Both the position numbers and the translations under genes were made by a program. The notes below the pieces were generated by a model. It was given only the letters and a program-made list of their open reading frames with translations. It did not search any database and had not been told where the DNA came from. A stretch of 64,000 nucleotides of DNA from Escallonia rubra (taxonomy: Eukaryota > Streptophyta > Magnoliopsida > Escalloniales > Escalloniaceae). The DNA lies in assembly GCA_033065855.1 (NCBI GenBank), contig JAVXUO010002681.1, positions 62,001 to 126,000 on the forward strand. The letters are read 5' to 3'. Every line of letters begins with the position of its first letter. Positions within the stretch are counted from its first letter, which is position 1. This document shows positions 1 to 64,000 of this stretch, piece by piece.

Positions 1-770
1 CCCGCATTCTTGAGACCGAAGGGCATGACTTTCCAACGAAAGTTACCCATTGGAGTCCGAAAGGCTGTTTTGGCACAGTCATCCGGATTCATTCGAATTT
101 TGTTGTAGCCGGTGAAACCATCCATGAAGGAAAAGGTCTCATGCCCAGCGGCAGCCTCCGTAAGCATGTCGATATTGGGTAGTGGAAATTCATCTTTAGG
201 GCATGCCTTGTTCAAGTCGTCGCGGAAGTTAATACAAACGCGGACTTGGTCGCTCCTCTTTTGGACAGGGACAACATTAGCCAACCATATGGGGTGAGTA
301 ATTGGCTCAATAAATTCAGCTTGCAGAAGTCGCTCTATCTCTTGCTTGATCTTCAATTCGAGCTCGGGGAGGAAGGATCGCGGATGTTGACGGACAGGGC
401 TGAACCCGTTAGCAATGTTGAGATGGCGTGTCACCAAGGCAGGATCCAATCCAGGCATCTCATTGTAACTCCATGCCAATACGTCACAATATTCGCGGAT
501 GAGGGTAACCAATTCCTCTCTTCGGCCCGGGGCGAGTTTCGTGCCAATGTATGTCAGTCAAGGTTCCTCTCCCGGGTCAGCCAGGTTAATTTCTTCAAGA
601 TCTTCGACCTGCGGTCGAGGGCCATCTTCATAGTAGGGCGAGGTAGCGCTCGGGGTAAGCTCGGGGTCTGGTGGGCAATACTCGGCCGCACAGCACCATT
701 CTGTCTTCGTGGGCGGGTCGGGATCGAGGGGGTCAGATGACGGACCATCTGGAGCCCCCGCACACCGTCA
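1..770 (-). pseudogene. gypsy reverse transcriptase, N-terminal part
   Basis: Reading the minus strand from about 770 gives an acidic linker and then the N-terminal part of a Ty3/gypsy reverse transcriptase. Recognisable blocks are AWSYNEMPGLDP (about 495-460), a WLANVVPVQK block, VCINFRD with KACPKDEFPLP, SFMDGFTGYNKI, and MPFGLKNAG at the very left edge. The YXDD active-site box and RNase H would lie outside the window. One in-frame TGA at 558-560 sits where relatives usually have arginine, consistent with CGA to TGA. Downstream of that stop the frame is open to the edge, so the RT segment itself is well preserved. Confidence 0.88.
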
Positions 771-1178
771 TAACTGGTAGATCACTTTTCTATCTTTGAC
801 GATACGTTGGAAGGTGGGTTCAGACTTGTGCTTCTTGGACTTGGGGGATGAAGGCATGGAATTGGTTGTGACAGTAGGCGGCGGCGCCGAGGTTGATGCT
901 TTGTTTTTGTTACTTTTCTTGGATTTGGACTTGGACTTGGGAGGCTTGTTCCCACACAGCTCGTCCCAATCTGGCAATTTGGTGGAATGGATGTGAGTGG
1001 CATTCTCACTATTCGCGGTGAGCTCAGTGAAGAAGGAGGCCTTGGTGAAGTAAGACTCGGCACATTCGAAGGGGGATCTGGTGGCGAGGATTGTCATTAC
1101 TACCTCATGTCCCGCAGGACCGGCCACTAGTTTCACACGCTGGTGGTACGTTGAGGGAATGGCCTTGTTGACATGAAT

Positions 1179-1830
1179 TCAAGGTCGGCCAAGCAGGAGG
1201 TGGAAGGAAGACTCGCTGTCTATCACGTGAAAAGTAGTGTCACGACGGACAGTTCCGACTATGAGGTCGACAGTGATATGGCCGAGGGTGGACTGAGGGC
1301 CCTGCCCAAAGCCATTGATCTTGATGGGGTCACAGATGATCTTTCTTGGGGGAATGTCGGCTCGTTGCAAGGTGATGAGAGGCATGATATTGATTGAGGC
1401 GCCGCAGTCTACTAAGGCACGGCGGAAGCTCGTGCCATTAACGGTGCATTTGAGGCAACGGTCGATTATGGTGCTCGATTGGTGGTGAGTCCTCGTCCGA
1501 GAAAATGAATGCGGTAGGGGGGATATGTCTGAGCTCGGCTTGGGCGGCGAAACATTTGGCACCGAGGCCTGTGGTGACCTCGATCAGACAGCTTGAGAGA
1601 TAAGTCCGTGCTGCGGGTGAAAACCTCATTTCATCAAAAAAGCCTTTAATCTTTGTCATTTGGCCAGCTGAGGACACTGGCTTTGGAGTAGAAGGTACAC
1701 AAGGTATGACCATAGGAAGAACCTCCGTATGAGCTTCGAGGACGAAAGGCTCAATGTGGTCAGTAGCGGCCATGAGCACCTGATGCTCCCGATTATTGTT
1801 ACCATGGTTTGGGTAAGGGTCCTTATGCAC
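1179..1830 (-). pseudogene. gypsy linker and retropepsin-like protease
   Basis: Two overlapping minus-strand reading frames join into one retropepsin-like region. The upstream frame (1830-1438) carries the linker FFDEMRFSPAARTYLSSC and ends near FSDEDSPP. The downstream frame (1562-1179) carries the catalytic loop ALVDCGASINIMP, where DCGAS corresponds to the usual D-[ST]-G-[AS], followed by a beta-rich protease body ending LLLGRP. The shift between frames at about 1460-1480 is a frameshift, because the protein homology continues across it. The protease would cut the Gag-Pol polyprotein. Position between gag and RT is as expected for gypsy elements. Confidence 0.82.
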
Positions 1831-2048
1831 ATCGTTGTTCTTCCATAGCTGTAGGTCACTCGATGCGACCTTCCTTGCAAAGATAGCTCACAGTGCGTTG
1901 TAGTTTTTGAGAGGATGGCCAAGGGCTTGATGGAAAGGATAGTAATTGGGTCTGGTTCTTTCTTCATCTGTGATAGGGATCCGCACGGGTGGAAATTGGA
2001 AGTTGTTGTCATTGACAACCCATTTCGTCAAGAGCTCTTTCACCGTAT

Positions 2049-3567
2049 TCAAATCACATGGAAAGGCAGGGGGAGTCTCATGTTGTCTTCACTTGTCGGA
2101 GCGTTGGCCCCCATCTGGGAACTGACGCTTAAAGCCAGTGTAGTTGTTGATGTTGTTGTTATTGGTGGTGTTGTTGTTACGCTGGGTATTGGATGTGTCT
2201 GCTGATGCCAGTAGTGCATTCTGCAGGCGAGGCTTCCACGGTTCGACAGGGCCGACCGTCTCATAAGTACGTCGCGCCTTTTCCTTGAGGTTCCCCCATG
2301 ACTTTAACTGCAGGTTCTCGATGTGCACCCGGTAGACGTCATTCATGTTTTTGATGCATATGGGAAGCAATGTCTCATCTTTACTAAATTTTTACACTCA
2401 AGGCATTTAAGGTGAAAACGGTGCACATATTTGGTCAAGTCTTCGTCGGGATTCTGACGTATGCCGACGATGTCCACTATGGTGACGCGTTCAGCTTCGT
2501 AGTGGAACTTGTCCAAGAATAGTTAGAGCATTTCATTCCAAGAATGGACCGTCCCCACAGGGATCTGATGATACGAAGTATATGCTAAGCTTGTGAGGGA
2601 CTTGTGAAACTCCCTCAGCTTTAAACTATCGCTCGGGCCATATTGCTCCAACGAGCTGGTGAATCTCGTCAAGTTGCCTTCACGCCCGTTAAAGAGCACA
2701 AAAGTGGGTTGTTTGTATTTGAGTGGGTATGGTATGATGGCTATCTCGTTGGCATACGGCGCGTGGCCTGTCAGTCAGGCTGATGACTCGGGTGCAGAAT
2801 GTTGTGACAGCCGGTGTAGGAGTGCGTCAAAGTCAACTTTGGAGACATTATGAAAGGGTGATTGGCTGGCTGGTGCTCCGCGAGCCCCCTGACAAGGCAA
2901 CTTGATGAGCAGGAGCAACAGAAGGATGATACAGGGCAGGTGCTGACATGGGCAAATGTGCGGTGGCATGGGTGGGTGGGCAAGACATATCCACCACTTG
3001 GCCGGTTGTTTGATGTTGCTCCGTTGGGTAGGGGTTAGGCTCCATCTCAATGGATTTGTGAGTTTCGAAAGAGCTCCTGGCTGGTACATGTTGAGGTGTG
3101 ACAGCAGGGAAGACTTGTTGCACCACTGGTCCGAGGTCTGGTTACGGTCTGTGTGATGGCATCGCGAGATGCGGTGCCTCAGCTACAGGCTGGGAAGATG
3201 TCGCGAGTCCTAACACCAGGGGTCTAGATGGTCGAGGTGGCAGTGGTCGTGACACTGGGGCCTGGGCGACGTCAGGGGACGGCCCAGGTCCTGCAGGCTG
3301 GATCGGTGGAACAATTTGCTATGAGGCCATTGCATGTATAGATTTTTACATTTCCATTATGGCGGCCAAAAGAGTGGCTCGTGAGTCTTGTATGCTGGCT
3401 ATAGTAGGCGTGAACTGCTGGATGGCCGTATTGACTACAATTTACACGTCCGGTGCGGGATGGTCTTTGGGAAGTATGGCCCTAGTCCCCTCTTGTTCAC
3501 CCGAGTGGTCCTCTTCTTGTACGGGGCCCTGGTTGGTAGCCCTCGTAACTCTTCGTTGTACAGGCAT
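2049..3567 (-). pseudogene. gypsy gag, frameshifted
   Basis: Capsid gene of element A. The ATG at 3567 opens with MPVQRR, as in the sister gag starting at 11876, and lies 40 bp from the PBS. Segments of the same protein are found in different minus frames: a proline/histidine-rich N-terminal part (about 3126-2775), a Retrotrans_gag core (about 2700-2400) and a C-terminal asparagine-rich tail (2370-2089). Retrotrans_gag (PF03732) proteins form the virus-like particle in the cytoplasm. Comparison with the copy at 10461-11876 shows several frameshifts. There is no sign of an intact zinc knuckle. Confidence 0.82.
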
Positions 3568-3606
3568 GGCACCTAAGTACAGCAGACTGCAACACGGTGC
3601 TCACCT

Positions 3607-3622
3607 CCCCAGCGGAGTTGCC
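3607..3622 (-). other. gypsy primer-binding site (element A)
   Basis: Minus-strand sequence TTGGCAACTCCGCTGGGG begins seven bases inside the LTR boundary and starts with TGG, the complement of a tRNA CCA end. It is the counterpart of 11905-11921, with one substitution. Confidence 0.7.
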
Positions 3623-3629
3623 AAAATGA

Positions 3630-4190
3630 TGCCAATGAAAGTGGGTTCGTGCTTATGTGGAGGTGCCACAAAGGATGCTGTCTGAATCAGCTTCCATGTA
3701 GGCAAAGTAGGAGACAACAAGGATGGACTAAGGGCTAAGAGCAAGGCTCCCCAAATAGGTCGCGAGGGCTGGCAGCGCTGCGCAGGTGGGGCGATGATGG
3801 ACAAGGCCAGCGGTCGACAGTCCAAGTCGAGGTCCAAATCAGGGGTACAACGCCAAGGGTCCGATGTCAGGGGTTCAAATGTGTTTCTCTCACTAGAATT
3901 CCAGAGAAAATAGGTTTTTAGAGAAACAAAGTACAAATATTAAATGAGAGAGAAGTCCCTGAATAAGCTTCAAAGTCCACTATTTATAGGCAAAAATGAG
4001 TGTGTCATCAGCCGACACGTGTCGTCCCCTGGGAGTGACACGTCACCAGGGGGTTCCAAAGTACCGTTTCTCCGTTGGACTACCGGTCCACAAGTCTGTG
4101 CTACCATACGCTTGCAGCATCTCTCTGCCTGTCTGAGGAGACTGACCATACCGTGGTAGCATGATCAGAGTAGCCCGTTCCCCCAGCCAC
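3630..4190 (-). mobile_element. Truncated gypsy LTR (element A)
   Basis: LTR of the family whose plus-strand start is TGCCAAGGAAAGTGGG (here TGCCAATGAAAGTGGG). It aligns best with the LTR at 60178 (shared stretches at 3665-3780 and 4110-4180). It stops at about 4190, where a CACTA terminus begins; the rest of the LTR is missing. It retains the TATA and ACGT-core module. Confidence 0.85.
3980..4047 (-). promoter_or_regulatory. LTR promoter module (copy A)
   Basis: Read on the minus strand, a CTATAAATAG TATA box (3980-3989) is preceded by GACACGTG (about 4014-4021) and by a second ACGT-core site in TGACACGTCACC (4036-4047). The same arrangement recurs at 5969, 12253, 51476 and 60524. Confidence 0.65.
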
Positions 4191-5655
4191 CACAACAAGA
4201 AAATGTAGATTTAGCGACGGAATTTTAACGACGGAATGTATTCCGTCGCTAAAAGCTCTTTCAGCGACGGGAAACGCCGTCGGTAAAAATCCGTTGGTAG
4301 AAAATTTTATTGACGGAATATAACGTCGGTAAAAACCTTTGCCGACAAACGTTTAATGATGGGCTTTTAACGACGGGAGTCCCGTCGCTAAATTTTTTTA
4401 GGGAATTTAATAGTTTGCAGTAATTTTTAGAAACCATTTAAGCGACGGAATATGGCCGTCGCTAAAAAGTCCGTCAATGAAAATGGACTATTACCGACGG
4501 ACATTTATCGACGGACTTGTCCCGTCGATAAAAGTCCTCTTAAGTTCAGATCTGATCTCTTTCTTTTCTTTCTCCCGTTTCTCTCTTTCTTAATTAAAAT
4601 CATTCACCGGCGGCGGCAACCCACATCTGGCAAGCCCCTCTACGGCAATCCACATCCGGCACCTCTCCGGCGACACCCTCGTCCTCCCCCCGGCGCCGCG
4701 CCACCTCCGGCGGCATAGTTTGCAGGTCCGGCCGGATCTAGCATAGACAATTTCTGGAATCGAGCTCCGGCCAACTCCGGTAGGTCTCTACGTAGATATT
4801 ATTTCTTAGGAAATTTAAATTTGATTATGATGTAGCAATTGATTTTACTTACATTATTACTTATTGAATTGTATATCAGTTCTTGGAATTTCTGAACTAT
4901 GTTACTGTCTATATCAAATTTCTTAATGGTTGTAAAAACAATGCTCCCTTACTGTCTACATCAATTTCGTTGGTGGTAGAAAGAGAGCGATGACTGCCAT
5001 GGGCTGTGTGATTTTTGAATGTGGTGATTATGGCAGCCATGAACTGTCATTACTTGCACGGTATGGTGTATGCATGGGGGAAGGGTTACAGTTGTGTGGT
5101 TATGAGAATATAGGTGTAGGTATATGGGTCTGTGTGAGAGGTGCAATGAATCTGGGTTCCATCTTTCATGTGTGGTGCTGGGTACTCACCTTGAGCTATT
5201 GGCTTTTAATTCTGGTACAAAACTCTATTGCTAGTACTGAACTAATGGTAAAAATATAGAGAGGCATTCTCTGCAGAATAAACTGTCGAGTCCATTTCCA
5301 CTTTACTCTCCAACATATCCTTTGCATTGCTATGAAGGTGTATAGGATGATCGTAGTGAAAAATCAGGTACAACCACTATATACGTTGAGTAAATAATTA
5401 ATGCGTCCATGCCTTTACATGCAGGGCACTGCTGCTGGACATGCTGAGCCAGTTTGAATCAAAGTGCCCCCGTGGACGAGGACAATCAACAAGATCCAGA
5501 TCTGGGACTTACCGACCCCTGATCAGCCCTTCCCCTCCTAGCTGTTTGTATCCCACTCCTGTGTACGCCCCCCCCCCCCCAATCCCACTTATACTTCCCT
5601 CCCCTCCCCTATTGTACCTCGCTCCCGTGCCCTCCTTAATTTTGTATACATTTGA
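4191..5655. mobile_element. CACTA (En/Spm) element, left-end fragment
   Basis: Starts with CACAACAAGAAAA, one base from the usual CACTACAAGAAAA terminus. About 330 bp (4207-4535) of short direct and inverted copies of GCGACGG/CCGTCGC follow, the subterminal repeats bound by TNPA-type proteins. Then come a pyrimidine-rich leader and a GC-rich block (4600-4760) that resembles, inverted, the right end of the CACTA element at 45000-45652. 4780-5655 holds no convincing gene; 5441-5640 is C-rich and would encode a proline-rich peptide, possibly a TNPA N-terminus (low confidence). The opposite end is not identifiable because a gypsy element interrupts it at 5656. Confidence 0.78.
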
Positions 5656-5874
5656 TGCCAAGGAAAGTGGGTTCGCAGTCCACGTGGAGGTGCCACAAGA
5701 AATGCAGTTCGAGTCAGGTGCCAAGTATGTTGAAATGAGACACAGCAAGGGCAGAGACCAAGGGCTTCCCAGCCAGAGCTTGAGGGTGGCAGTGCTGCGA
5801 AGGCGACGACACAGAGTGAATATACAACGACAGTCACAGTCTGATGCTTAGGTCCAAAGTCAAGGTCCTGTATG

Positions 5875-5920
5875 TTTCTCTCTCTAGAATTCCAGAGAGA
5901 ATGTGTTTTAGAGAGAGAAA
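5875..5920 (-). other. Inverted repeat in LTR transcript leader
   Basis: TTTCTCTCTCTA (5875-5886) and its exact complement TAGAGAGAGAAA (5909-5920) flank a 22-base loop containing AGAATTCCAGAGAG. It lies just downstream of the minus-strand TATA box, so it would be in the transcript. The pair is also perfect at 12158-12169/12192-12203 and nearly perfect in the copy starting at 60178. Confidence 0.6.
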
Positions 5921-5968
5921 GTGAAATTGTCAAATGAGGGAATCCCCCAAAAATGACATCTAAGACCC

Positions 5969-6038
5969 CTATTTATAGAGGTTGAGATGATGATGTCATC
6001 ACGTGAAACATGGCGCTCCCCGGGAGTGACACGTCACC
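5969..6038 (-). promoter_or_regulatory. LTR promoter module (copy C left)
   Basis: Minus-strand TATA box CTATAAATAG (5969-5978). Upstream of it are TGATGTCATCACGTG (about 5990-6004), which combines a CRE-like TGATGTCATCA with a CACGTG G-box, and TGACACGTCACC (6027-6038). These are ACGT-core sites typical of plant bZIP factors; binding is inferred from the motif only. Confidence 0.65.
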
Positions 6039-6382
6039 GAAGGTTCCACAGCTGTCGGTGCTCCACGGACTGTCGAATCGCATATTCACCCGGCTTGCCC
6101 CGCACAGCGTCGCTCTGTCTATCTGGAAAGACTGGCTCCCACAGCGTCAGTGTTGCCAGAGAACACCCCTTTATCTAGCCACCAATCCAAGCCCTTACAG
6201 AGTCCCATAGGCCTGGAAGTGGTGGGGAAGACCCGACGCCCAACTGCCAAGCGAACTAGGCGCGATGCCCTCCGAAGACCTGCTCCCGTCTCGGAATGCC
6301 CCGGGGGTCATAGTCCGTAGGGGTGCCGACGCAAGCCCACAGTGCCAGAGCACGTAGGCCAGTCACGTAGACACACTGGCAG

Positions 6383-6888
6383 AGATAGTGTCTCGGAGGA
6401 GTCACATATCCCCGGGGTGAGTCCTTGTGCCGGATCACTCAGAGCGCGTCAAGGTAGCATCCCGGAGGATCCGTCTACCCGACGGGCCGAGGTAGCATCC
6501 CGGAGGAGCCGTCTACCTGGCGAAAGGGGAACTGAAAAGCTCACTGGCGGAGATAGTGTCCCGGAGGAGTCGCCTATCCCCGCGGGTGAGTCCTTGTGCC
6601 GGAGCACTCGGAGCATGTCAAGGTAGCATCTTGAAGGAGCCGTCTACCCCACTGGCCGAGGTAGCATCCCGGAGAAGTTGTTTACCTAGCGGAAGGGGAG
6701 TTGTAGAGCTCACTAGTGGAGATAGTGTCCTGGAGGAGTCGCCTGTCCCCGCGGATGAGTCCTTTTGCCGGAGCACTCAGAGTGCGTCAAGGTAACATCT
6801 CGAAGGAGCCATCTACTCGACTGGCCTAGGTAGAATCTCGAAGGAGCCGTCTACCTGGCGAAAGGGGAGTTGAAAAGCTCCATGGCGG
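6383..6888. repeat. 169-bp tandem repeat in LTR, 3 copies
   Basis: The motif AGATAGTGTC recurs at 6383, 6551, 6720 and 6889 (spacings 168, 169, 169). Each unit contains the same ordered sub-motifs: GGAGGAGTCGCC, GAGTCCTTGTGCCGGAGCAC, and two copies of GTAGCATCCCGGAGGAGCCG. Similar units occur in the LTRs at 51870-52190 and 62215-62510. Confidence 0.9.
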
Positions 6889-7835
6889 AGATAGTGTCCC
6901 AGAGGAGTCGCTTATCCCCGCGGGATGCTGCGCACTCCAGAGTGTGGGTCGAAGCATGTTCCACGACCAAGGCAAGGTGTGTATGGTGTGGTGAATGAGA
7001 TTTGTGTCCAAGGGGCATGTAAAATGATTATGGCGCATGGGCGCGATGGAGTGCGTATGGTGTCGGGGCACGGTAGTTTCACAGAGATCCCCCGGGGGCA
7101 CGTTTGTGTTAGTGGCGCGACGGAGTCGCAGACCTGGTGCGCGGGCACAGGCGACGGGGGTGGCGGAGATGATGTCCGGACGACGGATGACGGGAGTCGC
7201 GGAGCCGACGTGCGGGCGACAGCGACGGGCGCCATGAAGTGGGCGCACGGCCACAGGCGACGTGCGTCGTGAAGTCTGCGCGCGGTCAACAGCGGGCATT
7301 GCGGAGCGAGTGAGGTGATGGTGTGCGACGGCGTGCGACGATCGCCGCGACGACAGAGCACGGCGACTAGCGATCGTCGTTGCGACTACGACGCGCGACC
7401 ACGAGCGGCGGTTGTTGCGGCGACGAAGTGCAGTGACGAGCGAACGGTCGTCGCGGAGACGGAGCGTGGCGATGAGCGACGATCATTGGGACTATGGCGC
7501 ACGACCGCGAGCGAAGGTCGTCATGGCGATGGAATGCGGCGATGAACGAACGGTCGTCGCGGCGACGAACGACTGTAGTTGAGACCGCGAGCGACGGTCG
7601 TTGGTCGTCAAGGTAGGTGGCCGACCCCCCAAGGTGGCCGACCCCCAAGGGTGGCCGACCCCCTTAAGGGGGAAGGCATGCCAAAGTTGCTTCACGAGCA
7701 ATTCACGTGACTTGAGCATGCGTCGCTTTGATCGACTTGTGAGCGTTGAAAAGTTGACCGTTGAATGTGCCGTCGTGTCATGAAAATTGGGACCCCCAGT
7801 AGGCCTGTAGGTGTAACCAAGATAGGTTGAGAACA

Positions 7836-10460
7836 TAAGCCCCCTGCGTGTGGTGTTCACGTATGGGCAACCCGAGCAGGCGCCGCACGCATAAACACTT
7901 TAGCAAGATTTGTGATGTTCTTGGGCCGAAAATTCGTTGGCGTTGTCACTGCATGATGAGGACGACTAGTAGGTGGCTCGAGCTACCTCGCGCACCACCT
8001 ACGTACCAAGGATTGATGTTGGAGGGTGTCGCGATGGTGGGTGTGATAAGGGAGTGGTCACGGGTGCGAGCTCGCGGTTGATACGAGTGTAGTGAAGGTT
8101 GCCAAAAAAATTCTTAAATATGGAATGGGGTGAGCTGGGTAAGATGAGCAATATGAAGGTTAGAGTGCGCGTGTGGTCGAACATAGGGCGACCGTATGTG
8201 GTGGGGAAGATGGTGGCTGAAGTTGATGGGCTTGGGGGAAAGGAAATGGAGATGAAGGAAAAACAAGGACAAAAAGAAAAAAAAAAGGTCGGCGGCGGTG
8301 CATGGGGCTGCCGCAGGTTGGTGAAAGGAAGGCGGGTGGGGGGCACTTGGGGTCGGCTGGGGTAGGTCGGAAAAGGAAAAGAGAAAGATGGAAGAGGCGG
8401 GGACGTCGGCGGTGACATGGCTGGCCGAGGAAGGAGGGGTCGGGGAGGGGGGTCGGCGGGGATGGGGGGTCGGGGAGGGGGGTGTCAATGGGGATGAGGG
8501 GTCGACCGGTATGGGGGGTCGAGGAGGGGGGTCGGCGGGTATGGGCAGTTGGGAAGGGGGGTCGGCGGGTGTGGGGGGGGGGGTAGGGGAGGGTGGTTTA
8601 CGGGGTGGGTCAGCTTGGTGGTGGATGGTAAAGAAGAAAAAAATGGGGGGGGGGGGGGAAAGGTAGCGGCCACTCGGCAGGGGGGTTGGCGGGGATGGGG
8701 GGTCAGGGAGGGGGTCGGCAAGGTGGGTCGGCTTGGTGGTGGATGGTAAAGAACAAAAAAAATGGGGAGGGGGAAGGCGGCGGCCACCCGGTGTGGGGTT
8801 GCCGTGGGTGGTCAGCGGGAGGAAGAAGGTCGGCGAGAGGGGGGTCGGTCGGTGAGGTTGGTTCAGCCACGAGTGGGGTCGGTAGGTGGGGGGTCGGCCG
8901 GCGAGGGAGAGGCCGATGGTGGTAGGTTGGCGGTAGGCGGGGGTAGGTTGGCGGTGCAAAGGAGAAGAGAGGAAGAGATGTGAATTAGGGTTAGAAAACT
9001 TTAGGGTTCCAGGGAACGGGTCGAGGCGGGTCGTGCGGGTGGGTGGGTGGTTGGACCCGCTGGAAGGTGATGGAAGAGAGGGGAAACGGGGCGGGCGGGC
9101 ACGGGTCGAGCAGGTCAGGTGTCACACGGGCGTGCTCTGCCCCTTTGGTTTTGTTTTTGAAATTGTATTTATTTAAAAAAAGTTTTTTTTTTTTTTTTGT
9201 TTGAAACCCAGAAATTTTTAGCATGTGTATATAAAGAGCATGAGAGGTATGAATGAGAAATTTTGGAAACCCCAAAGTGAAATGAGGAGGATGAGGGGGG
9301 AGGTTGGGGATAGATGAAAATTTCGTTGAAAAATTTTCTAAGTGTGGAAGAGAGCACCAGAGGGTGAAAAATGTTGTGAAAATTTTTCTAAGTGTAGAAC
9401 GAGGGTGAGAGGGAGGTGAGGGGGGATGAAAAGAAAATTTGAAAAAAATTCTAAGTGTTGAGAAATTTTCCAAGTGTTGGAAATTTTGCTAAATGTTGAG
9501 CTGGGGCGAGGGTGCCGAGAGAAGCCGCAAGGGGCGATGACCCGATTGCGAAAAATGAAGAAAATTTTCTAAGTATTGGAGAGAGGGTGAAAGGCTCCGA
9601 GGGAGCCCGCGGGGGGTGGTGACCTGACCGCGAAAAATGAAGAATTTTTTCTAAGTGTTGGAGAGAGGGTGAAGGGCTCCGAGGGAGGCCATGGGGGGTG
9701 GTGACCCGACCGCGAAAAATGAGGAATTTTTTCTAAGTGTTTAAAATGGAGAGTGGAGCTCGGCGGTGGGTCGGCATCGATGACCGACTGAGTGACAGAG
9801 GCATGGGAGGGTTGGCGAGACGTGTTGCGTGCATGCCCACGAGGTCGCATGGCATGAGGGGATGTCGGCTGACAGAGTTGAGACTTAGTAGCGTGGTTCG
9901 AGCCACCTCGCGCACCACGTACCAAGTTGCTGCAATGTGAGGCAGAAGGGGTTGTGAAGTGGTGAAGCCCCCAAGGGAGTGGGTGATGGGATCATGGGTG
10001 GTGTCAGTAGACTTGTGCAAGAGCAGTGGAGCTTGAAAATTTTCTAAGGGTGGGAAATGCAACTTTATTGATAACAAAAATAGGCGACATGATGTGGTAC
10101 GTGGGGATAGAGTACACAAAAACTTGCGAATTTGAAGGAAAAAAATTACAAGTGTGAAACATGGACTAGGCAGGCTAGGGCTTGACCGACCTTCCGATGA
10201 TAGGGGCAGTAGTTGGGATGGGCTAAGTCTTTCGGGCTAGTTTCAGTGTCGGCATTGTGCAGGGCTATGGCATTGTCATTGATCCATGTCTCGAAGAGAG
10301 CTCTGACAGTCTTCAGGTCACACGGGTATTCTGGGGCAGGCGTCGGCTGCCCTCGCTTGTCAGGGCGTCCATCCCTTCCTTGGGATTGGTGCTTTCGGCT
10401 GTTGTTGTCGTCACTGGCATGCTTCTTTCGTCACGGCCTGGGCAAGTTGAGTTTGGGGCT
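7836..10460. other. Non-coding filler replacing pol in element C
   Basis: Starts at the polypurine tract and contains no recognisable pol domain on either strand. 8390-8960 is extremely G-rich on the plus strand, with many runs of four or more G. 9170-9500 contains several copies of GAAATTTTCTAAGTGTTGG. 9548-9750 is an 82-bp tandem repeat. 10130-10460 still matches the gag 3' part in broken frames. Long open frames here, such as the proline-rich minus-strand frame 8959-8114, follow from base composition and are not called as genes. Confidence 0.7.
9548..9750. repeat. 82-bp tandem repeat
   Basis: GCGAAAAATGA starts at 9548, 9630 and 9712 (period 82). Each unit carries TTTTCTAAGTRTTGGAGAGA and GGCTCCGAGGGAG. 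Two full units and a partial third. Confidence 0.85.
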
Positions 10461-11876
10461 TCAGGGTCTTTGACGGACCGACCGAGTCATAGGTGCGTCG
10501 CGCAGCTTCCTTGAGGTGTCCCCAAGACGAAGCTGGAGGTTTTCAAGGTAGACCCTGTAGGTGTCTTTCATGTTCTTGATGCAAATGGGTACAAGGGTCT
10601 CATCTTTACTGAAGTCAGTGCACTCTAAGCACTTGTGATGAAATCGCGTAACATAGGCATTGAGGTCTTCCCCGAAGGTTTGGCGGATTCCGACAATCTT
10701 AACGATGGTCACACGTTCCTTCTCATAGTGAAACTTGTCAAGGAAGAGCTGAACCATGTCAGACCAGGAGTGGATAGTGCCGTCAGGGATCTGGTGGTAC
10801 CAAGAGTAGGCAAGGCCAGTCAGAGACTTGTGAAATTCCTGAAGCTTCAAAGTGTCGCTCGGGCCATATTGCCCCAATGAACCGACGAATCTTGTTAAGT
10901 GCTCACGGGCGTTGCCCTCACGTCCGTTAAAGAGCACAAAGGTGGGTTGCTTGTATTTGAGTGGGTATGGTGTGATGGCTATGTCGTTGGCATATGGTGC
11001 ATGGCCTGTCAGTCGGGCTGATGAGTCAGGTGCAGAATTCTGTGATAGTCGGTGGAGGAGTGCGTCGAAGTCTGACTTAGAGACGTAGTGGGGGGATGGT
11101 GCTTCATGGCCAGCTAAGGGGTGATGGCTGGCTGGGGAGCCGCGAGCCCCCGAGCCCTCTGACGGGGCAAGTTGATGAGCCGGAGCAATAGAATGATGAT
11201 ATATGACAGGTGCAACTAATGGAAAGTGTAAGGGGGCAAGGGTGGGTGGGCGAGACATAGCCACCACTTGACCAGTTGTTTGATGTTGCTCTGTTGGGTA
11301 GGGGTTAGGCTCCATCTCAATGAACTCGTGAGTTTTGGAAGAGCTTCTGGCTGGCACATATTGAGGTGCAACAACAGGGAGGACATGTTGCAACACTGGT
11401 CCAAGGTCTGTTTGCGGTCTGCGTGATGGCATCACGGGATGTGGTGTATCAGCTACAGGTGGTGAAGATGTCGCGAGTCCTACCGCCAAGGGTCTGGGTG
11501 ATCGAAGCGGCAGTGGTCCCGACACTGGCGCCGGAGCGGCATCAGGAGCCAACCCAGGTCCTAAAAGTCAGACTGGTGCACGAGGTTGTTGTGAGGCCAA
11601 CGCCTGTATGGATCTTTGCATTTCTAAAATTGCGGCCATGAGAGTGGCCTGCGAGTCTTGTAGGTTGGCTATAGTCGGGGTTAGCTGTTGTATAGCTGCA
11701 CTGATTACCACTTGTACATCGAGTGCAGCAGCCGAAGGTTGATCCTGGGGTCGTGCAGCACTAGTCTCCTCATGGTCGTCAAGGTGATGCTCCTCTTGGA
11801 AGGTGGGGTTGAGGCCTTGGATGGCGGGGTTGAGGCCTTGGCGGGCTGACCTGGTAGCTCTCCGTTGTACAGGCAT
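10461..11876 (-). pseudogene. gypsy gag of element C
   Basis: Near-complete gag. The ATG at 11876 begins MPVQRRATRSARQ and follows the PBS by 28 bp. An N-terminal helical/glutamine-rich part (11876-11571) ends at an in-frame TGA (11568-11570), after which the same frame continues through a proline-rich stretch to a clear Retrotrans_gag domain (about 11000-10560). That domain holds LTRFVGSLGQYGPSDTLKLQ, AYSWYHQIPDG, and FHHKCLECTDFSKDETLVPI. A frameshift near 10530 ends the open frame at 10461, while homology to the gag of element A continues in another frame. With the TGA read through it is about 470 codons, a normal gag size. It would supply or interact with capsid protein; no enzymatic domain follows. 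Confidence 0.88.
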
Positions 11877-11904
11877 GGAACGAACTGCACTGCGATGCTC
11901 ACCA

Positions 11905-11921
11905 CCCCAGCGGAGTCGCCA
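11905..11921 (-). other. gypsy primer-binding site (element C)
   Basis: Minus-strand TGGCGACTCCGCTGGGG starts six bases from the LTR end at 11928. The complement ends in CCA, as a tRNA 3' end does. The exact tRNA is not assigned here. Confidence 0.78.
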
Positions 11922-11927
11922 AAATCA

Positions 11928-12505
11928 TGCCAAGGAAAGTGGGTTCGTAGTCGACGTGGAGGTGCCACAAGGAATGCAGTCCGAGTCAGATGCCAAGTAT
12001 GTTGAAGTGGGACACATCAAGGATGGAGCAAGGGCAGAGACCAAGGGCTTCCCAGATAGAGCTTAAGGGTGGCAGTGCTGCGAAGGCGACGACACACCGT
12101 GAATATACAACGACAGTCACATTCTAATGCTTAGGTCCAGAGTCAAGGTCATGTATGTTTCTCTCTCTATAATTCCAGAGAGAATGGGTTTTAGAGAGAG
12201 AAAGTGAAATTGTCAAATGAGGGAATCCCCTCAAAAATGAAATCCAAGACCCCTATTTATAGAGGTTGAGATGATGATGTCATCACGCGACACGTGGTGC
12301 TCCCCGGGAGTGACACGTCACCGAGGGGTCCACAGCTGTCGGTGCTCCACGGACTGTCGAATCGTATATTCACCCGGCCTGCTCCGCACAGTATCGATCT
12401 GTCTGTCTGGAAAGACTGGCTCCCACAGCGTCGGTGTTGCCAGAGAACACCCCTTGATCTAGCCACCAATCCAAGCCCTTGTAGAGTCCCATAGGCCTGG
12501 TAGTA
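11928..12505 (-). repeat. Truncated right gypsy LTR of element C
   Basis: Starts TGCCAAGGAAAGTGGG and follows the left LTR (5656) closely up to GGCCTGG at about 12500. There it changes to sequence with an AATAAGGCCTT and GCGACCGC pattern typical of a CACTA end. About 1.6 kb of the LTR is missing and does not resume after 21155. Confidence 0.88.
12253..12322 (-). promoter_or_regulatory. LTR promoter module (copy C right)
   Basis: TATA box CTATAAATAG on the minus strand (12253-12262), with GACACGTG (about 12289-12296) and TGACACGTCACC (about 12311-12322) upstream. Spacing is the same as in the left LTR. Confidence 0.65.
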
Positions 12506-12849
12506 GCTAAATAAGGCCTTCAGCGACCGCTTTTGCTACCATTATCATTAGCAGTCCTTAAGCGTACATAAATTATTGCGAGGTCAAAAAAATTGTCAAA
12601 AAATTTATTGACAGGAGATTTAGCGACCGCAACTTAGCGACCGCGTGGTAGTCGCTAAACTTAACGATTGTATTGAGTGACCATTTAACCAGTTGCTAAA
12701 TTTGGAGATCGTGTTTAGCAACCCACTCTAGCGATCGCTAAATTTAGGGCATAAAATTTTTTGACTTCACCCTAATTTGGACTTCCCCCCACTAAACTCA
12801 TTTATCTTTTATCACATCCCTCTTACCACACATCTGCTACATCCCCCTC

Positions 12850-14672
12850 TGTAATACCCCGGATTTTTGGGTACTTGTGTAAAGAACAATTAAAAATTAT
12901 TATGATTTTGGATTGAGTATTGGACCTTAGATAAATTATTTTGACTCCTTTCAGAGAAGAAATTAATATTTAATAGTATTACTGGCTAATGTGATTGGAT
13001 TAGGAAAAGGCAGCAAAAAAAAAAAAAAGATTTCGACTTGGATTAGGATTTTAAGTCATATTGTGATTACATTAGTAATGAGATCTATTAGTTGTATAAT
13101 AATTACACTAGGAATAAGGATTTTAGTTGTGTTATAATTACACTAGAAATTGGGACTTCAAGTTATATTAGAATTAGATTAGCAAACTATATAAGGAGGA
13201 AGAAGACATAAGAGTCTTCATATTTTTTTTGAGACAAAGGAGAGAAAAGAGAAAAGAGTCAAGTGCATTATTTTGGGTATTCAAGCAAAAAGGTGGTGAT
13301 TGATCTAAGATAAAGAGTCGGGTGCACTCTTTTGGGTATTCAAGCAAAAAGGCGGTGATTGATCCAAGATAGAGAGGAAATTCTTGACATGATATTGTTA
13401 CTTTGAAGTAAAGATATAAGATAAAGAGGAGATTTTCGACATGATATTCGTTATTTTGAGGTAAGGGTTCTTATGCCGTCTTTTCGTTTCATACACGAAA
13501 TCTATGTGCTATGCTTTGATTCCCAAAATATATTTGTCTTCGAGCGTATTTGTTATCACCACGCTTTTTGTAACGTTACCAATAATCTTCTTTAATTTTC
13601 TCGATTTTCGCGCATTTCTTTTCACCCAAAACTTCTTTTGACGATATCTCATTCACCCGATCTCCCATTGAGCTGATTTTTGTTTCATTGGATTCATATT
13701 TTCGTTCTCTTCGATTTGAGTCTACAATGACTATTTTTGGACTTTGAATGAAGATTCTCTATGTTTATCAAATTACTTTTGTGGGTGATATTTGTGTTTG
13801 AAAGTCACTTTTAATTATCGTGACTTATGTGTGACGCGCCGGCTGCGATATTCGACATGGTATAACCATGATTTGTGATGCTTAATAATAAGAAATTTGT
13901 GTATGTGACACCCACAAGTTTTGGTAAATATATTTTGATATTCGACTTATTGGTTATGTAAACCCTTTTTTGGATCGATTTGTTAATCGTTTGTGAATCG
14001 ATATTCGACTTATTGGTTATGTAACCCCTTTTTGGATCGATTTGTTATTCGTTTGTGAAACTTAGTTGAGTTATCAATTCCTATCTATTGGCTATGTTCG
14101 ATAACTCAAATTTGTTATTCGTTTTTGGTAATCTTCTTTTGGTCACTTTCGTTAATCGTTTGTGAAATTTGATTGAGTTATCTAAATTCCTATTTATCGG
14201 CTCTATTTGATAACTCTAGTTTCGTATTCGTTTTTGGCCCTCTGTGTGTAAGATCTTTTACTGGGCAATTCGTGCTCACCCCCTTTGTTTTTTCGTTTCC
14301 TTCCCCTTCCAGGCCAAAAGTAGCACGAAGGGAGAGATATTAGTGCAGCGGTGAGAATTGCTCTGGTTTCTGATATTGAGAATAGAGCTTATGATTTCTT
14401 TAGACGAAATATTGGTTAGTTGATTTATATTCTTTTGGATTCAGATATTTAGTCTAAGAGACTTGTAATAAAGTTTTGAAGTATTTTGGAATTAAGTTTT
14501 TGAAGGGATTGTATATAAGTGTTGGATTATTTTTGGAGTTAAATATTTGAGATTTAGATAATTGTGTTTGTGGTATCTTAGATGCTCTGCTCTGCCTTTA
14601 TAATAGTTATATCATTGATGTGTGGATTTTGGTTTAAGAACGTGTTCGGACCCTCGGGTTCGGGGCGTTACA
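12850..14672 (+). repeat. 5' LTR of the recent gypsy element
   Basis: Carries a TATATAAGG box at about 13190. It contains internal repeats at 13930-14160 built from GATATTCGACTTATTGGTTA and GGATCGATTTGTTA. Near the 3' end is a conserved ACTGGGCAATTCGTGCTCACC block (about 14258-14280) followed by a polypyrimidine stretch and CAGG. Confidence 0.92.
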
Positions 14673-14675
14673 GAA

Positions 14676-14687
14676 TGGTATCAGAGC
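14676..14687 (+). other. Primer-binding site, initiator tRNA-Met type
   Basis: TGGTATCAGAGC, the standard complement of the plant initiator tRNA-Met 3' end, three bases after the LTR. Confidence 0.9.
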
Positions 14688-15024
14688 TTAGGTTTGAGAT
14701 TCTGTAGACTCCTAAGTCTAAGATATATGTGATTGGGATTAGACCTTGAAAAGGTGGATTAAGTTTTGAGAATTTATTTCATATTTGAGCATAAGATTGA
14801 GATTTGGGCATAAGATTGGGATTCAGGCCGAGTACGCAATAGTAGAACGGATGTTATTTGCCTTTGGAATTCAAATATTTTTAAGTGTTAATCAAAGAGG
14901 ATAATTAAAGGATAGGACTATGATCTTTTGATGTTTATGAGTTGATCTATCAAGTAGGGTACGAAAAATGTTGTGATTTTAAGATACAAGTGATATGGTG
15001 ACATGTAGTGAATTTCAAAAAGGG

Positions 15025-15305
15025 TGTTGGCATTACTAGATCCTGATGCCACTTTATTCATTTGTTTCGATATCGTTTTGTAAGTATCTAAGGGTTAGAC
15101 CTAGAAACTCGAAACCACAGCTATATGTAGTTACCCTTATAGAAAACCATGTGATGGCCCTTATGGTTTATAATTCTTGCCCCATCAGTATCGATGATAG
15201 AGATTTGAAAGTTGGCTTAGTTTTCTGAATATGAAACAGTTCGATATAATTTTGGGTATGGACCGATTGTTTTCCAATCATTCTAAGATGGATTGCTTTA
15301 GGAAA
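15025..15305 (+). pseudogene. gypsy protease remnant with altered active site
   Basis: Retropepsin-like segment typical of gypsy elements: a VLALLDPDATLF loop at about 15025, then VSISFCKYLRVRPRN, VYNSCPISIDDRDLKVG and, in another frame at about 15240, ILGMDRLFSNHSKMDC. In active relatives the loop reads D-S-G-A-T; here it reads DPDAT, so the serine and glycine are both replaced. A frameshift follows at about 15225. The protein cannot be active. Confidence 0.75.
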
Positions 15306-16499
15306 TAGAATGGTTAAGAGATAAAGTTATGATCTTCTGGTGAATAGCTCTGATAGCTAGTAGCTATAGGCTGCATTGTGATTGAGAAATATAAGTGATG
15401 TGGTAGATTAGAGAATTAAACTTTGGTGGATGCAAGATATTTGTGTGTAATTTTATTTTGGGTACTTTTAAGGTAATACTTTTATCTGTGATGGATTTGG
15501 TAATTGTTTGAGGTGGTTGGTTTTGAGGTATCAGAGTGCGCAGCGAAAGCATGGTGGTCTTTAGTGTGATGTGTAAGTGCATATAATTATCCATCTTGGC
15601 TAAGTCAAAGTGGTATACTTCGAAGGTTGTTCGATGGACTTAGTTTAAATTTTGGTGTCAGAATAATAAAATAGGTGGAGAAAATAGTTATCATTCGGTG
15701 ACCTCATGATTTTGGTTAGTGAACTTTGTAGACGTTGCATCGTAACATTTTAAATTGGGCCTTAGACATTGAGCTGGTGGTCTTGGCAGTTAATGGAATA
15801 CGGATAGAGAGATTGAGTTTGGTGTTGTCTTGAGTAACCGTGTTTTTTTTTTTTTTGAAGTAGTAAGATGATTCTGGGTATAGAATTATAGAATTTGGTG
15901 TTGAAAATTTGATTAAGTATTATCCTATTTAAAAGGCTAGCTAATGGTGTGGTGATGCCTTAGGCAGAAAGTGTGCCAATGAGCTTAGCAATTTTTGTTA
16001 CTAGTTAGTCTAAGTTGAGAGCGAAATGTCATTTAGAGAGTATTGAGATGACTTCATTTGTGATTTTTTTTTTTGTGAGCGTAGATTTGATCACCTAGAT
16101 ACTAGTATATAGTTAAGGTGGTGATGAGAACAAAAGTTAGAACTCAAGATTTGGATCTCGTAGGATGCAAGTCATATGGCAGATTTCTTTTTTTAAGTAC
16201 TTGGTACACTCAGGCTTGAAGTTAAGCGTGTTTTTATAAGGCAGATTATGCAAGGGTATGATTTGATGTATTATCGGAATAGCGCAATGGAAGCGTAAAG
16301 AATTGGAGATTGATTTCAGTTGATGCTTATGTGTTGAATTTGAGTAGAGTAATTTGGTTCACTACGTTTTGTATACTGGATAAGTCATAAATACTTCGAG
16401 GTTAGAATTTCATTCAAAAGTGGAGGAATATAATGACTCGTGTTGGAAAGCAGGAAATTATTTTTGATGATAAGGAGTAAGGATTCGATTAAGATGCGT

Positions 16500-17179
16500 G
16501 CTAACTTGTACATTCCAGAGATTCTTAGATTGCATGCAGTGCCCTTGCCCATTGTGTCAGACAGAGATTCGAGATTTACTTCACTTTTTTTGAGTAGTTT
16601 GCGAGAGGGCATGGGTACAAGGTTGAATCTTAGCACAACTTCCCATCCACAGACAGACGGACAATCTGAATGGACTATTCAGACATTAGAGGATATGCTT
16701 CGGGCTTGTGTTTTGGATTTTTGGGGTAATTGGGACAGTCATCTACTATTAATTGATTTGCTTATAATAATAGTTATCATGCTAAGTATTGAGATGAAAC
16801 CATTTGAGGCTCATAGATCACCTATATGTTGGAGCGAGATTAGGGAAAGGAAATTGATAGGCCCAGAACTTGTCCAGGTTACTGCAGACAAAATTCTTGT
16901 GATTAGAGACATCGTGAACTCGAATTTAATGTTGGTTATCATGTATTGTTACGAGTTTCTCCATGGAAAAGTTTGTTGAGGTTCGGAAAGAAAAGGAAAT
17001 TAGCTCAGAGATATATTGGACCATTTGAGATCATGGAACGAGTTGGTACACTTGCTTATCGTTTAGCTTTACATCCTAATTTGTCAAACATACATACCGT
17101 CACGTCTTTCATGTTTCGACTTCGAGGAAGTATGTCTTTGAACCCCTCATGTTATTCAGTTCGAGCCAATCCAAGTTAA
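16500..17179 (+). pseudogene. gypsy integrase remnant
   Basis: The open frame 16440-16979 contains the second half of the integrase core: VPLPIVSDRDSRFTS (second catalytic Asp in SDRD) and HPQTDGQSEWTIQTLEDMLR (catalytic Glu in QSE). Spoiled segments and WSEIRERKLIGPELVQ follow. The adjoining frame 16946-17179 carries the C-terminal domain KRKLAQRYIGPFEIMERVGT. The N-terminal zinc-binding part and first catalytic Asp are missing and at least one frameshift separates the parts. Confidence 0.85.
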
Positions 17180-17389
17180 GCACGATTTATCCTACAAGGA
17201 GCAACCTGAACGCATTTTGGAATGAGATGAGCATGTGATGTGCTCTAAGACGATGGATTTTGTGAAGGTGTTATGGCGTAATCACTCTGAAAGGGAAGCT
17301 ACTTGCGAACTCAAGGAACTTATGCGGGAAAAGAATCCTCAACTTTTTGATAACTAAGGTACATTCAATTCCGAGGACAGAATTATTTT

Positions 17390-17402
17390 AAAGGGGGGAG
17401 AA
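17390..17402 (+). other. Polypurine tract
   Basis: AAAGGGGGGAGAA directly before the 3' LTR TGTAATACC; plus-strand primer for reverse transcription. Confidence 0.88.
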
Positions 17403-19223
17403 TGTAATACCCCGGATTGTTGGGTACTTGTGTAAAGAACAATTAAAAATTATTATGATTTTGGATTGAGTATTGGACCTTAGATAAATTATTTTGAGTC
17501 CTTTCAGAGAAGAAATTAATATTTAATAGTATTACTGGCTAATGTGATTGGATTAGGAAAAGGCAGCAAAAAAAAAAAAAAGATTTCGACTTGGATTAGG
17601 ATTTTAAGTCATATTGTGATTAAATTAGTAATGAGATCTATTAGTTGTATAATAATTACACTAGGAATAAGGATTTTAGTTGTGTTATAATTACACTAGA
17701 AATTGGGACTTCAAGTTATATTAGAATTAGATTAGCAAACTATATAAGGAGGAAGAAGACATAAGAGTCTTCATATTTTTTTTGAGACACAGGAGAGAAA
17801 AGAGAAAAGAGTCAAGTGCATTATTTTGGGTATTCAAGCAAAAAGGTGGTGATTGATCTAAGATAAAGAGTCGGGTGCACTCTTTTGGGTATTCAAGCAA
17901 AAAGGCGGTGATTGATCCAAGATAGAGAGGAAATTCTTGACATGATATTGTTACTTTGAAGTAAAGATATAAGATAAAGAGGAGATTTTCGACATGATAT
18001 TCGTTATTTTGAGGTAAGGGTTCTTATGCCGTCTTTTCGTTTCATACACGAAATCTATGTGCTATGCTTTGATTCCCAAAATATATTTGTCTTCGAGCGT
18101 ATTTGTTATCACCACGCTTTTTGTAACGTTACCAATAATCTTCTTTAATTTTCTCGATTTTCGCGCATTTCTTTTCACCCAAAACTTCTTTTGACGACAT
18201 CTCATTCACCTGATCTCCGATTGAGCTGATTTTTGTTTCGTTGGATTCGTATTTTCGTTCTCTTCGATTTGAGTATACAATGATTATTTTTGGACTTTGA
18301 ATGAATATTTTCTATATTTATCAAATTACTTTGTGGGTCATATTTGTGTTTGAAAGTCACTTTTAATTATCGTGACTTATGTGTGACGCGCCGGCTGCGA
18401 TATTCGACATGGTATAACCATGATTTGTGATGCTTAATAATAAGCAATTTGTGTATGTGACACCCACAAGTTTTGGTAAATATATTTTGATATTCGACTT
18501 ATTGGTTATGTAAACCCTTTTTTGGATCGATTTGTTAATCGTTTGTGAATCGATATTCGACTTATTGGTTATGTAACCCCTTTTTGGATCGATTTGTTAT
18601 TCGTTTGTGAAACTTAGTTGAGTTATCAATTCCTATCTATTGGCTATGTTCGATAACTCAAATTTGTTATTCGTTTTTGGTAATCTTCTTTTGGTCACTT
18701 TCGTTAATCGTTTGTGAAATTTGATTGAGTTATCTAAATTCCTATTTATCGGCCCTATTTGATAACTCTAGTTTCGTATTCGTTTTTGGCCCTCTGTGTG
18801 TAAGATCTTTTACTGGGCAATTCGTGCTCACCCCCTTTGTTTTTCGTTCCCTTCCCCTTCCAGGCCAAAAGTAGCACGAAGGGAGAGATATTAGTGCAGC
18901 GGTGAGAATTGCTCTGGTTTCTGATATTGAGAATAGAGCTTATGATTTCTTTAGACGAAATATTGGTTAGTTGATTTATATTCTTTTGGATTCAGATATT
19001 TAGTCTAAGAGACTTGTAATAAAGTTTTGAAGTATTTTGGAATTAAGTTTTTGAAGGGATTGTATATAAGTGTTGGATTATTTTTGGAGTTAAATATTTG
19101 AGATTTAGATAATTGTGTTTGTGGTATCTTAGATGCTCTGCTCTGCCTTTATAATAGTTATATCATTGATGTGTGGATTTTGGTTTAAGAACGTGTTCGG
19201 ACCCTCGGGTTCGGGGCGTTACA
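17403..19223 (+). repeat. 3' LTR of the recent gypsy element
   Basis: Almost identical to 12850-14672, with the same internal repeats and TATA box. Confidence 0.93.
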
Positions 19224-21199
19224 CCCTCTCTCCTCGCTTTCCTACCACCAACCACCATAGCCTATTGCCGCTGCTGCCAAGAATGCGCAGCCGCACCAAG
19301 CAACCCATGTAGCCTACGGCACCAAGCAGCCCACGTTGCCCACAGTGCAGACAACCCCACGCCTAATTTGGTGATTCATTTTTTCTTATTTCTCTCCCCA
19401 ATTTTTCTTAGACTCCATGGATCTGCAATTTATTCAATTTTAGATCTAAGAGTTCAGTTTAATTTTAGATCGAAAGGTTTATTTTCAATTTTACATCTAA
19501 GGGTTTATTTTCTCTCCGGTCTTTATTTGGAGTTAGATCCATGGATGCTGCCTCGAAAGAACCATCGCCCTCCGGCGACAACATAGCCAGACGGCACCAT
19601 CTACCGAACTGCCTGAAATCGTATTTAATTTGTGTTGCATGGTTGTAGCAGTGGTGAATTTTATTCAATTTTAGGTCTAAGAGTTCAGTTGAATTGGTGA
19701 TTGCATAGGTGTTGAATATGTGATTGCATTTACAGTTCTAGGGTGCTGGCATGAATGTTGATTTTGATTTTTTTGTGCTTTGTTTGATTATGAACAAACT
19801 ATTAAGGTGTGTGCTGCGGCAAAGGATGTTAATTTATATGCTTTGTGATTGTGGAAATGGTTGATTTGATATTATGTGTTGCATTACGTTTCAGTCATAC
19901 ATGCCTTACTTATTTTGGTTTTGAATCCTTTCTAGATGAACGTGTTAAGCAAGTCCAAAGTGCTCTTCTACGTTGGTTTTAGTTTACCCTGAGACTTTAT
20001 ATCATTATAAACACCTGTATGTCAAAACTTCAACCTGATTAATTTTGTTTGTTTGCTTTGCATTAGTTCCAAAAAATTGGACCAAAAAGTTGTACTAGCT
20101 CCTAGCGAGAGTCTTATAGCAACAGGTACGGGTATTCAGCAGTTGTTTTTTATCTCGTGATCATTTAATCAGTCACCATACATGAGTTTGTGCTTCTTTT
20201 AAGATGATTATATGCTTCTCTTAAATGATAAGCTTGAATGTGCAGAAATATGTAACTAAGCAACTTCATATAATTGTGGACTGATAATTGCACAAGTGTA
20301 ATTATGTTTCTTTAAATTGAATACATAGGCTGATATGTACGTGGGGTTGCAGATTGTTGTATGGAAATTGCTAGAAGTTGCTGTTTTTTTATTTACATTG
20401 ACTGTTCTTTGAGTTTGTTAATTAAGTTATTTGATATCATGCAGTGCGGACTTGTGCCTAGTGTTGATGAATGCGTAAGTAAGAAGACATAATGAGGTGC
20501 GAGAGTGCCAGGTTTTTTTAGCTTACACCATCTTCTCCGTTTATACTCCTAAAGGGTGTTGATTGCATAGGGGAAGAAGCCTTTGGTAATTGGTGATAAG
20601 GATGTACAGCAGGAAGCAACTTCACGAGGTCATAGATCAAGTCAATGAAGAAAGCAGTGAAGTTTATGCAGTGTATTGTATCGCTGGTTCCTATTATTAG
20701 TTAGTGTTAACCATCATTCTTTTAGCCGAATAAACTTGTGAGACTTATATGTAATTGTACGTGATTTGTTATGTATAAAGTTTGGTTTTGCCATTGCAAT
20801 AACAGCTTCTTGTTTGAAGCAACGGGTTTAGCTTGATAGTGTAATGATAAGGATTACTAATTTTACCAAATAAAATGCAAAGTTTGTTACCAAAATATTA
20901 AAATGCAAAAACCATTAGACTGCAAAAATTACTAACTTCAAAAAATTAGCGACCGCTATAATAGTCGTTAATTTGGTCAACACGGTCGTTAATAAAAAAA
21001 TATTAATTATCAAAAAAGATCTAGTGACCACCGTGGAGGTCGCTAAACTGGTTAGTGACCTGGCCTTTAGCGACCGCCATTTACGATCGCTAAATCCGAG
21101 CAGCGACCGCAAAATACCATGATGACGGTCGCTAAAGGTTCTGTTTCTTATAGTGATATGTGGACCAAGTGAATAATGATTTGGTTGAATTAATGAAGA

Positions 21200-21460
21200 T
21201 TTAAAAAATGAGACTTGTTATTTGAAAATTTGTCTTGAAAAGTTTGTTGATGGTCAAAACAATTTGGATGTCATGCTTGGATGCCAAAGAATTGGCCTAA
21301 ACAAAGGTGGTCTTGGATTAAATCCCTTCACCTTAGCTCCTAAAGGCTAGGTTGAATATTCATACAAAACAACCAAAGAACTATTGCACACCAGTTGTAC
21401 ATTGTGGTTGGTGCAACAAGAAAGGGCATACGACTAATTATTGTCCTTGTATAATTGTTT
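21200..21460 (+). pseudogene. copia gag C-terminus with zinc knuckle
   Basis: A frame at about 21200-21350 reads KFVDGQNNLDVMLGCQRIGL and then NKGGLGLNP, as at the end of SIRE-type gag. After a stop, 21403-21444 encodes CGWCNKKGHTTNYC, a complete CX2CX4HX4C zinc knuckle that would bind element RNA. Confidence 0.75.
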
Positions 21461-21604
21461 ATGTTAGACGTAGAAAGAAAATGTGGCTTGTGAAAGGTCA
21501 AGATTACAAATATAAGACTAACACCCAATGATCCAAGAAAATATGGGTACCAAAAATAACTACTTGATTTGTGTTTATAGGTATGTCTCAAAACAAAATC
21601 TAGT

Positions 21605-22640
21605 AGCAAGAAGTGGATTCTTCATAGTGGATGTTCAAGACATATGATCGGCAACATATCTCTTTTCACCTCGATTGATCTTAAAGAAAGAGGAAAGGTA
21701 ACCTTTGGTGACAATGCACAAGGGAAAATCAAAGGTAAATGTACTGTTAGTAAAGAACCACATTCTATTGAGAATGTGTTAAATGTTGAAGGCTTGAAGC
21801 ATACCTTGCTAAGTATTAGTCAATTTAGTGATAAAGGCTTTAGAGTAATCTTTTAGGCTTCTTATTGCATTATACAATCTATGAAGAATAATAAAAAAAA
21901 AATTGGTAGGAAGTAAATATGCTAATGTTTACTCCATACAATTAAATGATTTAGCTAACCAACATGTTCAGTGTCTTAGTGCTATTAGTGAGACATCTTG
22001 GCTTTGGCATCGAACACTTGGACACATGCATATGGAGCATTTGAAGGATATTCAAGCGAAGAACTTGTAAGGGGACTCCCAAAGATCAATTTTGAGAAAG
22101 ACAAAGTATGTGATGCTTGTCAAATGGGTAAGCAAAAGAAAGTATCTCACAAACCAAAGAAAATGGTATCTACTTTTAGACCTTTGCAATTACTTCATAT
22201 AAATTTGTTTGGACCAATCCCTACTACTAGTCTTGGTGGTAAATCATGTTGTTTTGTTATTGTTGATGACTACTCTCGCTATACTTGGACTTTCTTTTTT
22301 GGCAACCAAAGACGAATCTCTAGATCTGTTCACTTCATTTACCAAACGTATTCAAAATCAAAAAGGATACTTGATAACCTACATTCAAAGTGATCATGGT
22401 AAAGAATTTGAAAATTTAAAAATAAGAGCTTTGTGTGATGACATTCGTATATCACATAATTTTTCGGCTCCTAGAACTTCTCAAAAAAATGGTGTTGTCG
22501 AAAGAAAGAATAGGCCATTGCAAGAAGCGGCAAGAACAATGCTTAATAAATATGGTTTACCTAGTACTTTTGGGCGGAAGCGGTCAATTGTGCATGTTTT
22601 GTTCTCAATAGAGTTATCTTGCAAATTTTTTTGTTAAAAA
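21605..22640 (+). pseudogene. copia protease end, GAG-pre-integrase and integrase
   Basis: At 21605 the protease loop reads HSGCSRHMIGN, where relatives have DSGCSRHMTG; the catalytic Asp is His. The gag-pre-integrase domain follows (LWHRTLGHMHMEHL at about 21990, CDACQMGKQKK at about 22110). Then comes the integrase core in two frames (IVDDYSRYTWTFFF at about 22260; SDHGKEFENL and ISHNFSAPRTSQKNGVVERK at about 22390-22510). Frameshifts occur near 21990, 22300 and 22600. Confidence 0.85.
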
Positions 22641-23080
22641 ACCCTTATGAGCTCTTTTATGATAATAAACCTAAGGTGACATTTTTTAGAGTCTTTGGAT
22701 GTAAATGCTTTATTTTAAATACTAAGGATCACCTTAGCAAATTTGGTTCCAATGCCAATGAGGGAATTTTTCTTGGTTACTCAAATAATATTATGGATTA
22801 TAGAGTATAATAAAAGTACTTTTGTCGTAGAAGAATCCATATATGCTACTTTTGATGAGACTAATCATTTTCTTCGGAGGACTAACATTGTTTCTGTAGA
22901 TGATATGGACAATGACATGAGAACTTTGGACTTAAGTGAAACATTAAAAGATAATCCCAAAGAAATTGGATTAGGGGAGCAACAATCAAGTTCTTAAGGG
23001 GGAGACAAGGAAGCAAGCAATGATTCTTCAAACTCGGACAACCCTCAAGCTTTACCAAAAGATTGGACTTACAAGAAAGA
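22619..23080 (+). pseudogene. copia integrase C-terminal/connection region
   Basis: Reads KNPYELFYDNKPKVTFFRVFGCKCFIL and then SKFGSNANEGIFLGYSNN, the usual copia segment after the integrase core. A stop and frameshift lie at about 22805, with a variable acidic linker to 23080. Confidence 0.75.
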
Positions 23081-23256
23081 TCATCCAAGCGATCGAATCT
23101 TAGGTAATCCTTCGAATGGGGTAAGAACTCGACACTCTCTCCAAAAATATGTTAATTTAGCTTTCCTTTTATAAATTGAACCTAAGAACTTCTCCGAAGC
23201 TCTACACATCATGAATCTTGGATGCTTGCTATACAAGAAGAGCTAGTTCATTTTGA

Positions 23257-24658
23257 ATGAAATCAAGTTTGGACTCTTGTGCCAAAACTCAAAACTATAG
23301 GATTATAGGCACAAAATGGGTATTTAGAAACAAACTCGATGAATCCAGAGTCGTGCTTAGAAACCAGGATAGATTAGTGGCCCAAGGTTATAACCAGGAG
23401 GAAGGAATTAATTTTGATGAGACTTATGCACCGGTAGCTAGAATTGAATCTATTAGAATGTTATTAGCTTTTGTTTGTTATAAAGATTTTAAACTCTACT
23501 AAATGGATGCTAAGCGTGCCTTTCTAAATGGGTTTATTTCAGAGGAAGTATATGTGGCTAAACCTCCTAATTTTGAACCTAAAAAATATTCGAACCATGT
23601 TTTCAAGCTTAGAAAAGCTCTTTATGGTTTAGAACAAGCTCGTAGAACTTGGTATGAAAGGATAAGTAATTTTCTTTTAGAAAATGGTTTTTTAAGAGGA
23701 AAACTTGACACCACTCTTTTTATAAAATCTAAGGACAAGGACTTATTATTGGTGCAAATTTATGTTGATGATATTATATTCGGTGCTACTAATGGATCCT
23801 TATGCGAAGAGTTTGCTTCTTGCATGAGTAAGGAGTTTGAAGTGAGCAGGATGGGAGAACTCCAAACAAAGCAAGGATGGAATCTTTATCAACCAAGCCG
23901 AATACACCAATGAGCTCATCATTAAAGCTTGTTAAAGATGAAAAGAGTAAGGATGTTGATATTAAGCGCTATTGAGGTATGATTGGCTTACTCCTTTACT
24001 TTACCGCAAGTAGACCCTATATAATTTTTAGTGTTTGCCTGTGTGCTAGATTTCAAGCTTGTCCTACGGAATATTATTTAGTAGCAGTTAAGAGAATCCT
24101 TAGATATCTTAAAGGCACTCACGACTTAGGGTTATGGTTTCCTAGGAACACGTCATTTTTTGGCCAAGTTGGTTACTCCGAAGTTGACTATGCCAGTTGC
24201 AAAATTGAGCGGAAAAGCACTAGTGGCGGGTGCCAATTCTACTCACTTGTTTCTTGGAGTTCCAAAAAGAAAAATATTCGGTTGCACTCTCTACCACCGA
24301 AGCAGAATATGTGATGGTTAGTGCTTGTTGTGCACAAATTCTTTGGATGAAAGAAACCCTATTGGATTTTGGACTCAAGTATGATCACATACCTATCTTA
24401 TATGATAACTCTAGTGCCATTGACTTGAGCAAAAATCCGATCCAACATTCACAGACAAAGCACATAGAAATAAAATACCATTTTATCCGTGATCATGTGC
24501 AAAAAGGTGATATCGTTCTAGATTTCATGGACACAAATCATCAATTAGAGGATATCTTCACTAAACCATTGGATTCAAAACGATTTACCGCTCTTAGAAG
24601 AGAATGTCTTCAGCTATGTGACATAAGTTGTTCTATATCTTATGTTCCAACATGCTAA
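23257..24658 (+). pseudogene. copia reverse transcriptase and RNase H
   Basis: The RT (RVT_2 type) begins GTKWVFRNKLDE, continues LVAQGYNQEEGINFDETYAPVAR, and is interrupted by TAA at 23502-23504 where relatives have Gln (FKLYQMD; consistent with CAA to TAA). It then reads MDAKRAFLNG and keeps the catalytic YVDDIIFGAT at about 23761. A frameshift near 23880 leads to the thumb/RNase H part (YLKGTHDLGLWF; LSTTEAEYVMVSACCAQ; KHIEIKYHFIRDHV; ending LEDIFTKPLDSKRF). It would copy element RNA if intact; it is not. Confidence 0.9.
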
Positions 24659-25540
24659 TTGCACTTCACATGTTTGAGCATTATCTCATATGCTTATAGC
24701 ATATTTTTGGTTGATTTTTTCTTTTTCAAAATTATTGATTTTGTTGATATTCATTTAATTTCATTTGTTTAAATTGATTTGCACACATTTAAATTGCAAT
24801 ATACATATTTATAATCATTTCAAGACTATTTGATTTTTTTGCAATGAAGTCGACTGCATAAGGAAATACAGTCGACTGTATAGGTCAATACAATTGACAG
24901 TTTTGAGGAACACAGTCGAATGCAGTACGGGAAAAGGTCATAAATCGAGCCCCATTTCGGCAGATTCACTCTCACTCTATCTCTTTCACTTCGAACCCTC
25001 TTCCTTTTCTCACATAAGGTTCAATTTACTTGGTTTCGGCTTGAAATTGGTATGTAATTCTTCCCAATACACTTTCACTGATTGATTTCACCCACATTGT
25101 TCACGATCTTTGAAAATTCGACTCTTACACTATAGTTCCATTTCATCAAATTCACCTCAATTGAGCATGCTATTACATGTTTTAACTCTTGATTCATTCT
25201 TAGTTATGTCTCTTGCTTGCTTATACATGGTTTAATCACATACATTTGTCCAAAATTCATTTTTTCCCAAATTGCATGAACTAGGGTTTATATTCTTCAA
25301 AATTCATAACATCTTTCGCATGTATTAGCCTAACTTCATGCTATGTTATCTATCTAGCATACTTTAACATGATTTAAAAAAATTTACACAAACCCTAATT
25401 TTCAATTTTCCTTTAATATATATATATATATATGATTTTAATTTCTTTGCATTCACATACATCTTCCTCATTTTATTTCTCTTTCCAAATTTGTTAGATT
25501 GTTTCGCGAATGACATGAGAAAAATGTGCACGTGCTAGTA
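24659..25540 (+). other. Spacer between pol and the extra ORF of the copia element
   Basis: AT-rich, no gene recognised. 24849-24925 holds several copies of the palindrome-like AGTCGACTG, which recurs in the LTR at 27630-27665 and 30240-30310. An ATATAT microsatellite lies at about 25418-25433. Confidence 0.6.
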
Positions 25541-26660
25541 CTTCTCGGGCCGCACTCGAGCAGAAGCCTATCGCCGTAGAATTTGATCGCGAGGGCTATC
25601 GCACCCGAGAAGCCTTATACCGCTTTTCGGAACAGCTTGCTTCCCCCCTTAGTTCCAGGTTTTCGATTAGATATTCCTTTTCCTTTAGCATAGATGTGCT
25701 TAGACACCTTCAGGATTGTCATTTAGACCATCTTACTGATAGAGACGCCGTTCTTTATTATCCTGATGCCATCCATTTATTCTATGCAAACTTGACTTTG
25801 AATATTTTTAGTGAGTCGTGTACCCTCATCTCTTATGTCTTTGGACGTCGTATTTCATTCTCTCAGTCACGTCTAGCCACTCTTCTAGACCTCCCCAATA
25901 GTGGCTTTTCATTCACACTATAGATGATCCCTGTAGTATAGGTCAATCACATTGGTTTGACCGACATTTTTTTCTATCGAGGTGTAGCTTCCGCACGCTC
26001 TTCACCGACGTCATGTTAGGGCTGCGAGCAAGCCCAACCTTCGTGACCTTCCTCCTCTTTCTCGACTTTTCCATCACATCATAGCCCATAATGTCATTCC
26101 TCGAGCCGGCATTCTTCGCTAGTATCTTATATAGATGTTCAGCTCTTGACATTTTTCACTTCAGTACACATATTAACCTCCCTCGTCTTATTATGTTAAA
26201 CATGATTCGGAGCGCCTCATATCCTATTTTAGTTGTACCTTATGGCCTCTTACTCGCTTTTAGTTTTTTTGCCCTTGACATACCTCTTCACTATGAGTAC
26301 ATTGAGGTGACTCGGCACAACGTTCTAGATTATTCTACCCTTCGTAGGAAGGGCTTCTTAGATGGAAGTAGCTGATTCTTGCATGAGCATGACATGGACG
26401 ATGCTATGGAGGATGAGGATGACGATGATTATGCTAATCCTCGTAAAGATGCTGGTGACGGGGATGATCGTGATCCACCTCCATTGGTTATGCCTAGTAC
26501 TCATGAGGCGGCACTTCTTCCAGTTCTTCTGCTACCGGATATGAGGTGATCCTTGCACGCTTAGATATGATGCAGCAACAGATGCATGTTGGTTTCAATC
26601 GGATGGATCTCGCTCATAGTCAGCTCAGTCGCCGCCTTTCTCGCATGGAAAACCATTAAA
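25540..26660 (+). pseudogene. Extra 3' ORF of SIRE-like element (plant transposon protein)
   Basis: Segments in three frames form one protein-like region. 25546-25920 reads KPIAVEFDREGYRTREALYR, then DAIHLFYANLTLN and FGRRISFSQSRLATLLDLP. 26091-26375 reads ILYRCSALDIFHFST, INLPRLIMLNMIRSAS and VVPYGLLLAF. An acidic tail follows at 26385-26480. The FYAN...LDLP pattern matches the 'putative plant transposon protein' domain found in third ORFs of SIRE and Athila-type elements. Its function is unknown. At least three frameshifts are needed to join the parts. Confidence 0.65.
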
Positions 26661-27269
26661 GTATTCAGTGTCGACATATTTCATCCATCACCTCCACCGT
26701 CGGGTCCTTGAGCTAGGGACATAGTGTTTTATGCCTATGATTTTCCACTCTATTATGTACCTAAAACTTAACACGGATGATACTCTTAGTCTTGCAATAG
26801 AACTTTGGTTTCTATTTTAAATTAGCACTTTGATTCACACTTATTTTGTTGCACATCTGATTCATACTATGCTTCCATTTTATGTGCTCTTTTGTTACAT
26901 GTGCTTGGTACACCTCTTGATGGTTATTCAAGTACTTGGGCTTTCTTGTTTGAATGCCCTTGTTGGCTATATTAATTATCCATGGATGGATACATATGTT
27001 GATCACTTTCACACACACACAACCCTTGATCTTCTTAATGATGTCAAAAGGGGGAGAAAATTGTTGATTCGTACTTGTGTGCATTTGATATGAGCACATA
27101 TTACTTGAGATAGGGGAGCTTATATTGATTAAGAATCGGGGGATCTTATCGCCGTGATTATTCTTATGACCCCTTGTGGTTTTTAATGATCGAAATTGAG
27201 ATTGTCATGCTTTATTGTGTATATTGTTTTATACATCTCATATTATTTGAATCAATGTTTGTCATCATG

Positions 27270-27282
27270 AAAAGGGGGAGAT
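27270..27282 (+). other. Polypurine tract of SIRE-like element
   Basis: AAAAGGGGGAGAT directly precedes the LTR start TGTTAACCC. Confidence 0.85.
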
Positions 27283-30200
27283 TGTTAACCCTACGATTAT
27301 GTAACCAAGGATTATATTTGATTTTGATGATAACTAACATTTGATGATTATGTTGTCTTACATGCATTGAGTTCATTAAGCAATATGTACAATCGCATAC
27401 TCATGCAAACGGACAATTAGATAAGCAAATCAATCAAAGATACTCAACATAACGCATTAAAGATGGAATACTTCGATTGAATTTTTCAGTGCTTTTATTT
27501 CTTTCTTTGTAACTAGACATAGAGAGTTGATCGTACCGATGGCTGTGACCTAGAAATTGCACATAGGTTTCCCTTGCATGTATAAAAATTTTCATTCTTA
27601 AAATAGGGGAAATTATTTTTTCTGGAATGCAGTTGACTGCATTGGAATGCAATTGACTGCAAGTTAGGCAGTGAGTTCTTATTGTAACACCCCAAACCTG
27701 AAGCTAGTTTTATGGTAAAAATAAATAAATAAAATCTTAGTTGATTATTTATTGAACCTTTAGCGACAAATGGGTGACAATTATACATTATGATCCTTAG
27801 AAAAAGAATTTAGAAGCCATAAGTTATAATTTAACGATAACAGTTATAAGTGATAGTACCGATTTAGGTCTTTAGTGACGATTAGCGTGATCGATATTTT
27901 ATTGAGCAACTTTTAGCAATAATTAGTGAAGCGGGATCATGTAACACCCCATTAAATTTTTCTAGTACGTTAATTTATCGTAATGTTAGAAAGTTTTGGG
28001 TAAATTTTGAAAATAGCCTAAAGTGTAGGGGTTTTTTGATAAATTGCCAACTTAGGGTTCTAATATATAATATGGCTATTGAAGAGGAATCAGCCCTAAT
28101 TATTTTCCCATATACTTCTGAAAATCGGCAAAGAGAATAGGAAGTGTAGAGAGAGAGAGAAAGAAAGTGGAAGAAAGGGAAAGAAAAGAGAGATTGGATC
28201 AAAAGAGTTGGGAAATCGAATATTGTGGTTCAGAGGAGAATTTCATAAGGTAATCAGCCCTAAAATTCATTTTATTTTGGTGTATATATGTATGTATATA
28301 CACGTGTATATGTGTATATATATAAACGTGTGTATATACATATATTTATATGTTTTCTTTACATAAAACTCTACAAATTCTATTGTGGATCATGTATTAT
28401 TGTTATAGAATGTATTAGGGTGTTAGACGAACGAATTAGAGTAAGAAAAATGAGAAAAAAAAATCAAAAGTAGAGAAAATAAAAAAACTAGGGTTATTGT
28501 TTTTCCGTTACTATTCACGGGTTACTGTTCACGCGAGGAAGACGATGAACAGTAACCGTGCACTGCGCGTTATAATCATGGGGTCACTTCCGGCCAATTG
28601 TTTTTACGGTCGTAAAGTTATTTCAATTTTAGAATTTCTGAGAAATGTTCAGTATTTTTGGATATCGTGTGGTATTTTTTATATTTTGCGCAAATTGAAA
28701 ATTCTAAAATATCTTTGAACTACTTAAAATGACTATTAAATTCTGAAAAGTTTTGTGTATTTTTTATATAATTTTAAGAGGTCACAGTTCAAAGTTCAGA
28801 ATTTTTGGAGGTGATTTGATAAGATCTTCATATCGCATTAGTTTGGGCGAAATGAATTATTTAATAATAGTTTTAATGCATTTTTTACCTAATTTCAGTT
28901 TTTGTATTTTTCTTACATATTTTAAGGCTATTATGAAAATTATGAGATTTTCTTTTGGCCTAGAAATATTAATGGATATTTTTGGGTGTTTTCTTCTAAT
29001 TAAGAAATTATTTTTGAATAGAGAATATTCAAAAAATTCAGATAATTAGTATTTTGATCCTATATACTGTTTTAAACTATAAAATCATTTTATGAGATTT
29101 GTATTGTGAATTTTGGGGTGAGGTTAAGCCTTGGGGTTGTGATAAATAATTTTTAACTAGTTCGGGCTGTCTATACGAACCGTTGCGGATTGGCTTACTC
29201 TTAGAATAGGAATGAGCACCGTGTAAGCAATTAGCAATGGTCTTGCTGTATTACACCGAGAACCTTTGATTTTGGTTGATCGAGTTATTAGCTCTTTTGA
29301 AACCCAGTTTCCCCTATTTGTGCTCATAAACATTTTTCTAAATAGTTATAAAAAATTTCTTTGAACTCCATTATTGTTGAAATGTGCATCGTTTGCCTTT
29401 AATGCCCTGTTTTGAGCCTTACACGTTTATTGGAAATCATATTCAATGCTCTGTGTTTATTTCTCGTTGTGCATCGATTTAATCATTGTTTTATCCTTTG
29501 TTATCATTCTGTTAAATTGACATGAGATTCTGCATTGGTGTGTTTTGGCGGGAGTTGGTGTATATTGGAGGATATTGGTGTGGGCTAGTAACTTAACGGA
29601 TTAGCCGGTGTGTTGGTGTGGGCTAGTGTCTTGATGGACTAACCGGTGTATTGGTGTGGGCTAGTGCCTTGATGGACTAGCCGGTGTAAAGTGTTAGTGA
29701 GCATCGCCTTTGGGGCTTTGCTAAGTGATTACCCTACACTGCTTATGTGGCTTTGTAATTGCTCATGTTCAATAGTATTCGTGATTGTTTGCATCGTATC
29801 TGAAAATCATATTGATATATGATCGGACTAGTTATGATTCTTTTGAACTCTTGAAAAAATTATCATTGAAATGTATCTGTGAATTTTTATAATATCTTCA
29901 TTTGAGCGACCATACTGAGCTCTCAAAAGCTCACTCCCATTTGACTTACTTTCTCCAGGTGATAACCAACAATAGATTGCATTGGGTGTGACTAGATCTG
30001 AGCAGAGCGAAAGAGAATTTAAGTTTCGGTCTTAGTCTTTAGAACCCCTGGGTGGATCAATTGTTAACTTAGACTTGATGTTTCAACTATGATAGTACGC
30101 TAAGAGTAAGTTTTTTACTTGATGGTTTAGTTGCTCTGACTGGTGGATGATTCTAAATTGGTTGAGTTGAGGCTTCTATTGTCTTAGTGTAAACGGTTGA

Positions 30201-31062
30201 TTGAGTGTTAATGTTCTGAAAATTTCGAGATGTTACACTTATAGTCGACTGCAATGACCGACTGCAATTGTTTCCAGTAGCCTATTACAATCGACTGAAT
30301 TGAAATACAATCGCTGAAAATTTTGAATTTTCAAAGGCTACTTTGGGAATAAAATCAACAGCAATAATATAATCAACTGCGTTTACCATTTGGCGCATTT
30401 AATGCCCTACCTACTTTCAAATGGTCATTTTAGTTCCCACATCTATATAAACTCATTTTGGATAGTTTTTATTCATCAATTGAATTCAAAGCACTCTTAT
30501 CTTGCATATACTCAAAGCTCAAAGCTATTATTCAATCTCTCTTGGTTTTCATTGTTTTCTCATCCAATTCAAGAGAATATTTATTATGAGCTTAGACTTG
30601 AGAGATATACATTTTCGTAAGTCATCATACACTTATCTCTTTTATTTGGAGCTTTGAGATTGTCAAAGCTTGTTATTGATGTGGGCATAGCATCAAGGGA
30701 TTGTAAGAGGATTGATCTTGACCCATAAAGAAGATCATTCTATTGGATTCTAGGGCTTTTCAAGGGACTTCCTTGAAGGGGTTAAAGGGGTGGACGTAGG
30801 CTTGAGGGTAATTCGAGCCGAACCATCTAGACCTCAAGCGTCAAGTATCTTTAAACCTTTTTCTCTTTACATTATTGCCTCATACTTGTGTTGAGATTGG
30901 TTAGCTTGCTTATTTGAGATATTGTGTTTGAGGTTTGGTGTTTGAGCTATCTAAGTGTTCCTCATAGTTTCTGAAAGTTTGTTGTGATTTCTTGTTAATC
31001 TTTTAACGTAGTCTTAAAACCCTATCACCCGCCCATCTAAGATTATTTTATTGGTTTTAACA
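27283..31062 (+). repeat. 3' LTR of SIRE-like element, interrupted
   Basis: Begins TGTTAACCC at 27283 and ends GGTTTTAACA at 31062, giving matching TGTTAA/TTAACA ends. Removing the solo LTR at 27683-30237 leaves about 1.2 kb. A TATATAAAC box lies at about 30443. The next bases (31063 on) are CACTA subterminal sequence. Confidence 0.8.
27683..30237 (+). mobile_element. Solo LTR nested in the SIRE-like LTR
   Basis: Begins TGTAACACCCC and ends GAGATGTTACA, with a perfect 5-bp target duplication CTTAT at 27678-27682 and 30238-30242. There is no internal region or coding domain. The start motif TGTAACACCCC is repeated at 27940, so the first 257 bp look like a second start. A 38-bp tandem repeat (3 copies, TTGGTGTGGGCTAG) lies at 29575-29688, and ACTGAGCTCTCAAAAGCTCA at about 29917. 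Confidence 0.88.
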
Positions 31063-31100
31063 TTTAGTAACGAAAAGTCCGTCACTATTTTCTTGTAGTG
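31063..31100. mobile_element. CACTA terminus fragment
   Basis: Ends TTTTCTTGTAGTG, complement of the canonical CACTACAAGAAAA, preceded by AAAGTCCGTCACTA-type subterminal sequence. Only about 38 bp remain between the copia LTR and the next element; its partner end is not identified. Confidence 0.7.
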
Positions 31101-32836
31101 TAGGGTGTCTGGCTAGTTTTCCTGAATATTATTCTATTTTGGATATGGCAAACGGATAAGATTGCTTCCACCCACATGTTTGGGGGGTGCACCAGCACTA
31201 ATGAGTAACACGTTCATCATTTTTTTAATGTTCGATTTTCATTTCAGCTACACCATTAGATTCTGGTGAATACAAGGTGTTACCTCATGTATGATTCCTC
31301 GGTTATCACAATAACAACTAAGTGGACCAAATATTCACCCCTTCATCAGACCTTAACCTTTTGATTTTTCTATTGAATTTGTTTTCAGCTTCAGCTTTAT
31401 ATATTAGGATTTTTTTCCCAGCTTTGTCTTTATTCTGAAGTGGGTATATTTGGGTACATCAGGAAAAAAAAATCATCTATAAAGGAAACGTAATACCGTT
31501 TGCCACCCCTAGACATTAAGTTTTTGAAATCTGCCAAGTCTGAGTGAATAAGACTAATGAGTTACGATTCTCTTTCTAACACGGGTTTATGAGGTTTTTT
31601 AGTTATTTTTGCTTCAACACATATTTGGCATTTTTTGTGTTTAGAAATTGTTACATTAGTTAGAATTCCCAGTTCTTTCATTTTTTTAATATAAGTTTAG
31701 TTCACATGTCCAAGCCTAGCATGCCATAAATCGACGTAATCAAGTACGTAAACAGAAGAAGCGTTATATCACGACTTCAAGAACATTCAACATAAACAAA
31801 CCTTTATCAAAGTACTACCCTTTCCCCACAAAAATCCCATTCTTAGTTATCACAACTTTAACCGATTCAAAGCAAACTTTCACTCCTACTTTCCCAAGCA
31901 AAGGGACAGACACAAAGGTTCCAACGAATTTCTGGCACATGCAGGACATTAGAGAGAGGGAGAGATAGAGAGACAGTGAGAGAGAAGAAATTCCTACAGG
32001 TAAGCTTCTTATTAAATTTTGCTTCGCCAATCAACAACATGGGACAGGGTCACCCATTAACACTTGTTACCTTTCTTTCCTCTACTGGAGTGTAGGAGAT
32101 AAAGGCAGGTTTTTTGCCGTAGATATGCCCGGTAGCATGCACCAGAGTCTACCACCCAAGCTTTTTTCTTTGCCACAATATTTGCCTCATAAACGATTGT
32201 AACAATGACATATGCCTCCTCACCGAGGTGAGCTCTTAAAAGGGCACACCTATACAAGGGTTCAAGTCTCGATCGATATTTGCGGAGAAATTCCATTTTC
32301 TATCCTATGTACTACGGCGACCTACGGGGTAGAGATGATGGGGTCGGTCCATGGATTTGCCTACAAACCACCATTCTCTGTTGACTAGTCATTTGCCCCT
32401 ATTCCGTGCAGCTTTGCTTTGGGTGTGAAGTACCGAGGATAGAGAATCTGTTGATAGGTTTACCTGTATCTGAGGTATCACTTCCTCTTCAGTTCTTGCA
32501 GTGTGCAGCATAGTGACCAGTTTGCCGCAAACAACGCAATCACCTTTCTTTTTAGTATTACTACTTCAGGGCTTAAGGTGATTAAGTATGAGTTTTTGCC
32601 GTGGGGGGGCCTACGACCAAATCTATTGTTCTGCCCATTGTAATAGTTCCTATGTGGTTTGTCATGCCTTTCCTCAATCAAGTAAATTCCTTGTCCTTTG
32701 TAGCTTTCTCGCGACTCTTACTTTTCTCTTCAATCCGAATGTGCAATATGACATCTTCTGGGGTCATGTCCTTTCTTTTGGGTTTCATCATGCTTTTGTA
32801 GTCTGACCAGGACTCGAGAAGTTTTTCAATTAAAAA
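31101..32836 (-). mobile_element. Minus-strand Ty1/copia relic (gag to integrase)
   Basis: Read on the minus strand from 32836: end of gag with FLIEKLLESWSDYKSMMK and LHIRIEEKSKSRE (about 32830-32680), a damaged zinc-knuckle region (32680-32480), a protease loop AWVVDSGACYRAY (about 32190-32150, DSG intact), an integrase zinc region KKCQICVEAKITKK (about 31640) and LIHSDLADFKNLMSRGGKR (about 31550-31500), and an integrase piece near 31200. The left side is cut by the CACTA end at 31100 and the right side by the CACTA start at 32837. Frame breaks are frequent. Confidence 0.82.
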
Positions 32837-33540
32837 CACTACAACAAATTGCCCCTTTCGTGACCGCAAAGGGCGGTTGCTAAAGGGAATGTTGCGGTCA
32901 CTAAACCGTTTTAGCAACCGCAAAAAGCGGTCGCTAGAAGTCAGGTCGCTAAATTTTGCGAACGTATTTCCTAATCGGTCGTTAAATTTAGCGACTGTTT
33001 TGGTGGTTGCTAAATATATTTTCAATTTAAATTATATTCCCTGGAATCAACAAAAATTTAGCGACCGCAAGCCGCAGTTGCTGCGGTTTATTTTTAGTTA
33101 GCGACCGTTGTTTATACTTTAGCGACCGTGCCTTGCAGTCGCTAATTACTTCTTTACTTTTTTATTTTCAAATATTAGATTAGCAACTGCATTTATTCAG
33201 TTTAGCGACCGCGATGTGCGGTCGCTAAACCTGGGTTTTGCCAAAAAAAAAAAAACAAGTAATTAGGTCCAAAAACCTATCCAAAAACTTGTCCCAAAAC
33301 CAATCCAATTCAACAATTGACCAAAATCGATTCAACCCCTTGTCCCGCATTCATTCAAATAACATTTTCAAAAGCTATCTACTCTACACATACGACACAA
33401 GTGTCATATGCATCAAAATATATAAACATATGCATTAAAATTAATAAATTATGAATTGAACCAAAATTTGAAAAACGAGTCAAGTATATGAACTCAAAGC
33501 TAAGCTACACATGCAAGTCAATACATAACCCCAACCCCTA

Positions 33541-34800
33541 TCACTTGCCGACAAACCGACCAACCCCGTCATCATCTTCTTCATTACTCGATGAAGGCAC
33601 ATTCAATCCAACAATGTCATCACCGTCTTGAGAATGACCAGCACTAGGACCACTATCACTATGCACGAACCCATACAAATGATCCAACATAATATATACA
33701 AATCAAGATGACATATAGAATGACCAAAATAGATAACTACTTGAGAAAATTGGTATTACCTGAAGTCTGGGTCCGGGCATGAGGAAACCATCTTGGATCA
33801 TCTCTGTAATTCTTTCAGCAAATAATTTCTCAAAGCGCTCCTTATCCGTCACTTCAACCCAAGGACCGCTACAACTGGTCACGCCTAACGAATGAGTTCT
33901 GCCAGCTAGCAACGAACGTGCGGATTGACGAGGGTGGCCAAGCATACAGTCCTTCTTAGGGCCCCCTGTAGCTTCTGACCACAAAGAGACCTCATCCACT
34001 ATTTGGTTACTGTTTGCCTGGGAGTTGGCCTGAACTTTTTCTCTATATGAACACTGTATAAGGAAACAACGGAAATGTTAGAAAAAATGCAACTGGCCGC
34101 AACCAATAAAGATACAATAGGAATGCAAAAGTAATACAAAATTTGTGTGCTCACTGCAAACTGCTCCGCACTCTCAGAAACTCACTTCCCATCTTTATTT
34201 TTGTGTGTGTGCTTAAACTGGCGGAGCCTCATATGGGGCTTTTTTTCAGGGTCGTCTTCTGTTAACTTCAGCTTGTGCATAGTAAATGGACGGATCCAAC
34301 ACTATGCTTCATCTTTTTCTCGCTATAAACCATATCCTTGCCTCGCTTACTCAGCTTCGCTCACTCCGCTGTACACCAATGGTCCACCAGCTGCCCCCAC
34401 ATGGCATTGGAGAAGTACTCGGGGTTGTGGTCCTTGGCCATAGAGATATCTGTCACACCTGCTCGAGCTAGCGTCTGTCTCCTTACATTGAGCATCCATT
34501 TCTTATAGTTTTTAGAACAATGCCACTCCTAGGCCTGCCTCCCAAGTTCTTGGTATCCGTCGAACCCAAATTTGAAATGAACATAATTCAACACAATTTC
34601 AAACACGATTAGCAAGAAATATTCAGCAATAATGTACTTCTAAAACCAAATAAAGCAATTAAAAATGGAAAATTTTTACCAAGAACTTCCCCTAGACAAG
34701 TTCCTTGTTTGCTTCCGTTTCCATGTCGCATAAGGTCGTGGGAGGTGGGCCTTGATAATAGGACTGATTTTGGTCCTAACACAATCATCAACAAAGCTAA
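33541..34800 (-). pseudogene. CACTA TNPA-like protein
   Basis: Matches the Transposase_24 (PF03004) type of DNA-binding CACTA proteins. Minus-strand pieces are EVSLWSEATGGPKKDCMLG with RFEKLFAERITEMIQDGF (33999-33770), and a last exon ending DGDDIVGLNVPSSS and an acidic run, with stop at 33543-33541. Upstream pieces to about 34800 are in several frames, partly separated by introns. In En/Spm, TNPA binds the subterminal repeats and helps excision. No intact reading frame was found. Confidence 0.7.
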
Positions 34801-35021
34801 TTATAAGAAATCACAAGAGAGATACATCAATCTCAATATAACAATGTATTAAGTTAGGTAGGTGCACTAAAAGATGTTAAGAATTGAGCTTTGAAAATTA
34901 AAAACATACTAATTATTGAGGACATGAGCAGTAATCCTCTGTTCCGGGGTGGCTGGAAGAGGTATCCCGCGTGTGATACCTCTAGGTACAGATGCACTAA
35001 ACGCTACGAATGATGAAAAAG

Positions 35022-35027
35022 GAAGAC

Positions 35028-35069
<42 letters not shown>

Positions 35070-35080
35070 TATATATATAT
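35022..35080. repeat. AT microsatellite
   Basis: About 58 bp of nearly pure AT dinucleotides, immediately before a fold-back element. Confidence 0.95.
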
Positions 35081-35090
35081 GGGTTGATCC

Positions 35091-35287
35091 GCTACTAGCG
35101 CTAGCAAATTACTAGCGCGATTTGGCCATCCGCAACATAATGTAGCGGAGGTAAATTACCGTCTGCTACATTATGTTGCGGACGGTGAAAAAAATGGCAG
35201 TCGTGACTCACGATCTGGCCGTCCATTCTAGCCCGTGAACGGCCAGATCGCGCTAGCAACTTGGGTTAAGTTGCTAGCGCTAGCAAG
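35091..35287. mobile_element. Fold-back MITE-like element
   Basis: The ends are inverted copies: GCTACTAGCGCTAGCAA at the left and TTGCTAGCGCTAGCAA at the right. They extend inward through ACTAGCGCGATTTGGCC and GGCCAGATCGCGCTAG. Inside are two further perfect inverted repeats: 17 bp at 35130-35146/35165-35181, and 12 bp at 35211-35222/35239-35250. The whole could fold into a large branched hairpin. No clear target duplication was seen. Confidence 0.75.
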
Positions 35288-35547
35288 TGCAAAAGTTAAT
35301 TGAGTTTAATTAGTTCGCTTGAATAATAAACAAGTTAAGCGCAAAAGTAAATTAATAACAATGTAGTTCACTTGAATAATAAACAACATAAGTGCAAAAG
35401 TTAATTGATAACAATGTGGCACGGCCAAGTATAAAAAGACAACTCAATTTAAATGGTGAACCACCATCAATAATAGACAATTTAATTTAAATAATAAACA
35501 CCACAAATGCAAAAGTACATTGATAAGAATCTTTTTGCTTTACACAG

Positions 35548-38240
35548 TCAATCACTATCACTAATAGACAACGGAACGTCTTCCTCCTCTTCGTCATCTC
35601 CGTCCCCTTCATCTTCATCGTCTTTTTCTTCGTCATCAACTTCTTCCTCGGAATCATCGTCATCATCACCATCATCATCACGGAGGGCTTCAACATCGAC
35701 CTCTTCTCCAGCATGGCCTAAATCGCAAAGAGGCTCATCAACAAAATCGTTATCCTCCTGATGCGGTATCACTGCGGGAGCATCGTCCTCTTGGTACATC
35801 TCAACAAACACATCATCACCAACAAAGCCTCTTTTGGTCTTGATAACAGTATGTCAATTTGGGTCCTTCCTTGTCACACCCTTTGCATGGAAGACCTGCG
35901 TTGCTTGAGCTGCAAATACAAATAGTTTGTACGATCCGAGCCTTGACCTCATTTTAACGTCTACAATCTCATGTCGACTAACTCGAATACTAGCTGTAAT
36001 GTCAAAGCATCTGCACTTGAACATTACCAATCGATTACCGCTGTCAAAATAATCTAGTTCAATAACCTCCTCCAACCGCCCATAAAAATCACACTCACTA
36101 TCATTATAACAGTCACCTTTGACTAAAACTTCACTGTTTTGGGTTTGTTTACTAAGTTCAACTTCCATCGTGTTAAGCCTAAACCCGCTGTCAATGTACC
36201 CTTTATAACACGAAACTAGTCTACTAGGACCAGCAGCAAGCAATTTGAGACTAACATCAACTCCATCCTGGACGGTCTACAATAACAAACAATTTGCACA
36301 AAAAATTAAGTTATGACATCGTATATACCATCTCACTATATTAGAAATGAGATGTAATTTTAGAACTTATGCGCTTTCGGAACCACTCAGGGAATGTGTT
36401 GTTTCGCATTTTTTCAAGTTGTCCATCTGATATCCCAGGGTTTGTGAATAACACTTCCTCATTGTATTCACTGTATGTTATATAGTATCATCGTTATATT
36501 ATGTTCTTGAACTATGAGAAGGAAGATATATACACAACTACTTACACTATGAATGGTGCAATTTTATTGCAATTCATAAGATCGTACAATGTTGCGGCAA
36601 TATACTTTTCCTCGGATAAATATCGACCACTCCTTGTTCCAAGTGCACGACCAAGATGCATGAATATGGAAAGACACTCATCGAATTCTATGTCGACATT
36701 ATTATCACTGCGACCAAGCCACTTCATCCTTTTATCAGCATCAGTCTCAAAGTAAAGGAGCAGAAGTTAGTAAGCTCCTCAAGGATGTAAGCTTCTGCAA
36801 TTGAACCTTCAACGTGGGCTTTGTTATGCACTTTTTTTTTTAAGGTCAAACATATATACCTATGTAAGAAATAAGTCATTTTCAGTAAACAACACATGTG
36901 TGCAAGTATGAAATACAATTTAAAAATAGATGAGCCACATCACCTCTCAAATGGATACATCCACCAATACTGCACAAGTCCGCCCACTCTAGCCTCATAT
37001 GCTAAGTGAATCGAGTCAAAGAATGACGGGGGAAATATTTTCTCTAACTTGCACATTGTCTCAACAATGTTTTTCTGAAGAATCTTAGCATCACTCTCTC
37101 GGAGCACCTTTAAGCACAAATCGCGAAGGAAATGACTAAGCTCGGTCAATGCTTAATTTACTGGCTTCGGTAAGAGGTCACGAAAGACAATTGGTATAAA
37201 CATTTTCATAAACCATGACAATCATGACTCTTTAAACCATAAAACTTATAATCAGCAAGGTTGCATCAACGTGATATATTAGATACATAGCCATCTGGCA
37301 GCTTCAGCAGTTTAACCCACTTACACTTTTTTGTATCTGCATTTTATCCAATGTGTATATTGCTTTGGGCAAAACCAGCTTACCATTAACCATTCTTGGA
37401 TGCAATTCATGACGTATATCAATTTTCTGCATATCTCAGCGTGCTTTTAGGTGATCTTTTGATTTACCCTTGACATTCATGACTGTATTAAACACATTTT
37501 CAAAAATATTTTTCTCAATGTGCATAACATCAAGATTGTTGCGGAGAAGGAGGGTCAGCCAACAAGGCAGCTCCCAAAAGATGCACATTTTCTTCCAGTT
37601 GTGTGTTTTTTCAAAGCCAGGAAGTTTTAGACTGTCAGCACATTTTTCAAATGGTACCGCATCCATGTCAAGGTCCTTTATGCACATAAACACTTCATCC
37701 CCAGATAATCAATCACGTGTTTCAATGCGACGCTCCACAATTTTATCAAACTTATCTTTTTGCCTTCGAAATAGATGATTATGCCGTAAGAATTATCTAT
37801 GATACCCCCAAAAGGAAGCCTTCAATTCCCCCCGTGCTCTAAGGTGAAAGCCTTTACTCACTTTCATACAATAAGGACATGCCAACCTACCATGTGTACT
37901 CCACCCACACAACATACCATATGCAGGAGATTCATTGATAGTCCACGTGACTGTTGCCCTCAAGTTGAAGTTATGTTCAAGAGATGCATCAAATGCTGGG
38001 GCTCCAACTTCCCACATAATTTTTAACTCATCGATCAACGGCCGCAAGTACACGTTTATATTTCTACCCGGGCTCGTAGGTCCAGGAACAAGTAATGATA
38101 TAAACATGAATTGCTTCTTCATGCGCATGTCTGGAGGAAGGTTATACATGAGAATGCTCACATGCCACGTAGAGTAAGGTGTGCTAGAGTGTCCAAAAGG
38201 ATTAAAACCATCAGTAGCGAGCCGAAGTTGCACATTTCGT
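35548..38240 (-). pseudogene. CACTA TNP2-like transposase
   Basis: Minus-strand domains in order: Transposase_21 (PF02992) with LRLATDGFNPFG, YSTWHVSILMYNLPP and LLVPGPTSPGRNINVYL (38240-37793), then LRNNLDVMHIEKNIFENV (37560-37490). Next is a DUF4218-type region with LCKVLRESDAK-like and KIFPPSFFDSIHL segments and WMYPFER (37149-36945). Then NKAHVEGSIAEAYILEEL (about 36830-36770), LGRALGTRSGRYLSEEK (36650-36600), a DUF4216 region (FYGRLEEVIELDYFDSGNR, about 36090-36030) and an acidic tail ending at 35548. TNP2 catalyses CACTA excision and integration. Stops and frame changes between blocks, some possibly introns, and the missing N-terminus make it non-functional. Confidence 0.9.
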
Positions 38241-39094
38241 AGGTATAATTTAGCCTATATTTGTAAACTTTGTAAAACTAAGAAGCCAATCATACACCTT
38301 ATAAAACTCTAGCTCATCATTGTACCTATATATTAGGCCCTAATTTTGATTATTAACACCTTATAGGGTTCAATAATCATATTTGTTTTGATGTTCTTTT
38401 CTTTTCCCACCTATATTTTGGTGTTCTTTTCTTTTCCTACCTGATTTAACTTTTTCGTATGCTTTATTATTAGAAAATTCGTACGTATAATTTTCTCTAT
38501 ATTTGTAAATTTTATAAAACTAAGAAACCAATCATACTCCTCATAAAACTCTACCTAATCATTATACTTATATATTAGGCCATAGTTTTGATTATTAACA
38601 CCTTATTTTGGTGCTTTGAAATCTCTATAATATTCTCATGTATCTTCCTGCTCCGTCAAAGACGTTAGGATTGTTGATTACAGCTTTGTGCGTATATAAC
38701 ATGTATGAACAACATAAGTTACGAGATATATATGGATGTATGTTACATGTTTGTTAGAAATTTCAACAATCAATAGTATAACTTAATGCGCGTTTGTTTT
38801 ACCTTTTAAAATTAGAAGGAAGACAATTTCTTAAACCTATCCCGTGCATCTGCATGGGTTCATTAGTGCATTTGCATGGGTCCATTAGCTAGTACTATGT
38901 AAAAGAGATAAGGCTCCTCTAGAAAATATGTGTGCCCGCACCCTCTGAAATAAGGAGCATGATACTCCAATAAAATCCCAGCATGGCGAAGTATATACCA
39001 AGTTCTCTTGCTTTGTTCTACTTTCTATATGTCCAGTACACCAAAGTCGCCTCTCGGAAGAAACCCTAACAAGTCATGCAGCTTTGAGGAGTGA
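38241..39094. repeat. AT-rich duplicated segment before the F-box pseudogene
   Basis: About 125 bp at 38243-38365 is repeated with substitutions at about 38480-38610 (shared TATATTTGTAAA, ACTAAGAA.CCAATCATAC, TATATTAGGCC). A short TGTTCTTTTCTTTTCC.ACCT duplication lies between them. 38611-39000 shows no gene; 39000-39094 is upstream sequence of the F-box pseudogene, with an ATG at 39029 followed by an in-frame TGA. Confidence 0.7.
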
Positions 39095-40180
39095 GTGATG
39101 CACAGGACGCTGAAGAGAGAAAAAGTTGGGGGTGCAATTCCACCGGAGATCATCTTCCAAGTACTCAGAGAACTCTGTGCCGAATCTTTGATGAGATTCA
39201 GGTACACGTGCATCTCCAAGCTGTGGCGCGTAATAATAGACGATCCAATCTTTGTTGACTCGCATCGCAGTCGATCCCACACCAGGCGAGGGGGAACTAA
39301 CCTGCAATGTTCCTAGGAATTGTACCAGCGAGACCCCGAAGGAGGACCCGCTCTTCGCCACTTCACATTGCCTCCATCTCGTTATTGTCCCGTCTCCAGT
39401 CAGTTGAAGGTTTGATCTTTTTCAGCAAGTACATATGCAACCCAAGCACATGGGAAGTCAGAGACCTTCCACCGGCCGAATTCGTTGTTACTATCACTGC
39501 CGGAGCAAATCGACCAAAACTTTCGTTTAATAAACAATACTTTGTAGGGTTTGATCCGTCAAGCAAGGCTTAGAAAGTCCTCCTAATAAGTCGTATCAGG
39601 AAGCGAGAAGATGACATAACAGATTTCTCCCTTCAATGGAAGAGTTTCAATCTCGAAACCTCATGCTTGTCGTGGAGAGATGCTAATTACAACAACGAAT
39701 TGCTCCATCTGATTGAGACAGACCTCAATGCTTGTTCGACATACCGTGTTGTTAAACGGAGTTATGTATTGGTTCTTTGACGGGGTTATTCTTGCTTTGA
39801 AAGTAAGCAATGAAAAGTTCGGTACCATTCCACTCTCGGGTTGTGCAAGTTGTCTGCTTAACGTATTGGCAGTATGGGATCATTTCGCACTCCTAGATGG
39901 GTCGAACAAAAAGTTATGGTTATTGACAAACTACTCAGAGCAACTCTGGAGAAAAGAGAGCGACTTCCTAGAAGAAAACTGGCTCCGCTTTGCTGTGAGC
40001 ACCATTAATACGAGTGAGGTCCTGTTCCAGTGGAGTTGCAGAAGTGCATCGATACAGCAGCGACATGTGTACTATGATATTGAAAGCAAGACAGCAAAGA
40101 TGATGATGCACCTGACAGATGCTGATGGGTTGAATCCCCCAAAACAGGCTGCCAAACATGTGGAAACTTGTTTCAACTGA
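39095..40180 (+). pseudogene. F-box protein gene, degenerate
   Basis: 39095-39300 encodes an F-box domain: GGAIPPEIIFQVLRELCAES, then LMRFRYTCISKLWRVIIDDP and FVDSHRSRS. F-box proteins are substrate receptors of SCF ubiquitin ligases. A frameshift at about 39305 leads to an F-box-associated part (KYICNPSTWEVRDLPPAEF, about 39425-39480; FVGFDPSSKA, ending at a TAG at 39571). Further frame changes precede VLLNGVMYWFFDGVILALK (about 39745) and a C-terminal part to 40180. About 360 codons in all, normal for the family. At least two frameshifts and one stop show it is not coding. The family member is not identified. Confidence 0.82.
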
Positions 40181-40779
40181 AGGTAAAGTGAGTGCAAAAT
40201 TCATTGGTCACATAGGCTTTTTCCAGATTGCATCAAATGTAGTAATGGAGGCTTTTGTTGTTAATTTACCATGCCAAGCACTAGTTTGTGATGTTTCACT
40301 TAACCCAGGTATTTGTTTGCTTGTGTAGTTATGGTGTCTATGAACCTAAGCCCTAAGAAAAGGTCTAGTCTTGATTTATCCCTGAGAGAGAATGTAAGGT
40401 CTGGTCTAGGTCGAGATACAGTATGCTCTTAAAGGCCTTTTTGTTTCTAAAATCTCAAATGTGGTGCATCTTTTTAGCAAAGAATACACTTTTAAGTGAG
40501 GCTTCAGTGACTAATTAACTCAGGAGATCTGAATTTTTTTTTCTTGTTAGTCGTTGAAGGCAGAAAAATTCGTTAATCTCTTGAATGCTCTTACCCTTAA
40601 TGCTTGGCGGAATTTTGCAAAGCTTTTGTCTACGCCACGCTGCTTTGTTTAGCTTCATTTCTGTGGAATGCCTCTATACTCTCGGATTGCCATACTCCTG
40701 TTTTGCCTCTTTCCTGCTGAGAACAAGTAAGGCTCTGTACACTATGAAAGCAAGTAAGGCTTCTCTAAGAAACATCTGA
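40181..40779. other. Flank of F-box pseudogene, no gene seen
   Basis: AT-rich sequence that may include former 3' UTR of the F-box gene. One 64-codon frame at 40585 has no recognisable features. The gypsy LTR starts at 40780. Confidence 0.5.
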
Positions 40780-41792
40780 TGTCAAGGAAGTGGCTTCATA
40801 GCATACGTGGAGATGCCACAAAGAATGCAGTTCGAGTAAGATGCCAAATATGCTAACATGATAGAGAAAGATGGAGCAAGGGCGGAGGCCAAGGGCTTTC
40901 TAGATAGAGCTTGAGGATGACAATGCTATGAGGGTGATGGCGCGGCATGAATACACGACGATAATCACAGTTTGATGCTTAGGTCCAGAGTTACAGTCCT
41001 GTGTTAGGGTTCCTTGTGTTTCTCTCCCTAGAATTTTAGAGTGATAACATGAATGTCAGAATGAGATTTGTGAATGTGAATTCCTTTAAAATGAATTCTC
41101 AAGCCCCATATTTATGGGGGTGAGATGATGATGTCATTAGCGACACGTGCGCGTTCCCCAAAAGTAACACATCATCGAGGGGCCCATATATGCCGGTGCT
41201 CTTTGTAGACTGTCAGATCGCATATTCACCCAACTTGCTCCCTACAGCGTCGCTTTGCTATATAGAAAGACTAGCTCACACATCGCCGGTGTGGCAAGAG
41301 AACCCCCTTGATCTAGCCACCAATCCAAAGCCCTTGTAGAGTCCCACAAGGCATCAAGAGGCGCCAAAGACCTGGCAGCAGTGGGGATGGCCTGACGCTC
41401 AATAGCCTGGTAGACTAGGCATGATTCCCTCCGAAGACCTGCTCTTGTCTCGGAGTGCCCGGGGTCGTAATTCCTAAGGGTGCCGATGAGAAGCCCCAAG
41501 TGCCAAAGCACGTAGACTAGTCACGTAGTCACCCTAGCAAATATAGTGTCTTAGAGAGGTAGCCTATCCCACAGGTGACTCATTGTGCCAGAGCACTCGA
41601 AGTGCGCTAAGGTAGTGTCCCAGAGAAGTCGCCTACTCGAAGGGCCAAAATAGTGTCTCAGAGGAGTTGCCTGCCCGACACGTCGAGATAGCGTTCCAGA
41701 GAAGTCACCTACCTGGCAGACCGAGGTAGTGTCCTGAAGGAATCACCTACCTAGCGGAAGGGGAATTGGAGCTCCCTGGTGAAGTTAGTGAT
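40780..41792 (-). repeat. Truncated and diverged gypsy LTR
   Basis: Starts TGTCAAGGAAGTGG and follows the family LTR through a degraded TATA (TATTTATGG, about 41110), GACACGTG (about 41142) and the GTAGTGTCCCAGAGAAGTCGC repeats. It ends near 41790 at CTGGTGAAGTTAGTG. More diverged than the other copies, so probably older. A CACTA element is inserted at 41796. Confidence 0.85.
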
Positions 41793-42392
41793 TTACACTA
41801 CAAGGAATAAGGCCTTTAGCGACGGATTTTCCCGTCGCTAAAGGCCTATATTCCGTCTCTAAAACTTTTAGCGACGGAATTACCGTTGCTAAAAGTCTTC
41901 CGTCGCTAAAACTCTCTCGTATAAAAGGCCGTTGCTAAAACTTTCGCGACGGAATTATAAAATCTGTCGTCTAATATAGAACGTTTGGCGACGGATTTAT
42001 TTCTGAATTAGCGACGGAATATCCGTCGCTAATTCTGTTTTACGTACTTTAATTTATTTTCTTTTTTACAAAATTAGCGACGGGATAAAATGTTTAGCGA
42101 CGGAATTAATCCGTCGCTAAAAGTTAAAGTCATTTTATAATTTTTTTTTTATTTTTTAATGCCCAAACCTGTAATAAAAAATTCAAACCAATTGGGTCCC
42201 ATCCTCCGTCAACAATCTCAATATATCAAATGCACGATTAACAATCTAAAATCATCGATTAACAAATCATCGATCAATAATCACAATTAACAACCTAAAA
42301 TTATCAAACAAATAGTCAATGTTCACAACATTGTTCAAAATGTACATATCCGATGAGATTAATTTAAATATTGTCTAATTACGCCTCAGAGT

Positions 42393-42835
42393 TCAACATT
42401 GGGGGAAAGGCTTTTCACAAGTGCTTTGATCAAACACGCTGACTTGAAAACGCATTTGCCCCATGTGTTGAAAGACTACAAAGTCTCCTAGATGGAGGTC
42501 ATGTTGTTGCACGAATTCGTTCCAACCCTCTTCGAAGCAAAGAACCTCTTGGCCAACCTTCTTCTTCAATTTAACAAGCCATGACCCCTTGCGGCTGGTT
42601 AAAGTTGCTTCAAATCTCAATGTGGTAAGCAATCGCCAAAATGCTACCGGTATGGCCTAACATATTCATAATACAGTAAGACATGTAAGTTTTTAACCAA
42701 AGATAAAACTTTTAACACACACGAAAACATAGAGAAAGCGGGATGACATACAAGTTCTGTATGAAAACCAGGCATCATGACCTTGAAGAAGTGCCTGTTG
42801 ACTGAAATGTCCCTGTTCACCGAAGCAGAAGCCAT
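42393..42835 (-). CDS. Captured REM-type B3-domain gene, two exons
   Basis: Exon 1 (42835-42752, 28 codons) ends at a GT donor (42751-42750) and reads ISVNRHFFKVMMPGFHTEL. Exon 2 (42656-42393) follows an AG acceptor and reads AIPVAFWRLLTTLRF, GSWLVKLKKK, GWNEFVQQHDLHLGDFVVF and FDQSTCEKPFPQC, then stop. The phase is 0 at both sides, giving an open 115-residue protein that is essentially a single B3 domain. B3 (PF02362) domains of the REM group bind DNA in the nucleus. Usual REM proteins have one or several B3 domains plus linkers, so this is a short or partial copy. It sits inside a CACTA element, so capture is the likely origin. Expression is unknown. Confidence 0.8.
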
Positions 42836-43289
42836 TTAACCTACTTTAACATGAAAAACCAATCGATGATTATTCAATCGACGAGCATCAATTTTATAGC
42901 TGAATTAAATCTATCAAATTATGTTAAAGTGATGCTAAAAAAACAGATCCACAGTGAGTTGTAGCTAAAATGACTACCACAAAAATCTCAACTACGCACA
43001 TCATCATTTCACCACCCAAATAGCCACCTATGTCACGGAAAGTAAGAAGCAAAATGTTGTTGTGCGATAAAGTCCTGAGTAAGAGTATCAAGCTATGGCG
43101 CATGCTCCATATTACCGCTAATAAGACAGCTCCCGTAGTCTTATATAAGCTTGGTTTTAGGAATCCATCTCCTGTGCAGTTTTAGTGTCTATTCATATTG
43201 CTTCCAATCAGGTCTGTCATGTTTCGACCAAACCATACTGACATAGACTGTCACTTAAACTGAGAACATGTGCAGGATGAACTTACTTC

Positions 43290-43410
43290 TACTATAATGT
43301 AAATACAACGAATAAACTTGCGGATGTTCTGACTAAGTCATTGGGAAGGGACTCGGATTAATCATGATCCATGACTGTAACAAGCTAGGCATGCTAAGTG
43401 TCCATACAGT
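43290..43410 (+). pseudogene. copia RNase H C-terminal fragment
   Basis: Reads YYNVNTTNKLADVLTKSLGR, then after a frameshift IHDCNKLGMLSVHT. This resembles the C-terminal tail of copia RNase H (LADxFTKxLGR...KLGML). The rest of the element was not found; it is probably a fragment carried within the CACTA element. Confidence 0.65.
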
Positions 43411-44637
43411 GTATTAGTGTCCGCCGTCGGGGCATATGGGTCTTTGTATTAGTGTCGGCTTCTACGCTTCCGATTCTTTATACTTCACATGATATCTTAC
43501 AAGTGCTGTTCATCAACCTAATAGGCAAAACATTTCTAAATTCCATAAATCCGGTAACTTCGCAATGTGCATAGTTAACAAGGATTTTTATAAAGGAAAA
43601 CTAAAAACTGCTCATAAATTCGGTAACTTCGCAATGAAATCCAGAGTATACGGTGGGGAAATCCTAGCTCCCTATACTAGATAACCTGATTTGTTCTTGT
43701 TATCCGAGATTATGGGATGAGAGATATTTTTCACTACCTGACTCGTCTCCTGGCAAAGCCTACCCATGACTTGTGGTTAGACCGGCCCCGAGCTAAAAAA
43801 CTGGGTACAGGCATTTAATTTGTTTACCGGTAAATTTGGCAGTACGTTACTCGTACCCACACTAGTTGGGTAAAAGCGGGTGGGCGCGGGAATACCTGCG
43901 GGTTAAACACTTAGGATGATGAGAACCGGTTTTCGAGGAGTTTGAATTCTTCAAAAATGATGATAGAATAGATAAGGCAAGGTGCAATGGTCAGAGCCGT
44001 ACACACGACGGGTTACCCGCAGGTAACCGTTTCCCAGGTTTCGTGTGCAGTGGCCAGAGCTGTCTCATTGTTGTGCTGATGAGAACAAGTTGTTGAAGGG
44101 TTATTTTGCCATGTTGATTGCAAGTCCATGGGTGGCTCTGCTGGTTGATTGCATGTCCATGGCAGATGTGTAGTGCTGTTGTGTGCATGCTAGTGGAGAT
44201 TACTGAGTTGTGCGGAAAAGGCAGTCTCAGCAGAGTCGTAGCTTTGCAAGGTTGCAGGGGTACAAGAAGATATTCGTTTACAGATGATTTAATTCGTTCC
44301 TCGTGATGCTGGCGCTAGAATGCAAAGATCATGTTGCTATCGTCATTATTTTATTGTCCTTTCTACCGTTCTCACATTTTTGCATGTTTTTTTTATGTGG
44401 TATGAGAATTGAGTTTCTAGATAAGTTCAAACCAGAGGTGGTGGATTTTTCAATCCAATTAATTTATTTATTGTCGGTGGTGCCGAATGGCAGTCGAACT
44501 TGGCTGGCAGTTTGTAGCCACTCAATTCGTTTTGTTTTCTGCCGAGCTCTAACAATCTCCATTATAATACTTCTTCTTGCTGCATTGAGTACTTTGAAAG
44601 ACCAAAAAAAGAAAACCCTTCTTCCTTCATCCTGTCC

Positions 44638-44904
44638 ATGGAGAAAGAAGAAGTTCTACAAATAGTGATGTTCCCATGGTTAGCCATGGGGCATTTGATA
44701 CCCTTCTTATACCTCTCAAAGTGCTTAGCCCAAAAGGGTCACCAAATCTCTTTCATTTCCACCCCCAGAAACCTCCAAAGACTGCCCAAGATACCCACAA
44801 ACTTATCCCCACTAATTACGCTGATCCCCCTCTCGTTTCCCCAAAATGAAAATCTACCCCACCAAGCAGAATCCTCCATGGACATACCCTTCCAGATAAT
44901 TTAG
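44638..44904 (+). pseudogene. Captured UDP-glycosyltransferase 5' fragment (UGT91-like)
   Basis: Begins MEKEEVLQIVMFPWLAMGHL, continues FLYLSKCLAQKGHQISFIST and PRNLQRLPKIPTNLSPLITL, and ends HQAESSMDIPFQII before a stop. The FPW-GHL segment around the catalytic His and the ISFISTPRN-QRLPKIP block are typical of the N-terminal acceptor domain of plant family-1 UGTs, closest by eye to UGT91-type rhamnosyl/glucosyltransferases. Full enzymes have about 450-480 residues; only 89 codons are here and the C-terminal PSPG sugar-donor box is absent. About 340 bp of upstream sequence may have come with it. Confidence 0.82.
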
Positions 44905-45655
44905 GGCAATTGACAAATTAACAAAAAATTGAACCTAAATTGACATACAAATCTAAATAATTCAGATAATTTAGGGCATGTAACCTAAATTGAAGACAAA
45001 TTAACAAAAAATTCAGATAATTTAGGGCAATTGACATACAAATCTCGAGGTGGGTACGACGGCGGCGGCGTTGGTGGTGCGGCGGCAGTGGTGGGTTTCG
45101 TTGCGCGGCAACAGTGGAGGGCTTTATGGCACGACCGGAGTGCAAGGCTTGGTGGCGCGGCGTCGGGTGGGGGACGGGAGTGTCGCCGGAGCTGGGTCCC
45201 CGTAGAGAAGGGTCGCCGGAGGTGGGTGGGTGAGAGCAGAATTTCAGAGAGAGAACGGGGAGAGAGAAAGAAACCAGATCTGTTTTTAAATGGAGGATCT
45301 TTAGTGACGGAATAACACCGTCGCTAAAACTCCGTCGGTGAATGTCTTATTATAAAGACTTTTTACGACAGACTTTTTAGCGACGGTTTTATTCCGTCGT
45401 TTAAATAATTTTAAAAAAAACTCAAAATTACTAATTTTATAAAAAATATTTAGCGACGGTAATTCCGTCTCTAAAAGTCCGCCATTAAAAATCCGTTGCA
45501 AAATACTTTTACCGACGGTGTCTTCCGTCGGTAATAGTATTTTTGCAACGGATTTTTAACGACGGGATATTCCGTCACTTAAAGACATGTTTAGCGACGG
45601 AATACCTTCCGTCGCTAAAACTCCGTCGCAAAATATATATTTTCTTGTGGTGTTA

Positions 45656-46744
45656 GTTTCCACTTGCATAACCAGTCATTCAGTTAGTCTAGTCCATAAG
45701 AATGTGGCAATAATGTTGTTCTCTTCGTCCTTGAAGCCGCTCAGTCTAATGAAAGAAAAAAATCATTGGACGAATTACATTGACGTTGAATCTATTATTA
45801 AACTCTTGATTCATTATTATCATTGAGATAATCATTATTTCTCAAAAACTCTCAAATCACTTGTATAAGATACTCCTCATGTTGTCTTTACTGGGCAATT
45901 TGTACTCATTCCTTTTTTGTGTTGTTGCAGGTTTATAAGATTGACCAAGGAGACCCCCTAAGGAGACAAGTTAGAAAAGTTGAGAGAGGTGATAAGTTGA
46001 GTAAGGTGAGACAAGGTAGACATCGTAAGACAAAGATTGAGCTATGAGGTGTGTCGAGAGGAGCTACACGACTAGAGTTTTGTATTACTTGTAAATGTTT
46101 ATGTCGTTTAACGACTTGAAAGTCTTTCACTGCAGTATGATGCATGTTTATAACAAAATTTTTGTAATGACGCATTTTGGAACGTGTATTAATGATGTTT
46201 GAAGGTGTAGCTGCTATGTATTATGCACAGGGTTATGATGTGATTATGATAGACAACTCAGCTTCAATGATCTCACAAGGGTTCAGGGTCTCGTACGAGC
46301 TCTGGCAACGGCCAAAGTCTTTTTCATCTTGCTTGTCGACCTTTTCAACTCGTCTTGGAGGCTGCAGCAACTGGCAAGAATTCATCTTTGTATGTTTAGG
46401 TGACCCTTCCAACCTATTTTTGGGGCCTGACATTTAGATATATGGCTCTGTCCTTCGACCCTTTCAACCAGTCTTCAGGGCTCCGGTAGCAGACGGTGTT
46501 ATTTACAAATTTTCATGTCTAGATGACCCTTTCAACTTGTCTTGGGGGCTTTGGCATTAGACAAATTTTTTTGTAATATATTGGTCGACAACCAATCATT
46601 TTTACTGTTAGCTCTAGCTTCGAACAATACCTATATTCCTATTGAGTCTGTTCAGAGTCTTATATATGGTATTTTCCGTATTTTCCTACAAAAATTTATT
46701 GGTTGTCAGTGATATTCACCCTCGTGAGAGCTCCCTCACCGAGA
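45656..46744. repeat. LTR remnant with degenerate repeats
   Basis: 45890-45945 contains TTTACTGGGCAATTTGTACTCA, a polypyrimidine stretch and CAGG. It matches the 3' part of the gypsy LTRs at 14258 and 18817, so an LTR remnant is likely. 46336-46560 has four degenerate copies (spacing about 56-67 bp) of GACCCTTTCAACY.GTCTTGGGGGCT. No gene seen. Confidence 0.5.
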
Positions 46745-48546
46745 AGCTCTATAGACACCCTATTTTTTAGTTATTATTAAACAAATAATTAATGGGTCTT
46801 ATTATTAATTAGAGTGCATTATTAAATTTAGGCATAGTAACGTGACTTAATTAATAAATTTAGTCCAGTCCAGTTAAATAGTTAAGCGTCAAAGTCCATT
46901 TGTGAAGTCCAATGATCTTGTCCAAACCACATACAGTCGAGTGGGATGTCCAGTTAGTGAATTGGTCCAATCTAGTCCAATCATCTAGTCATGTATAGCG
47001 TTTAGATTTCTAGATTTTATTTAATTTATTTAGTTTGTCTAGATAATTTAGGGAAATAATATGTGAATTATCCCTGATGCAAGATAATCTTTGGTCTATA
47101 TATTTAGAGATCACAAATCCAGAATCTCGTATCTCCCATATGCAAAATCAGAAATAATTACCGAAATTAGGGTCAGATAATGCCTCAAAATTAAAAATAT
47201 ATATATTTTCAAATGATGGGATGAATCGGCTGGGCTTCAACTGATCGCCAGTTAATTGACTTATCCAATATTCTGACTTATCTCCAGCCTTTCAGATTGA
47301 CATAGTTAATTTTATCAGGTTCTACGATCCTGAGCTCTATAAATAGAGGCCTTGGCCTTCGTTTTCAAGGTTCTCCAATTCTAAAGCATATTCTCCTTAG
47401 AGCTTGTGTACCATTTCTTCGTGGAGTGATACACTATCTCTATCGAGAATCTTAACAATTCATGCTCACTTAATAAAGTGCTTATTTTAGTCTTTGTATC
47501 GTGGATCCTTCAGAGAGAGTCCCCGAGTCTTCAAGACAAGCTACTTCAACATGTGATTTTACTAGTTTTCTATTGCAGAGAAAATACTCTAGTATTGTCT
47601 CCCCTTCTTGTAGTCACATTTCCATTATCAAAGATAAAAAATAAAAAAAAGGGAGTCTTTACATTTCTTTGTCTATGTTTAGGACCAAAATATAGATTAC
47701 TTCCCCCAAGACCAGAGTCAAATTACTGTGATTTTGATTCCGGTTAGTCCGACCAAATGCGTAGGCAATTCAGTCCCTGATGTCGAGTTCAAGCCAAAAA
47801 TATAAAAATAAACTTAGAGTGGTATTTGTTTCATGGTACATGTTACGTGTTTTAAAGGCCAATATTCAACCGAAATGTAGTAGAAACCAAAAGGATGTGG
47901 CGGATGCTTAACAGTTTCCTGCTGCATAACTTAGTTCCCAAACCAATCTCCTGGTTTTCACTAGATAAGTTGTCCTTTTGAACACTTTAGAGTAATTTCT
48001 ATGTTTTTTTATTTCCCTTGAATTGAATAAGATGGGGACTCCTAAAATCCTCTTTAGCGAGGGATTTTTTCGAGGCAGTTCGATACGCCTGGCATAAAAA
48101 ATAAGTTCAGTTCTAGGAAGAAAAGCGAAGTAGAACAAAGTAACATTGTCAATACTATTATTAATATAAAGATTCTTAAATATCGACCACTCTGAATCAT
48201 TTAAACACGCACTTACAGAAAAAAGGAAATGAATTATTATAGGGAATAATTATGGGATGTATTACTATCACTCTACCTTGAACTCTGGAAATCAAAATGG
48301 TCATTATTGAAATGTTGTGGTAGTCCATGGTAGTTATGGTCACAAGATTGTTGTAATAAATATGGTATAGCGCTGGTGACGGTATTTGTAGATTCTGTAA
48401 CAAGTAGTGATTGTGGTGATGCTGGCTATGGTGGCGATGGTAGTGGTAAGAATAGAGTGATTACAGCAATTGGCAATGACAAACATATTGGTGATAATGA
48501 TGGTTGTGATGTCAAAATTGTGATGCAGTAATTTTAGTTGTAGCTG
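46745..48546. other. Probable LTR fragment and low-complexity DNA
   Basis: 46750 starts TATAGACACCCTATTTTTTAG, resembling a mutated LTR start. CTCTATAAATAGAGGCC at about 47335 is a good TATA box, with a transcribed-leader-like stretch to about 47760. No coding domain was found. 47760-48250 has one minus frame (48138-47908) that is not recognised. 48260-48546 is a GGT/GAT-rich interrupted simple sequence similar to 50940-51153. Confidence 0.4.
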
Positions 48547-49017
48547 TGATAATGTGTCTCGGATAAAAACCCCTGAATGTGTGGGAATCCCACATCGATT
48601 ATTCATAGAAGGTTACAACTTGACCCTAAGTATATAAGTCTTGTCCCACATTGGTTATTTAGAGAAAGTCACTACTTATCTCTAACTATATATATGTTGT
48701 TTTGTATTGTGCTTTAAGTACAAGAGAAAATAGGGGATTAGTCCTTCTTTGAATAGGTCAAAGAGAGAAGAGTCTTTCTTTGAGTAGGTCAAAGAGAGAA
48801 GAGTCCTTCTTTGAGTAGGACAAGAGAGAAGAGTCATTGTTTGAGAAGGTTTGTTGGGAGAGACAAAGGTCTGTAATCTCCGGTGACAAACATAGTGAAA
48901 TCGCTGTTACCACCGTGGAGTAGGCTTTCGCTGAACCACATAAATATTGTATGCCTCTATTTTTTGTATCGATTATCTTCTTTAATGCTTGGTGCGAATT
49001 TAGTGTATCCTTTAACA
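48547..49017 (+). repeat. 5' LTR of the deleted copia element
   Basis: 471 bp. TATATAAG at about 48630; tandem TTCTTTGA(A/G)TAGGTCAAAGAG units at 48740-48850. Confidence 0.85.
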
Positions 49018-49019
49018 GG

Positions 49020-49031
49020 TGGTATCAGAGC
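49020..49031 (+). other. Primer-binding site, initiator tRNA-Met type
   Basis: TGGTATCAGAGC two bases after the LTR end. Confidence 0.9.
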
Positions 49032-49063
49032 TGAAGTTCGCGGTAGATTGAAAGCATCTTGCA

Positions 49064-50142
49064 ATGGCGCCAAATACTTTGACGAAGTATGATTTGGAGA
49101 AATTTGATGGATCAAACGATTTTAGTTTATGGAGAATGAAGATGTGTGCTGTTCTAATTCAGCAAGGGTTGTTGAAAGCATTAAAAGAGAAACAAGGGCT
49201 TCTTGATACGATGTCTGATGATGAAAAAGAAGACATGTTGGAGAAAGCCCATAGTGCCATGTTACTGTGTTTCACCGACAACGTGTTACGAAAGGTTTCT
49301 CAGGAAACGACTGCGGCAGGATTATGGCTAAAATTGGAGAGCTTATACATGGCAAAATCTCTGACAAATCGCCTATATTTAAACAACTGTTGTATACTCT
49401 TTGAATGAAAGAAGGTACATCGACCAGTGATCATCTTGACGAATATAACAATGTAATATTAGACCTGCAAAATATTGATATCAAGATAGAAGATGAGGAT
49501 AAAGCTTTAATGGTTTGTACGAGACTGGATATTTCTCATGCTGTCAGTGTGGTTAGCAGGTACATGGGTAATCCTGGGATAGCTCATTGGCAGGCAGTAA
49601 AGTGGATACTTCGATACCTAAGAGGTACTGCAGATACTGGTTTAGTCTACCATCGAGGCAATGATGTTAATGGTAGAGTTGTTGGATATGTGGATTCAAA
49701 CTACACTGGAGATTTGGATAGGACGAGATCTTTGACAGGTTATGTCTTCACTTTTTTGAGCTGTGTGATAAGTTGGAAGGCTACTCTTCAGACTATTGTT
49801 GCCTTGTCTACCACAGAAGCTGAGTATATAGCAGCGACCGAAGCAGTGAAGGAAGCTATTTGGTTGAAGGGATTAGTTGCTGTTTTGGGTTTGAAGCAGG
49901 AGTGTAGCACTGTTTACTGCAGCAGCCGAAGTGCCATACATCTGACCAAAAATTAGATGTTCCATGAGCGGACCAAGCACATTGATGTCAGGTTTACTTT
50001 TATTCGGGATATGGTTTCTCAGGGTACTATTATGGTAGAGAAGATTTCTACATATGAAAATTCAGCAGACATGATGACAAAGTATATTCAAGAGATCAAG
50101 TTTAAGCACTGCTTAGATTTGATCGGTTTTAGCAGTATTTGA
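49064..50142 (+). pseudogene. copia gag fused to RNase H by deletion
   Basis: 49064-49390 encodes a copia gag start (KYDLEKFDGSNDFSLWRMKM; AAGLWLKLESLYMAKSLTNR). A one-base shift near 49380 and a TGA at 49402-49404 (CTTTGAATG, where relatives have Arg) precede MKEGTSTSDHLDEYNNVILD and KIEDEDKALMV. From about 49515 the same frame becomes RNase H: CTRLDISHAVSVVSRYMGNP, WILRYLRGTADTGLVY, ALSTTEAEYIAATEA. TAG at 49954-49956 (relatives have Gln) is followed by MFHERTKHIDVRFTFIRDMV and a tail ending at 50142. All enzymatic parts needed for copying are lost. Confidence 0.88.
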
Positions 50143-50231
50143 GGTGCAGCCCTAGGGGGTAGGTGTGGTAGCAGCATATGATATTTTCAGATTGTTTGTG
50201 GCTTGTTTTATCCAAGCCAAGTGGAGATTTG

Positions 50232-50673
50232 TGATAATGCATCTTGGATAGAAAACTTGGAATTTGTGGGAATCCCACATCGGTTATTCAGAGAAGTTTA
50301 CAACTTGACCTTAAATATATAAGTTTTGTCCCACATTGGTTATTTAGATAAAGTCACTACTTATCTCTAAGTATATATGAGTTGTCTTGTATTGTGTTTT
50401 AAGTACAAGAGAAAAGAGAGGAAGAGTCCTTCTTTGAATAGGTCAAAAAGAGAAGATTTCTTCTTTGAGTATGACAAGATAGAAGAGCCATTATTTGAGA
50501 GGGTTTGCTTCGAGAGACAAAGGTTTGTAGTGACAAACATAGTGAAATCGCTGCTACCACCTTGGAGTAGGCTTCCGCCAAACCACGTAAATAATGTGTG
50601 GCTCTATTTTTTTTATATTGTTTTTCGATTCTATTCTTTAATGCTTGGTGTGAATCTAGTGTATCTTTTAATA
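50232..50673 (+). repeat. 3' LTR of the deleted copia element
   Basis: Matches 48547-49017 with several substitutions and fewer internal repeat units; the end reads TTTTAATA instead of TTTAACA. Confidence 0.82.
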
Positions 50674-51153
50674 GTACCAATAGTATGAAAGTTTCCTTCT
50701 CAATATTGCATTTCGGTAGTTTTAATACTCATTTTCAATACCTATTAAGAGTGTTACGAGTTGCATTAGAAAACATGAAAAGTACTTTTTTGTGAGGAAA
50801 GTATTTTTTTCTATAAAATGGTATTAGTCCAATCACGATATAAATACACATAGATCTTTACTATGATTTATATATGGGTACTACAAAATCAATAAAAGTT
50901 GATAATCTTTGATCATGGTTTTTTTTCGGTAACATTTATCAGAAGAAAGTAGTAATGGCGGTTAATAGTGGGTAATGATAGGTGTGATAAGCGGAGGTAG
51001 AAAAGGCAATGATGATGATTGTGATAGCGGTGGTGGTAGTAATATCGATAATGTAGTGATTGTGACAACAATGACAATAGTGGTGGTAGTAATGATGGCT
51101 ATTCTGACAATAATAGTGGCTTGTCAGTGGTAGTGACAGTAGTAAGGTGATGA
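50674..51153. other. Low-complexity flank
   Basis: AT-rich to 50940, then GGT/GAT-rich cryptic simple sequence on the plus strand to 51153. No gene seen. The composition matches 48260-48546, on the other side of the copia element. Confidence 0.6.
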
Positions 51154-51475
51154 TGCCAAAAAGTGGGTTCGTACTTACGTGGAGGTGCCATAAAGGCTGC
51201 AGTCCGAGTCAGCTTCCAAGTATGTTGATGTGAGACACAGCAAGGGTGGAACAAGGGCAGAGACCAAGGGCTTCCCAGACAGAGCTCGAGGGTGGCAATG
51301 CTGCGAGGGCGATGGCGCGAGATGAATACACGATGACAGTCACAATCCGATGCTTAGGTCCAGAGTCAGGGCACTGTGTGTTTCTCTCTCTAGGATTCTA
51401 GAGAGAGAGTGAAAATGTGAGAGTTCTGAAAATGTCCAACCTTAATGTTCTTTTTTAAATGAATTCTCAAGACCT

Positions 51476-51545
51476 CTATTTATAGAGATTGAGATGATGA
51501 TGTCATTAACCGACACGTGGCACTCCCCGGGAGTGACACGTCACC
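51476..51545 (-). promoter_or_regulatory. LTR promoter module (solo LTR)
   Basis: CTATAAATAG on the minus strand (51476-51485), with GATGATGTCATTA, GACACGTGG and GTGACACGTCACC upstream within 60 bp. Confidence 0.65.
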
Positions 51546-52548
51546 GGGGTTCCACGGACTGTCGGATCGCATATTCACCCGGCCAGCTCCTCACAGCGTC
51601 GCTCCGTCTGTCAGGAAAGACTGGCTCCCACCGCGTTGGTGTGACCAGAGAACCCCCTTGATCTAGCCTCCAATCCAAGCCCTTGCGGAGTCCCACAGGC
51701 CTGGCAGCGGTGGGGAAGACCCGACGCCCACCTGCCAGGTGAACTAGGCGCGATGCCCTCCGAAGACCTGCTCCCGTCTTGGAGTGACCCGGGGGTCATA
51801 GTCCCTAGAGGTGCCGACGCAAGCCCCCAGTGCCGGAGCACGTAGGCCAGTCACGCAGGCACCCTGACGGAGATAGTATCCCGGAGGAGTCGCCTATTCC
51901 GCAGGCCGAGGTAGCATCCCGGAGGAGCCGTCTACCTGGCGGAAGGGGAGTTGAAGAGCTCCCTGGCAAAGATAGTGTCCCGGAGGAGTCGCCTATCCCC
52001 GCGGGTGAGTCCTTGTGCCGGAGCACTCGGAGCAAGTCAATGTAGCATCCCGGAGGAGCCGTCTACCCGACTGACCGAGGTAGCATCCCGGAGGAGCCGT
52101 CTACCTGGCGGAAGGGGAGTTGAAGAGCTCCTTGGCAGAGATAGTGTCCCGGAGGAGTCGCCTATTCCCGCAGGATGATGTACACTCCGGAGAGGGGGTT
52201 GAAGCATGTTCCATGACGAAGGTAAGGTGCGCATGGTGTGATGAATAAGTGTGGTGCCCGGGGGCATGATGACATGATTGTGGCGCGTGGGCGCGATGAA
52301 GTGAGTAAGGTGTCGTGAGCACGTCTATGTCAATGGCGCGGCGCATGGGCGCGACGGAGTGCGTAAGGTGCCAGGGGCACGGTAGTGTGACAAAGAGCCT
52401 GGGGGCACGGCTGTATCAGCGGCACGGCGCGGTGCACAGGCGCGGCGAAGTGTTGGAACGTGATGCCAGGACGTCGGGCGACGGGGTCGCGGGGTGACGC
52501 CCGAGCGACTGGGGTCGCAAAGTGAAGTCTGGGCGACGTGGTCGCGGA

Positions 52549-52728
52549 GATGAGGTCCGGACGACGGGCGACGGGGGTCGCGGCGATGACGTCCGGACGA
52601 CGGGCGACGAGGGTCGCGGAGTTGACGTCCGGACGACGGGCGACGCGGGTCGCGGAGTTGACGTCCGGACGACGGGCGACGCGGGTCGCGGAGTTGACGT
52701 CCGGACGACGGGCGACGGGGGTCGCGGA
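52549..52728. repeat. 36-bp CpG-rich minisatellite, 5 copies
   Basis: Units start at 52549, 52585, 52621, 52657 and 52693, each containing GTCCGGACGACGGGCGACG and GGTCGCGG. Units three and four are identical. Because 36 is a multiple of three, several frames on both strands stay open; these frames are not called as genes. Confidence 0.95.
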
Positions 52729-53113
52729 GGATGCAAGTCCTTTTGAAGAGAAGTGAAAGTGTTAAGTATGGAGACCAAAGGCCAACCCTTCGGGGAAGGC
52801 CAAGGCCAACCTCAAGGGGAGGCCGAGGCCGACCCCAAGAGGAAGGCCAAGGCCGAGGCCGACCCCAAGGGGGAGGCCAAGGCCAACTTCCTTGGGCAAG
52901 TGTCATGGCGCGTCGACAGGCGACAGGCGAAGTGCGACGATCGAAGCGTCATGAGGCTTGGTCACGTTCCTTGAGCGTGCATGCTTTGACCGGTTGTGAG
53001 CGTTGAAAATGGCTGTTGCTTGTGCGGACGTGTCATGCAAAATGGGACCGTAGTGGGCCTTTGAGTACGTCCAGAATAGGTTGGGAACATGTGATAGCAA
53101 TGATAATTAAATT

Positions 53114-53274
53114 CTACTCCAAGACTTGGAGCTCCTTAATAATTTCTCTAGATGAACTTTCCTTTGGCGTCATGTTTTTGTATGATGCAGAATAATCCAC
53201 AAGTTCTTCGTCAATTTTTAATCTTTCGGGTTTATCAATATTATAGCCATGGACTGCCATGGTCCGAACAATTT
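53114..53274 (-). pseudogene. Unidentified coding exon (last exon of an unknown gene)
   Basis: Minus strand: an AG (53276-53275) precedes an open stretch reading IVRTMAVHGYNIDKPERLKI, then DEELVDYSASYKNM, ending EIIKELQVLE and a TAG at 53116-53114. It is 53 codons, too long and too protein-like to ignore, with a plausible splice acceptor at its start. The sequence upstream (53280-53648) looks intronic and is cut by the LTR-like insertion at 53649. I do not recognise the protein. It could be the last exon of a host gene or part of a captured fragment. Confidence 0.4.
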
Positions 53275-54725
53275 CTTAACGCCATATCATGATGTCATGT
53301 TAGTGTGAATTTAGTGATTTAAATATAGAATAAAAGCTGAGACTAACATGCATGAACTATGAATGTTGAAATGAGCTTGACAAAACACTATGAAAAGTAC
53401 TCGTATTAACGGGCTTATACATTTCACCATATGAAAAAAAACTCAAAAGTCCAAGGATCTCAAGAACATGCAAACAATCATTGCTAAACAATAATACAGA
53501 CAAAAGCCTATGAGGTTAAAGGACTAAAAACAAACAAATTATTTCTGGAAACTCTAATATGATGTTCAACATTGGTCTAAACATAAATAATAAGGGTGAG
53601 GTTGCCTTAAGTTGAGCTAAAAGGGACAAAAAAAGTTATAAATAGAAATGTAACACCCCAAAATCTAGGCCTGACTTTCTACTTTAGTAGTTGTATATTT
53701 TTTAGTGATTATTATAATATTTTAACGACTATTAACTTAGCAATATATATAAAAAAAAAATTGAAATGATAGAGAGCGATTTGGGATATAAAGAAGGAAA
53801 CTTTTGAAGCAATTAAATGAATATTTGTTTATAAATAGGCAAAACAAAATAAAGGAGTTAAAAAAAAGAGAGAGATTAAAGACAGAAAAGAGAGAAGATG
53901 AGAAAGGAGAAACGGGGGCGGCCGGCCCTAAAGTAGGCGCCTCTGCAACGTCTGGGCAGCCCCATCGCCGACCCCGCGGTGGTTACCGGCAGCCAAACCC
54001 AGCAGCTTCTTCACCGCGCCGCCCACACGCGGTCACCGGCGGCCGATCCCAACCAGCCGTGGATTGTCTATGCGCCGCTACTGTCATGGCATCGCAGCCA
54101 CAACGACGGCCAACGGTAGCTATTCCGGCGACGGGATGCCGCTAAAGACGGTGCTGGGGTAGCCAACAACTCGTCGTACTGCCGGGTTCTTGATTCCACT
54201 TGCCACCACTAATATCTCCCTTAACACGGCCCAGATCAGCCTGTACTGCTAGCTACGGGACACCGGCGAGGCCAACCGGCCGGTGAGGGCGGTGCCGGAG
54301 ACCAAGAACGTGTCTGTCATCATGGGTCTTTTGCTTAATCGCAGCAAAGTTGTTGAGAATTTAATGGAATCGGAATCACTAACCGAAGACTTTGAGGCGC
54401 GTGATCGTTTCTTTAAAATTTTATTTGTCCTCACTCGAAAACGAGTTTGCTGATGGGTTAGTGACAAATAATCCTTCAGGATACAACAAAATCTGCAGGA
54501 ATCTGCAAACAGCAAAATCGAGAATTTCACTTGGAATTCTCTTTGAAGCAATGTACGTTTTTTGCTATAGAAATTTTGCAAAAAGAGAAGATTTTGAAAA
54601 TTTCAAAATTAATATGCTGAAAGAACTAAAAATCTGAAAAAATGTATGAATTTTGGACAGACACAACTGTTAGGAAATCAAAACAGTTGTAACAGTTCAA
54701 AAAAAATAACTGCCAAAAATTAATT

Positions 54726-54803
54726 GGGTAAATTACACTAAAACCCCCTGAGGTTTTACGTAATTACACTCCACTACCGCTATCTTTAAAAATTACACTC
54801 CGC
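54726..54803 (+). repeat. Left terminal inverted repeat of the MULE
   Basis: 78 bp, identical to the complement of 55880-55957; ends ATTACACTCCGC. Confidence 0.95.
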
Positions 54804-55258
54804 CCCCTGAGGTTTGTACCCGCATTACACACAACTACACACTTTTAACGGCCCGTCCAACTCCGTTTCAAGATTCTCTGACACACTCATTTATGTAATT
54901 TTCATACCCAAAATACCCCCCTCTTCTCCGGCGACATCTTCTCGCTATCCATTTTCGCTCTGTCGTGACTTGGGTTGTCTGAGTTCTGACATAAGGTGGA
55001 GCCACAGTTGGCAACTCAGTGTGTGTGTGCATGCTTGCCCCAGTTCTGTTGTCCCCTCTAAACACCTTCTATCCTCACAAGCCCAAGAAGCAAAGCCTCC
55101 TCCCTTCTCCATTGTATGCCCAGCCTCGATCTGCCGCTGAGTTGGGTTCTTCCCTGCAGGAACAGTGAAATCAACGCCCCTTTTCTGGATGACTATATGA
55201 ATTTCAACAAAAACTCGAGCATAGTGGCCACGGTCGGCTTCATCTTCATTTTGCAGTG

Positions 55259-55400
55259 AAGCAGTGCCAATACAAGGTGCTGGGGCTTGGCGGCGACTGC
55301 ACCGCCGGCGAGATCCGCTCCGCCTACCGCCGGCTTGTCCTCCAGCGCAACCCGGACAAGCTCGCCCAGTTCGGCATCTCCCCCGCCGCCTACCGCCGGC
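55259..55400 (+). pseudogene. Captured DnaJ (J-domain) fragment
   Basis: Reads KQCQYKVLGLGGDCTAGEIR, SAYRRLVLQRNPDKLAQFGI. This is the start of a J-domain of the JJJ1/DNAJC21 type; the diagnostic HPD is NPD here, so the key His that stimulates Hsp70 ATPase is lost. Only helices I-II are present, ending where LEA2 sequence begins in another frame. Confidence 0.8.
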
Positions 55401-55444
55401 TTTCCCTCCAGGCCTATCAAACATCTCCCTTCCCAGCCTCACAG

Positions 55445-55748
55445 ATCTAAGACCGGCCGTACAACCAACCTTGCCTCGTGCATAGTGGCCACGGTCTTCT
55501 TGCTCTTCCTGGCTGTCGGAATCGTCGTCGTTTATTACTTCCTTCTCTTCAAACCGAAAGACCCTAAGATCGCCGTCGACGTCGTCCAGTTCCCGACCTT
55601 CTCCGTCGCCAACGGCATCGTGGACTTCACCTTCCTCCAGTACGTCACCGTCTCCAACCCCAACCGCGACGCCTTCACCCACTACGACAGCTCCCTCCAA
55701 CTCGCCTACTCCGACGCCCCAGTCGGCTTCATCTTCATTTTGCAGTGA
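55445..55748 (+). pseudogene. Captured LEA2 (NHL-type) fragment
   Basis: Reads TNLASCIVATVFLLFLAVGI, a membrane-spanning segment through VVVYYFLLFKPKDPKIAVDV, then QFPTFSVANGIVDFTF and SNPNRDAFTHYDSSLQLAYS. It matches the transmembrane region and first half of an LEA_2 (PF03168) domain as in NDR1/HIN1-like proteins. It ends GFIFILQ and stop at 55748, about half the usual domain. The frame is open from 55287, but the part before 55445 is out-of-frame DnaJ sequence. Confidence 0.85.
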
Positions 55749-55879
55749 ATCGTGTTGTACAGAGGGGCTTCATCTTCATTTTGGAATTTCAGCCAAATTC
55801 CAGGAAAACATTGTTGAGGGGCATTTATGTCTTTTTGCATTGCATCGTTAACACCGTAAGAAAAAATGTTACTTTTTGA

Positions 55880-55957
55880 GCGGAGTGTAATTTTTAAAGA
55901 TAGCGGTAGTGGAGTGTAATTACGTAAAACCTCAGGGGGTTTTAGTGTAATTTACCC
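55880..55957 (-). repeat. Right terminal inverted repeat of the MULE
   Basis: 78 bp, exact inverse of 54726-54803. Confidence 0.95.
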
Positions 55958-56643
55958 AAATTAATTTGAATAAATCAACATTCGAATTTAAATAAATCAC
56001 ACATCTTTTCAATAAAACTATTTTTAAAAATACAAAATATTTTCTAAAAAATAAATCACGTTTTTCGCGACCGCGGCTAAGTGCTAAGTGCTACTAAACT
56101 CGCGCACCCGCACGCGGGTAGCATGGAGACTAGCACATTCTAGTCTTATTACCAAGTATAAGATAAAAGCACTTTTACCCTTATAAACCCTTTTCAAAAC
56201 TCACTTCCAAGTAATGTTGGATAAAAGAGTGAGTTGTTTTCAAACAACTCAACTCACAAACCCAACAAAAGTTCGGTCCTCGTTTGACGACTTAATTCCT
56301 TCATACGACGAGTTGGAAGGTTAACAGGCATTGGCAGTATTGAAATGTGGAGTTGGGTTTTCTTGTTATAGTTATCGGCTGTGTCGGTGGCTAAAATGGA
56401 TGAAGTGGATGGGTTGTATGTGTGTAGTGGCAGGTTGATGTGTGTCTTTGGCAGGTGTGAAGAAGTGGTGGTTGTTGGATGATAATTTGTAATAGGGTGT
56501 GTTTAGTGGGTGCTTGTGGGTGTGTGAGTGTATGTGTGTGTATATAGTGTGTGTTTTATGTGTATTTCAGGGAAGTGCGTGACTGTTTCAGAGAGTGTGT
56601 GTGTGTGTGTGTGAATTCAATGCGTGTTAGTGTGTGTGATACA

Positions 56644-57912
56644 CATGGGCGGAGCTACAGTTGTACGAGAGGGGGCTATAGCCCCCCCTCAGATTTTGAA
56701 AAATTTATATATAGTATTTTTGCATTTTTTTCTCATTTTTTTGGCTCTCTCTCTCTCTCTTCGGCTCTCTCTTCTCTCTTCGGCTCTCTCTTCTCTTCTC
56801 AGACTTCTCACCATTCACCGAGACAAGACATCACCGGCGGCCGGCGCAACCGTAAGACCCACCACGACGGTCGACGGCGACGAACCTTGCACGACGACGA
56901 CTGTAGCTCCGGTCAACCCACGACTTGACGACTAGATCTACGCGACTAGGAAACCCGCGATCTAGATCTATGCGACTAGATCTACGCGAAGTTGCGAACC
57001 CAGTCAACCCACCACCCACGCGATCTACGCGACGCCGCGACGGCGACTCAGCAACGCCGCAACGGCAAGGACCCACGACGTGACGACGGCGACTCTTCAG
57101 TCTTCACTCACTCCAACGGTGAACGGTCCACCACTCCACCGCCGGCGGTAAGGACCCAGTGACCCCGGATCTACGCCGACGGCGAGTCGGAGACTTCGGT
57201 TGTACTGTCTTCACTCCAACAGTCCACCGGCGGCCAAAACTCCGGCGACCGGCGGCGACCGGAGACTCAGTGACAAGTATGTTCCAACTTCCAAACTTTA
57301 ATTTCACATTTCATAGTTTCATTGACTTGATCTAGTTGCCATCTCTATAAAATTTGTTTGTTATCTTTCTAGTATCATAGCTGAAATTAGGAATGGATTA
57401 TGGATAATCTTGAGCATTGAATTGAATCAATTGATTATGGATAATGTTGACTGTTGAGCATTGATTATGGTTAATGTTTAGCATTGATTATGGATATACA
57501 TGAGAATTGAATTAATTAATTATGGATAATATTGAGCATTGATTATGGATAATCTTGCGCATTGATTATGGTTAATGTTTAGCATTGATTATGAATAATC
57601 TTGAGATATTGATTATGGTTAATGTTTAGCATTGATTACGGATAATCTTGAGATATTGATTATGATTAATGTTTAATATTGATTATGGATAATCTTGAGA
57701 TATTGATTATGGTTAATGTTTAGCATTGAGATATCGAATGTGTGATTTAGTTGAATGGTGGGTTGAAATTAGGTTAACGCAATAATAAAACATGACTGAA
57801 AAAAGTAAAAGAATAATAAAAAAAAATTTGTTGCTATTTTACTAATAAAAAAAATTATTAATTTCAATATATATTTAGCACCCCCTGGGATGAAATCCTG
57901 GCTCCGCCCCTG
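56644..57912. mobile_element. hAT-like non-autonomous element
   Basis: Termini CATGGGCGGAGCTACAG (left) and, inverted at the right, CAGGGGCGGAGCCAGGATTT. A perfect 8-bp target duplication GTGATACA (56636-56643 and 57913-57920) is the hAT signature. 1269 bp, no transposase. Contents: CT-rich leader (56740-56800), GC-rich CGGCGAC block (56820-57270) and a 47-bp tandem repeat (57536-57722). Inserted in a TG-rich stretch of LTR region F. Confidence 0.88.
57536..57722. repeat. 47-bp tandem repeat, 4 copies
   Basis: Unit GCATTGATTATGGATAATCT plus TGAGATATTG and ATTATGGTTAATGTTTA; starts at 57536, 57582, 57629 and 57676. Confidence 0.9.
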
Positions 57913-60177
57913 GTGATACAGAGTGTGTTTGTGATTATAGGTTATGAAATGTGTATGGATGTATGATTGTAGTATCTGGTGGTTATGTGTGACACCAGTG
58001 GGTGTACGATGCGGGTGTTTGGGAAGGTGTGTATAGTGTGTAGTTGGAGTTGTGGCTGGATGATAGTGTGTTTAGGGGGTGCATGTAAGAGTTTGTGTAT
58101 GAATTTGTGTGTGCATGAATGGTTGTATGGGCACCGTGTGTGTTTGTGCGTGTGTGGCAGGAAATGGAGAAGGGTGGGTGAACAGTGTGTATGATTTAGG
58201 CCATCGAAGTAGAAAATGGTGGAAAATGTCACTATAAGCCCATTATTTCGTACAGCCTAGATTTTAGTTTTTAAAAGCCATTTCCGTTCTAATTTTGACT
58301 ACGTACAAAACTATAACCCCAGTTATTTTTGTAAGATCTATAACGTGTAATTTTCTTGGATTTTTCAGTGTCCTCAAAAAGCGTGAAAATGCTTTATGTA
58401 AAAGTATTACTCTTGATTTATTAAAAATAGTAAATTAGATTAATTTGGCCTGAAAATTTTATAGTGATTTTTTATGACTGAAATGTTTGAGTGTGTAAAG
58501 TTTCAAGACTTTTCAATATTGTTTATTAAGTGTGGTAACTTTGGTCGCCTTGTGCGCCGTTAAGAACTAGAGAGAGTTTTTTAAATAAAAGAACATTTTT
58601 CTAAAGGACTTTTTTGGCTTGATTTGAGCTTAATACTTTTATAGAACAATTTTGAAGTATTTTTGAAATTTTTGTGGTGCAATGGCCGACGGGGATATTC
58701 TGGTACTTTTACGTCAGGGAGTGTATTTGGTAGTTTTTCATACCAATTGGTGAATTTGGTGATATCGGGCGCAGGTTATCATATGGTTGTATATGTTTAC
58801 ATTATGTACATATTTGTGTATTTTGGACAAAGATTATCGTGTGAGTGTTATGGGGGCGAGTGTGTGCTGTGTTGTTGGTTTGTGTGTGTCTTTGTGGGAG
58901 ACAGTGACAGAGAGAAAGAAAGGGGATGGGTATTGGTACGGGTTGTCGAGACGATGGGTTGTGTTAGTCATTGTCTTGTAGCGTTCAAGAGAGTGAGTAA
59001 GAGAGTTAGAAAATCCGGATGGAGTCGGATGCATACGGATAGAATGAGAATGAAAGAAATTGAGGAAAATGGCTGGATTTCCTCTAAGTGAGTTTTCGAA
59101 GAAGTGGAGACGGGCGAGTATTTTATTGGCTCGCTCAAGAGGAGCTTGGAATGGACTAGGCAATTCTTTTGGTCAAGTGTAGCAAGCAATCATCGCACAT
59201 GATTCTGGTATCGAGGAAATGCATAGCATTATATAAGTGACATTTCCGATCCATCTAGTGTACTTTCTGATCCATCTAGTGTACATACATTGTATATGTT
59301 ATCTATTTTTAAGAAGTCTCTATTAATCATAAATGAACGGCTTGTAGTTAGCTTATTTCGAGAGTAAGGTTAAGAACTGTTCAGGAAGTTAATATCGAAT
59401 TTATAACATCACTGCATAGATCGAATCCTCATAAATGATTTTCCCTATTTAGGTTAATTCGAAGGATTTGTGTTTGAGGTTGATTAGCTTAACATAGCTT
59501 CAAACCGAGGTAAGGGATTTCTATCCGAAACCCAATTCATCAATTTGTCCTCGTTTATTTTTCAAAATTGCTATCGAATTTCTTTGGACTCTGTTATATC
59601 TGTTGTGAGAATGCGATACTTGCCTTTAATACCTTTTCTTGATCCTTAAGCGTTTATTTAAAATCTTGATTGATGCTCAGTATTTACTACTCTTTGGGCA
59701 TCGATTTATCCGTTGCATTTCCAATTATTGCATTCTGTACATTGACACGAGTTAGTATATTGAGAAGTTATAAGAATGGTCTGTATCGGGGGGTGATATA
59801 AGGATGGTTAGTACCTTGAGGGTCTAGCTAGTGTTCATATGCATATGTAACTACAATGTTATTGAGCATCGCCTTCGTGGCTTTGCTAAGTGATTTCCCT
59901 GCACTGCCTGTGTGGCTTTGTGTATCACTCATGTTCAATATCGTCTACATCGTTTCAGTGTGATTGAAATTGTTTATGTCTGTATATCTGTTTCAAGGAT
60001 TGAGTTGAATCTCTTCCCTTTATCGTTTTGAAGTGAATTTAATAATCATTTGTATTCCTTTTTCTGGATTTTTTAGCGACCTTACTGAGCGCTCAAAAGC
60101 TCACTCCCTTTTTCTGTTCCATTCTGCAGGAAATAATCGTCAGTAAGAGCTTGGAACCAATGAGCTTCATTATGTGT

Positions 60178-61514
60178 TGCCAAGGAAAGATGGTTCGCAT
60201 GCCACGTGAGGTGCCACAAAGGATGCACTCTGCGTTGGCTTCCAGGTAGACGAAGTGGGAGACAGCAAGGATGGAGTAAGGGCTGAGAGCAAGGCTCCCC
60301 AGACAGGTCACGAGGGCTGGCAGCGCCGCGTCAGCAGGGGGACGACGAACAGGGGCGACAGTCAGCAGTCGACAGTCCGCGTCAAGGGTGCAGCGTCGAT
60401 GATCCAACGTCAGGAGGTAGAATGTCTTTCTCTCACTAGAAATCCAGAGAGAATAGGTTTTAGAGAGAGAAAGTGAAATGTTGAAATGAGAGAGACGTCT
60501 CTCCGAATAAGCTCCAGAATCCACTATATATAGGCACAAATATGCACGTGTCATCAGCTGACACGTGTCGTCCTCAGGGAGTGACACGTCGCCGTAGGGG
60601 TCCCACAGTATTGATTGTCCGTCGGATATGCCGGTCCCCGAGTTCATGCCGCCCTGCCCTTGCAGCGTCCCTCTGCCTGTCTGAGGAGACTGACCACACT
60701 GCGGTAGCATGGTCAGAGCAGCCCGTTGCCCCAGCCTCCAGTCCAAGCCCTTACTGAATCCCACGAGATGCGTCATGAGACGCGCAGAGATCCTGGCAGC
60801 GGTGAAGGTTGCCCCTGCAGCCAACTGTCAGGCGTGCCGGACGCGATGCCCTCCGAGGACCTGCTCCCGTCCCGGAGTGACCCGCGGTTCATTGCCCTGA
60901 TGATGTCGATGATCAATGGTGATATGAGCGCACATGCTCACAGCTCGATACTCAGAGTCCGTGGCGGGGGGTCCTCATGCTAGAGCACTACGAGCGGAGC
61001 CCCCAGAAGCCTGTCGGTTGGGCACGCGGGCGAGGGCTGGCATTTGATTGAGCGGACAAAGGCCGGAGCCCGTCAGCTGATTGAGCCGGTGAGGGCTTAA
61101 GGGTTGCAAGCCCGTCCCGCCGCGAGGGCCGAAGCCCTGTCAGTTGATTGGGCCGGCGATGATGAGCGTCGCGCTACTGGAGATAGCAGGTGAGTGTTGG
61201 AGTGAGAATCCAGTGTCGGCAGCAGGTTCTTCCCTTCGCGGGGCAATGGAGGCCGACCCCCTTGGGGTGGCCGAACCCCTTGGAGTGGCCGACCCCTTGG
61301 CGTGGCCGACCCCCTTGGGGTGGCCGACCCCCTTAAGGTGGCCGACCCTATTGGGGGGGAGCACACTTTTTGATCGCCGTTCGGATGCTCGAGGCGCGGA
61401 GCACTTTCACCGAGCAATGATGTTGAGCGATGTTGACCGCCAAATGGGTGACGTGTCGCGCCACTGAGATCTCTTAGCGGGCCCCGGGGTGCGGTCCAGA
61501 ATAGGTTGTGAACA
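60178..61514 (-). repeat. Gypsy LTR G
   Basis: Starts TGCCAAGGAAAGATGG at 60178 and ends GTGAACA at 61514, followed by the polypurine-tract complement TAAGCCCCCTGCG. It is shorter (1.34 kb) than the 5656 copy because it lacks the 169-bp repeats. It carries two units of the 67-69-bp GAGGGCCGGAGCCC repeat (about 61040-61160) and six GGCCGACCCC motifs (61249-61350). Closest to the LTR of element A. Confidence 0.82.
60524..60592 (-). promoter_or_regulatory. LTR promoter module (copy G)
   Basis: TATATATAG-type TATA (60524-60534) with GCACGTGTCATCA, GACACGTGTC and GTGACACGTCGCC upstream on the minus strand. Confidence 0.6.
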
Positions 61515-61725
61515 TAAGCCCCCTGCGTACGGGGTGCGCAGAGGGGCAACCCGAGCGGGCGCCGCACACATAGACGGTGTTGGATGCACTTGGCATGGTC
61601 GCCGCTCAGTTCTTAGAGCCCGCTGCGAGGGTCGGAGCCCCCAGTTGATTGAGTGTACGAGGGCCGGAGCCCGTCATTTGATTGAGCCGGCGAGGGCATC
61701 ATGGTTGCGCGCCCGTCCCGCCGCG

Positions 61726-62205
61726 AGGGCCAGAGCCCTGTCAGTTGATTGGGCCAGCGAGGGCATTATGGTTGTACGACCGTCCCGTCGTGAGGGCTGG
61801 AGCCCTATCAGTTGATTGGGTCGGCGAGGGAATTATGGTTGCGAGCCCATCCCGGATGTGAGGGCCGGAGCCCTGTCGCTTTGATTGAGACGGCGATGGC
61901 TATAAGCTTGAGAGCCCATCCCGGATGCGAGGGCCGGAGCCCCGTCGCTTTGATTGAGACGGCGATGGCTATAAGCTTGAGAGCCCATCCCGGATGCGAG
62001 GGCCGGAGCCCCGTCGCTTTGATTGAGACGGCGATGGCTATAAGCTTGAGAGCCCATCCCGGATGCGAGGGCCGGAGCCCCGTCAGTTTGATTAAGACAG
62101 CGATGGCTATAAGGTTGAGAGCCCATCCTGGATGCGAGGGCCGGAGCCCCGTCGCTTTGATTGAGACGGAGATGGCTATAAGGTTGAGAGCCCATCCCGC
62201 CGTGA
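61726..62205. repeat. 67-69-bp tandem array
   Basis: AGGGCC(G/A)GAG recurs at 61726, 61793, 61861, 61930, 61999, 62068 and 62137 (spacings 67, 68, 69, 69, 69, 69). The last units are nearly identical. The 69-bp period keeps frames open on both strands, giving 23-residue repeats; these are not called as genes. Confidence 0.92.
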
Positions 62206-62680
62206 GGAGTCCTTGTGCTGAAGCACTTGGAGCGCATCAAGGTAGCATCCCGGAGGAGCCGTCTACCTAGCGAAAGGGGAGTTAAAGAGCTCCCTGGCAG
62301 AGATAGTGTCCCGGAGGGGTCGCCTATCCCCGCGGGTGAGTCCTTGTGCTGGAGCACTCGGAGTGAGTCAAGGTAGCATCCCGGAGGAGCCGTCTACCCG
62401 ACTGGCTGAGGTAGCATCCCGGAGGAGCCGTCTACCTGGCGGAAGGGGAGTTGAAGAGCTTCCTGGCAGAGATAGTGTCCCGGAGAAGTCGTATATCCCC
62501 GCGAGTGATGTACACTCCGGAGAGTGGGTTGAAGCATGTCCCACGACCAAGGCAAGGTGCGCATGGTGTAGTGAATGAGTGTGGTGCCTGGAGGGCATGT
62601 AACATGATTGTGGCGCACGGGTGCGGTGACTACAGTCAGGAGACAATACCGAGTGCCGGGGCACATATCACGAGAACAGT

Positions 62681-63070
62681 GCATGAGAACGGCGACGAGT
62701 GTCGCGGGACGATACTTGGTTCCGGGGCTACGTATCATGAGCACGGTGCATGAGAGCGGCGACGAGTGTCCTGGGATGATACTTGGTGCCGAGGGCACCT
62801 ATCATGAGAACGGTGCATGAGAGGGGCGACGAGTGTCGCGAGACGATACTTGGTGCCGGGGGTACGTATCATGAGCACGGTGCATGAGAGCGGCGACGAG
62901 TGTCGTGGGACGATACTGGGTGCCGAGGGCACCTATCATGAGAACGGTGCATGAGAGTGGCGACGAGTGTCGCGGGACGATACTTGGTGCCGAGGGCACC
63001 TATCATGAGAACGGTGCATGAGAGCGGCGGCGAGTGTCGCGGGACGATACTTGGTGCCGGGGGCACGTAA
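62681..63070. repeat. 67-bp tandem array
   Basis: GCATGAGA starts at 62681, 62748, 62815, 62882, 62949 and 63016. Each unit contains GGCGACGAGTGTCGCGGGAC and GATACTTGGTGCCG; five full copies and a partial one. Confidence 0.93.
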
Positions 63071-63775
63071 GGCGACAGAGAGCCAGTGGGATGGATGTAT
63101 CAGTGGCGCGGCGCATGGGCATGATGGCGTGTGAAAGTGCGTTGCGCGGTCACCAGCGACGAGGGTCACGGGGATGGCGGAAGGGCGATGAGAGTCGCGG
63201 AGGTGTCATGCGGACGCGGGCGACGAAGGTCGCGGAGACGGTGCGCCGGAGACGAGGGTCACGGAGCTGGCGTGCTAACGCGGGCGACGAATGTCGCGGA
63301 GATGGCGCGCAGGCGACAAGGGTCGCAGAGCTGGCGCGCGAATGCGGGCGACGAAGATCATGGAGATGGTGCGCTGGCGACGAGAGTCACGGAGGTGGCG
63401 GGCGGCGACGAAGGTCGCAAAGATGACGCGCGGGCGACGAGAGTCGCCTGGATAGTGAGCTGGCGGCCAGAGTCGCGAAGACGGTGCATAGGCTCTGGCG
63501 ACGAGGGCCGCGAAGACGGCGCCCGGCCGTTGCGACGAAGGTCGCGACTACGGCGTGCGCGCGACGGTAGTCGGCCGTTAAGGTAGGTGGCCGACCCCCT
63601 TAAGGGGGAAGGCACACCAAGACTGCTTCACAAAGGGAAAAAGCACGTGACTTGAGCATGTGTCGCTTTGACCGGCCTGTGAGCGTTGAAAAGTTGACCG
63701 TTGAAGATGCCGACGTGTCATGAGAATTGGGACCCCCAGTGGGCCTATAGGTGTGGCCAAGATAGGGTGGGAACA

Positions 63776-64000
63776 TAAGCCCCCTGCGTGTGGCGTACGC
63801 GGAGGGGCAACCCGAGTGGGCGCCGCACGGATAATCACTTAGCAAGATGTTGATGTTGTTTGGTCGGAGAGTTGTTGAGGGTCGGCATATGAGAGACGGC
63901 GATGAAGGCCACGGAGATGGTGTCCGGGCGACGAGCGACGAAGGTTGCGAAGACGGCGCCTGGGCGGCGGGCGACGAAGGTCGCGGATACGGCGCCCGGG
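63776..64000. other. Gypsy internal edge and CpG-rich repeats at window end
   Basis: 63776-63890 matches the polypurine-tract-side internal sequence at 7836-7950 (GGGCAACCCGAG, GGCGCCGCACG, AGCAAGAT). From about 63893 it changes to GGCGACGAAGGTCGCGG-type repeats like those inside LTR H. No gene seen. Confidence 0.6.

Follow-up and report, generated by a model that had tools for sequence, protein, structure and literature searches.

Rice Pack-MULEs (Jiang et al. 2004, as covered in the available text of PMC8903248 and PMC13317346) have the ends of non-autonomous Mutator-like elements (MULEs) and contain fragments of host genes, and some of them hold pieces from several loci. In tomato, the Pack-MULE PM-ZIBP is present as 13 copies with tandem terminal inverted repeats (TIRs) and one single-TIR copy of 944 bp (PMC3310237). 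The acquisition of genes by Pack-MULEs was called not yet understood in the same source, and gene acquisition was called perplexing in PMC8277862, as far as the accessible parts of these papers go. Here we describe an element of Escallonia rubra which is like the rice elements in its ends, in its host gene fragments and in combining pieces from several loci. Very probably it is a Pack-MULE, a non-autonomous Mutator-like element, present here as a young copy that captured gene pieces stepwise; it would have been mobilised in trans and probably rearranged by template switching.

The element comprises 1232 bp (54726-55957) of the window, the 64,000-nt stretch of DNA that was analysed (Table 1). 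A preliminary description had reported perfect inverted ends of 78 bp and a perfect 9-bp duplication. Both were confirmed: the left and the right TIR showed 0/78 mismatches, and the target site duplication (TSD) AAATTAATT was present without mismatch on both flanks. A repeat finder gave arms of 88 nt at 97%, because the TSDs themselves are nearly complementary. The GC content was 69% in the J-domain (J) piece, 57% in the LEA2 piece and 40% in the TIR. The Pfam scan of the element, which covered the longer 5 of the 17 window frames, revealed one DnaJ match and no transposase. With long TIRs, 9-bp TSDs at independent sites, fragments of host genes and no transposase in the frames scanned, the element has the Pack-MULE structure that had been proposed for it. 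Elsewhere in the window, long frames at 10461-11567, 37793-38254 and 49405-49956 resembled by eye the gag of a Ty3-type element, the transposase of a CACTA-type element and the RNase H of a Copia element, respectively.

Table 1. Features of the Escallonia rubra element and of its target site (positions in the window).
Feature	Position	Strand	Basis
Left TSD AAATTAATT, 9 bp	54717..54725	.	flanking-repeat comparison
Left TIR, 78 bp, same as the right one	54726..54803	+	0/78 mismatches
Left subterminal region common to types B and C (element positions 79-197)	54804..54922	+	
Left edge of the type-A-only insert	54923..54965	+	matches type A alone (query from 54926)
Third capture: DUF2499 gene 5'UTR, start codon (55031) and transit-peptide pieces	54966..55159	+	internal differences and deletions
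About 59 bp after the DUF2499 piece	55160..55218	+	matches type-A copies alone (query to 55215)
LEA2 mini-fragment GCATAGTGGCCACGGTC, 3-bp microhomology GTC to the next piece	55219..55235	+	junction mapping
Leftover of the second LEA2 3' end with tail (GTCGGCTTCATCTTCATTTTGCA); type B keeps more	55233..55255	+	
J-domain gene fragment; slip repeat 55315-55345 / 55381-55411; GTG for ATG	55256..55411	+	Pfam DnaJ
27-bp LEA2 gene piece upstream of ATG, 100% identical to parent	55409..55435	+	copy L009
LEA2 coding fragment (N-terminal membrane segment)	55435..55739	+	94.8% to parent over 305 bp, copy L009
Tail piece TTGCAGTGAATCGTGTTGTACAGAGGG inherited from types C and B	55740..55766	+	
18-nt filler within the tail deletion	55767..55784	+	17/18 nt match sequence 41 bp upstream
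Right subterminal region common to types B and C	55785..55879	+	
Right TIR, 78 bp	55880..55957	-	
Right TSD AAATTAATT, 9 bp	55958..55966	.	

We searched the genome (566,129,122 bases in 3,222 contigs) for further copies and for the sources of the cargo. The element had at least 196 matches, including at least 18 over its full length (40 of 1658 candidates scored), and is therefore no product of chance. The best match to the LEA2 cargo was located at C879:351939-352433, where an open frame of 218 aa encodes an intact protein (MYEPHRSKTGR...). The proposed LEA2 origin was supported by this parental gene and by a related full protein, P0008, which matched Pfam LEA_2; the LEA2 fragment of the element alone gave no match to Pfam LEA_2. 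Alignment to the parent, measured on copy L009, the nearest copy to the window (1/1232 positions different), resulted in 94.8% identity over 305 bp.

The J-domain start that had been read from the sequence was recognised by Pfam (DnaJ, E 1.3e-7 for the window ORF). Candidate parents at C1645:22711 (624 aa) and C1644:86384 (373 aa) showed 87% protein identity (150 of 156 candidates scored). The J piece opens with its ATG in three of the four copies of type C, described below, L046 being without it. The change of HPD to NPD is real in the window copy. It does not hold as a property of the element, since only 6 of the 18 type-A copies carry NPD, 9 have HPD, 2 have HSD and L023 has three bases changed at this spot. 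A second group of J matches, which have 63-77% identity and stop at about residue 48-55, was found among the same 150 of 156 candidates on contigs C2575, C382, C3129, C1745, C1712, C899, C1011, C1047, C980, C2171 and C1596. This group may represent a further set of captured J fragments.

A third capture, the DUF2499 stretch (about 54966-55159), had been missed in the preliminary description. The insert that contains it had 20 matches in the genome (20 of 20 candidates scored), which were 19 type-A copies and C2819:260164-260246. This sole source found was 89% identical over 83 bp, and three pieces were mapped at the locus. It is exon 1 of a gene with a match to PF10693 (E 2.8e-17, for a protein stretch from two exons joined by eye). 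The family of PF10693, DUF2499, is also called Ycf49-like. With about 10% divergence between the DUF2499 piece and this source, the actual parent may be a paralogue that has been lost or was not assembled. The Pfam scan of the ORFs of the third capture in the element revealed no match. For 54923-54965 there was no genome match outside type A, and 55160-55218 had no genome source besides type-A copies and none in the DUF2499 locus; the latter stretch is possibly a fourth captured source. All three captures are gene starts, because they include the ATG of the J gene, the 5'UTR and ATG of LEA2, and upstream sequence and ATG of the DUF2499 gene.

The copies fall into types that share the ends and the TSD habit and differ in their arrangement. 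Type C1 (L045-L047) consists of the ends, the start of the J-domain gene, a middle part and the tail, without LEA2. C2 (L040) has the layout of C1 with 500-odd bases of LEA2 ahead of the tail, a capture that covers 522 bp of the parent locus at 94.5%. In type B (16 copies) a LEA2 3' end stands ahead of J, the J piece has an internal slip repeat, and it is followed by the LEA2 5'UTR and N-terminal half and then the tail. Type A, to which the window copy belongs, comprises at least 18 full-length copies with 97-100% identity and one truncated copy (L026), which was left out of all alignments. Compared to type B, type A has lost most of the front LEA2 piece, about 200 bp of the LEA2 5'UTR and much of the tail, and has gained an insert of about 290 bp. 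Types B (94.7-98.7% pairwise identity) and C (93.4-97.7% among the four copies) are more diverged than type A.

In the tree of the LEA2 part the parent grouped with C2 (91/88), type A formed one clade (97/91) apart from B, and B was not resolved; support was weak for 20 of 26 inner branches, and the bootstrap had not yet converged. The LEA2-to-tail junction is common to C2 and B, and the J-to-LEA2 junctions differ between them. Type B is therefore no simple descendant of the single C2 copy seen, and a direct C2-to-B lineage was discarded. From the C, B and A copies we infer that the J start was captured first, followed by the LEA2 5'UTR with the N-terminal half, then by the second LEA2 3' end before J, and by the DUF2499 piece in type A only. 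The earlier suggestion of repeated capture or internal rearrangement can thus be extended: both happened, and the order can be read from the surviving types.

Sequence words shared within the element helped to define how the pieces were joined. GCATAGTGGCCACGGTC starts at 55219 and 55480, and GGCTTCATCTTCATTTTG starts at 55236, 55725 and 55766. Both words had been noted before as shared between the main LEA2 piece and a second, internally deleted one; they are real, with positions given slightly off and the third copy of GGCTTCATCTTCATTTTG overlooked. At 55219, GCATAGTGGCCACGGTC is a LEA2 scrap joined by the 3-bp microhomology GTC. The copy of GGCTTCATCTTCATTTTG at 55236 is a leftover of the front LEA2 3' end, which type B has preserved; the copy at 55725 represents the LEA2-to-tail junction, with a microhomology of 4 bp (CATT); and the copy at 55766 belongs to the 18-nt filler of the tail deletion, of which 17 nt match the junction 41 bp upstream. 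The deletion in the LEA2 5'UTR shows a microhomology of 1 bp (A). Three junctions were resolved in this way, with microhomologies of 1, 3 and 4 bp, in addition to one templated filler. The LEA2-to-tail junction could be resolved with L045 as the type-C source; L047, which carries a substitution at this point, did not resolve it. Junction mapping gave no two clean sources for the left breakpoint of the insert, the slip repeat in J, the J-to-LEA2 junction of type B and the junction of LEA2/tail to J in type B.

Both the filler and the second LEA2 3' end duplicate sequence that is still present at its source, which requires copying. This points to repair synthesis with template switching, and end joining alone explains the copied pieces less easily. 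The same Pack-MULE could have obtained its mixed interior by end joining, nested insertion and deletion without template switching. Microhomologies of 1-4 bp fit this course of events too, and most of the breakpoints tried did not yield their two sources, but it leaves the two pieces with retained sources to be accounted for, and we consider it unlikely.

Sites of C-to-T change were frequent in all sequence contexts. In type B (all 16 copies) they amounted to 63/166 (0.38) for CG, 46/126 (0.365) for CHG and 89/446 (0.20) for CHH, compared to 26/714 (0.036) for A/T transitions. The values for type A were 12/140 (0.086), 20/122 (0.164) and 20/367 (0.054), compared to 8/599 (0.013). An excess in CG, CHG and CHH is the pattern expected of RNA-directed methylation, and links between Pack-MULEs and small RNAs are described in the available text of PMC13317346 and PMC4858842. 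The family might therefore matter as a source of small RNAs that would silence the LEA2, J-domain and DUF2499 parents. As the cargo is about 5% (LEA2) and about 10% (DUF2499) off from the sources found, we regard such a role as rather improbable.

We also tested whether the LEA2 frame was under purifying selection. In the frame of all 16 type-B copies we observed 38 non-synonymous (N) changes, 27 synonymous (S) changes and 2 stops, while 41.6, 28.6 and 1.5 were expected from the mutation spectrum of the remainder of the same elements. In a class-matched simulation the probability of so few N changes plus stops was P = 0.57, and purifying selection on the type-B LEA2 frame was not detected. The observed changes match the neutral prediction and therefore give no sign of selection. 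It is very improbable that selection maintains the chimera as a working gene of the host or of the element, be its product a J-LEA2 fusion or a small protein of the membrane. LEA2 frames were intact in 12 of 14 copies, the failure of L028 being only a 6-nt in-frame insertion, and the naive N/S ratio was 0.47. Both values were obtained with C2 and 13 of the 16 type-B copies, three having been dropped as the anchor word was absent. The low ratio vanished under the spectrum from the rest of the elements, and we rejected selection on the cargo. Type-A ratios were 0.84 for LEA2 and 1.05 for J, with few changes, and the J-LEA2 fusion model P0007 needs a private G-to-A change that creates its ATG. 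The neutral LEA2 changes together with the C-to-T excess let us read the cargo as non-functional; judged from these substitution patterns, it probably drifts neutrally and is methylated.

A gene function might also be suggested by NCBI models, which label copies of E. rubra and E. herrerae as LEA2 or J-domain proteins. Length-limited searches with the LEA2 query resulted in 11 models of E. rubra and 2 of E. herrerae, those with the J query in 16 and 6, with P0031 in both lists. All 11 E. rubra models of the LEA2 query sit on contigs bearing these elements, and many element copies are annotated as genes. The gene sets of E. rubra and E. herrerae seem to be inflated by Pack-MULE fragments, and the published sets include transposon-borne fragments. 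In E. herrerae, the LEA2-tail models P0001 and P0004 have the chimeric ending FIFILQ, and the J models P0158 and P0163 show the slip and the LEA2 junction of type B. Both this form and the capture of LEA2 therefore predate the split of the species, unless they were passed later. The type-A joint (AYQTSPFPASQI, P0161, P0165) was found in E. rubra models only, among the matches of the two length-limited searches.

Movement of the element is recent, as had been concluded from its perfect ends. The window copy and its six closest relatives are 1-7 positions apart pairwise, and L019 and L020 are identical in sequence, yet their TSDs differ. A perfect 9-bp TSD flanks 11 of the 18 type-A copies; a perfect 10-bp TSD was seen in 2, a 9-bp TSD with one mismatch in 3 and a poor one in 2. 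Perfect 9-bp TSDs were found in 8 of 14 type-B copies (L043 and L030, with damaged ends, were excluded) and in 4 of 4 type-C copies. The flanks of the 18 type-A copies showed no similarity to each other (500 bp each side, E 1e-10). A search for an uninserted site among the fetched loci returned the window itself as the sole match. Different TSDs and unrelated flanks exclude both an assembly artefact, which had been raised as an objection, and segmental duplication, and the other copies carry both cargo and TIRs. Segmental duplication or an assembly error, with inverted repeats from mis-assembly, has next to no probability: the assembly is a draft of 3,222 contigs (566 Mb and 3,233 contigs as published), but it was built from long reads with short-read polishing (PMC10759652, available text), and the 18 copies sit behind different TSDs in unrelated flanks.

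Two loci showed additional structures. In L029 (999-3139) the 9-mer TATCTCCTT occurs three times: left of a partial 5' unit, between the units and right of a type-B element. The partial 5' unit runs 829 bp to the next start and is followed by the full type-B element, an arrangement that corresponds to a duplication that carried the TSD along. In the neighbourhood of one type-A copy, L002 (309-1362) contains a separate MULE-like element of 1054 bp, flanked by a TSD without mismatch (AAAATATTA). Its first bases are GGGCAAATTACAC, and its own two ends differ at 12/60 positions.

In the mechanism that we propose, a MULE transposase recognising the GGGTAAATTACAC ends would move the element in trans. 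When the element breaks, or when an excision gap is under repair, the new strand would switch template at short microhomologies, either to the start of a host gene or to a different region of the element, and then switch back. Such switching would account for captured 5' gene ends, for duplications and deletions in the interior and for templated fillers. The altered forms would amplify afterwards: C1 with the J start, C2 with J and LEA2, B with the LEA2 3' end before J, and as the last form A, with DUF2499 and the deletions of LEA2 and tail. At least 150 matches to the MULE domain (PF10551) were present in the genome (best 150 of 3309 candidates scored), and many open frames of 777-783 aa with near-equal scores were seen among the matches listed. 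This transposase family is apparently large and young. Around the 30 fetched transposase loci, out to about 1.5 kb or as far as the contig reached, we found no pair of these ends and hence no autonomous partner among them. All three captures concern 5' gene ends, and we tentatively consider, as a possibility that remains doubtful, that a broken MULE under repair synthesis switches to DNA near promoters that is open or prone to R-loops. If so, the acquisition step could be read from the junctions of one family across Escallonia species.

We found no description of this element family in the open-licence literature. The family is useful because intermediates survive. Simple, mixed and final forms coexist with the LEA2 parent and the DUF2499 source, and the sister species shows signs of type B; the order and the junctions are therefore testable. 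PM-ZIBP is also a multi-copy asterid Pack-MULE with gene cargo; according to the accessible part of PMC3310237 it has one gene fragment and tandem TIRs, whereas the Escallonia element has three captures and mostly single TIRs. L029 is one Escallonia copy with an extra 5' unit. Helitrons are without TIRs and TSDs and use a different transposition chemistry. In the maize Helitrons that capture stepwise, gene fragments were added serially, as inferred from related copies (PMC3288121, available text), and the same approach was used here. Animal Pack-TIRs, for which gap filling/FoSTeST was proposed, show capture by template switching at microhomologies (median 2 bp) and later amplification of multi-copy forms (PMC8277862); these cases are from animals and are described in the available text as single captures, while the Escallonia captures form a nested series. 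The GC content of the Escallonia cargo is in line with the GC-rich capture reported in rice (PMC4858842, in part). Unlike the rice Pack-MULEs, as far as the available text on them goes, the Escallonia family has at least 18 near-identical copies with other stages surviving, in a campanulid shrub. The element is of the ordinary Pack-MULE kind and an unusually legible case of it.
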